Of a stretch of DNA of 38,252 bases, positions 1 to 38,252 are shown piece after piece. Position numbers and translations under genes: made by a program. Numbering within the stretch: position 1 is the stretch's first letter; every line of letters begins with the position of its first letter. Origin of the DNA: a virus; the IMG/VR virus record IMGVR_UViG_3300037993_000084, positions 1 through 38,252 of that record; one strand, written 5' to 3'. The notes below the pieces were generated by a model. That model was not told the DNA's origin, searched no databases, and was given only the letters and a program-made list of their open reading frames with translations.

Positions 1-2
1 TA

Positions 3-1553
3 GCCGAACACCCGGATCCACAGTCCATGGAGACAAAAGCACCCGACGAGGTTGATACCATGAGGCAGGAGAAAGTCTGCCCTCTCTGTGGTGAGACTAT
101 GGAGGGTCACTCATGCGACGTGTGTGGTTTCGAGGAACCACCGGAGGGCATGGGCAACCCGGACTTGGAGAAGGCGAAAAAGGTCCGCGAGGAGGCCGCT
201 GAACACGACGAACAGGAGGAGTTGAACCCTGCTCCTGAATCCCCACCCGGATCTGTGCCACAGCCACAGCCCGGTGGAGCGCCCGTAGGACAGGAAGAGA
301 ACGGCCCGCAGCACCACCAGCACCCGCCAGCCGGGAGTTTCTTGCAGACTAGAAATCGGCAACCTACTGGCGCAGTAATGAGTGAGATGCGTTGGGCACC
401 AAGAATTGACGAGAAGTTGGCTGGTCGGATCAACAAACAGGAGGTACCGATCAAAGGAACTCCTGCCCCGACCGGACAGCCGACACAAGTGACTGTCGTC
501 AAGAGTCCAACACAGCCAGTCACAGCAGCGATGCGAAACGCCCAGGAATTGATCCAGGCAACTAACCAAACAGGAGACACCATCATGAGTACACAGCACA
601 CAGCCGATGGTGCCACCCCACCGAGTGACACAGCCGCCGACACACGGGTTGACGTGACTGGCGTGGGTGGCGTCATCGAGCCAAGCAACGACGCAGCATC
701 TAAGGCCGACGCACAGGTCGATGTCACAGGCATCGGTTCAACCGGCGTCACGGACGTAGAGGCTGACGAGACAGACACGCTCCCGACAGCGAGCGAGACA
801 TCCGACGACAGCGGCTTCAACGAGGACAAGATCATCGAGGCCATTCCGACGAAAACCTACGGCGACAGCGACGGCACGGAGAAAGGGTTTACCGACCCCG
901 TGACCGACACCGCGTACCCGCAGGACGCAGAGGTCTACAAGGGATCCAAGGTATCGTACGACGCTAAGCCGTTCTACGACCAGCCGGGACTCTCTGGTGG
1001 ATCAGCGAACAAAGGCACCGAGCCTTCTGACCCGGTGGGCAAAGCAGAGGACCGTGTAGACGTTCTTCAAGCTGCGGCTACCCCGGAGAACAACTCTGGA
1101 CCGACGAAGACTTGGAGCGGCACGGACGGCAACGCCATCTACCGCCAGCAGGATCCGGTCACCAACGAGAGCATCGCTCTCGGTGAGTCGAACGGAAACA
1201 ACGGCGCGAACTGGACAAGTCACGTCGTAGCCTGCCTCAAGCTCGCTGATCTAGAGGTTGACCTTGACCTCACTCCGAAAGAGCAGAAGTACGCTAGGAT
1301 CGCTGAGCTAGACAAGCAGAGCGATGCCGAGATTGTCGCGCAGTTCAACATGCTATCGCGTGTACGCACTGCGGGACTCGCCAAGCTAGCCTCTAGGCGT
1401 CAGGCAGGAGTCACCAAGCTCCCGGCTGCGTTCGGAGGATCTACGGCGGCAGGACGACGCTTCGCAAGCGCGGTCGATGGAGAGCTTATCGAGGATGCAC
1501 AGCAGCCTCAAGAGCTAGCCGAGGACCAGCTTGACGCCTCGCTGTTCAGCTAA
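3..1553 (+). CDS. Scaffold / capsid-maturation protein, C-terminal part (5' end outside window)
   Basis: The reading frame is open to the window edge (base 3). The first ATG (27) has no ribosome binding site, so the gene very likely begins upstream. Near the visible N-terminus lies a CxxC-x8-CxxC zinc ribbon (CPLC...CDVC, about residues 18-33 counted from ATG 27), then a Pro/Gln-rich linker. A long acidic, low-complexity region follows, with repeated motifs: VDVTG or VDVL (three times), PTKT(Y/W)...DPVT (twice) and DPVGKAEDRVDV. The last 110 residues are helical and charged. It sits directly before the decoration and major capsid genes, where tailed phages encode the prohead protease and scaffold. 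Similar zinc-ribbon plus repeat tails are known on phage capsid-maturation proteins. No protease catalytic residues lie in the visible part, so I infer scaffold or protease-tail rather than the enzyme core. Confidence 0.6.
   Translation, partial: AEHPDPQSMETKAPDEVDTMRQEKVCPLCGETMEGHSCDVCGFEEPPEGMGNPDLEKAKKVREEAAEHDEQEELNPAPESPPGSVPQPQPGGAPVGQEENGPQHHQHPPAGSFLQTRNRQPTGAVMSEMRWAPRIDEKLAGRINKQEVPIKGTPAPTGQPTQVTVVKSPTQPVTAAMRNAQELIQATNQTGDTIMSTQHTADGATPPSDTAADTRVDVTGVGGVIEPSNDAASKADAQVDVTGIGSTGVTDVEADETDTLPTASETSDDSGFNEDKIIEAIPTKTYGDSDGTEKGFTDPVTDTAYPQDAEVYKGSKVSYDAKPFYDQPGLSGGSANKGTEPSDPVGKAEDRVDVLQAAATPENNSGPTKTWSGTDGNAIYRQQDPVTNESIALGESNGNNGANWTSHVVACLKLADLEVDLDLTPKEQKYARIAELDKQSDAEIVAQFNMLSRVRTAGLAKLASRRQAGVTKLPAAFGGSTAAGRRFASAVDGELIEDAQQPQELAEDQLDASLFS
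572..1553 (+). CDS. Nested internal start: probable separate scaffold protein (322 aa, ATG 585)
   Basis: Inside the preceding frame, an AGGAG box (572-576) lies 8 bases before an in-frame ATG at 585 (protein begins MSTQHTADG). This is a better initiation signal than anything near ATG 27. Starting here would give a 322-residue protein lacking the zinc ribbon and Pro-rich linker but keeping the acidic repeats and helical C-terminus. The arrangement matches the known lambda C/Nu3 logic, in which the scaffold is made from an internal in-frame start of the protease gene. The site is seen in the sequence; its use is inference. Confidence 0.5.
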
Positions 1554-1651
1554 TCCATTAGCGGCACTTACTTTTTCTGACCCGCCGTCGCGGGAATAGA
1601 TGAGAAGCATCCAATCCCGGACGCTTCGTAGCAACCAAGGATGAAACAAGC

Positions 1652-2278
1652 ATGCAAGTAATTTACGACGATGCGAGTAACGTCAGGTTGACCGCGCAGA
1701 AGCGTTTGGTTAGGGTTGTCTATGGGCAGACGCAGATCACTCCGTATGCCTGTGTTCTAGACCCGTCGCTGCGTAACTCCGAAGGGGCTGTCGAAGTCCC
1801 TGGCGAAGCCGCAACGAAACCAGTCAAACGCTCGAAAGCCGTCTTCACGTTCAGGAACTCTATCGTACCGGGTACGGTTCTTGTCAAGACGGAAGGCGAG
1901 TACGTTGTACCTGCTGCGGGTAACAAGGCAGATCGTCCCTTCGGCCTCTTGGGTCAATGGGTCGGTGGAACCTTCGACAACCTGAAAGGTACCAACGAGG
2001 TTTCAGCATGGCTGGGACCGGATGGCACCGTGGATCTGTTGAAACCAGCTTTCAACACCACGAACGCCGCAGGCCACTCGATCACTACGACTCTCGCAAC
2101 GTCGAAGTCGGATCTAGAAGCCGATACCCGCTACGGAAACGCAGTGGTCGTCGCTGGCGCGAACAGCCTAGTCGAAGTTGTGACTGAGGTCGAAGCGAAC
2201 AGCGCCGAACAAGTCGTTATTGGAGATGTAGTCGAACTCCTCAACGCAAATGTCCTACGTCTAAAGCTGAGGATCTGA
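1652..2278 (+). CDS. Probable head decoration protein
   Basis: A 208-residue protein of mostly beta-strand character (many V, T, G; few Cys). It lies between the scaffold gene and the major capsid gene, the usual place for decoration or cement proteins. The start ATG is preceded by AAGGA about 11 bases upstream. The stop lies 2 bases before the capsid ATG, so the two are probably co-translated, which suits a protein needed in capsomer numbers. No diagnostic motif was recognised; the call rests on position, size and composition. Confidence 0.55.
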   Translation: MQVIYDDASNVRLTAQKRLVRVVYGQTQITPYACVLDPSLRNSEGAVEVPGEAATKPVKRSKAVFTFRNSIVPGTVLVKTEGEYVVPAAGNKADRPFGLLGQWVGGTFDNLKGTNEVSAWLGPDGTVDLLKPAFNTTNAAGHSITTTLATSKSDLEADTRYGNAVVVAGANSLVEVVTEVEANSAEQVVIGDVVELLNANVLRLKLRI

Positions 2279-2280
2279 TC

Positions 2281-3381
2281 ATGTCTGATTTCGAGAACTA
2301 CAGCCGACAGGTAGTCGCTTCTGGTGACTACGAGGAGAGGCTAAAGGGAACTCCGAAGCTCTCCAAGAAGCAAAAGGTGGGACGCCTAGAAGCAATTCTA
2401 GCGGACAAGGGTAACGCGATGCGTCGTATCGGTCAGGGAATGATCGGTCCGATTCAGATCCGTTTGAGGTACGAGGGAATCGTGCGCAACGTGCTCGTAG
2501 AGGACACGTTGGAGCGCGGACCGCTCATGCCTTACGACATCCTTGACGATCTAGGTCGCGCGTACGTGCTCAACAGCACGGACGATGAGGTCAAGATCAC
2601 GCCCTTCGAGGGTAAGCAGGCATTCCCGTACCTATTCAGGGTTGCCACCTTCCCGCGAGTGCGCAAGGAGGATCTGTACTACCTCCGCGTGAACGCCGTC
2701 GAATACGCCCAGGACGAATCTCGTCAGGCAATCCAGAAGCAGGAGGACGCACGTCTGGTCCTACTTCTAGAGAACGCCATCACGAACCTCGGTGAAGCCG
2801 TATCCGAAGTTGTCGGTCTAGCGCCGACAGGTGGTCGCGCAGTAGGAATCGCGGAAGGCCCGGTCGGGCACACGAACGAGCACACAGTCTTGATCGGAGC
2901 TAACGCCCCGCTTGAGCCTGCGGACTTCTACAGTGCTGTCACTCAGATCGAAATCAACCAGTTGGAGGCTCGTCGCGTGCTGGCACACCCTGCCGACATT
3001 CGTGACCTCTACAATTGGGATCTGAACGTCACAGGGTTCCGCTTCAAGGACGAGGTATTCTCAGGAGGACGCATCACATCCTTCGGTGAGTTCCAGATCC
3101 AGCGTTCGATCATCATCCCGCAAGGAGAGGTCTTCCTCTGCGCCGAGCCGGAGTTCATCGGGGTCTTCCCTGTCATGTACTCTCTCGATGTCGAGGAGAA
3201 CCACCAAGTAGAGCAGTTCTACAAGGGATGGGTCATGGACGAGCTTATCGGGATGCTTATCTTGAACCCGCGTGGTTTGAGCCGTATCCTCAAGAGCACG
3301 TCAACGGCAGCGCCGGAAAAGCTCAACATCAGCGGCCTCGGCACTGGTGGACCGGCTGGCCCTGGCGAATGGTCACTCTGA
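2281..3381 (+). CDS. Major capsid protein
   Basis: A 366-residue protein following scaffold and decoration genes and followed by a strong terminator, the standard head-module order. The start has GAGGA 7 bases upstream (GAGGATCTGATC then ATG). A basic, helical N-terminus (KLSKKQKVGR) comes before a mixed alpha/beta body with a long charged helix (EYAQDESRQAIQKQEDARL, near residues 140-160). Size and layout fit an HK97-fold shell protein of the kind found in SPO1-like and other large myophages. The fold is inferred and not seen as a motif. No internal cleavage site is evident. Confidence 0.8.
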   Translation: MSDFENYSRQVVASGDYEERLKGTPKLSKKQKVGRLEAILADKGNAMRRIGQGMIGPIQIRLRYEGIVRNVLVEDTLERGPLMPYDILDDLGRAYVLNSTDDEVKITPFEGKQAFPYLFRVATFPRVRKEDLYYLRVNAVEYAQDESRQAIQKQEDARLVLLLENAITNLGEAVSEVVGLAPTGGRAVGIAEGPVGHTNEHTVLIGANAPLEPADFYSAVTQIEINQLEARRVLAHPADIRDLYNWDLNVTGFRFKDEVFSGGRITSFGEFQIQRSIIIPQGEVFLCAEPEFIGVFPVMYSLDVEENHQVEQFYKGWVMDELIGMLILNPRGLSRILKSTSTAAPEKLNISGLGTGGPAGPGEWSL

Positions 3382-3411
3382 TCCAAGTCAACAACATCGC
3401 AGCAACAAAGA

Positions 3412-3435
3412 AAGGCTCCTTCGGGAGCCTTCTTG
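3412..3435 (+). terminator. Intrinsic terminator after major capsid gene
   Basis: A perfect 8-bp stem, AAGGCTCC (3412-3419) with GGAGCCTT (3424-3431), closes a UUCG tetraloop (C-TTCG-G), followed by CTTGTT. It lies 30 bases after the capsid stop. This very stable hairpin would end or weaken transcription from the head operon. Confidence 0.8.
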
Positions 3436-3463
3436 TTCACCAGAAAGAGGCTCCCGAAGAGGC

Positions 3464-3820
3464 ATGTGGCAACATCGACTATCCAATATCAACGAGAGAA
3501 CACGCACAGCTTTGTGTGAGGCATGCGGGCCGACAACCATACGCATTCGCAATAGCTCACGTTCCGGTTCCGCCAAGTGGAAGTGCAATGGTACCCGCTC
3601 ACGCGAAAAGCGGGAAAGGAAGAACAACTCCTATCGTCGTCATTGCAAGGATCACTGCGAGCGTTGTCCGTACAAGACACGCGATCCCGTGCTCAGGCGA
3701 GATTTAGACGTTCATCACAAGGACGGCGATCATTACAACGACGATCCAGCCAATCTCGAAACGCTCTGCGCCAACTGCCATAGGCTCGTCGGAGTAAAGG
3801 AGGCTCACTCCAAAGAGTGA
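3464..3820 (+). CDS. HNH homing endonuclease 1
   Basis: About 118 residues from ATG 3464, which follows GAAGAGG; the frame is open further upstream but runs back through the terminator. It has an N-terminal CxxC pair, a central CxxxCERC cluster, the HNH core DVHHKDGDHYNDDPANLETL, and a closing CANCH. This is the zinc-stabilised beta-beta-alpha-Me fold of free-standing phage HNH nucleases. These cut DNA at a target in related genomes and copy themselves in. It lies directly after the capsid terminator. The stop codon sits inside the 3' stem of the next terminator. The many Arg and Lys codons differ from the neighbouring virion genes, as expected for a mobile gene. Confidence 0.85.
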   Translation: MWQHRLSNINERTRTALCEACGPTTIRIRNSSRSGSAKWKCNGTRSREKRERKNNSYRRHCKDHCERCPYKTRDPVLRRDLDVHHKDGDHYNDDPANLETLCANCHRLVGVKEAHSKE

Positions 3821-3824
3821 GCCT
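3801..3824. terminator. Bidirectional terminator between convergent genes
   Basis: A perfect 10-bp stem, AGGCTCACTC (3801-3810) with GAGTGAGCCT (3815-3824), has a CAAA loop and is followed by TCTTG. It overlaps the last codons and the TGA of HNH 1. It also lies 42 bases beyond the end of the minus-strand fibre-tip gene, so it can serve both directions. Confidence 0.75.
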
Positions 3825-3866
3825 TCTTGCCGTTCCGGTTCGTTTAGTTATGAGTTGGAACGCAAG

Positions 3867-4100
3867 TCAAGTCAGCGGATAAGTGATCGTGTCGATGTGG
3901 CAGTCGATGTAGTGTTCGGCTTTGGCTTCGCCTTTGCCGTTGCCCTGTAGAACGAGTTCGCCATTGGTTTTCAAGATGAACGCTTCTGTCCCGTATTCGT
4001 TCGTGCTACCCTCTTCTCCAACGCGGAGGTTGAGGGCTATGTTGTGTCCTGGCCTAACAGCCTCCGGGACGGTGAGGATCAAGGTGTTCGGTCCCTGCAT
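3867..4100 (-). CDS. Fibre-tip protein, C-terminal half (frame-broken)
   Basis: A 77-residue frame starting MQGPNTLILTVPEAVRP and ending YIDCHIDTITYPLT. It has the pattern of the C-terminal beta-structure of phage fibre tips: I/L-x-T-L/V-P near the start, a conserved RPG, alternating strands, G-E-L-V in the middle, and a final D-x-I strand. The upstream frame ends 19-21 bases inside it. Reading the same frame upstream of its ATG gives GRVGPTAGRITTPN, which continues the fibre motif smoothly from the other half. I therefore think the two halves are one gene with a -1 frame break near 4140. An independent start at ATG 4100 would need the weak AGGA 13-14 bases upstream. Confidence 0.6.
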   Translation of the reverse strand: MQGPNTLILTVPEAVRPGHNIALNLRVGEEGSTNEYGTEAFILKTNGELVLQGNGKGEAKAEHYIDCHIDTITYPLT

Positions 4101-4324
4101 GTTCGGCGTGGTGATCCTGCCCGCAGTCGGACCGACTCGCCCTCGATCCTAGCGCCGAGGGTAGCATAGTCTGCATCGCCCTTCGTAGCGCCATCTTCGT
4201 AACCCTCGGCTAGCACCACAGGCAGCCATGGACCGGGAGTAGCCAGCGCTAGCGCTTCCTTCGCGATGGCTACGGCGTCGTCGGCTACCGCAGTGGGCAC
4301 GGTCGAAGTCTCAAACGTACCCAC
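4079..4324 (-). CDS. Fibre-tip protein, N-terminal half (frame-broken)
   Basis: An 81-residue frame with a GTG start preceded by AAGGAG (4-base spacing). An N-terminal helical segment (DDAVAIAKEALALA) leads into PWLPVVLAEGYED and YATLGARIEG. These resemble the conserved start of phage fibre-tip domains (W-x-x-P-x-L-x-x-G-[WY], then Y-x-x-x-x-x-R-x-x-G-x-V). The last 20 residues, after the frame break, are Arg-rich and unlike the family. The stop of the upstream peptidase gene overlaps its ribosome binding site, so the two are one operon. With the frame restored the full protein would be about 152 residues. Confidence 0.6.
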   Translation of the reverse strand: MGTFETSTVPTAVADDAVAIAKEALALATPGPWLPVVLAEGYEDGATKGDADYATLGARIEGESVRLRAGSPRRTCRDRTP

Positions 4325-4332
4325 GATGCTCC

Positions 4333-5082
4333 TTACAGTTTGCTCAGGTCTGCTTGTAGCAGTTCGACGTTGATGCCGAGGGTGTCTTTCTTGGCCTCAA
4401 CCAACTGCTGTGGAATGACTACCCACGCCTCAGTCAAGTAATGGGCGAGGAACGACGGGGTGACGACGGCGATGCCTCCCCAGGTGGCGCAGTGGAGTCC
4501 ACCGTTCGGGCCGTAACCGAGAGCCACGATGCAGTGACCGTCTTCGGTCTGTTCACCCTGGAAAGTCCACGGTTCCCCTTTGGCGAACTGTTCCTGGGCG
4601 GTATTCGGGCAGGCGATGCCCAAGTAAACGGCCCCGGTGAATGCGATGGCCTGGTGCCACTGTAGGAGGCTGGTGGTAGACAGAGGAGCAAACCCGGCGA
4701 TCTTCGTTCCGAAAATCTCTTCCTCGTACCATGTTTTGAGGACGAATTCCTCGTTGAGTCCGGTGTCGCCTCCGCCTGTGAGACTGCGGTACTTGGTTTT
4801 GATCTGCGTGTCAGTCGGTGCAGCATAAGGCTCTTTGAAGAGAATGCTGCCTGCCCGGTTGAGATGATCTAGCCCCGCGATGGTACAGTCGCCTTCTTTT
4901 TCGTTGTTGTCCATGGGGTACACTTCGATCCCTTGGGTGATCTGTTTCTGACCCGGTACTTCCCATGTCGGAGGCGGTGTTGGGAACGGAGTGGTCTGAT
5001 AGACCTCAAAGTCCTTGAACTGCTTAGAGCGCGTTGCTTTGAGCGCGCCAGTCTCGTATTTGCGGGTGGATGTAGTCATCAC
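4333..5082 (-). CDS. Papain-like cysteine peptidase homologue
   Basis: A 249-residue protein (248 if ATG 5079 is used; GTG 5082 lies just before it) with AAGGGG immediately upstream. It shows NNEKEGDCTIAG with Cys66 at the start of a helix, EDGHCIVALGYG with His183, and a following TWGG (Trp201). This is the order and spacing of papain-fold (C1/C39-type) peptidases and of the related phage and bacterial NDxxGDCT proteins. No signal peptide or membrane segment is seen. It is the first gene of the minus-strand pair with the fibre-tip gene. It may act in virion entry, as a capsid-associated peptidase, or in lysis; the sequence does not decide. The third catalytic residue is not obvious, so activity is uncertain. 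Confidence 0.6.
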   Translation of the reverse strand: MMTTSTRKYETGALKATRSKQFKDFEVYQTTPFPTPPPTWEVPGQKQITQGIEVYPMDNNEKEGDCTIAGLDHLNRAGSILFKEPYAAPTDTQIKTKYRSLTGGGDTGLNEEFVLKTWYEEEIFGTKIAGFAPLSTTSLLQWHQAIAFTGAVYLGIACPNTAQEQFAKGEPWTFQGEQTEDGHCIVALGYGPNGGLHCATWGGIAVVTPSFLAHYLTEAWVVIPQQLVEAKKDTLGINVELLQADLSKL

Positions 5083-5121
5083 CCCTTACGTCACCGAGCA
5101 CCTGTTTATTGGTGGTCGCCG

Positions 5122-5130
5122 TGGTAGAAT
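5122..5130 (+). promoter_or_regulatory. Candidate extended -10 promoter
   Basis: TGG-TAGAAT (5122-5130) matches the TGn-TAnnnT extended -10 form. It lies in the divergent intergenic region, 57 bases before the + strand start at 5188. No -35 match is present at 16-18 bases, so this is a weak call. Confidence 0.3.
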
Positions 5131-5187
5131 GTATGAGGGTGCCATGGTGGTGCTCTTGGTCAAGTGAAATATAGGAAGGTGGAACCA

Positions 5188-6084
5188 ATGGCGACAGCCA
5201 AAACAACCGCGAAGCGTAAACCAGCGAAAGCACGCGCTCGCAAACCAGCAGCGAAAGCAGCACCGGCCCCGCAGGTAGAGGTCGAGGAGCAGATTGCTCA
5301 AGAGTACGATCCCGCGTGGCACGCGACCGTAGAAGCCTACGTGACGCTCCGTGACGCAGGAGCGCAGATCCCCGACGCCATCCGCATCCCTGTGGAGAAG
5401 TGGCTCAAGGATCAAGAGGCGAAACTCCGTGTCGAGCAGGCTCGACAGGCGGAGGACGCTGCAAAGCGTCAGAAGGCTGACGAGAAAGGTCCGAAATGGA
5501 TCCGCAGCAACGTCACTAGCGAATTCGTTCTACGCCTCGAACGCCAGGAGGACAAGCGCCGCCGCATCGAGCTAAAGCCTCGCGGCCAGCGCGGAGACTT
5601 GTTCCCACTCGAACCGGGCGACGAGAAGGACCAGGGTGTCGTCACCAGCGTCAACGCTGGCTACATCGAGCTTATCGGGCAGACCGAGGCCGAAGATGTC
5701 ATTCAGCACCAGACGCAGAACATCCAGCGCGTTCACTCACCGATTGCCGTTCTCACCAACGAGAAGGGCGAACGGCCAGAGGGCGGGTTCAACGTCAAGG
5801 TCGAGACTGAGCACGGCAAGCAGGGCGTCGTGGTCGGTGTGATCAAGCCAGAGGAATCACAGCGTCACGGGTTGGGTACGATCTACCGTCCCGAGCAGAC
5901 TCAGCGATTCTTTCCGACCGGAGGCAACCCGGCTATCGTGTCCAGTGGATACGACCAGCCCGCGTTGGGCAAGGACGCGAAGGCATCCATCCTCGATGAC
6001 CTAGCCCGTCGCAAGGGCGTGCAGGGTCGTCCCGAGGACGTGCTGAACCTCAGCGTCACCGTTGAGCCTCCGCAGAGGACTTGA
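5188..6084 (+). CDS. Unknown protein with histone-like basic N-terminus
   Basis: A 298-residue protein from ATG 5188 (AGGAAGG upstream). Residues 1-30 are Lys/Ala/Pro/Arg-rich repeats (KPAKARARKPAAKAAPAP), like histone H1 tails, so DNA contact is plausible. A charged helical stretch follows at about 75-110, then a mixed beta region rich in V, G and E. No family was recognised. It lies between the head genes and the head-tail connector genes, and it is followed two bases later by the next start, so it may be virion-associated; this is inference. Confidence 0.6.
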   Translation: MATAKTTAKRKPAKARARKPAAKAAPAPQVEVEEQIAQEYDPAWHATVEAYVTLRDAGAQIPDAIRIPVEKWLKDQEAKLRVEQARQAEDAAKRQKADEKGPKWIRSNVTSEFVLRLERQEDKRRRIELKPRGQRGDLFPLEPGDEKDQGVVTSVNAGYIELIGQTEAEDVIQHQTQNIQRVHSPIAVLTNEKGERPEGGFNVKVETEHGKQGVVVGVIKPEESQRHGLGTIYRPEQTQRFFPTGGNPAIVSSGYDQPALGKDAKASILDDLARRKGVQGRPEDVLNLSVTVEPPQRT

Positions 6085-6086
6085 TC

Positions 6087-6386
6087 ATGCGCGAAGTCAA
6101 AGTCAACGGGAAAACCCCGAAACGGAGTGGACTCACCCGCAAGGAGCAGCTAAGCGGGATCCTTGGTCGTATCCAGAGTGAGTACCGTCGCCGCAAGCGC
6201 AAGTTGCAGTGGCAGCTACTCATCGCGAAAAACCCGAGGAAGGCTCACTACCCGAACTACAAAGGCCAGGAGTACCAGGGACCAGAGGTAGCAGTGAATA
6301 CCCTGCGTCACGCCAAGGAGGTCAACGAGCACTACCAGGCGCTCACGCCTCCTGACTTGTCGTTCAAGCAGGGACGCAAGCCATGA
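6087..6386 (+). CDS. Small basic protein of unknown function
   Basis: A 99-residue protein from ATG 6087, preceded by AGAGGA, with its start 2 bases after the previous stop. It is very rich in Lys, Arg and Tyr (EYRRRKRKLQWQL), with no Cys and no membrane segment. It is translationally coupled on both sides, since the next gene begins at 6383 by ATGA overlap. The basic character suggests nucleic-acid or capsid-interior contact. No homologue was recognised. Confidence 0.6.
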   Translation: MREVKVNGKTPKRSGLTRKEQLSGILGRIQSEYRRRKRKLQWQLLIAKNPRKAHYPNYKGQEYQGPEVAVNTLRHAKEVNEHYQALTPPDLSFKQGRKP

Positions 6387-6655
6387 ACGTCAACGTTCGT
6401 CAGTACCTCAGCAACTACCAGAGTTGGGAGCACATGGACCACGACGAACACATGGCATGGCTAGTGCGGCCTCTATCCAGGTGGTCGAAGATCCAGATCA
6501 AACTCCGCAAAATGAAGTGGGCCTTCAACACATGGCGTCAGCTACGCCAGCTTGACTACGAATGCAAGCACGAAGACCCGAAGGGCGGCGCTGACGAAGT
6601 GCTGTTCCTGCGGAGCCGTTGCACCCTAGAGCCTGAGCACAAGACTCAGGCGTAA
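6383..6655 (+). CDS. Small protein of unknown function
   Basis: A 90-residue protein starting by ATGA overlap with the gene before. It is rich in Trp, His and Arg (SWEHMDHDEHMAWL; KIQIKLRKMKWAFNTW). It ends the short + strand operon, and its last 10 bases overlap the end of the convergent minus-strand gene. No terminator is visible at this convergent junction. No family was recognised. Confidence 0.6.
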   Translation: MNVNVRQYLSNYQSWEHMDHDEHMAWLVRPLSRWSKIQIKLRKMKWAFNTWRQLRQLDYECKHEDPKGGADEVLFLRSRCTLEPEHKTQA

Positions 6656-7089
6656 ACGTCAACCGATGGCTGCGGCTGTTCTTGGCCGTACGCCATCGGA
6701 TCGACTACCGGCATAGGAGCCGGTTCAAGGAACTGCGGGTGTGCGCCCATGTTCGGTACATGCTTGCGATTCGGTACAGTCCACGACTGGACGCCTTTGT
6801 CGCCGGTCTTGGATGCACCGATGGCCGGGTGATTCGTCATCTCTCCGACGTGGGTGGCAAGCTGCTTGACGAAGCCGTCCACCATCGGATCATCCTCTGC
6901 TTGAGTGACTAGGTGATGGACCGGGCCGTAGCTGTGCTGGTGCGGTCCCTCGATCCAACTCTCATGAAAGAGTCGGGGGTACTGAGCTAGGAGCCACTGG
7001 TGCGCTGCCTGCGGAAATTCCGGGTGCATCGGCTGACCCAGGTGATCCTGCGCCGGGATCTGCACTCGGTAGGTCGCTTGCTGTGCCAT
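6646..7089 (-). CDS. Unknown His/Pro-rich protein
   Basis: A 147-residue protein rich in His, Pro and Gln (GPHQHSYGPVHHLVTQ). It starts at ATG 7089 without a Shine-Dalgarno box but directly after the stop-rich string TAATAGACG. It is the last gene of the minus-strand island. Its first 128 bases are also read, in another frame, by the tail of the HNH 2 frame. No family was recognised. Confidence 0.55.
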   Translation of the reverse strand: MAQQATYRVQIPAQDHLGQPMHPEFPQAAHQWLLAQYPRLFHESWIEGPHQHSYGPVHHLVTQAEDDPMVDGFVKQLATHVGEMTNHPAIGASKTGDKGVQSWTVPNRKHVPNMGAHPQFLEPAPMPVVDPMAYGQEQPQPSVDVYA

Positions 7090-7432
7090 CGTCTATTACA
7101 GTACCGTGTTCCTCGTAATGACAGTTGGCACAGAGGAGAGTACACTTCTCTGCCTCTTCGCGACCTTTCTTAGTATTGAATGTAGTCGCGCTAATGTGGA
7201 GGACTTTGGTGCTTTTGTCTCTATGATGGAAATGAAGCGCTCGCGCACAGCGTTTGTAGTGGCACAATAGACATCCTCGCTCTAGCTTGTACGCATTGAA
7301 CTCATCCTGACGGCGCTTGTTATGCTTAGCGACCAAGGCGCGTTCCGCAGGAAGGGTTCGATAGCGAGCGCGTTTCCTGGCGCATTCTCGCTCACGATTT
7401 TCGGCGTAATACTTAGCTCTGTTTGTCGGCAT
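6962..7432 (-). CDS. HNH homing endonuclease 2 (run-on C-terminus)
   Basis: About 156 residues from ATG 7432 (a second ATG lies at 7435). A basic helical N-terminus (RECARKRARYRTLPAER) is followed by CLLC, the core ALHFHHRDKSTKV and CTLLCANCHYEEHG, giving a zinc-bound HNH nuclease. It is closely similar in layout to HNH 5 (18163-18504). The family part ends at about residue 110 (EEHG). The remaining 45 residues are Ala/Gly/Ser/Pro-rich and are simply the antisense-frame reading of the next gene's start, so the natural stop codon seems to have been lost. The start overlaps the end of the upstream gene by about 20 bases and has no clear ribosome binding site. Confidence 0.75.
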   Translation of the reverse strand: MPTNRAKYYAENRERECARKRARYRTLPAERALVAKHNKRRQDEFNAYKLERGCLLCHYKRCARALHFHHRDKSTKVLHISATTFNTKKGREEAEKCTLLCANCHYEEHGTVIDDGTASDLPSADPGAGSPGSADAPGISAGSAPVAPSSVPPTLS

Positions 7433-7625
7433 CATCGTAGAGGCGAGAACGCCAGCCATGTTCGGGGTCGTAGTATTCATCCAACATTTTCTGTAGGATG
7501 GCTTCCTCGCAGTAGTTGTAGGTGCCGTCCGGACGCTTGGGGTGAGCGCGTGTCTCCTGCACCGTTCGAGCGAGCAGCGAGCGAAGCTCCATTTCACTCC
7601 ACTCTCGCTTGCGAGACATGCCCAT
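7413..7625 (-). CDS. Small protein of unknown function
   Basis: A 70-residue protein starting at ATG 7625, which shares bases with the upstream TGA (TGATG), so I prefer this to ATG 7667. It is charged and helical (WSEMELRSLLARTVQET), with DGTYNYCEEAILQKML and an acidic end. It is part of a chain of coupled small genes in the minus-strand island. No family was recognised. Confidence 0.6.
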   Translation of the reverse strand: MGMSRKREWSEMELRSLLARTVQETRAHPKRPDGTYNYCEEAILQKMLDEYYDPEHGWRSRLYDDADKQS

Positions 7626-7765
7626 CAGTTCGCCAAGATGACCAGGCCCGCGTTGAGCGTGTGCCACTCAACATCAGGGATGAAGGTGTAGGGCAGGTTG
7701 TGTACCTGGCAGTACACTTGTGCCGCGAGGCGAAGCTGCTGTCGGCTCAGGAGCATCGGGAACAT
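7625..7765 (-). CDS. Very small protein, 46 aa
   Basis: ATG 7765 overlaps the upstream TGA (TGATG) and its own TGA overlaps the next ATG in the same way, which supports a real coupled gene despite the 46-residue size. It reads MFPMLLSRQQLRLAAQVYCQ and continues with a mixed hydrophobic tail ending in ILAN. There is no clear membrane helix. Function is unknown. Confidence 0.55.
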   Translation of the reverse strand: MFPMLLSRQQLRLAAQVYCQVHNLPYTFIPDVEWHTLNAGLVILAN

Positions 7766-7935
7766 CAGCGCCTCCCGTGCTTTTCAGCAGCTTCCCGCTG
7801 CCGTTGATCTAGGGTCTTGCCGTGCGCCAAGCGGCGCTGCTCCCACCAGCCCTCGATGTCGAAGTGAAACCAGAGGGCCAGTGAGAGCATGTTGCCGATG
7901 AAGGAGGCAACGACTGCGAGCAAGAGTGTGATCAC
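7765..7935 (-). CDS. Small membrane protein, 56 aa
   Basis: The GTG start (7935) overlaps the lipoprotein stop (GTGA) and the stop overlaps the next ATG. The N-terminal 25 residues (VITLLLAVVASFIGNMLSLA) form one membrane helix. The C-terminal half is charged (EGWWEQRRLAHGKTLDQRQR) and probably cytoplasmic or periplasmic and helical. The layout (short N-tail, one helix, charged soluble part) is shared by small holin-like, antiholin-like and spanin-like phage proteins, but no specific family is recognised. Confidence 0.6.
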   Translation of the reverse strand: MITLLLAVVASFIGNMLSLALWFHFDIEGWWEQRRLAHGKTLDQRQREAAEKHGRR

Positions 7936-8420
7936 TCGCCGTCATCCCCGCCACCACTGAACGAGTCGTCCCCACCGCCATCGTCGCCTGACGAGTCATC
8001 ACTGCCCGAGTTGTCGCTTGGAGAGTCAGACTGATCGTCGCTTGGAGGAAGGTCCGAGGGATCATCTGCTTCCTCTGAACTCTTCGTCGCTTCGTCCGAC
8101 TGGTCGAGTTCGTCCTTGGACGCACCCTCTTCTGTCGGCGTGGATGATGTGGTCGGGACTTCCGACTTGTACGTCGGAGCCGTCGCGTAGTTGTTGTTGT
8201 TGATCACCGTGGAGTTCTGCTGGCTCAGCAGAAGATACCACCACACGACCGGGATCCACTCGCCTTCGCGTCCACCGCTGCTTGCGGTCTGCTTGCACTT
8301 CGCGGCGTGCGGTTTGCACACAGGAACGCTTGACGTGTTGCTTCCGCCGCAGGCTGTCAGGCCGATGGCGATCACCAACGCTATCGCACAGAGTGCGATC
8401 ACTGCATAGAGCCGTTTCAT
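7932..8420 (-). CDS. Phage lipoprotein
   Basis: 162 residues from ATG 8420, overlapping the stop of the gene before (ATGA). It has a classic lipoprotein signal peptide: MKR, a hydrophobic stretch to residue 20, and lipobox LTAC (21-24) followed by GGS. It should be exported and lipid-anchored at Cys24. After a Trp-rich segment (IPVVWWYLLLSQQ) the C-terminal 80 residues are almost only Ser, Asp, Glu and Gly, an extended acidic tail. It lies among small membrane protein genes. Possible roles are superinfection exclusion at the cell surface or a lysis accessory. The function is not visible from sequence. Confidence 0.75.
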   Translation of the reverse strand: MKRLYAVIALCAIALVIAIGLTACGGSNTSSVPVCKPHAAKCKQTASSGGREGEWIPVVWWYLLLSQQNSTVINNNNYATAPTYKSEVPTTSSTPTEEGASKDELDQSDEATKSSEEADDPSDLPPSDDQSDSPSDNSGSDDSSGDDGGGDDSFSGGGDDGE

Positions 8421-8599
8421 ACTATGAATTTCACCCCCTCGTATAGTCCGATTCCGCCCCAAAGGATGATGTTCCCGAAGACGATGAACTGCGCAAGCAG
8501 CGTGATCCACGCTGACTGCGAGTAGGTGCAAGTCACCTTGTCACCTGCGGACTGCCGAGTCGTGTAGATAGGCAGCGATTGCCCGATACCCTTGAGCAT
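8417..8599 (-). CDS. Small membrane protein, 60 aa
   Basis: ATG 8599 overlaps the stop of the upstream gene (TGATG) and its stop overlaps the lipoprotein start. The N-terminal 28 residues are polar (contain KVTCTY). Residues 30-58 are hydrophobic (WITLLAQFIVFGNIILWGGI), one membrane helix, with a short KFIV end. It is part of a four-gene membrane cassette. No family was recognised; a holin-like role is possible. Confidence 0.6.
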   Translation of the reverse strand: MLKGIGQSLPIYTTRQSAGDKVTCTYSQSAWITLLAQFIVFGNIILWGGIGLYEGVKFIV

Positions 8600-8922
8600 C
8601 AGCCCACCAACGTCACAAGTGCGAGGGTGGACAAGAGCGCAATCCCGATAGCGATGGGCACCTTGTGGTACCAGTGCGAGCAGAACGTCGCCGCATAGAA
8701 CCCACCGGCGTCAGCGATGCCGTCGAAGTAGATGTGCTGCGTGTAGAGCCTGAGCGACGGAACTCCGTGGATTTCGTTCAGGTTGAACAGTGGCGAGAAG
8801 ATCCCCGCCAGCGCGATCAGCACTAGGACGATGGGGAAGATAGCCCGCTTTGGCACCTGCCAACGTGCGATACGTACATGGCCGTGAAGAAGGGTAGTGG
8901 GGATGGACTGTCTGATCTGCAT
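8599..8922 (-). CDS. Membrane protein with two helices
   Basis: 107 residues from ATG 8922 (CGGAG six bases upstream; ATG overlaps the preceding TGA). The first 30 residues are basic (HVRIARWQVPKR). Helix 1 (AIFPIVLVLIALAGIFSPLF) and helix 2 (VPIAIGIALLSTLALVTLVG, at the very C-terminus) enclose a polar, aromatic loop of about 40 residues. Two-helix proteins of this size include class II holins, but the long loop is atypical. Function is unknown. Confidence 0.65.
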   Translation of the reverse strand: MQIRQSIPTTLLHGHVRIARWQVPKRAIFPIVLVLIALAGIFSPLFNLNEIHGVPSLRLYTQHIYFDGIADAGGFYAATFCSHWYHKVPIAIGIALLSTLALVTLVG

Positions 8923-9098
8923 CAGATGCTCCGCTCCACGACGCGCCAACGGCGGAAGGGTCGTGCGGAGCGCTTGACCAAGATGTCGATGCGCTGGTTC
9001 CCGCTGCTACGGCCTGCTTTGAGGTTGGCCTCTGCTTTCGCCGCGTGGTGTTCCGCGATGCGTCGGGTCAGGTGGTATGAGCGGGTGTGCTGTGCCAT
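8922..9098 (-). CDS. Small basic protein, first gene of the membrane cassette operon
   Basis: 58 residues from ATG 9098, reading MAQHTRSYHLTRRIAEHHAA and ending RPFRRWRVVERSI. It is strongly basic and His-rich. It has no ribosome binding site but lies 9 bases after the -10 box of a good promoter (TTGACA-N17-TACGAT), so the mRNA is nearly leaderless. Its stop overlaps the next ATG. Nucleic-acid binding is possible, but nothing specific is seen. Confidence 0.55.
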   Translation of the reverse strand: MAQHTRSYHLTRRIAEHHAAKAEANLKAGRSSGNQRIDILVKRSARPFRRWRVVERSI

Positions 9099-9107
9099 GA
9101 TGTCGGT

Positions 9108-9136
9108 ATCGTAGCAGCCTGTCAGCAACTTGTCAA
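9108..9136 (-). promoter_or_regulatory. Sigma70-type promoter, minus strand (P3)
   Basis: Reading the minus strand, TTGACA (9136-9131), a 17-base spacer, then TGC-TACGAT (9116-9108, extended -10). The start codon at 9098 is 9 bases after the -10 box. The TGA inside the -35 box is also the stop codon of the FmdB-like gene. The box match, spacing and TG extension make this a strong promoter candidate. Confidence 0.8.
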
Positions 9137-9381
9137 GGTATCGACGTTGTGGGGCCAGGAGAGTCCGATTTTGTGTCCGTACTGACAGACGATTTGGGAT
9201 CCCGCTTGTGGTCGGTGGCATAGAACCCCTTGCCCTTGAAGTGGATGGCGGGAGCGTGGAAAACACGGGCCGCATCGAGGCCACAGTTGGTGCAGGTGAT
9301 CGACGCCGGAATGTCCGACATCGGGAAGATTCCCTCACTCAGATGCTTGCACGTCGAGCAGCGATACTCGTAGGCAGGCAT
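9133..9381 (-). CDS. FmdB-like zinc-ribbon protein
   Basis: 82 residues from ATG 9381, chosen because it overlaps the phosphatase stop (TGATG). It starts MPAYEYRCSTC, the hallmark opening of FmdB-type putative regulatory proteins, with Cys8/Cys11 and Cys30/Cys33 forming a zinc ribbon. The tail after residue 55 is polar and disordered. Family members are common in Actinobacteria and phages, and their biochemical role is poorly known. It ends its operon, and the next promoter starts inside its last codons. Confidence 0.75.
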   Translation of the reverse strand: MPAYEYRCSTCKHLSEGIFPMSDIPASITCTNCGLDAARVFHAPAIHFKGKGFYATDHKRDPKSSVSTDTKSDSPGPTTSIP

Positions 9382-10124
9382 CAGGTTTCGACTTCGGCAA
9401 CCGTTTCTGAGGGGAGCCATATCCCGGCCAGTTTGCCGTGATCGCCCTTGTCCCCGATGTCAACGCAGTACGACAGAATCTCGTCGCCTCCGTCCTCCGG
9501 TACGTGCTTGTACGTGCGTACCTTGGGCGGATGAGCCGTGTGGCCGAACACCTGCGGAAACTGGAAGCTGAGCGCTTCCTTCGCGTCCCGCCAGAGTACG
9601 CCGCCGCAGAAGTGCGATCCGCCTCGTTCGAAGCTGATGGAGTCCCGCACAGGTACTCGCGTATCGCTTGGCTCTACCTCGTCGTTGAGCCATTTCGCGC
9701 ATACCGCTGCTGACATCGGCTTCTCGATCAGCTTCGGGTGCAGACCCGCGTGCGTGAGGAGGAAGCCATGCGCCTCGTACGCCAGTTTGAGCTTGCCCGA
9801 GGAGCGCAGCGCCAGCACCTTGTGAATGACGTGCGGCTCAGGACGACGGTAGCCGCCGAAGCCGTGGGTCCGCTCTTCTACGAGCGCCCGGTCATGGTTG
9901 CCCCACAGCATCACGTCGAGCCATGCCGGGGCCACCGTCACGGTTTCGTCGTCCTCCTGCTCTGTGGCGTATCCCCAATGGCCGAAGTCGCCAAGCTGCA
10001 CGACCGTCACGTCGGGACGAAGGCGGTCGCCCTTGTCGTCCAGCAAGCCCTCCTGTTGGAGCAGCTTCGTGAGCCGATCTAGGTGGCCGTGAACGTCGCC
10101 TATGACGAACGTGTCGTCAGTCAT
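9381..10124 (-). CDS. Calcineurin-like (PPP-type) metallophosphoesterase
   Basis: A 247-residue protein with all PPP phosphoesterase motifs in order: GDVHG (9-13), GDFGHWG (45-51), GNHD (75-78), LTHAG (about 123-127) and FGHTAH (about 190-195). These bind two metal ions and catalyse phosphomonoester or phosphodiester hydrolysis. Length matches small phage Ser/Thr or dinucleotide phosphatases. Related phage enzymes are known (for example lambda PP), but the substrate cannot be told here. It is translated by ATGA overlap with the gene before and overlaps the FmdB-like gene after it. Confidence 0.85.
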   Translation of the reverse strand: MTDDTFVIGDVHGHLDRLTKLLQQEGLLDDKGDRLRPDVTVVQLGDFGHWGYATEQEDDETVTVAPAWLDVMLWGNHDRALVEERTHGFGGYRRPEPHVIHKVLALRSSGKLKLAYEAHGFLLTHAGLHPKLIEKPMSAAVCAKWLNDEVEPSDTRVPVRDSISFERGGSHFCGGVLWRDAKEALSFQFPQVFGHTAHPPKVRTYKHVPEDGGDEILSYCVDIGDKGDHGKLAGIWLPSETVAEVET

Positions 10125-10369
10125 GGATCTTCCCCGTGCTGTCGCATGTAGTCTCCGCGTCCACCGTATTTCTCCTTGCAGTCGTCGTGGATGATGCCCT
10201 TGAAGTAGGACGAAACGCCATCTTCCCCTAGTCTAGCAGACTTGTGGCAGTACATGCACCGGACGTATTCCAGCGCCTTGCTGATGTAGCGCCGCGCGAG
10301 GGGAACACACGGAGGATCCTCGCACAGCGCTGCGTCAGCTTCTTCAAGCTCCCACTGGTTAGAACTCAC
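10121..10369 (-). CDS. Small zinc-finger protein, 82 aa
   Basis: GTG 10369 lies 10 bases before the stop of the upstream gene; the stop overlaps the phosphatase start (ATGA). The motif CMYCHKSARLGED followed by IIHDDCKEKYG gives a CxxC...HxxC treble-clef-like zinc site. Two further Cys lie at about 16 and 21. It may be a structural zinc module or an adaptor. No enzyme motif is present. The gene is inferred from the in-frame overlaps and zinc pattern. Confidence 0.6.
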   Translation of the reverse strand: MSSNQWELEEADAALCEDPPCVPLARRYISKALEYVRCMYCHKSARLGEDGVSSYFKGIIHDDCKEKYGGRGDYMRQHGEDP

Positions 10370-10760
10370 AGGCCCATCCCGTAGATTCCGCCGTGGCGTA
10401 GTGATAGCCCGTGTCGTCCTCGTACGAGAAGGAGTGAGGCGGTCCACAGCATCCGCATCCGCAGCCAGGGTCGGAAGCGCATTCACCCGTGAGCCGTTCC
10501 CACTCAGGGATAGCGTCAGCCGGGTTGTCGAACTCCTTGGCAGCCGACATCGCTTCGCCGCCAAGCCACTCCTCGCCCTTCGTGCGCGGGCACGGGACAA
10601 GCGGGTTCTCATACGACACGGACGGACGGCTGTAGCCGTACTCGCCCTTGGCGACCCAATGCACGTTCCAGCCAGCCTCCTCTAGCGCCTCCCAATCCTT
10701 GCTGTCAAGCCACCAGGAGCCGCCGCTGTTGTTGCTGTCGTATGTGACTACTACGCCCAT
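10359..10760 (-). CDS. Unknown phage protein, NNSGGSWWL family
   Basis: A 133-residue protein beginning MGVVVTYDSNNSGGSWWL, then DWEALEEAGWNV, an opening I know from many phage proteins of unknown function. The middle is Glu/Ala-rich (EAMSAAKEFDNPADAIPEWERL). The C-terminal third is Cys/Gly-rich (GCGCGCCGPP). It starts 6 bases after a TGC-TACTAT -10 box, so the transcript should be leaderless. It is the first gene of a four-gene operon ending at 9133. Confidence 0.65.
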   Translation of the reverse strand: MGVVVTYDSNNSGGSWWLDSKDWEALEEAGWNVHWVAKGEYGYSRPSVSYENPLVPCPRTKGEEWLGGEAMSAAKEFDNPADAIPEWERLTGECASDPGCGCGCCGPPHSFSYEDDTGYHYATAESTGWACEF

Positions 10761-10766
10761 GCCCTG

Positions 10767-10795
10767 ATAGTAGCAGGCTCTCGCCCGCTCGTCAA
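10767..10795 (-). promoter_or_regulatory. Sigma70-type promoter with leaderless start, minus strand (P2)
   Basis: Minus strand: TTGACG (10795-10790), 17-base spacer, TGC-TACTAT (10775-10767), then exactly 6 bases and the ATG (10760-10758). Transcription would start at or next to the start codon. The -35 box contains the TGA of the upstream gene. Confidence 0.8.
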
Positions 10796-11259
10796 GCCAT
10801 TCTGCTGCGGGCTACGATTTCCTGGGCCTTGCGAGTGCGCTCACCCACGTCGGACGGGCGCTTGGGAACGACGGCGATCTTGTAGACGATCACGCTGGCG
10901 TTCATGTCGATGTCCGTCCCGTCTACCATGACGCCTGTCTCGTTGCCCCATTCATCAGTCTCAGGCTGCTGGATCCAGACAAGGAAGCTCTCCTCTTCAT
11001 CGATGACTTGCTGCTCCTCCATCTCGATTGGCTCGAAGTTGCGGTCGTGGAGGAGCTTCTGGACCTCCGGGTCACGGGTGTCAGGCCATGCGGTCCTCAC
11101 TTGCTGGCCGTCGTTGAGTTCGGCTAGCCGCTTGGCTAGCTGCTCTTGCTCCTGCTCCGTATAGACGTTGGTGGTTTGTAGTTTGGGCTTCGAGGGATCA
11201 CGGATCGTGTACCCGACGAAGCTCCCTGTCAGGGTATAGATCGCAACGGCTTCAACCAT
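10792..11259 (-). CDS. Unknown protein, first gene of the minus-strand island
   Basis: 155 residues from ATG 11259; upstream codons would run into the divergent gene. It has a beta-rich N-terminus (VEAVAIYTLTGSFVGYTI), a charged helical stretch (EQEQEQLAKRLAELN), and an acidic centre with WIQQPETDEWGNETG. There is no membrane segment and no Cys. GGAG lies only 2 bases before the ATG, overlapping the leaderless promoter geometry. No family was recognised. Confidence 0.6.
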   Translation of the reverse strand: MVEAVAIYTLTGSFVGYTIRDPSKPKLQTTNVYTEQEQEQLAKRLAELNDGQQVRTAWPDTRDPEVQKLLHDRNFEPIEMEEQQVIDEEESFLVWIQQPETDEWGNETGVMVDGTDIDMNASVIVYKIAVVPKRPSDVGERTRKAQEIVARSRMA

Positions 11260-11265
11260 GACTCC

Positions 11266-11274
11266 ATAGTAGCA
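11266..11274 (-). promoter_or_regulatory. Extended -10 leaderless promoter, minus strand (P1)
   Basis: Minus strand TGC-TACTAT (11274-11266), identical to P2, lies exactly 6 bases before ATG 11259. No -35 match is present because that position is taken by the start of the divergent + strand gene. The identity and spacing shared with P2 support it. Confidence 0.6.
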
Positions 11275-11296
11275 GATTCCCGCACAGTAAAGGGTG

Positions 11297-11779
11297 ATGG
11301 CCTTCACGAACTGCACAATCACCGGAACCTTCAAGGATCCCAGCGGCAATCTTCTGAACGGCACCTTCGAAGCTACTCCTTCCGGTGTCATGCAGAACAG
11401 CGGCGTCACGACCTCGCCCAAGACGATCAAAGCCAAAATCACCGCAGGAGCACTCTCTGTCAAACTCGTTGCCAACAACGACCCCGGTACGCTGCCTCTG
11501 ACTGGCCCGAGCAGCCTTGACGGAACGACCACCTTTTACACCATCAAGGTCATGTTGGGCGGAGTGGTGCAGGAACAGTTCACCGTTTTCGTCCTCCATG
11601 AAAAAGAAGAATGGGACATCACCGAACTGCGCGAAAAAGCAGGCCAAGTCGGGATCGCTCCGAGTCAGCGTCAGCCGTTGACCACAAGGGCGACCAATCA
11701 GCAGATCGTTGAACTTCTCGGCAACCTCGGTTTGTGTGAGGTCATTCAGATCCAGCCTCTACCCGGAGAACTTCCATGA
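11297..11779 (+). CDS. Virion protein with Ig/transthyretin-like fold, connector region
   Basis: 160 residues from ATG 11297 (AAAGGG upstream; GTG 11294 is possible). The first 100 residues are beta-rich (TGTFKDPSGNLLNGTFEATP), with the D-x-x-G-x-x-x-x-G-x-F pattern of Ig- or prealbumin-like modules. A helical C-terminus follows (TTRATNQQIVELLGNLGL). It opens the long late + strand operon and overlaps the adaptor gene by ATGA. It could be a head fibre or decoration, or a connector-associated protein. The exact role is not determined. Confidence 0.55.
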   Translation: MAFTNCTITGTFKDPSGNLLNGTFEATPSGVMQNSGVTTSPKTIKAKITAGALSVKLVANNDPGTLPLTGPSSLDGTTTFYTIKVMLGGVVQEQFTVFVLHEKEEWDITELREKAGQVGIAPSQRQPLTTRATNQQIVELLGNLGLCEVIQIQPLPGELP

Positions 11780-12624
11780 TCGGCACCATCGCAGTCCGCT
11801 TCGACATCGGCCAGATCAACAAAGGCGACACCGCCGAGTTGAAATCCGCGCTGCGGGTTGCCGATGGCGTGGTGGAAGCCAACGAAATCGCGTCCGTCAC
11901 CTACACGGTCCAGCGACCGAACGGCATCCTCGAAGAGCCGGTCGAAGGTCGCATCGAACCAAATGGCGAAGGCTACTTCCAGTGGACCGAAACCGAAGAA
12001 GAAGGCAAATACATCGCGCAGGCACAGTACCTACTCACCACAGGTGAGATTCGATCTTGCCTCGTCAACTTCACTGTTGAGGATCCCTTCCTCATAGACA
12101 ACCAGCTTGAACAGATTCTCGCAGAGGAGGTCTGGTTCAGGCTCGAAGACTGCTTCGAAGCTGTCGAAGGAGGCCCGTGGCTCCGCGACGAAACGCTGGC
12201 GAACTTCGATGAGACTAAGATCCGTCGATTCATTCCCGAGGTACTGCTCGACATCAATGTGCAGTCGCCGTTGACCCGAGCCAGCCTTGGCGAATTCGTG
12301 TCGCTGGGTTCAAGCAACCCCAATCTTCCACTACTCGCCAAGGGCGTGCTCTGCAAGACGATTCAACACATGGTCCGTTCATACGCCGAGGTCGCCGTTC
12401 CAGTCGGCGGACAGGTTGTCTACGAAGAACGCGCGAACTACTGGCAGCGTTGGCAGACCATCTACAAGTCGGAGCACGAAGACTACTACACAATGGTCCG
12501 CCTCTGGAAGCGTGGATTCCTCGGATACGGCAAATCCGCTCTGCTCGTCAGCAGCAAGGCGGGTCGCCTCTTCTACGGCTCCGTGCAGCGCACCCGGAAC
12601 GCAGGAAGGGGTGGCTATTACTAA
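11776..12624 (+). CDS. Probable head-tail adaptor with N-terminal Ig-like domain
   Basis: A 282-residue protein. Residues 1-105 form a beta domain (INKGDTAELKSAL; VTYTVQRPNG; GEGYFQWTETEEEGKY), like the Ig/BppU-type modules of phage proteins. From about 110 a helical domain follows (QLEQILAEEVWFRLEDCFEA...), ending in a Gly/Arg/Tyr tail. Its position, the second gene of the connector block and well before the sheath, fits an adaptor joining portal to neck. It begins by ATGA overlap. Confidence 0.55.
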   Translation: MIGTIAVRFDIGQINKGDTAELKSALRVADGVVEANEIASVTYTVQRPNGILEEPVEGRIEPNGEGYFQWTETEEEGKYIAQAQYLLTTGEIRSCLVNFTVEDPFLIDNQLEQILAEEVWFRLEDCFEAVEGGPWLRDETLANFDETKIRRFIPEVLLDINVQSPLTRASLGEFVSLGSSNPNLPLLAKGVLCKTIQHMVRSYAEVAVPVGGQVVYEERANYWQRWQTIYKSEHEDYYTMVRLWKRGFLGYGKSALLVSSKAGRLFYGSVQRTRNAGRGGYY

Positions 12625-12684
12625 TACCCTTCAACGGTTGTTACTACTGCTGCGTAATGGGTGGAAACTACCAAAGGAGGCTAT

Positions 12685-13104
12685 ATGAGTACCCGTGTCT
12701 GTAGCAAGTGCGGCGAAGTCAAGAACCTTGAGAAAGACTTTCAGAAGGGGAAGCGGTATCGGGGCGGATACTATGCCCAATGTCGCGATTGCCGTAAGAA
12801 GCATCCTTCGCAAACCCCCGAAGCTAAGCTGTTGAATCTCTACAAGATTCGTCGGCGCAATCTTCAATTCGTTTGGGACTACTACAAGGCCCATCCCTGC
12901 GTTGACTGTGGTGAGCCTGATCCGATTGTATTGCAGCCGGATCATGTACGAGGCAAGAAGCTAGACGGCGTATCCAGGCTCGTACATAACAACCGCTCCT
13001 TGAAGGTAATAGCTGATGAGCTTGCCAAGTGCGAAATCGTGTGTGCCAACTGCCATGAACGGCGAACAGCCGTCACCCAAGGCTGGTACGCCGATGTTGT
13101 CTAG
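12685..13104 (+). CDS. HNH homing endonuclease 3
   Basis: 139 residues from ATG 12685, with a very strong AAAGGAGG five bases upstream. It has N-terminal zinc ribbon CSKCGEVKNLEKDF and CRDC, a typical HNH-associated module, then CVDCGEPDP, LQPDHVRGKK and CEIVCANCHERRT, the HNH core. The 3' end overlaps the start of the tube-paralogue gene by 11 bases, as if insertion had reached into that gene. It is preceded by a 60-base gap with no clear promoter. Confidence 0.85.
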   Translation: MSTRVCSKCGEVKNLEKDFQKGKRYRGGYYAQCRDCRKKHPSQTPEAKLLNLYKIRRRNLQFVWDYYKAHPCVDCGEPDPIVLQPDHVRGKKLDGVSRLVHNNRSLKVIADELAKCEIVCANCHERRTAVTQGWYADVV

Positions 13105-13468
13105 AATCAGATGTGGACCGACCGGATTCACGGTTCTCTTTCGAGAGGGTCATCCTCCAACGTTTTGTCAGCGCGTTACTGAGACACTTCCCATCTCTGG
13201 TCCGGGTAAGCTAGTTCTCAATCTCTTCGAGGAGTTCGGCACAGATGGTGTAGCCAACAAGGTCTGGAATCGCCTTGGTTACAACCCTCTAGTAGCACGC
13301 GGAACAAGGGTCATCCGTTACATGCGTTATTTTGGTGGAGAGCCTTACTCGGAAGAGTACATGGATGTGAAGATAGTAGCCGAGAACGGAAGTGTGGAAA
13401 ACGTAGGTTCCATGGAGGTCATCAGCCAAATCGAGCTAACGTATGCGGAGAAGAAAGTGGCCGCATGA
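13094..13468 (+). CDS. Short tail-tube paralogue
   Basis: 124 residues from ATG 13094 (no ribosome binding site). It aligns with the tail tube protein (17433-18134). N-terminal: SRIRCGPTGFTV versus SRGRVGGSGFTV. Central: LVLNLFEEFGTDGVANKVWNRLG versus the tube's VVLNLFELFGSNG and VWDRLG. C-terminal: YSEEYMDVKI and VGSMEVISQI versus YTEEYHGCAI and VGTMEILKQI. It lacks about 60 residues of the tube's middle region and the tube's first 6-7 residues. Located in the neck gene block, it may be a tube-initiating or tail-completion ring. Its N-terminus may have been altered by the HNH 3 insertion. Confidence 0.7.
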   Translation: MLSRIRCGPTGFTVLFREGHPPTFCQRVTETLPISGPGKLVLNLFEEFGTDGVANKVWNRLGYNPLVARGTRVIRYMRYFGGEPYSEEYMDVKIVAENGSVENVGSMEVISQIELTYAEKKVAA

Positions 13469-13488
13469 GCGGATACTACTGATAGGCT

Positions 13489-14280
13489 ATGCCGCGTGAA
13501 CCACTCACTAAGCCCCTCTACAAAAACGTCATCCGGTTCCTTGGTGACGCTGGTAGCGCGGCTGACATCCGCCGTCGTAGGCGATGGACGGGGCAGACGA
13601 TGCGCCGCCTTGGTACCCCTGTGCTCATCAAGCACATGTATACCATCGATGATGTCAAGAAGAACCCGACCGAAGAGGAAATCCTCAACGGGACTGCTGC
13701 TCAACTAAGCACCAACTTTGATACCGCCTACGACCAATCGACCCACAACGACCCGTTCTCACATGGGGTGGGTTATGTATCGTGGGCCACAACGGAAGGA
13801 CTCGAACCGCAGGAATGGATCGCTCCTGACCCCAACGGACGCAAGCAGGCCAAACTCGTCCAAGGACCATACGAAGAAGGCTTTGTCCCGGCTCCGCTCT
13901 ATCGCGGCTATGGTCCGGGCTACCTGACCTACGTCATCCTGCCTGACGCTCCGGTCGATGTGTTCAAGCTCACAGACGAGGGCGCTCTCATTCGCACACA
14001 GCAGGCTCGCGTCAACCTCCCGTGGTACCCGGAAGTGGGAGACAACGACATCCTCATCACCGTCGAACTGGACGCCGCTGAGCGCATCATCAAAACGGGC
14101 ACCCGTTACCAGTTGAAGAAGGTCAACCCGGTCACCATGAGGGGCCGCGACAGGCTGGGACGACAGGAGCTAGGACAGATGATCGAGGGCGGAGGTAACA
14201 GGTACCGAGTGGGTCAGTTCTGCGAAGCTAACAAGGTGCCCGAGACTGAGCCGATCTATGAAGTGGAGACAGATCGATGA
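13489..14280 (+). CDS. Probable head completion / neck protein
   Basis: A 263-residue protein starting 9 bases after TACTACTGATAGGCT, with no clear Shine-Dalgarno box. It has a basic N-terminus (DIRRRRRWTGQTMRRLG), then a mixed beta body (PWYPEVGDNDILITVEL; RYQLKKVNPVTMRGRD). Proteins with an RRRWTGQ-like opening followed by a small beta barrel occur in phage neck blocks. It lies between adaptor and tail terminator candidates and overlaps the next gene by ATGA. The call is from context. Confidence 0.5.
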   Translation: MPREPLTKPLYKNVIRFLGDAGSAADIRRRRRWTGQTMRRLGTPVLIKHMYTIDDVKKNPTEEEILNGTAAQLSTNFDTAYDQSTHNDPFSHGVGYVSWATTEGLEPQEWIAPDPNGRKQAKLVQGPYEEGFVPAPLYRGYGPGYLTYVILPDAPVDVFKLTDEGALIRTQQARVNLPWYPEVGDNDILITVELDAAERIIKTGTRYQLKKVNPVTMRGRDRLGRQELGQMIEGGGNRYRVGQFCEANKVPETEPIYEVETDR

Positions 14281-15437
14281 GCGAAGAAATCGACACCAAC
14301 CAGAAAGACCAGCTTAGCGAGAAATCCGGCTTGCAGCAAGTCACGCCACAGTATCTCCCGCAGGCCACTCTACAGTACCGCACATTCCTCAAGCGATCCA
14401 TCACGGAGGGGTTGCAGAATGCGTTCGTCCAGTACGATGACGAAACACTAGAAGCGTGCAAGATCGGTATCGACTACCAGACCTCGCGCATCAACTTCCC
14501 GAACATCGTCGTCAAGTATTACGAGAAGTCGCTACAGAACGCAGGCGTGGGCCACAAAGAGTGGGGCAACAATGGTCAGCTTACCGAACTCATCGCGGAG
14601 GAAGTCACGATCAACGCGGCGGAAGCCAAGCTCGAAAAACTCGCCAGCACCGAGCCTCTGGTCGCTGGTGAAACCACTGTGCGCGGACCGGGGATCCCAC
14701 CGGAGACATTTGTCCAAGAGATAATCGACGGCACGTCCGTCTTCTTGAGCAACCACCCGGAACGGGACGTAGCCAGCGCTACGGTGCGGTTCAAATCGTA
14801 CACGTCAGACAAATACACCGAATACCACCATTACCGCTACAACGGTGACATCTCGCTTGAGATATACGGCATGAGTTCCGCCGACCGCGACCGCGTGTCT
14901 GACGCCGTGGTGGAGGTTGTCGCCATGGGCACCGTAGGCGTCGAGGGTCGGAGCTTTCAGGAACGCCTCTACAACACCATCGAACAAGCCAGCTTCCCGT
15001 ACTCGGCGTGGCACTTCATCGTCGTCAATACAGACATCCTCACCAACTATGGCGAGACAGAGGAACTAGCGCCATGGATGCCCGAGGACGTGTGGCTCTA
15101 CAAGACTGAGTACCGCTTCCCTGTGCAGGGCGAGTTCTACAGCATCACTCCGCTTGTCCCGGTGGCCGATCTTGCCCTCGTCAAGCAAGTGGATGTCCAC
15201 CCGTTCCACGAAGAGCGCGAATCCGGACAGCCCATTGACATCATCCCGGTCGGGGTCGAAGACGATGTGGTCCACATGAAGACTCCGGAGGAATACCCGG
15301 ATGAGGTCATCGCTCCCGCAGACTACCTCCACATCAAGAAGAAAGTCCGCAAAGTGGGTCAGGGCAAAGTGAAGTTCGAAGGATTGGAGGCAGGCTGCGG
15401 GTTCTCGGCCAGCCTGGTCCCGAGGTTCATCCCATGA
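14277..15437 (+). CDS. Probable tail terminator / neck protein
   Basis: 386 residues, beginning by ATGA overlap. It has a polar N-terminus and then mixed alpha/beta sequence (FLKRSITEGLQNAFVQYDDETL; DISLEIYGMSSADRDRVSDAVVEVV), which looks like the alpha/beta core of tail terminator or neck proteins. The C-terminal 80 residues are Val/Lys-rich. It is the last virion gene before the LAGLIDADG insertion and the sheath, where tail terminators are normally encoded. Confidence 0.45.
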   Translation: MSEEIDTNQKDQLSEKSGLQQVTPQYLPQATLQYRTFLKRSITEGLQNAFVQYDDETLEACKIGIDYQTSRINFPNIVVKYYEKSLQNAGVGHKEWGNNGQLTELIAEEVTINAAEAKLEKLASTEPLVAGETTVRGPGIPPETFVQEIIDGTSVFLSNHPERDVASATVRFKSYTSDKYTEYHHYRYNGDISLEIYGMSSADRDRVSDAVVEVVAMGTVGVEGRSFQERLYNTIEQASFPYSAWHFIVVNTDILTNYGETEELAPWMPEDVWLYKTEYRFPVQGEFYSITPLVPVADLALVKQVDVHPFHEERESGQPIDIIPVGVEDDVVHMKTPEEYPDEVIAPADYLHIKKKVRKVGQGKVKFEGLEAGCGFSASLVPRFIP

Positions 15438-15479
15438 GAGAACTGATTTCTTGGTCGGTACTTGCTGGTAAATGACGAT

Positions 15480-15893
15480 ATGGATAGAGATTTTGGTCAT
15501 TGGCTTGCTGGTTTCATTGATGGAGAGGGATGCTTCACCATCGTCAAAAATAGAGGATCCTGGCAATGCAATTTCGCGATATCCGTTCGGTCCGATGACG
15601 GTGCAATCTTGATACAGGCCCGCGATTGGCTACAGGCCGGTCACATCTATCAGGCTCCTCGTAACCAGGGGCGAAATCCCATGGTCGAGTGGCGTATTGG
15701 CAGTTTAGATGATTGTTTAGCCCTCATCCAGTTGCTAGACGAGTGTCCTCTTCGAGCCAAGAAGGCAGCCGATTATCGAATCTGGCGCGAGGCCATATTT
15801 GCCAAACAAGAAAGCGACAATCGCAAGATAGGATCCCTAGCCCAAGTCCTCAAAGCAGGACGGGCTTACAAACTCGCGTCATCGCCTTGGTAA
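15480..15893 (+). CDS. LAGLIDADG homing endonuclease
   Basis: 137 residues from ATG 15480 (TTG 15462 is possible). It has one canonical motif, HWLAGFIDGEGCFTIV (about residues 7-22), whose acidic residues bind the catalytic metal. It then shows the beta-strand saddle pattern (QCNFAISVRSDD, MVEWRIGS) and helices (CLALIQLLDECPL). A single motif means it should act as a homodimer. Free-standing single-motif enzymes cut 20-bp-class sites. It lies between the neck gene and the sheath. AT-rich codons (gat, aga, ata) differ from the neighbouring genes, a sign of transfer. Confidence 0.85.
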   Translation: MDRDFGHWLAGFIDGEGCFTIVKNRGSWQCNFAISVRSDDGAILIQARDWLQAGHIYQAPRNQGRNPMVEWRIGSLDDCLALIQLLDECPLRAKKAADYRIWREAIFAKQESDNRKIGSLAQVLKAGRAYKLASSPW

Positions 15894-15905
15894 TGGATGA
15901 GATTC

Positions 15906-17411
15906 ATGGCTCCTCACTACATCCCACCTGGCGTTACGATCACTGAGGCAGTACAGCCTCAGATTGTTCCTCTCGTCACATCCACCGCAGAACTCGTCAT
16001 CGTCGGTCAAGCCGGAGGCGTCCAGACACGAACGGACCAGATCGTCGTGGGCAAAGCAGGTACGGAACAGGCGCTTCCCTACCTAGCGCAAGTCCCGCAT
16101 ACCAAACTCGTTGGCGAAAAACCGATCAAAACGGTCATCAACACCTTCCACCCGTCAGAACCGTCCGGTTCCAAAGGCAAAGGCTACAAAGAAGGCGAAT
16201 CCTGGGAAATCAAATCCGAAAAGTTCGTGAACAAGGAAGGGGAACACCCGATCCCGGAGGGCACCGTGGTCAGCATCACCTACACCTTCATCGCGGGCAA
16301 CTACTACAACCCGATCCGGCTCTTCGATGCTTCCGAAGTCCAGTCGCGGTTCGGTGAACCCATCGTCGGCGGCAAAGTCGCCTCTCCGCTATCCCTAGCG
16401 GCAACCAAGGCATTTGAAAACGGAGCACAGACAGTCATCTGTCAGCCGTTGTTCAAGACCTCATCCGGCTCGCTCGAATACAACCAGCTTGGCTACATCG
16501 TCAACGGTGAAGCCCTGACCGAAGAAGAAGCCGAAGAACCGACGCATTGGGCCACGACCCTACAGGCTCTCGGTACCGTCGAAGTCATCGACATCCTCGT
16601 TCCGGTCAGCGGCGTCGAAGAAGTTCTCGACAAGGTGCTCCAACTAGAGCAGGACCGGGCGTACGAACAGCAGTACGTCTTTGGGGTCTACGGGACCGAC
16701 ACAACGGTCACTGCGAAAACCGCTGCCGAAATCCGCACACTGGCGAAAGCTCTTGCAGGCTACGCGAGCGGTGCGTACTCACAGCAGAACATCCTCATCA
16801 ATACCAGCAGCTTCAACGTCCGCGCTTCGCAGAGCGAAGAAATCCAGGTCGGCGGTCAGTACGTGGCCGCAGCCATCGCCGGTAAAATGGCTGGCTCACC
16901 GGCCTCACAGTCTCTCACCCGTCAGCCGATTGGCGGCTTCCGCGCTGTCAACGATCACCGCAACTCGTCTGAAAAGAACCTCGACGCCGAAAACGGCCTC
17001 ATGGTCGTGGAGGAAATCAAGGGCGGATCCATCCGCATCCGCCACGGCATCACCATCGACACCGAAGGTGGCGCTGCCCGCTCTGAGGTATCCGTGGTCA
17101 GGGCCAAGTTCAACGTCATCGAATCAATCCGTGAAACCCTCGAAAATCAGGTCATCGGCAAGATCATCGCTGACTCGAACTCTCCGGTCATCGTGCGCTC
17201 AGCCATCAGCGCTGTGCTAGCGGTGCTCGAAAGGACTCGCCAGATCGTCGGCTACAACATTCCGGAAGTCAAAGTGGCTTCTCTAGAACCGACGACTCTC
17301 GTCGCATCGTTCAGCTACCGTCCAGCCTTCACCGTCAACTACATCGACATCGTGTTCCAGCTTGATCTCTCAAGCCAGAGCGTGACCGTGTTCGAAGAAC
17401 AAAAAGTCTGA
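15906..17411 (+). CDS. Tail sheath protein
   Basis: 501 residues from ATG 15906, chosen because sheath proteins start like MAPHYIPPGVTITE; ATG 15897 would add MRF. The opening Y-x-P-G-V is the typical contractile sheath start. The C-terminal part (SVVRAKFNVIESIRETLENQ; then RQIVGYN and a strand-rich end) fits the conserved sheath C-terminal domain that links neighbouring subunits. It is followed 21 bases later by the tube gene, the invariant order for contractile tails. The sheath contracts to drive the tube through the host envelope. Confidence 0.85.
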   Translation: MAPHYIPPGVTITEAVQPQIVPLVTSTAELVIVGQAGGVQTRTDQIVVGKAGTEQALPYLAQVPHTKLVGEKPIKTVINTFHPSEPSGSKGKGYKEGESWEIKSEKFVNKEGEHPIPEGTVVSITYTFIAGNYYNPIRLFDASEVQSRFGEPIVGGKVASPLSLAATKAFENGAQTVICQPLFKTSSGSLEYNQLGYIVNGEALTEEEAEEPTHWATTLQALGTVEVIDILVPVSGVEEVLDKVLQLEQDRAYEQQYVFGVYGTDTTVTAKTAAEIRTLAKALAGYASGAYSQQNILINTSSFNVRASQSEEIQVGGQYVAAAIAGKMAGSPASQSLTRQPIGGFRAVNDHRNSSEKNLDAENGLMVVEEIKGGSIRIRHGITIDTEGGAARSEVSVVRAKFNVIESIRETLENQVIGKIIADSNSPVIVRSAISAVLAVLERTRQIVGYNIPEVKVASLEPTTLVASFSYRPAFTVNYIDIVFQLDLSSQSVTVFEEQKV

Positions 17412-17432
17412 TACGCATAGGTAATCTGTGAG

Positions 17433-18134
17433 ATGGCATCAGAATTCTTGAAATCCAGAGGTCGAGTCGGTGGTTCCGGCTTCACCGTATTCACCTTCGG
17501 CGGACAGCCAATCGCGTTCTGCCAGCAGGTGTCCTACACCAGCCCCCAGCCAGTCGGCGGAGGCGCTTCCCCTATTCAGCCGATGGACGAGCCGTACCCG
17601 GTTGAGATTATGACGCCCGCCGCAGCAGGCATGGGCCAAGTCGTACTCAACTTGTTCGAGCTTTTCGGATCCAACGGCATCGCATCGAAGGTGTGGGACC
17701 GTCTAGGTCTATCCCTCGGTGCCGGGTTCAGCGCAAGCAACCCATTCGGAGCCAACACTCCGGAAAACCAGTCAACGAACTTCACCCTCACAGGCGAAAC
17801 CGTCAAGAACGAACAGAGCGCACCATTTGCGGGCGCTGTGGACATCGTGGACGTGTTCGTCCGTCAGGCACAGACCGAAGCCCACAAGCTACAGATCGTC
17901 AAGATCGTTCGCCCGCTCAACCCGAACGGACCTCCGGGTAACGCCGAAGTCCAGCCGTACACAGAAGAGTACCACGGCTGCGCGATCACGAACATTCAGG
18001 ATGGCGAGCAGATTTCTGTCGGCACGATGGAAATCCTCAAGCAGATCACGGTCAACTTCTGCTACGTGACCCGTAACGGACAGACGAGCCTCGCGTTCAA
18101 ACTCCGTAACGACCCACTAGCCGCTGCTGGCTGA
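17433..18134 (+). CDS. Tail tube protein
   Basis: 233 residues directly after the sheath. The N-terminal strand motif is GSGFTVFTFGGQPIAFCQQV. A central helix (VVLNLFELFGSNGIASKVWD) and a C-terminal strand set (YHGCAITNIQDG, GTMEILKQITVNFCYV) match the single-layer beta-barrel layout of gp19-like tube subunits. The Pro/Gly-rich segment 35-65 and the insert 95-150 are missing in its paralogue at 13094. It forms the inner tube whose rings stack inside the sheath. Confidence 0.8.
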   Translation: MASEFLKSRGRVGGSGFTVFTFGGQPIAFCQQVSYTSPQPVGGGASPIQPMDEPYPVEIMTPAAAGMGQVVLNLFELFGSNGIASKVWDRLGLSLGAGFSASNPFGANTPENQSTNFTLTGETVKNEQSAPFAGAVDIVDVFVRQAQTEAHKLQIVKIVRPLNPNGPPGNAEVQPYTEEYHGCAITNIQDGEQISVGTMEILKQITVNFCYVTRNGQTSLAFKLRNDPLAAAG

Positions 18135-18162
18135 TTCAAGTTAGTCTAGAAAGGAGAGTAGT

Positions 18163-18504
18163 ATGGCTTTCGACAAGAAAGCATACATGAGGGAGTATCG
18201 ACCAAGGTATCGTCAAGAACATCCTGAGAAGAATCGCGACTATCAGAGGAAGCGCGAACAGGAAAGACGCGATCTATTCGCGGATATCAAGACCAAAGCC
18301 GGTTGTGCTCGATGCGGATACAAAGACAACCCATATGGACTAGAGTTTCATCATCGCGACCCAAGCGAAAAGAGTTTCCCTATCGCTCATGGTTCCAAAC
18401 GTTCCCTCAAAGCGATACTAGCAGAGATTGCAAAGTGTGATGTCCTTTGCGGTACATGTCATTCTATCGTAACTCACGATCCGGAGGTTAGGTCAAATGT
18501 CTGA
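18163..18504 (+). CDS. HNH homing endonuclease 5 (same type as HNH 2)
   Basis: 113 residues with AAAGGAGAG upstream of ATG 18163. A basic Arg/Tyr-rich N-terminus (YMREYRPRYRQEHPEKNRDY) is followed by CARCGY, the core LEFHHRDPSEKSF and CDVLCGTCHSIV. The domain order and residue spacing match HNH 2 at 6962-7432. It lies between tube and tail chaperone genes. Its last 8 bases overlap the next start, whose GGAGG box lies inside this gene. Confidence 0.85.
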   Translation: MAFDKKAYMREYRPRYRQEHPEKNRDYQRKREQERRDLFADIKTKAGCARCGYKDNPYGLEFHHRDPSEKSFPIAHGSKRSLKAILAEIAKCDVLCGTCHSIVTHDPEVRSNV

Positions 18505-19051
18505 GGAGACTCAGGAGCAAGGTGAGAAGGGACCAGAGAAGGTCGAACCGTTCAAGCTGTTCTCGCCACGTATTCAGGAGGCGGTACAGGGACTCTTGTT
18601 CCTGGGCCATTTGCAGAAGGATTTCAACTTCTGTGGACACAACTTCACGCTTCGCACCCTCCGCCCTGCGGAGAGAGCCGCTATCGCCGTGGTCATCAAG
18701 CCGTGGCGCGAAACCATCGCTGAGCCGGAAGTGTGGGCGAACGCTCAGGTGGCCGCAGCCCTTGTCTCCATCGACGGCTACTCTGACTTCTTGCAGCAGG
18801 CTGGACCCGACCTAGAGTCGCACGTTCGCGCACGACTGCGCTACATCACCAACTCAGAGACAGGCTGGTACGGACCGACCATCTCGTTCCTCTACGACTG
18901 TCTCCTTGGCATGGAAGACGAAGCGCTGAAAGCGCTGAACGAGCTACAAAATTTATCACAGAGGGATCTGGACCAATTGCGACCCTCGCCAGATTCCTTA
19001 GAGACACCGGGTACCTCACCCGACGAGACAACCTTGGACTTCCCCTCCTGA
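18497..19051 (+). CDS. Tail assembly chaperone, short form
   Basis: 184 residues in the zero frame; ATG 18497 has GGAGG upstream. It is rich in helices (LFSPRIQEAVQGLLFLGHL; TLRPAERAAIAVVI). It is placed between tube and tape-measure genes, where tailed phages encode the lambda G-type chaperone. At codons 152-153 it crosses the A AAT TTA slip site, and the last 31 residues after it are polar and Pro/Ser/Asp-rich. It probably binds the tape measure during tail assembly and is not in the virion. Confidence 0.8.
   Translation: MSEETQEQGEKGPEKVEPFKLFSPRIQEAVQGLLFLGHLQKDFNFCGHNFTLRTLRPAERAAIAVVIKPWRETIAEPEVWANAQVAAALVSIDGYSDFLQQAGPDLESHVRARLRYITNSETGWYGPTISFLYDCLLGMEDEALKALNELQNLSQRDLDQLRPSPDSLETPGTSPDETTLDFPS
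18949..18997 (+). promoter_or_regulatory. Programmed -1 ribosomal frameshift site
   Basis: The heptamer A AAT TTA (18949-18955, zero-frame codons AAT TTA) fits X XXY YYZ and would slip to AAA TTT. Eight bases downstream begins a stem of GGATCTGG (18964-18971) with CCAGAT-t-CC (18989-18997): 8 pairs, one bulged T, 17-base loop. The -1 frame is open from here through to 19296. Confidence 0.85.
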
Positions 19052-19296
19052 ACGCGCTCCACCTGGAACTGGTGCAGTACCTCGCCCAGCTAGACGAGGA
19101 GGCGAAGGACCGCGAAGCCGAAGGTGAAATGGAGCGCAACATCTTCGCGACCAACCCGGCTCTATGGAAGCACATGTACGCTCCGAACATGAACGAGGAC
19201 GGCGAAGTCATCCTCACACCGGGTAGCCCGGAGGAGTTGAAGGAAATGGCCGCAGAGTGGGGCTTGACACCCGAGGAAATAGCCGAACTCGGATGA
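18955..19296 (+). CDS. Tail assembly chaperone, frameshift extension (G-T type)
   Basis: This -1 frame (ITEGSGPIATLARFLRDTGY...) is open from well upstream of the slip site to the stop at 19296 and has no ribosome binding site of its own; the first codons in frame near 19072 are CTG/GTG. Fused to the zero-frame product it gives a protein of about 266 residues. The part is acidic and helical (LDEEAKDREAEGEMERN; SPEELKEMAAEWGLTPEEI). The gene order G, G-T, tape measure matches lambda and many myophages. The fusion is thought to bridge tape measure and tube subunits. Confidence 0.8.
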   Translation: MTEGSGPIATLARFLRDTGYLTRRDNLGLPLLNALHLELVQYLAQLDEEAKDREAEGEMERNIFATNPALWKHMYAPNMNEDGEVILTPGSPEELKEMAAEWGLTPEEIAELG

Positions 19297-19327
19297 TGAA
19301 ATAGCGAGGGGCGGGGCGTAATAGCTG

Positions 19328-21418
19328 ATGGCCGACGAATCTCCACAGCCGATTGATCCGCAGCGCTCGCTCAAACGTTCGCTTGACCAGCTAACGCAGG
19401 CGGTGCGGTCGATGAACAAGCACCTGGAATCCCTCGACGCTGAGGGCCAGGGCCAGTACATCGAGGGCCAGAAAGAGTCGAACGCAGCGAAAAAGATCCC
19501 CAAAGCATCGTGGTCTATGCAGGAGGCTAGAAAACCCTCCTCCCAGCTACAGCAGCCGGGTTCACTCAACCCCGACGCCTCTATCTCTGACGCGATTGCG
19601 TCGATCAAGTCGGCCTACGAGAACCAGAATGTGAACGCGGTTCAGCGGGCCGCTGATATGGTCAATAAAGCGGGCACCATGAGGCTACCAGAAGCGGAAG
19701 CTCAGGAAGCCAAAGAAGACGAAGCGAACTACTACCAGGAACTCCAAGACAAGCGCATGACTGGCCTGGGATGGATGACCCCCGACAAGATGGAAAAGCT
19801 GCGCGCAGAAACTCCGCATCTCAAGGGCTACTCCTACGGCAATTGGGAACGCAAAGCAAGGGTCGTTGAAAGCCGAGTCGGTGGAGCGCAAGCCTACGCA
19901 ACTAAAGCCGCAGCCAAGATGGGTGAAGAAGGTCACGAAGGACTGGCGAATGCTTTCGGAAGTGTTGCCAAGGGCGCAGGCAAGATAGAAGAAAATGCCA
20001 TGCCTATCGTCATTGGCGTAGACATGGCAAAGCGAGCCTGGGCAGGAATGGAAAAGGGACAGAGGAACGTTATCGAAGGTACGGGCCTGGGCTACTCCGG
20101 TGAAGGCGTACCTGGCGGTCAGTTCCTACCAGGAGGTATTCGTAACCCGCTGGCTCTCTTCACCGAAGCTGGTCAGCAAGGGTTCGGCATCAAAGCCGCT
20201 GCCATCGAAAACGCCCTCAAGGGTAACCTTGGGTTCGGTGAATCCGCCAAGCTGTCTGAAAACCTCGCCAGCCTGGGATTCAGCAACCGACACGGCAGCG
20301 GTATCCCAGGCTTCCTCGGCCTGGACAACAGCGGTCGCAACCAAGAACTTGTGGAACTCGGCAGCAAAGCGAAACGAGAGGGCTTGCCGGAAGCCGAGTT
20401 CGTGAAAATGGCCGAAGGCATCAGGTTCGGTGGAGGTTCGATCAAGCAGTTGAACGAAAACATCAACGGGCTAGGCGAAGCTGCCAAGAATGCTGGAACC
20501 AGCACGAAGGTACTGGCCGAAAGCATGAACGAATACGCCGCCCTCACCGAAAAGGAAGGACCGAAAACAGCGCAGGAACGCAAGGGCAGGGAAATCTTCG
20601 AAAACACAGGTAGGCCCGCGAAGCTGACTGCCGAAGTGAACAACACGGCGCTAGGCAAGGCGACGGCTGGTCGCTACGGGATCCTCCCTGGCACCATTGG
20701 CAACACCAAAGGTGACTTCCAGAACGCCATTGAATTGCAGACCATCGAACAGGCCGCTCACATGACGCGCGGTGGTGTGGTAGCTCACATCACGAACCCG
20801 GAAACTGGTGAAACGATCACCAGCGGTAACTCGAAGGAAATGCAAGCTGCCGAAATGTCCAAAATCTACGGCATCCCGCCGCAGCTAGCGATGCTGTATC
20901 TCAACGACCCGAAGAAGTTCAAGCAGTCCGAGTTCGCGGGCGGTGAAATCTCCAACCACATCAAGCGTCTACAGGCCGAGCAGAAGTCAGGTCTGCCAGG
21001 ATACAATCAGGGAGCCGAATGGGGCAAGCTGTGGGGTGCCACGGACGATCTTATCACCGCAAAGCAGTACCAGGCCGACTACAAGATCGACAAAGGAGGC
21101 ATCAAGTCACAGCAGGCGTTGCAGGCGCAGGTTGACGAAGCCAAAGAAAAGCTCAATGAACAGCAGGGCAACGGTCAGGGCGAAATCACACTCAGCAAGG
21201 AAGCTCAGCGATTCTTCAAGCTCAACATGCCGAAACAGTATGCGAAGTTCCAGAAGGAACGTGAAAAGGAAGAAGGCAAGTCGGGAGCGCAAGGAGCTAC
21301 GAAACCAAGTACGGGCAAGACCTCGATACCAGGAGAAGCCTTGGGTGCTCTAGGCAACGCGGCTCAGGCGGGGGCCGAAGCTCTGCCTAACCTCGCTCTT
21401 CACGCCTTCCTACCGTAA
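19328..21418 (+). CDS. Tape measure protein
   Basis: 696 residues, the first long gene after the frameshifted chaperones. It has a predicted coiled N-terminus (SLKRSLDQLTQAVRSMNKHL), long Ala/Lys/Glu helices, and Gly-rich central parts with hydrophobic turns (GLGYSGEGVPGGQFLPGGI). At about 1.5 angstrom per residue it would set a tail of roughly 100 nm. No muralytic domain is seen; those are in the hub. GAGGGGCGGGG lies upstream, and the start follows TAATAGCTG. Confidence 0.8.
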   Translation: MADESPQPIDPQRSLKRSLDQLTQAVRSMNKHLESLDAEGQGQYIEGQKESNAAKKIPKASWSMQEARKPSSQLQQPGSLNPDASISDAIASIKSAYENQNVNAVQRAADMVNKAGTMRLPEAEAQEAKEDEANYYQELQDKRMTGLGWMTPDKMEKLRAETPHLKGYSYGNWERKARVVESRVGGAQAYATKAAAKMGEEGHEGLANAFGSVAKGAGKIEENAMPIVIGVDMAKRAWAGMEKGQRNVIEGTGLGYSGEGVPGGQFLPGGIRNPLALFTEAGQQGFGIKAAAIENALKGNLGFGESAKLSENLASLGFSNRHGSGIPGFLGLDNSGRNQELVELGSKAKREGLPEAEFVKMAEGIRFGGGSIKQLNENINGLGEAAKNAGTSTKVLAESMNEYAALTEKEGPKTAQERKGREIFENTGRPAKLTAEVNNTALGKATAGRYGILPGTIGNTKGDFQNAIELQTIEQAAHMTRGGVVAHITNPETGETITSGNSKEMQAAEMSKIYGIPPQLAMLYLNDPKKFKQSEFAGGEISNHIKRLQAEQKSGLPGYNQGAEWGKLWGATDDLITAKQYQADYKIDKGGIKSQQALQAQVDEAKEKLNEQQGNGQGEITLSKEAQRFFKLNMPKQYAKFQKEREKEEGKSGAQGATKPSTGKTSIPGEALGALGNAAQAGAEALPNLALHAFLP

Positions 21419-21426
21419 GGGTCACC

Positions 21427-22248
21427 ATGAGTGAAGTCATCTTCAACCATAGCAAGACCGGCAAGCTGGTGATGCCCATCGGCCTGAACGGTGTCTCCTG
21501 GGCGTACATGCTCAATACCGCAACCTTCAATACCTACGGCGGCGAAGTGGTGCAGATCCTTAGCTGCTATATCGACGCTCTCACCGTCGAGGGAGATGTC
21601 AAGCGTTACAAAGATGCCGAGGAAGTGTACGAATTCTTCGCCGCGTACTTCACTGCTGCGACACAGGGAGCCACGGCAGAACACAACGGCCAGGAAGGGG
21701 TCTTCGAACAGGAGCCGATGTCTCTTGAATACCCGGACCGAGGGTGGACCTTCTGGATCCAGCCGATGTCCGCACCTGGCTTTCTGTATGGCAAGAACGT
21801 AGTGACTCCGAAATGGAGAATGCAGGCGTGGATCGTGGACCGAGGATTGAACAACGAAGAGTTGAAACAGTACGTCGGTGAATACGCACAGAAACAGATC
21901 GCAGAACTCGGTGGGCGCTTCAACCTCACCGGAGAACTCTCACCTGTGTCCGGTGACCCAGCCAACAACCCGTTCATCGCTCCTCTTGTTCCGAAGGTGT
22001 CGGAACCGAACGCCAAAGGCGAATACGAATTCGAACCTGTCAAGGCGGAAGAAGTGCAGTCGAACGTGGAACGCCTCGCTGACTTCTACACCAGCCTGAT
22101 CCCGTCGTACCTCAAAGGCGACTTCGCAGACGTGACACAGGTGTCAGGATCATCACCCATCTTTAGCCAGCCGGGTTCACCTACGACGGAAGAACGTGCG
22201 GCGGAAAAGGGCAACGTTGAACAGACGACACAAGGGTCGATCCAATGA
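21427..22248 (+). CDS. Tail/baseplate protein, unknown type
   Basis: 273 residues with AAGGG upstream of ATG. The first 150 residues are mixed alpha/beta, with YKDAEEVYEFFAAYF and YPDRGWTFWIQPMSAPGF. The C-terminal 70 residues are polar and Glu/Ser/Thr-rich. It lies between tape measure and hub, where myophages encode hub-proximal or tape-measure-end proteins (for example gp48/54- or LysM-type). No motif allows a firmer call. It overlaps the next gene by ATGA. Confidence 0.5.
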   Translation: MSEVIFNHSKTGKLVMPIGLNGVSWAYMLNTATFNTYGGEVVQILSCYIDALTVEGDVKRYKDAEEVYEFFAAYFTAATQGATAEHNGQEGVFEQEPMSLEYPDRGWTFWIQPMSAPGFLYGKNVVTPKWRMQAWIVDRGLNNEELKQYVGEYAQKQIAELGGRFNLTGELSPVSGDPANNPFIAPLVPKVSEPNAKGEYEFEPVKAEEVQSNVERLADFYTSLIPSYLKGDFADVTQVSGSSPIFSQPGSPTTEERAAEKGNVEQTTQGSIQ

Positions 22249-23081
22249 TCCTTCCGCCTATCGCATGGGAGAGCCTACCGGACTTCACACTGGCTGACGC
22301 CACCAGTGTTAGCGCCAGCATTGTGCCTGCCGTTGACCAGGGCTATGACATCGAAGGAGTACGACGTACTCCGGCTCGGACAGAGGAAATCCTCTCCGCC
22401 TGCAACGGTGTACTCTGCACCCGTCAGCACCGCATGCGCTTCTTCATCAACTCAGTGGAAGTGGCGACGGGTATCTCGGCTCGCTTCGGACAGGGCCGAC
22501 GTACCCGTGACATGTACCCACAGGCGTTTGTTATGCCTCGCTACAAAGTCAACGCGCAGTCGCTCACTCAGGAAGACTATGGCCTCATGTGTGAGTTCGT
22601 TCACGCGCACCACCAGGAAGCGGTCGGCAACGGTAACACTGTGCAGTTGAGCGTGCGGGAGGGATGGAACCCTTACACCAACCACGAAAACCTCGAACCG
22701 CAGCTTGAGAGCGCGGGTATGGCAGGCTACCACAAACCGATTGAGGCAGCCGGGTTCGTGTTGGAGATGCCCCGCACACATGAACGATTCGTATACACGC
22801 CCGAGTTCGAATTCGAATTCAGCGTGATGCAGTCATACATCGGCGTCTTCTCCGGACAAGTCTTCACCTACGACAACGTGCAGGAAAGCATCATGGAAAT
22901 CCTTGAAGCACAGGAACGCCCGTTCAGTCAGGCTCCCCAGGCGAAACCTGCGCCCAAGGTCATTACGCCCGAAGAGGAAACTCAGCTACAGAAAGAACGT
23001 CACGAAAAGGCGTTCGGCCCTGGTCCTGGCATCAATAGTGGTCCTCTGTTCACTGACCAACCACCGAAACCGACGCGCTGA
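22245..23081 (+). CDS. Baseplate/tail protein, unknown type
   Basis: 278 residues with mixed secondary structure (GVLCTRQHRMRFFINSVEVAT; YTPEFEFEFSVMQSYIGVF). The disordered, Pro/Glu-rich C-terminus ends in EKAFGPGPGIN, a motif repeated at the C-terminus of the following hub protein (NKAFGPGIGLAN). It begins by ATGA overlap and ends by TGATG overlap with the hub gene. Probably a hub-linked baseplate protein. Confidence 0.5.
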   Translation: MILPPIAWESLPDFTLADATSVSASIVPAVDQGYDIEGVRRTPARTEEILSACNGVLCTRQHRMRFFINSVEVATGISARFGQGRRTRDMYPQAFVMPRYKVNAQSLTQEDYGLMCEFVHAHHQEAVGNGNTVQLSVREGWNPYTNHENLEPQLESAGMAGYHKPIEAAGFVLEMPRTHERFVYTPEFEFEFSVMQSYIGVFSGQVFTYDNVQESIMEILEAQERPFSQAPQAKPAPKVITPEEETQLQKERHEKAFGPGPGINSGPLFTDQPPKPTR

Positions 23082-26000
23082 TGGCAGGCAACTCAGACAT
23101 CCAGAGACTCGTCTATCCTCCGAAGGTGTGGGTCTTCGTCAAGACCGCCAACGGTGAAACGCTAGACCTCACGGACTACGTGATCAGCGGGGAAGTCGTT
23201 CGTCGCATCGGGGCTGCGTCCACGGCTAGCCTAGTGCTGCGTAACCCCAACCACTTGTTCACTGCGTTCAGCAAAAAATACGCGACACTGCACCCGATGG
23301 ATCCGATCACGATCTACATGGAGCGCTTCCCTGGTCGTCACGTACAGGTGTTCACTGGCTACCTGGACACAACACCATACTTGCAGTTGATCCCTGGCCC
23401 GGTCACCATCGAAGCTACCTGCACACTCAAGCGGCTCGAATTCAACTGGTTCCAGCTAGCCCAGCAGTACACCCTCTCATTCTTCGAACACTTCGGATGG
23501 AAGCTCATCGGAGAAGGGGAAGCGGGAGGCATCATCCCTGTCAACCAGGGTCCGTACGCCAACAAACAGTTCGAAGAAGAGGCCAAAAAGAAGTGGGCAC
23601 AGGAACTCGCGGAAGGCAAACGCAGCCAATCCGAAGTCGAACAGAAAGAAAAGTCACTCAAAGAAGAAGAAAAGGAAGCCGAAGACCGCGCGAAGAAGGC
23701 TACCGCCGCTCAGGGTGCCTCGCCCAATACCAACACACCCAACCCATTCTCGAACCCGCTCGAAGCTGGCAACGGCACAGGCGGCAAGCCACAGGTCATC
23801 GGTGACGACGGGTCATTCAAGAAGCTCCTGTGGGCCATCCTCTACTACATGGCCGACTGGAAAGACGAGAACATCTACATCGAGGAAATCCCACCGGGCG
23901 TGCCGGAACTGATCGCCGCACTGTGGGCTGACTTCAACTCAGGCGAACGCCAGGAAGGACTCAAGGACTTGAAGGCGTTCTGGTCTGCTATCATCGGCGT
24001 GGGTGCCAAGGGCAGCGGTGGCGGGGCAGGCAACCCAGCCAACAAAGGAGGCAGCACCAAAACGGGTGACCTCACCGGCCTCAGTGAAATCATCGAAACG
24101 ATGTCACAGACGGCTGAAAAATACGGCCTGCCTGCGAAGTTCGTCATCACCACATCACTGTGTGAGTGCAGCTTCAACCAGGCGGAGATTACCTCCAAGA
24201 ACTCAGACGGTGCTACTGGCTGGTTCCAGTTCACATCGAGCGAACCGTATCCTGGCATCAAAGTGAACTACCCAAGCGATGCCGAAGACACGGGCCTAGC
24301 CACGGCTGCCTTCTGTCAGGCCGCTGTGACCAAGGGTAACGCACTCGCCGGTGGTAAAGGACTGCCGCCTGAAAGCGAGTGGCAGCATTGGGCCGAGGAA
24401 ACTCAGGTCGCTGGTAACGGAGCTTACGACCCAAGCTGGTCCCGCTGCGAGGCTCAGGCCGAAGGGTACCTACAGCAGTACAAACCGAAGAAGGCCGAAG
24501 GCAAGGAAGGTGGCTCTACCAGCGAACGAGGCAAGGTGGGTGAAGGTGAAACCAACAAGACAAGCTCATCCAGCAAAACACGCATCAAGGCGATGGAAGA
24601 AGAGGCCGACACCATTGACTCCTTGAAGTACCCATACTCCTACGGCGGTGGTCACGCTAGCGCGGGTCGCCCAAGCATCGGTCCGGAACATGAGAACGGC
24701 GAAGGCCCGATGGTCCTTGGCTTCGACTGCTCAGGCTCCGTGGGCGCGGTGCTCGCTGCGGGAGGCTTCGTGCCTGAAAACAGTGCGATCCCCGCTTCGG
24801 GTGGGTTCAGTGGACTCAACATTCCTGGCTGGTCGGCAGGTGAATCCACCAGCAGCCCTAGCGTCAACGTCTTCTTCAACGAAACCCACGCCTGGATGAC
24901 CATCAACGGTCGGTACTTTAGCACAGGTTGGAACGACAACCCGAAGAGCGGGGCAGGATGGGGCACTACCAACCACGCAGAACAGCCAGAACCTCGCGAC
25001 AGCTACACCGTGATGCACCTATCAACTGCGTCACTGGAACAGACATACACGGGTCACAAGCCTCCTACTCTCACAGGTGAACCAGGCAGCCCTGCCGAAA
25101 AGCTCGTCGGTGAAACCGAATCTTCGAACGTCATGGGCACGGCCACTGCCGCTTCCTTCCTGTCACAGATCGCCGCCCCGAACGCCGAAGAAAGGTTGCT
25201 AGCCGACGCCATCGGTGGACAGCGAGCGCTCATGAACACGACGCCGGTGCTCGACCTAGTGGAACAGGTCTGCCAGTCATCGCTCCGCAGCTTCATGTCA
25301 CTTCCGAACGGGGACTTCTACGCCTTCTACCCGGACTACTTCGGAGAATTCGGTCACCACGAACCGTATTGGGCCATCAAAAACATCGAGGTCCAGTCGG
25401 GCACAGTGGAACTCACAGACAGCAACCTCATCACCCACTACTTCGCCGTGGGCGATGTGTCATGGCCGGGTACCGTCACCTTCATCAACGACCTGTACGC
25501 AGGTGCCATGACTGTGTATGAAGCCTTCCAGCCTGGGATCCTACTCCACAACGAAAAGCCTGCCACCAAGGGCAACGAACCAGAAAAAGGGAGGGCCAAC
25601 GGCAACACCAACGCAGCCATCGCCTTCCTCAAGCGCTATGGTGCGCGTCCTGCGAAACACGAATACAACATGGTGTTCTCCGCGCTGTTCGATCAGTTGC
25701 TTGCGTACCAGCAGTTCCTCCTCGGCTGGTCCCGACAGTTCCAGAGTTCGTTCCACTTCACATTCATGCCTGAGTTGTTCCCTGGCGGCAAGGTCGCTTT
25801 CCCGGAGACTGGCATCAAGATGTACGTGGAAGAAGTCACGCACGCCTGGGACATCACGGACACCGGGTACGAGACATCTGCCGTCCTCTCCGCTCCGTCC
25901 ATCTTCCGCAACACGGAAAACACAGAGGCCATCAACGAACTGCCTGAAAACATGGTCGAGGCATTGATCGAGCCGCTACGCAACCAGATCGGCAAACCAA

Positions 26001-26116
26001 CCAAACCGACCGAACCTCCTCACACCCCAACCTCCCCCATCATCAAAACGAGGGAAGAAGCCCGCAACAAGGCGTTCGGTCCGGGAATTGGACTAGCGAA
26101 CACATTGGTCGAATGA
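23081..26116 (+). CDS. Baseplate hub protein with inserted transglycosylase-like and NlpC/P60-like domains
   Basis: 1011 residues. Residues 1-145 (PPKVWVFVKTANGETLDLTD; VFTGYLDTT) look like the N-terminal domain of gp27/gpD-type hubs. A charged linker (160-210) follows. At about 330-470 a lysozyme/SLT-like domain has the pattern ITTSLCECSFN (Glu362 as candidate acid) and GATGWFQFTSSEPY (380-390). At about 515-650 an NlpC/P60-like domain has YPYSYGGGHA, GFDCSGSVG (Cys550) and ETHAWMTI (His603). From about 700 to 960 the sequence returns to a hub-like beta domain (DFYAFYPDYFGEFG; VELTDSNLI). So two cell-wall hydrolases are placed inside one hub. It would cut glycan and peptide bonds during infection, a fit for a thick or mycolate-type envelope. 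Begins by TGATG overlap. Confidence 0.75.
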   Translation: MAGNSDIQRLVYPPKVWVFVKTANGETLDLTDYVISGEVVRRIGAASTASLVLRNPNHLFTAFSKKYATLHPMDPITIYMERFPGRHVQVFTGYLDTTPYLQLIPGPVTIEATCTLKRLEFNWFQLAQQYTLSFFEHFGWKLIGEGEAGGIIPVNQGPYANKQFEEEAKKKWAQELAEGKRSQSEVEQKEKSLKEEEKEAEDRAKKATAAQGASPNTNTPNPFSNPLEAGNGTGGKPQVIGDDGSFKKLLWAILYYMADWKDENIYIEEIPPGVPELIAALWADFNSGERQEGLKDLKAFWSAIIGVGAKGSGGGAGNPANKGGSTKTGDLTGLSEIIETMSQTAEKYGLPAKFVITTSLCECSFNQAEITSKNSDGATGWFQFTSSEPYPGIKVNYPSDAEDTGLATAAFCQAAVTKGNALAGGKGLPPESEWQHWAEETQVAGNGAYDPSWSRCEAQAEGYLQQYKPKKAEGKEGGSTSERGKVGEGETNKTSSSSKTRIKAMEEEADTIDSLKYPYSYGGGHASAGRPSIGPEHENGEGPMVLGFDCSGSVGAVLAAGGFVPENSAIPASGGFSGLNIPGWSAGESTSSPSVNVFFNETHAWMTINGRYFSTGWNDNPKSGAGWGTTNHAEQPEPRDSYTVMHLSTASLEQTYTGHKPPTLTGEPGSPAEKLVGETESSNVMGTATAASFLSQIAAPNAEERLLADAIGGQRALMNTTPVLDLVEQVCQSSLRSFMSLPNGDFYAFYPDYFGEFGHHEPYWAIKNIEVQSGTVELTDSNLITHYFAVGDVSWPGTVTFINDLYAGAMTVYEAFQPGILLHNEKPATKGNEPEKGRANGNTNAAIAFLKRYGARPAKHEYNMVFSALFDQLLAYQQFLLGWSRQFQSSFHFTFMPELFPGGKVAFPETGIKMYVEEVTHAWDITDTGYETSAVLSAPSIFRNTENTEAINELPENMVEALIEPLRNQIGKPTKPTEPPHTPTSPIIKTREEARNKAFGPGIGLANTLVE

Positions 26117-26117
26117 C

Positions 26118-26444
26118 ATGGCACCCATCCAGAACATGCACAGAGTGAACAAGAAGGGGGCTAAGATCCTCACGGTGGAACCTGCTACGCAGACCATCCA
26201 TGCAAGCCTGGGCGCAGGCCAGGTCGTGCCCGTCAACATGTATACTTACACGCCGGTTGTCCGCTGGCCGAAAGTGGGAGAGACATGGTGGCTACGAGAA
26301 GAGAACGGATCGTGGTTCCTTGACAGCGTTCAGGAGCAGCAGGCAGAAACCTTCCCCGACTATGCACCAGACGGAGCGTATGCGGAAGGCGCTGTGGTAA
26401 AATTTGAAGGGAAGCATTTCTCACTCGGAGAGATAATCGACTGA
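26118..26444 (+). CDS. Small beta-rich baseplate protein (OB-fold-like)
   Basis: 108 residues: ILTVEPATQTIHASL, then VPVNMYTYTPVVRWPKVGETWWLREENGSW. These are alternating strands with the P-x-x-G-E-x-W pattern seen in OB-fold parts of gp5/gpV-like spike or hub adaptor proteins. It is immediately after the hub and ends by TGATG overlap with the next gene. It may join hub and spike. The fold call is tentative. Confidence 0.5.
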   Translation: MAPIQNMHRVNKKGAKILTVEPATQTIHASLGAGQVVPVNMYTYTPVVRWPKVGETWWLREENGSWFLDSVQEQQAETFPDYAPDGAYAEGAVVKFEGKHFSLGEIID

Positions 26445-27310
26445 TGCCCAAAGAACTACCTATCCCTGGACCCCCACCCAACGAACCGTGGTCACTGTTC
26501 AAAGTAGTCCTAGTGCGACCCGGAGATGCGGTCATCTCTGCCTCTTCGGGGCGCATCCTACAGAACAAGAACAGCTACCTCACCGAAGTCCCTAATGGGC
26601 TGCGCGTGCCATGGTTTCCTACCGCCTTCGCAGGCAGCTTCGAAAACGTATGGAACAAAGAAACTAGCGAAGAGGTCACGAATAGGCTCGAACAGATTTG
26701 CACCATTGTCAATGACCTCCGCGCATGTGTCATGGCCTACAACATGGTCGAAAAAAAGGAAGAAGTCGATCCCGAAGCTCACTTCCATGTTCGCACGGGC
26801 GAGCACCTGGATGCCCTACACGGGCCGGGTACCGCTGCGGCATTCGCGGATCGCATGGACCTCACCAAGACCTTTCCTGGTACACAGGCGGCGGTCGCAG
26901 AACGCATCCACAAGAACGGAGCCACCGTGGTCGAAACCGTCTGGACAAAGCAGGGTAAGCGGATCGCTGCTCTTAGGCTCCATCTCACCAAGGAGAGAGC
27001 GCATTATGACCGCCTCGAAGTCGAGCCTGAGTACCGAGGCAAGGGCTTCTACTCAGCGCTGATCCGTAGGCCGTCGTGGTGGAGGGAACTTGGAGTCAAG
27101 ATCATCACCGCCCAGCCAGAAAACGAACGTTCTGAGCACGCGCTAGCGCTGGGCGGACTCCACTGGCAGGACTTTGAAGGCGAGCCTGTCTTTGGCGCAC
27201 GGCTTGACCAGAGAGACAGAATGGACGACTATCGCGAGTGGCTAGCGACCGGCAAGGATCCCGATCAGGAACCAGAGTGGCGTCGAGAACTGCGCCTTCC
27301 AACCATGTAA
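26444..27310 (+). CDS. Baseplate-operon protein with GNAT acetyltransferase-like domain
   Basis: 288 residues. Residues 1-110 (VVLVRPGDAVISASSGRIL; WNKETSEEVTNRLEQICTIV) are likely structural. Residues about 110-155 have His/Ala-rich helices. From about 160-250 the pattern is that of GNAT enzymes: strands ETVWTKQGKRIAALRLHL, then YDRLEVEPEYRGKGFYSALI. V-x-P-x-x-R-G-x-G is the acetyl-CoA pyrophosphate-binding motif A, with Arg198 and Gly199/Gly201. After it come GVKIITAQPENERS and ALALGGLHWQDF (motif B-like). It begins by TGATG overlap with the OB-like gene and is followed by the gp25-like gene. A GNAT domain inside the baseplate block is unusual. Confidence 0.65.
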   Translation: MPKELPIPGPPPNEPWSLFKVVLVRPGDAVISASSGRILQNKNSYLTEVPNGLRVPWFPTAFAGSFENVWNKETSEEVTNRLEQICTIVNDLRACVMAYNMVEKKEEVDPEAHFHVRTGEHLDALHGPGTAAAFADRMDLTKTFPGTQAAVAERIHKNGATVVETVWTKQGKRIAALRLHLTKERAHYDRLEVEPEYRGKGFYSALIRRPSWWRELGVKIITAQPENERSEHALALGGLHWQDFEGEPVFGARLDQRDRMDDYREWLATGKDPDQEPEWRRELRLPTM

Positions 27311-27316
27311 TAGACG

Positions 27317-27775
27317 ATGAGCTTTTCGTTGAAGATAGAACACGGCGACCTGGCCCTCAACGGCACGGAACTAGCTAAGGTCGAAGGGGCCGACAAGCTA
27401 CAGCAGGATCTTTCTGTCGCCATCCTGACGCCGCTGGGCTTCGATGAACTACACCCGCTGTTCGGGTCCATCCTGGTCGAAAACCTCATCGACAACGGCA
27501 TCGTAGACATCATCGGGACGCAGAACTTCCGACGTGCAGCCACCCTCGTCAATGCCGAGCTACGCCGCCTCTGCCGCAATTACCAGGAACAGCAGATCAA
27601 CCGCAACCAGAGCGATGTGATCCGCTTCGGTCGCCACACGCTGACCCCGGATGAGATTCTGGTATCCGTCAAGAACGTCGCTTTCAAGCAGGCCGAAGAC
27701 CATCTCATCTGCGAACTCTCCCTCGAAATCGGCACCGAAACGGTGTCAATCCCCGTTCCGATCCCTAATAGCTGA
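27317..27775 (+). CDS. Baseplate wedge protein, gp25/W-like
   Basis: 152 residues. GDLALNGTELAKVEGADKL, then LQQDLSVAILTPLGFDELHP and LFGSILVENLIDN, is the diagnostic opening of the GPW/gp25 family (baseplate wedge joined to the sheath). C-terminal strands (LISVSVKNVAF-like and TVSIPVPIP) fit the family length of 130-150. It starts after TAATAGACG without a clear ribosome binding site and ends by TGATG overlap with the J-like gene, the conserved order in contractile tails. Confidence 0.8.
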   Translation: MSFSLKIEHGDLALNGTELAKVEGADKLQQDLSVAILTPLGFDELHPLFGSILVENLIDNGIVDIIGTQNFRRAATLVNAELRRLCRNYQEQQINRNQSDVIRFGRHTLTPDEILVSVKNVAFKQAEDHLICELSLEIGTETVSIPVPIPNS

Positions 27776-30477
27776 TGCCCGTACGTAGCCAACTCCAAAT
27801 CGCAGAACAGATGGTCGCGCAGATCCGTCTGCTTGAACCTTCTGTCTCAGCCGAAGTAGGCACCCCGGAGCGCTTGATCCTCGACACCGTGTCGGGAGCT
27901 ATCTCCGAAGACTCCATCGACCTCGTTGGTCTACAGCAAGCCCTCAACGTAGACACCAAGTACGGCGTCAACCTCACCAACTTCCTCAGCATCTTCGGCT
28001 TCGCGAGACAGGAAGCGACCAAGGCCACCGGCTACGTCGAATTCACCGTGAGCAGTCCTGGCACTCGCACCGTTCTGATCCCGGAAGGGACGCTCGTCAA
28101 GTCTAGCGAAGCGACCGAACTTGAAGGTCTGGTGCCGGAATTCGCGACTCTCGCCTCAGCTTACATCAGACCCGGTGAAACCACCACGGGTCCGGTGCCT
28201 GTCGAATGTACCCGCCCTGGTGCGTTCGGCAACGTAGCGGCGAACAAAATCACGGTGTTCACGACGCCAGAACTCGGTCCGCTCCTCGGCGTCACGGCGG
28301 TCACCAACCCAACTCCGACCACCCACGGCACCGAACAGGAGAACGACAACAGCCTCAAGACCCGATTCAAGAACACGGTGTTCAGGAACATGTCGGGTAC
28401 CGAAGACCAGTTCCTCGCCCTCTCGGTAGCTACCTCCTTCACCACCAAGGCCAACGTCGTCGGTCCTGTCTCTACGTACCAAGAGTACGTGCAGGTACCG
28501 CAGAACGAAGAACACCCGCTTACTGGCGATGACACTACCGCGATCCGCTACGGCGGAGAAGGCAGCGCCGCCTACGTAGGTTTCCCTGCTCCCATCGTAG
28601 TCCGAGGCAACACGGTGGAAGGCTCATTCATCCTGACCATCAAAGACACAACCGGAGTCACACCCGGACAGGCTGTCGTGGTCTACGAAGAAGGCGACAA
28701 CCCTCGTCCGAGCACTACAACCACAGTCGAAGAAGTTGTCTCGACCACCGAAATCAAACTCGCGGCGAAAGCCAAAGCCACAGTGAACGATGGATGGGTT
28801 ACCATCGGCACGACCTCTGACACACCGTACATCAACAGGTGGACCAGCGGCCTCTCCACCAACCCGTACGCCAAGGAAGTATTCCCGGAACTTCCGGTGT
28901 TCATCTCTACGGCTGCGGCTGGACTCGGCAAACGGTTCTTCCGCGAGGGCGCAGACTTCGTGTTCAACTTCCCACCGAAGCTCGCCGGGGATACCTACCG
29001 TGCGATGCTCGATGGCACAGGCAACGACCCTCGCGTGGGCGAAGGATCGAAACAGCCGAACGTGACCTTCATCAATGTGTACGTCGGCAGCGAACCACCG
29101 GCAGAAGTGCTAGCTCCTGGTACCGTGGCGCTGCTCGAATACTCATACACGTCTAGGGCTTCCCGCAACAACCCGGAACACAATGTCACGAACGCGGTCG
29201 ATGTGTTCATCGATGGTCAGAACGTACAGCAGACCTCCACAGTGTTCACTGTCCCACTGTCCCCGACCGAATTCGCGTTTGTCGATGAACCCGTGAGCAA
29301 GTTCTACTACGAGAACTACCGCCGTGCCGGTGAGCCAGCCACCCGTCCGGTCGAGGGTGACATCCTAACTCAGCTATTCAACCAGCCGGTGCTAGGGATC
29401 CCGCCACAGATCACCATCGAGGAAGACGTGTTCTACTTGGGCGTTCACTACTGGCTGGTGAAGGATGTCTCGTCACTCTCTGGCACCATCCGAGCACGCG
29501 ACGGCATCGAGTGGAGCGCGTACATCAACGGTGACAAAAAAGGCGCACTCGGTCGCCCGAACCCTGGCAAAGAACTTGCCTACAGCGGCAAGAAGTTCGC
29601 GGAACTCGAAGCATCGAAAGCCGGTGTCCCGCAGCTTATCGACATCGAAACCTACACCTACGACAAGAACATACCTGACTTGCAGGTTGCCCTCGAAGGT
29701 GCGAAACAGGTCACCACGGATGTCCTCGCCCACAGCGCTCGCAAACGCTACTTCAAGCTCGACATCACGGTGGTCTACTCAGCTACCGCGTCGGTGACAG
29801 CCGTCAACGAAAACATCCAGAAAGCCATCTCTCGATTCCTATCCAACCAATACTTCGGAGCAGTCGTCCGCCTCTCGGATCTGTTGCAACAGATCCACGG
29901 AGTTGCCGGTGTCGAAAACGTCCGCTGGTCCAACGATGTTCCTCACACGCGCGACCTTATCCGGGTCTACGAGACTGACATCGAAGGCGCTCCGCTACGC
30001 GGCGTGTTCACTGACCGGATCCAGTACGGCGGCGGAGGTAGCAAAGCAATCGATACCCTCTACGTCGTCGGCAACCCAACCGAAGGCGAGTTCGCTCTGA
30101 AATACGGAGGAGCAGAACCATCACCAATCGTACACGTTGCATCCTTTACTGCCGCCTCCCTTGAAACCGCGATCAACGGTGGATGGCTGCCGGGTGGATG
30201 GACGGCCACAGTCGAAGAAGACATCCGCTCAACCGTTGGTGTGCTGTCTCCGATCCGTTCCTTCCGCATCACCTACAGCAAAACCGAAAAACTGGCCGAG
30301 CCAGTCACGATCTACAACCCGGAAAGCCCGTTGCAGGGTGGTGAATATGTCTACGACTTCGACTTCTACCTCCACGACGACGAGCTACCCGCACTACCCA
30401 CTGGCACACAGAAAGGCGACACAGTACCCGGATTGATCATCCGTGCCCGCGCACAGAACGTCTTTGAGAAGGCTTGA
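27775..30477 (+). CDS. Baseplate J-like wedge protein
   Basis: 900 residues directly after the gp25-like gene. It starts with the J-family pattern (EQMVAQIRLLEPSVSAEVG; ISEDSIDLVGLQQALNVD). It then has the conserved N-terminal beta region (VEFTVSSPGTRTVLIPEGT, and ECTRPGAFGNVAANKI, close to the usual A-G-x-x-G-N-V motif). The middle, about 200-560, is a long beta-rich insertion compared with P2 gpJ (about 300 aa). The C-terminal part (TVVYSATASVTAVNENIQKAI, LSDLLQQIHGVAGVENV) is again classic J: the x-I-x-x-V-x-G-V-x-x-V motif. It forms the wedge ring around the hub. Confidence 0.85.
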   Translation: MPVRSQLQIAEQMVAQIRLLEPSVSAEVGTPERLILDTVSGAISEDSIDLVGLQQALNVDTKYGVNLTNFLSIFGFARQEATKATGYVEFTVSSPGTRTVLIPEGTLVKSSEATELEGLVPEFATLASAYIRPGETTTGPVPVECTRPGAFGNVAANKITVFTTPELGPLLGVTAVTNPTPTTHGTEQENDNSLKTRFKNTVFRNMSGTEDQFLALSVATSFTTKANVVGPVSTYQEYVQVPQNEEHPLTGDDTTAIRYGGEGSAAYVGFPAPIVVRGNTVEGSFILTIKDTTGVTPGQAVVVYEEGDNPRPSTTTTVEEVVSTTEIKLAAKAKATVNDGWVTIGTTSDTPYINRWTSGLSTNPYAKEVFPELPVFISTAAAGLGKRFFREGADFVFNFPPKLAGDTYRAMLDGTGNDPRVGEGSKQPNVTFINVYVGSEPPAEVLAPGTVALLEYSYTSRASRNNPEHNVTNAVDVFIDGQNVQQTSTVFTVPLSPTEFAFVDEPVSKFYYENYRRAGEPATRPVEGDILTQLFNQPVLGIPPQITIEEDVFYLGVHYWLVKDVSSLSGTIRARDGIEWSAYINGDKKGALGRPNPGKELAYSGKKFAELEASKAGVPQLIDIETYTYDKNIPDLQVALEGAKQVTTDVLAHSARKRYFKLDITVVYSATASVTAVNENIQKAISRFLSNQYFGAVVRLSDLLQQIHGVAGVENVRWSNDVPHTRDLIRVYETDIEGAPLRGVFTDRIQYGGGGSKAIDTLYVVGNPTEGEFALKYGGAEPSPIVHVASFTAASLETAINGGWLPGGWTATVEEDIRSTVGVLSPIRSFRITYSKTEKLAEPVTIYNPESPLQGGEYVYDFDFYLHDDELPALPTGTQKGDTVPGLIIRARAQNVFEKA

Positions 30478-30483
30478 TCTGCC

Positions 30484-30900
30484 ATGAGCGAACGAGCTAT
30501 TCTAACGGCATACCGACGAGGAGAGACTGTCGCCTCTATGGTCAATCGACTTGGCACAAGTCGGTACGCAATATACAAGGCGATCAATCGTCATGATGTA
30601 TCAAAACGCAAAGCAGCAAAGCAACCCGATTGGCCGGAGTCTGGTCACGGAAAATGGGTTGATAAACAAGGCTATGTCACAGTTTGGTATCGGGGTAAGC
30701 CAAGACGAGAGCACCGTTGCGTCATGGAAGTAGCCCTCGGTAGGAGACTTCTCAAGTCAGAGACAGTGCATCATGTCAATGGGGATCGATCAGACAATCG
30801 CATCGAGAACCTACAACTACGACAAGGACATCATGGCCCTGGCGTGGTAATGTGCTGTGCAGAGTGCGGTTCGCATAACCTTCGTCCAACGGAGGCGTGA
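30484..30900 (+). CDS. HNH homing endonuclease 6 with N-terminal HTH
   Basis: 138 residues. The first 40 residues (AYRRGETVASMVNRLGTSRY, then AIYKAINRH) form a homeodomain-like helix-turn-helix that should read the target site. The HNH_3-type core follows: HRCVMEVALGRRLL, ETVHHVNGDRSDNRIENLQL. The end has CCAEC, a possible zinc site. It sits between the J-like gene and the next baseplate gene; its stop lies 2 bases before ATG 30903, and GGAGG for that gene is inside it. Confidence 0.85.
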   Translation: MSERAILTAYRRGETVASMVNRLGTSRYAIYKAINRHDVSKRKAAKQPDWPESGHGKWVDKQGYVTVWYRGKPRREHRCVMEVALGRRLLKSETVHHVNGDRSDNRIENLQLRQGHHGPGVVMCCAECGSHNLRPTEA

Positions 30901-30902
30901 TC

Positions 30903-32897
30903 ATGACCGTACCCGCTAACGCAGTCACCACACCGGACGTTACCAACGAAATCGTCCAGCAGTTCTTCATCGAGGGACAGAGCACGGGCAAGTCCCCGCT
31001 CAACTACCTTGATCACTTCCCGGAAACGGTGTGGAACAAGGGCATCCACACGCGACTCGTCGCGCTCATGTATACTCTCCTTGGTCCTTCGGGAGTAGGG
31101 TACCTCCGCCAGAACTACCTAGAAGCCCGCATCGCCATCGAAAACAACGGGCTGAAAACGACCGAACTAGATGAACTCTACAACAACATCTTCTCATTCG
31201 CTCGCTTCGCCACCGAGGTCTACGAACAGGACACGGAGGGACTGCTCACCCAGGCGCAGTTCGAACAGGTACAGGAATCCGACAAAGCCTACCAGAACCG
31301 TGCGAAATCCTTCCTCGCCGCCACCCGCGCAGGAGGTACCATCCTCGGCATTGAACTCGCAGCCAAGTCAGGACTGCTCACTGCTGTAGAGGTCATCGAG
31401 AACTACAAGGCTCTCTACGACGAACACTCCGATGACCGGCTAGGCATCCAGTGGCAGGGCGTCACACGTTCAACCGAGGAGGTCATTCTCCTGCCTCGAC
31501 AGGAACTCCCAACCAATGCGTTGCAGATACTCGACTTCACAGGTGAACTCCCGCCACTCACGGGTAGTTTCACACTGGCCTTCCCGCTAGCGGCTACGGA
31601 AACCGTCGAAAACGTGAGCCAGAACAACCCATCTACCGCAGAGCTTTCGTTCGAATCCGGGGCACACGAAATCCAGGAGGCGCTAGAAGCCCTTCCTGGT
31701 GTGGGCAATCTGAACATCCATGTCACCGGAGGACCGCTGCCGAGCAAACCCATCGAAATCGAATTCACCAACGAGCTAGCCGACCGTGTGATCCCGCCGT
31801 TGCTGGTGACCAAAAACACCTGCGCGAACGCCGAAGAACTACAGGTCGTGCTAGAGATTGAACAGAAGATCGTGGGTGCATCCGCTGACGGTGGTGTCTC
31901 TACCATCCCTCCGGAAAACTGGCAGTACGCGGAGGTCGCGCTCAGGCAGATCAAGCCGGTCACCACCATCATCAGCCCCGGCAAAGCTCCGAGCGTTACC
32001 AAACGACAGGTGCCGAACAGCGTTGCCTCCGACTCTGAGTACGCCGAAGTGCTGCGATACGTCACAGGTTCACGCACGATCACCTGGCCTCCTCTCGACT
32101 CGACCCACTGGATTGAGGGTGGCGTGGAGAAGGAGGCACCACAGACCGTCAACGGTGGCTCGCAGCACTACCTCAACTTCCACAACATCAGCACCATCAA
32201 AGCATACACAGGAGAGGCGCTGCTAGACCCGGACTATGAAGAAGGCACCTACGCACCCTACCCGGATGAACACCACGGCATCTTCTCCGCAGAACAGCGA
32301 GCGCTCTACCCGTTCCTCAACGCCTTCAACGACCCGACGCATGTATTCGAAGCCAATGAAGCCGCTCCATCACCGTCACTGCCAGTGTTCAAAGAAGGCC
32401 CGTACATCGAAGGCGTCTATCCTCTGGACTACACCACTGCGCCCGGAGCCAAACCAGACTTCGTGGTAGCAAGCACCCGCATGTGGTCATCCGAAGAACA
32501 CAATGAAGGATCAGACATCTTGGAGATTGACTTCGGCACTGTGCAGGCGTGCAACTTCATCACGTTCGAAGCGTCGAACAAGCCGTACGAAATCAATGTA
32601 GCCTATGACCTACTCGATGCTTCGCCGGAACGCCACTTCGTTCCCGTCACCTTCTCAGAACCGCATGTTGCTCAGTCTGTGCTCAGCATCGGACATGAAA
32701 CGAAAACCCCGAACCCGTGGGTCGTCATCCCTCTCAACTTCGGCAACATCGCTGGCGGGATGATCTACACGCGCTTCATCCGCCTAGAGTTCACGAAGCG
32801 CACCACCGAAGGGTCGCCGTTCACCGGCCCGAACGGGGAACTCAAACCGTTCAGTATCGAGGTCCGTAGCCTAAGAATTGGAAGGAACGTGTCATGA
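30903..32897 (+). CDS. Baseplate periphery protein (tail protein I position)
   Basis: 664 residues from ATG 30903 (GGAGG seven bases upstream). N-terminal helices (NEIVQQFFIEGQ; LNYLDHFPETVWN; TRLVALMYTLLG; YLRQNYLEARIAI) resemble the helical head of baseplate proteins next to J. After about residue 170 it changes to beta domains (DFTGELPPLTGSFTLAF; IEFTNELADRVIPPLLV). The last 200 residues (DILEIDFGTVQACNFITFEA; YTRFIRLEFTKRT) look like a discoidin or F5/8-type jelly roll, often carbohydrate-binding. Ends by ATGA overlap with the next gene. Confidence 0.6.
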   Translation: MTVPANAVTTPDVTNEIVQQFFIEGQSTGKSPLNYLDHFPETVWNKGIHTRLVALMYTLLGPSGVGYLRQNYLEARIAIENNGLKTTELDELYNNIFSFARFATEVYEQDTEGLLTQAQFEQVQESDKAYQNRAKSFLAATRAGGTILGIELAAKSGLLTAVEVIENYKALYDEHSDDRLGIQWQGVTRSTEEVILLPRQELPTNALQILDFTGELPPLTGSFTLAFPLAATETVENVSQNNPSTAELSFESGAHEIQEALEALPGVGNLNIHVTGGPLPSKPIEIEFTNELADRVIPPLLVTKNTCANAEELQVVLEIEQKIVGASADGGVSTIPPENWQYAEVALRQIKPVTTIISPGKAPSVTKRQVPNSVASDSEYAEVLRYVTGSRTITWPPLDSTHWIEGGVEKEAPQTVNGGSQHYLNFHNISTIKAYTGEALLDPDYEEGTYAPYPDEHHGIFSAEQRALYPFLNAFNDPTHVFEANEAAPSPSLPVFKEGPYIEGVYPLDYTTAPGAKPDFVVASTRMWSSEEHNEGSDILEIDFGTVQACNFITFEASNKPYEINVAYDLLDASPERHFVPVTFSEPHVAQSVLSIGHETKTPNPWVVIPLNFGNIAGGMIYTRFIRLEFTKRTTEGSPFTGPNGELKPFSIEVRSLRIGRNVS

Positions 32898-35806
32898 GCG
32901 CGCCTACAATCTCACAGAACTACAGCGGGGTCATCCTCGATCTGAACAAGTCTCCGCGCTTAGGGATAAGCATTGAACCTGGACAGACCTACTACCAGAC
33001 GTTCCTCCTACCGGAAGAACTACAGCGAGGAGTGTTCCCCAAGGAACAGCGCCTCCCGGCTCTGTCGGGCTTTCAGATCCTCATCGGCGTCAAGCAAAAC
33101 CTAAGCGAAATCTACGAGGCAAGCGCCGTCGAAGTCAACTACGTGCTCGAACAGTACGAGTTCGGATCTGGCTGGTCGCCGGTCACCAAGGGCACCCTCA
33201 AAGGCGTACCGTACGGCAACTCACGGGTCTGGATCGATGTGCTGTTTGACAACCCCATCGAACTTAGCGAGAGTCAGGTGCCTAGCGAAAACCGCAACGA
33301 GGCTCCGACCGAGTTCCGGCTCGCGCTTAGCTTCCCCGCTGCGGTCGAAGTTCTATCCTACGTGACACCGAATCCGTATTCGCACGGCGAAGGGTACCAT
33401 TCAGTCCCCAAGATCACGAAAGCCGCGAAGGAAGCGAAAGTAGCTACTCAGAAATCGGGCCGCGAAGTACGCGAAACCGAAGAACTACACGAACGCGAAG
33501 CGTGGACAAAAGAAGAAGGCGAAAGCCTGATCACCAAACAAGAACGCGAAGCCAAAGAACGGGTCCAGAAGGAACTACGCAGGGTGGACGAGACTCACGA
33601 AGCCGAAGCGCGAGAAGAATGGCAGGAAGAAGTCGAAGGCATCATGCGGATCCACGGGTCGTTCAACTTCCGTCTGCTAGCATTGGTGGCGGACAGTGGC
33701 ACCGACTTCCTCGGGGATCCCTATCGATCTGTCGCCATCGTGTCCGAAGCGCAGTCCGGAGGAGCTAACCCGAACACCGGCTACTGGCTGTCGTCACCGC
33801 AGCCGACACAGTTCGCTGTCGTCAGCCACTACTCAGATGTACGCCCGCTTCCAACCACGCCGACGTACGGCATCACCAACCTCATCGAGAACCCCAGCTT
33901 CGAGTACGACCTCGTAGGAGGTCTGCCTGCTCTATGGGTGGGAGCAGAAGGTCGAGAACTTCCAGAAGAGGAGGCTCTGCCTGCCGAAGAAATCGCAGCG
34001 GGTGAATGGCGTCAGCCGTTGCACGCGGTCCTCTTCTTCTCTGACTCCTCTGCTACCTTGAGAGTGAACCGCTTCCGGGGTGAATGGGAGGAACTGGAAG
34101 TCTACTCCAAGGGCGAAGGCATCAGCATCATCGAAACCCTTGAAGCGAAAATCCAGAAACAGAAAGAAGCTCGCGAAAAACGCGAAAAAGAGGAACGCGA
34201 AGCGCGTGAAAAATGGGTGAAAGAAGAAGAAGCAACCGAAATCACCAAAAAAGAACGCGAAGAAAAAGAAACGAAACAGAAAGAAGAACGCGAACACGAC
34301 GAGAAAGTCGAAGCCGAAGAACTCGAAGCCTTCGAACGGGAAGGTACCATTACCCGTACGTTTATCTCGAAGATCAACGAAAACCGTGCGCAGAACCCTC
34401 TCGGGTTTGAAGGTGAAACGTTTTGGGAAGAACGCGAAGGTCAGTTCTCCGCTATCAAGGGATTCCAGTACCTTGAAGTTGTCTCCAAAGGCGGCGGGGG
34501 TGTCGAACTCGATGAAGCAAGCGAAGTCCCGGTCAAGATCGGCGTGCCCATCACCTTGTCCTTCTGGATCCGCACGCAGAGCACGTCGTTGCCTATCGAA
34601 GTCCTCTTCGGTAACGACATCGTGGGCGAAGTCACCGAAGAACTTGAGGCTACGGACGAATGGGTTCGTCACGAAGTCACTCTCCCCCCAACCGAAACGG
34701 GCACAGCCAACGTTGTGATCAGAGTACCATGGCTTCACGGCACCCAAGTCTTCTTCCTCGATGGGGTCATGGTGAACAACGGCAACAGCGCAGCTAAGTA
34801 CATCGACGGCGACGTGATCAGTTGCCTCTGGAACGGCATCAAGGGTCGCTCATCGTCTGTTGAACTACAGGAACTCGAATCGGAAGAAAACTCCGTCGTG
34901 ATCGACTCGATGCTCATCGACCCGATGACCTCGGGCGTTGGGATGAACGTCTACTACACCAACGACCTCACCGGCAGCGAGGGAGAAGGCGAACCGTCCA
35001 TCGAAGATTGGGAACAGAAGCTCTGGACGCGCGTGCCGCAGACCTACACCACATCAGGCAAGACCACCATCGTCCTCCCCGCTCCCATCGTGGCGAAGTT
35101 CGTCAAGCTAGAGTTCACCAACCTACAACCGAAACCGTACACGCCGGGTGACTACCAGCGTCCCACGCAGTACAAGCTCTTCCCGAATTGGGTGAGCGAA
35201 GTGTTCCTCAAGCTGCTCTCTAGCCCGAACTTCGTCGTCGGCAACGTGGGCGTGGTCTTCGACAAGCTCGAACTGATGTACCAATACTACAAGAAGGACT
35301 TGGAACAGCAGCCAAACAGCCCGATGATCAAGGCTGCCGAATCTGGCGAAGCTCAGGATCTTGCTGATCCGCAGACCCTCTCGCTCATCAATCAGGTCAT
35401 CAACACCTACACCCAGCCACCGGCTGCGCAGGCTCCGCAGACCCTCATGGGCGAGGCGCAGAAGTCAGCGTCCCTCAAAGAAACCAACTACCCGGTCGAG
35501 CCGAACGCCGCCTTCAATGGCCCAGCGAACTTCCCGGTGTCTTCGCTCGACCGCACCAACATCGTCATCGACCAGGGCACGCCAGTCATGTTCTTCTACG
35601 TCACCTGCCGCCACGCTTACAAGGAACAGACCGGCCTCTTCGCGGAAAACAAAGCGTACTACGCGGGCATCAAGCAACTAGCCTTCCTCCGCGAAAGCTA
35701 CACCACCGTCGCGGACGGCAACCTTTACATCGAGACAGGTGCCGATGACGTAAATACTGACAGGAACGATTTCGTCGTGGAAGACGGGATCTGGTACACA
35801 GACTGA
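32894..35806 (+). CDS. Large baseplate/fibre protein with carbohydrate-binding-like modules and two coiled coils
   Basis: 970 residues. The first 160 are beta-rich (RLGISIEPGQTYYQTFLLP). Residues about 175-250 are a Lys/Glu/Arg coiled coil. Residues about 255-320 are beta again (FNFRLLALVADSGTDF). At about 329-400 a carbohydrate-binding-type module starts with TNLIENPSFEYDLVGG. A second coiled coil (about 412-485) is inserted before its remaining strands. A jelly roll with ITLSFWIRTQSTSLPIEV follows at 525-640, then a discoidin-like end. The fibre or tail-spike role is inferred. Starts and ends by stop-start overlap. Confidence 0.6.
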   Translation: MSAPTISQNYSGVILDLNKSPRLGISIEPGQTYYQTFLLPEELQRGVFPKEQRLPALSGFQILIGVKQNLSEIYEASAVEVNYVLEQYEFGSGWSPVTKGTLKGVPYGNSRVWIDVLFDNPIELSESQVPSENRNEAPTEFRLALSFPAAVEVLSYVTPNPYSHGEGYHSVPKITKAAKEAKVATQKSGREVRETEELHEREAWTKEEGESLITKQEREAKERVQKELRRVDETHEAEAREEWQEEVEGIMRIHGSFNFRLLALVADSGTDFLGDPYRSVAIVSEAQSGGANPNTGYWLSSPQPTQFAVVSHYSDVRPLPTTPTYGITNLIENPSFEYDLVGGLPALWVGAEGRELPEEEALPAEEIAAGEWRQPLHAVLFFSDSSATLRVNRFRGEWEELEVYSKGEGISIIETLEAKIQKQKEAREKREKEEREAREKWVKEEEATEITKKEREEKETKQKEEREHDEKVEAEELEAFEREGTITRTFISKINENRAQNPLGFEGETFWEEREGQFSAIKGFQYLEVVSKGGGGVELDEASEVPVKIGVPITLSFWIRTQSTSLPIEVLFGNDIVGEVTEELEATDEWVRHEVTLPPTETGTANVVIRVPWLHGTQVFFLDGVMVNNGNSAAKYIDGDVISCLWNGIKGRSSSVELQELESEENSVVIDSMLIDPMTSGVGMNVYYTNDLTGSEGEGEPSIEDWEQKLWTRVPQTYTTSGKTTIVLPAPIVAKFVKLEFTNLQPKPYTPGDYQRPTQYKLFPNWVSEVFLKLLSSPNFVVGNVGVVFDKLELMYQYYKKDLEQQPNSPMIKAAESGEAQDLADPQTLSLINQVINTYTQPPAAQAPQTLMGEAQKSASLKETNYPVEPNAAFNGPANFPVSSLDRTNIVIDQGTPVMFFYVTCRHAYKEQTGLFAENKAYYAGIKQLAFLRESYTTVADGNLYIETGADDVNTDRNDFVVEDGIWYTD

Positions 35807-38252
35807 TGCCGGTACAGCCGAACATACCCCTTGGAGATGAGTTCACCAACCTAGTGTGGACCAACTACACGTCGTTCGATGAAACGACGCGGGACCGTCT
35901 GCCTACTCAGAAGCACTTGGACATCCGCCCGTTCACGGAAACCCCGATCCTCGCCAGCGGCGGAGACTTCCTTGCTCCGGAAGATTGGGAGCTACCTCCG
36001 AATAGCTCGACCGGATCCGAAGCTGGCACCAAAGGCTTCCCCGTACTCAACCTCCGCACTATCGAAAACGGTACCGTCGAAGCCACATCCATTGTCAAGA
36101 GCCACCCGCTAGACTTCACTCAGTTCGCCCCCACCGATCTGATCGTCTTCACGCTACCGTTCTATTCAGAAGCCGTGGTCGAGGCTACCTCAAGCTACAT
36201 CGAATTCATCGACGCGCAGGGTCGCTCCGTCGCCATCAAATTCAGCGCAAGCGAAGTCGCACTCACTGGCGAAAATCCGTACTTCCAGGTCAAGCTCGAA
36301 CGCCTTGAAGAAGCCGAACTCAGCCTCAATGAAATCGTCGGGGTACGGTTCAAGGTCGCGGCCACGGAAAGCATTATCGTCTACATCATGGGCCTTCGGC
36401 TCATCAAGGCTACGCTCTCCGAAGCACAGCCAGGTTGGGTCCAGGCACCGGCTGACTTCGACAACTGGAATGGTCGCTACCACAAGACAGTGCCGCTTGG
36501 CAGCCTCGAACGTGCTCCGGACTACCAGCAGAGCATCATCTGGAAGTCCGCTCCTCTTGCGGGACCGCTTGATCCTCGCGCCGTTGACACTGAGTTCGGC
36601 GTGGTGTTCAACGTTGGTGAACTCGCAAACTCGAACGAGTTCACTATGTACTTCCGCCAGGAATCCAAGATTTTCACGACCATGCTCGACCTCATCGGGG
36701 TCACCATGGCGGAACTCGACGGTCGTCCGATGCCTGACCTTGGCACACGTCAGTTCAATCCACGCACCGTGGGCGAATTCGATGAGACAGAGATGGAAGA
36801 ACTCGACCGCTTTGACATGGAAGAACTTGAGCGTCAGGCAGTGCCTAACCCGGTGCTTGAGAGTTGGGTGTACTTCACCTTCGCGTGGGACAAAACGGAA
36901 CCAAGCATCTCTATGGGCAATAGCTCGGGCCTCTCGTACAACTTCCCCGACCTCGAAGGACTCGTCACCCTAGAACCGAAACACAACTACTTCGTTGTGT
37001 TCACTCTAGAAGGATCCACTGCCCGCGCTCGCCTGTACGATCTAGAGCAAGTGCTTGAAGACGGCGGACTCGAAGAACTTGGGGCGGGTATCTACGAGCC
37101 GACCGGAGACTACTTCTCTGTCAAACAGACTCCTCTCTTTGACACGACCATCGTGGACGACGATAACGTGTTCCGTCGCCGTAAGGGACGCATTGGATGG
37201 AGCACGAACTTCCAAGATGGCGACGTGTTCCTCCGCTCGATCCGCCCACGCGGTGTGACCTTCGCGGAATATGAATCGGCTCCGCTCGAAAGCCACACAC
37301 CTGTCGCTGGGGCCAGCCTGTTCGCCAGCGTACTACCGGAAGACACTTCTCTGTGGGGAGGAGGGCTTGCCCTCTACCCGGAAGGCACCACTCACTCCTT
37401 CCTAGAGCTTGACAAATCTCGCACGACTGTCAAGAACGGATTCAGCTACCGTGTCACCAACAAGGGTGTCGCCAAGCAGGGTGAATACCAGGGCTTGACC
37501 ACCGAATTTATGAACTTCACTGACTTCGAACAGATGCAGATCGAGTTCAATCTGTGGTACGCTGGCCCTGCTCGCGAACGCGAAAAGATCGAAAAGCTCT
37601 ACCGTGGGTTCTACCCTGGCAACAGGTCATTCCCTGGCCCGGAGCGTTACCCTGGTGCCAAAGTCATCGTCACCACCGAACCGACTGTCGCTAGCATCAT
37701 CGCGGAGTTGGTCAGCACGGACGGTACTGTCATCCCTCTCGTCATGCCAGAACTCGAAACGAACCAGTGGCAGCATATCACACTGCGCGTTCCACTGTCG
37801 GAAGTCATCCAGACAGGCTACTACCAGCTACGGATCCTACAGCAGACACGCCTCGCTACGAACTGGTGGCTCGATAGCCTCAAGGTCTTGCAGCGGGCCG
37901 TCGCATGGAGCGCTCGCTCAGTCACCCAGGATCCGTGGGGAGGTACCTACGCTCCGTGGACTGACTTCATGGACGTGGTGAATGACCGGGAACACAATAG
38001 CGGCATCTCGCTTGAGCCTCGCGGCAAGGAGCTACAGCTACGTGGACGTGCCCGCAGGCAAGACGTGACTATCCAGAAGCCACAGATCATACCTCGCTAC
38101 GCAGAGCTAGGTCGTCTGGTGTGGCCGGAGGAAGCGTACCCTACCCTGCCTCAGCAGCTTGAAAACCTCATCCTCAACCCCAGCTTCGAGTATGACACAC
38201 TCGCAACCTCTACGCCTAAAAGCTGGGCGTTCCCTACTCCTGGTATGACGCT
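35806..38252 (+). CDS. Large fibre/baseplate protein, 3' end outside window
   Basis: At least 815 residues; ATG 35806 overlaps the stop of the previous gene (TGATG), and the frame is open to the window end. Repeated beta-sandwich domains are visible (SSYIEFIDAQGRSVAIKFSA; RLYDLEQVLEDGG; LQIEFNLWY-like strands), with WWLDSLKVLQRA typical for the last strand of carbohydrate-binding modules. Near the end NLILNPSFEYD starts a new module like that of the preceding protein. Probably part of the receptor-binding apparatus; the missing end prevents a firm call. Confidence 0.6.
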   Translation, partial: MPVQPNIPLGDEFTNLVWTNYTSFDETTRDRLPTQKHLDIRPFTETPILASGGDFLAPEDWELPPNSSTGSEAGTKGFPVLNLRTIENGTVEATSIVKSHPLDFTQFAPTDLIVFTLPFYSEAVVEATSSYIEFIDAQGRSVAIKFSASEVALTGENPYFQVKLERLEEAELSLNEIVGVRFKVAATESIIVYIMGLRLIKATLSEAQPGWVQAPADFDNWNGRYHKTVPLGSLERAPDYQQSIIWKSAPLAGPLDPRAVDTEFGVVFNVGELANSNEFTMYFRQESKIFTTMLDLIGVTMAELDGRPMPDLGTRQFNPRTVGEFDETEMEELDRFDMEELERQAVPNPVLESWVYFTFAWDKTEPSISMGNSSGLSYNFPDLEGLVTLEPKHNYFVVFTLEGSTARARLYDLEQVLEDGGLEELGAGIYEPTGDYFSVKQTPLFDTTIVDDDNVFRRRKGRIGWSTNFQDGDVFLRSIRPRGVTFAEYESAPLESHTPVAGASLFASVLPEDTSLWGGGLALYPEGTTHSFLELDKSRTTVKNGFSYRVTNKGVAKQGEYQGLTTEFMNFTDFEQMQIEFNLWYAGPAREREKIEKLYRGFYPGNRSFPGPERYPGAKVIVTTEPTVASIIAELVSTDGTVIPLVMPELETNQWQHITLRVPLSEVIQTGYYQLRILQQTRLATNWWLDSLKVLQRAVAWSARSVTQDPWGGTYAPWTDFMDVVNDREHNSGISLEPRGKELQLRGRARRQDVTIQKPQIIPRYAELGRLVWPEEAYPTLPQQLENLILNPSFEYDTLATSTPKSWAFPTPGMT

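What the first reader, a model, noticed from the sequence alone, without database searches (positions are those of the whole stretch)
26444..27310. GNAT acetyltransferase-like domain fused to a baseplate-operon protein
Between the OB-like spike/hub gene and the gp25-like wedge gene, a 288-residue protein carries an unmistakable motif A (VEPEYRGKGFYSALI) with flanking strands of the GNAT fold. The N-terminal 110 residues look structural. GNAT domains modify amines with acyl groups. In a virion-gene position this could be an enzyme carried in the tail and acting on host surface, toxin or virion proteins, or a dead fold reused as a structural module. I know of no standard baseplate component of this kind.
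Basis: partly seen in the sequence, partly recalled or inferred. Interest (0 to 1): 0.8.

Follow-up and report, generated by a model that had tools for sequence, protein, structure and literature searches.

The report
Acetyltransferase cargo on phage tail spike
A contractile-tailed soil phage carries an acetyltransferase-fold protein in the exchangeable slot at the end of its tail-spike gene, where its relatives put host-binding fibre tips or wall-cutting enzymes, so the phage may bring a protein-modifying enzyme on its tail.

Summary
The ORF at 26444-27310 (288 aa) is real and its GNAT domain is supported: Pfam Acetyltransf_1 above its curated cut-off, profile-profile comparison far above shuffles, and Foldseek of a weak model returning almost only acetyltransferases. 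It lies in a contractile-phage baseplate operon of a clade related to mycobacteriophage cluster C and Rhodococcus phage E3. In about 45 relatives the OB-like spike domain continues into a 'PGDxxI' linker and then a variable tip. In the window and one relative (L010) the spike ORF stops early. The linker opens the next ORF, followed by a conserved heptad coiled coil and the GNAT domain. L010 and L081 are about 77% identical in DNA up to the end of the spike core and again from the gp25-like gene. Between them L010 has the GNAT and L081 another tip, so this is an exchangeable cargo cassette. Between window and L010 the GNAT ORF is the best conserved protein of the operon, at near-saturated synonymous divergence. 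Best reading: a spike-associated GNAT enzyme cargo, analogous to evolved VgrG. Homology, module swap and constraint are shown. Virion location is inferred. Catalysis, delivery and target are untested; the P-loop's last position is aromatic and the usual Tyr acid is missing.

The parts
23081..26116 (+). tail hub / virion structural protein, 1011 aa
   Evidence: phrog_2810 E 5e-65; homologues in Rhodococcus phage E3, Finch, cluster C mycobacteriophages
26118..26444 (+). short spike ORF, 108 aa: OB-like spike core (residues 1-74) plus a new C-terminal tail resembling CBM5/12 instead of the usual linker and tip
   Evidence: profile of spike cores across loci; tail of the L010 orthologue hits CBM_5_12 E 0.0024, below cut-off; the window's own tail does not hit
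26442..26446 (+). TGATG stop/start overlap joining spike ORF and GNAT ORF (translational coupling inferred)
   Evidence: sequence
26444..27310 (+). spike-linker + coiled coil + GNAT cargo protein, 288 aa
26507..26623 (+). linker 'RPGDAVISASSGRILQNK...' (residues 22-60), which in other phages follows the spike core in the same polypeptide
   Evidence: L081 residues 81-111, profile E 3e-6; general '[PE]G[DQE]xxI' pattern after the core in ~45 relatives; 79% identical to L010, 44% to L081
26666..26752 (+). predicted coiled coil (residues 75-103)
   Evidence: 7 of 7 a/d positions hydrophobic in both window and L010 while the other positions are 38% identical
26768..27208 (+). GNAT domain (residues 109-255)
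   Evidence: Pfam PF00583; hhalign; AF2 topology and Foldseek; 74-87% identical to L010
27035..27052 (+). acetyl-CoA P-loop RGKGFY (residues 198-203); sixth position Tyr instead of Gly/Ala
   Evidence: sequence; comparison with reference GNATs
27317..27775 (+). gp25-like baseplate wedge protein; its start is the right boundary of the exchangeable cassette in relatives
   Evidence: phrog_2669 E 7e-20; DNA homology L010-L081 resumes here
27775..30477 (+). baseplate J (gp6-like) wedge protein
   Evidence: PF04865 E 1e-21

Best explanation
The ORF is the detached C-terminal half of the tail-spike gene and carries a GNAT N-acyltransferase as its cargo. The spike core is made from the short upstream ORF. 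The second ORF is translated by coupling at TGATG, docks at the baseplate/spike through the conserved linker, oligomerises through the coiled coil, and presents GNAT heads. During contraction the spike assembly pushes the enzyme through the wall, and it uses host acyl-CoA to modify a host amine (most likely on a host protein such as a component of the transcription or translation machinery). It therefore works like an 'evolved' VgrG spike, with an enzyme in the exchangeable tip position. Shown: GNAT homology, linker homology, cassette exchange, strong conservation. Inferred: presence in the particle, docking, oligomer. Speculative: catalysis, entry into the cytoplasm, target.
For: GNAT. Linker shared with the fused spike of L081 and the general spike architecture in ~45 relatives. 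DNA homology between L010 and L081 stops at the end of the spike core and resumes at the gp25 start; GNAT cassette in one, other tip in the other (proteins). Heptad register conserved. GNAT ORF 70% identical and dN 0.23 against 36-59% and dN 0.34-0.70 for the neighbours, pS 0.60-0.74 throughout. A second phage (L017) has an unfused GNAT in the same slot and another among its tail-fibre genes. Precedents: Rac, a phiKMV-like GNAT that leads to cleavage of host RNAP alpha (PMC7552054); polyvalent virion proteins with GNATs (PMC5512222); evolved VgrG (PMC6899460).
Against: No proteomics. P-loop position 6 is Tyr (Phe in both L017 GNATs) where the reference GNATs carry Gly/Ala, and the alpha-4 Tyr acid is missing. 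Acetyl-CoA is absent outside cells, and phage spikes are not generally known to reach the cytoplasm. The AF2 models are weak (pLDDT 41 and 55). Only one close relative exists. L017's slot GNAT has no linker, so virion attachment is not universal.
Confidence: 0.42

Rival explanations
1. Virion-attached but non-catalytic: the GNAT fold is a binding head (receptor-binding tip or baseplate scaffold) on the linker and coiled coil, like the other tips in this slot.
For: Slot neighbours are mostly adhesive or fibre domains (Collar, Gly-rich, Mtd_N, Gp10_C, TIG). P-loop position 6 is aromatic and the catalytic Tyr is lost.
Against: Receptor-binding tips usually diverge fastest; here the GNAT ORF is the slowest-changing of the operon with its P-loop RGxG kept. 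Some slot occupants are enzymes (CHAP).
Confidence: 0.25
2. Late-expressed enzyme that acts in the producing cell: it acetylates virion proteins (or a host protein late in infection) and rides in the operon; the linker places it at the spike during assembly.
For: Acyl-CoA is available in the producing cell; the gene is in the structural operon. L017 has stand-alone GNATs between tail genes without a linker.
Against: The linker and coiled coil in window and L010 argue for a structural place rather than a free enzyme. No candidate substrate restricted to GNAT-bearing phages was seen, though this was not searched systematically.
Confidence: 0.18
3. Free accessory (moron-like) gene that landed in the tip slot and captured a spike linker by chance; no virion role.
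For: Presence in few phages (3 of 33 slots); exchangeable cassette.
Against: The linker is kept at 79% identity between window and L010 and the cassette replaces the spike tip itself, so without it the spike would lack the usual tip.
Confidence: 0.1

Closest known systems
Evolved VgrG spikes of type VI secretion (e.g. VgrG2b, PMC6899460)
   Same: Contractile-machine spike with an exchangeable C-terminal enzymatic domain
   Different: Here in a phage baseplate, on a separate coupled ORF, and the cargo is a CoA-dependent GNAT; delivery not shown
GNATs in polyvalent phage proteins and solo GNATs beside late genes of cluster C mycobacteriophages (Alice gp113; Iyer et al. 2017, PMC5512222)
   Same: GNAT fold, late structural-gene neighbourhood, related phage clade
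   Different: Alice gp113 lies upstream of the sheath gene and has its own family (phrog_3082); no spike linker, no cassette at the spike
Rac of phiKMV-like phages (PMC7552054)
   Same: Phage GNAT proposed to act on host RNA polymerase alpha
   Different: Not described there as spike cargo (abstract read only)
Spike proteins of Rhodococcus phage E3 (gp120) and Bixzunavirus (Colt gp129)
   Same: Same position, same spike core followed by linker
   Different: Tips are fibre-like; core, linker and tip in one polypeptide; no GNAT

Membership tests
GNAT superfamily | Sequence profile match (Pfam Acetyltransf_1) | tested here: met
   21.8 bits against cut-off 20.7; the 70% identical L010 protein just below (19.5)
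GNAT superfamily | alpha1-alpha2-beta2-4-alpha3-beta5-alpha4-beta6-7 fold | tested here: inconclusive
   Order of elements and Foldseek hits are GNAT (prob ~1.0, E 4e-4 PDB, 3e-5 viral) but pLDDT 55 and TM about 0.3-0.6
GNAT superfamily | P-loop Q/R-x-x-G-x-G/A | tested here: inconclusive
   RGKGFY: first four positions met, sixth is Tyr; Phe in both L017 GNATs
GNAT superfamily | Acetyl-CoA binding and acyl transfer | not testable with these tools
   Needs purified protein; common alpha-4 Tyr acid absent
Spike tip cargo of this phage clade | Located between spike core and gp25-like gene | tested here: met
Spike tip cargo of this phage clade | Preceded by the PGDxxI linker | tested here: met
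Spike tip cargo of this phage clade | Linker in the same polypeptide as the spike core | tested here: not met
   Stop codon and TGATG restart between core and linker in the window; short gap in L010
Evolved VgrG | Enzyme delivered by the spike into a target cell | not testable with these tools
   No virion proteomics or translocation data
Polyvalent-protein GNAT / Alice gp113 family | Close sequence relationship | tested here: not met
   Alice gp113 is phrog_3082; window GNAT matches phrog_1249 and phrog_21214 weakly instead; profile of tail GNATs finds gp113 only at E 0.003

The most novel reading that the evidence does not exclude
A contractile phage delivers an active acyltransferase on its spike at the first moment of infection, as an exchangeable tip cassette: phages use 'evolved spikes' with enzymes that need a cytoplasmic cofactor, to reprogramme or disarm the host before phage genes are expressed.
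Probability: 0.3. Interest if true: 0.85.

Novelty: new variant of a known kind. Interest (0 to 1): 0.58.

Why it matters
Tips of phage spikes are thought of as needles, adhesins or wall hydrolases. A conserved CoA-dependent enzyme fold swapped into this position would link phage tails directly to effector-loaded spikes of secretion systems, and would make the question 'do phage tails deliver enzymes into the cytoplasm?' testable in a defined gene with a natural cargo-swapped sister (L010 against L081).

Tried and rejected
Full-length AF2 with two sequences: pLDDT 41, not used. Single-protein scans of viral contigs for the GNAT, J and hub proteins: nothing. GNAT searches in phages and plasmids: nothing or chance-level hits. 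Genome-contig scan with the window/L010 alignment: nothing. YRGxGFYxAL motif scan: only L010's contig and an unrelated chance ORF. Search of 399 genomes of the Solirubrobacter class: one chance hit in a methyltransferase-like ORF. PDB sequence hits to SNF8 judged spurious. T7 gp13 was considered as a virion GNAT precedent; no profile support. NlpC/P60 and SLT-like inserts in the hub: suggested by eye, no Pfam support. A recent transfer as the cause of the high GNAT conservation was rejected because synonymous sites are near saturation.

Full report
OBSERVATION. The ORF 26444-27310 encodes 288 aa. Pfam Acetyltransf_1 matches residues 159-232 at 21.8 bits, above the curated cut-off of 20.7; it is the only match of that family in the contig. 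The motif LEVEPEYRGKGFYSALIRRPSWWRELGVK is real and lies where a GNAT has beta4, P-loop and alpha3. HHalign of the window and its relative L010 against a set of 19 bacterial GNATs gives a score of 36.3, against at most 14.4 in 20 column-shuffled controls. A domain model from three sequences is weak (pLDDT 55) but has the GNAT order of elements, and Foldseek returns nearly only acetyltransferases: PDB E 4e-4 at best with probability ~1.0, viral library E 3e-5. TM-scores are low (mostly 0.3-0.5), so the model supports the fold class but not site geometry.

SETTING. The operon is a contractile-tail baseplate: sheath-like 15897-17411 (below Pfam's cut-off), hub 23081 (phrog_2810), a 108-aa spike ORF 26118, the GNAT ORF, gp25-like 27317 (phrog_2669), J 27775 (PF04865), then tail genes 30897 and 32894. 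Named relatives are Rhodococcus phages E3 and Finch, Gordonia phages, and cluster C mycobacteriophages. IMG/VR holds closer relatives. One relative lies in a contig of Candidatus Solirubrobacter pratensis, which hints at an actinobacterial host; this is weak evidence.

THE ORF IS THE SECOND HALF OF A SPLIT SPIKE GENE. A profile of the spike core run over all loci shows one architecture in about 45 relatives: core, then within about 10-25 residues a linker with the pattern [PE]G[DQE]xxI or a close variant, then a variable tip. In the window and L010 only, the spike ORF ends in a short tail that resembles a carbohydrate-binding module (L010: CBM_5_12 E 0.0024, below cut-off). The linker 'RPGDAVISASSGRILQNK' is found instead within residues 22-60 of the GNAT ORF, which starts in a TGATG overlap in the window and a few bases downstream in L010. 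The best match to this linker is residues 81-111 of L081's fused spike (profile E 3e-6). Residues 75-103 keep a heptad register: 7 of 7 core positions are hydrophobic in both window and L010, though the remaining positions of the helix are 38% identical. That is the anatomy of a tip attached to the spike/baseplate, followed by a GNAT head. Physical attachment remains inferred.

THE SLOT IS A CARGO SLOT. In 33 distinct loci the region between hub and gp25 holds Collar, glycine-rich, Mtd_N, Gp10_C, TIG and CHAP domains; GNATs are in three of them (the window is counted there through its copy L001). The cleanest comparison is L010 with L081: they pair together in the J and hub trees with the window outside, and are 68-83% identical in flanking proteins. 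Their DNA is about 77% identical up to the end of the spike core (L010 5531) and again from the gp25 start (L010 6548); the stretch between gives no alignment: spike tail plus GNAT ORF in L010, linker plus a different tip in L081. So the cassette was exchanged, or lost in L081. The third GNAT, in L017, is a free-standing 169-aa ORF without linker; the same phage has another GNAT among its tail-fibre genes (PF00583 29.9 bits). All four tail-module proteins (window, L010, L017 twice) share an aromatic residue at P-loop position 6 and a Trp in alpha3. Whether they are one family is likely but not proven (L017 slot protein against window/L010: hhalign prob 34%).

CONSTRAINT. Between window and L010, synonymous sites are near saturation in every baseplate gene (pS 0.60-0.74), so a recent transfer cannot explain the similarity. 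Yet the GNAT ORF is the most conserved protein (70%, dN 0.23) compared with gp25 59%, J 59%, hub 51%, spike 47% and others down to 36%. Residues 105-158 are 87% and motif A 88% identical, whereas the helix region is 37%. This is unlike a variable receptor-binding head. It argues for a constrained function of the GNAT fold, though two sequences cannot separate catalysis from a constrained binding role.

CATALYTIC STATE. The RGxG of the P-loop is intact, but the sixth position, Gly or Ala in nearly all of the reference GNATs, is Tyr, and the alpha4 Tyr often used as general acid is absent (LALGG). Neither is proof of inactivity: from general knowledge, GNATs vary at both sites. Open.

MECHANISM. 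Most likely a spike-associated acyltransferase cargo, by analogy with evolved VgrGs (PMC6899460), acting on a host protein. Precedents for GNATs used by phages against host proteins are Rac (PMC7552054) and GNAT-bearing polyvalent proteins; Iyer et al. also noted a solo GNAT (Alice gp113) beside late genes in cluster C phages (PMC5512222). Alice gp113 lies upstream of the sheath gene and belongs to another family. The steps that remain unshown are presence in particles, CoA binding, entry into the cytoplasm and the target. The paper searches made here turned up no paper describing a GNAT as a spike or baseplate cargo; the library is partial and the searches were few.

VERDICT. New variant of known kinds (phage virion-associated GNATs; enzyme-tipped spikes).

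Noticed in passing
L017:14774-15181 (+): A second GNAT (PF00583, 29.9 bits) lies between tail-fibre genes of the same phage that carries a stand-alone GNAT in the spike slot (L017:5996-6505).
   Followed up: partly
window 26340-26441: The spike ORF's short tail 'PDGAYAEGAVVKFEGKHFSL' resembles a CBM5/12 chitin-type carbohydrate-binding module (L010 orthologue E 0.0024); seen only where the split-spike GNAT cassette is present.
   Followed up: partly
window 30484-30900: HNH endonuclease gene between J and the next tail gene; Rhodococcus phage Finch has one at the same site (L003:9486-9923), and L081 has an HNH-like ORF elsewhere in the operon (1930-2466).
   Followed up: no
IMG/VR record of L032 (search handle G018), 64-78 kb: Giant open frames (1105-1380 aa) with GNAT matches, four of them in the 1380-aa frame, far from the baseplate genes; they look like polyvalent proteins.
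   Followed up: no
L113 and L128: Large multidomain ORFs (at least 1052 and 647 aa) with weak GNAT matches in the records of relatives L009 and L021; likely polyvalent proteins.
   Followed up: no
window 24068-25150 within the hub gene: A 'FDCSGSV...HAW' pattern that looks like NlpC/P60 and an SLT-like stretch before it, not supported by Pfam.
   Followed up: partly
window 26777-26821 (residues 112-126 of the GNAT ORF): 'AHFHVRTGEHLDALH' is fully conserved between window and L010, with four histidines; it could be a substrate or metal site.
   Followed up: no
window 27775-30477: The J protein is 900 aa with several insertions relative to the ~580-610 aa J of E3 and mycobacteriophages; the closest IMG/VR relatives have a similar length.
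   Followed up: no
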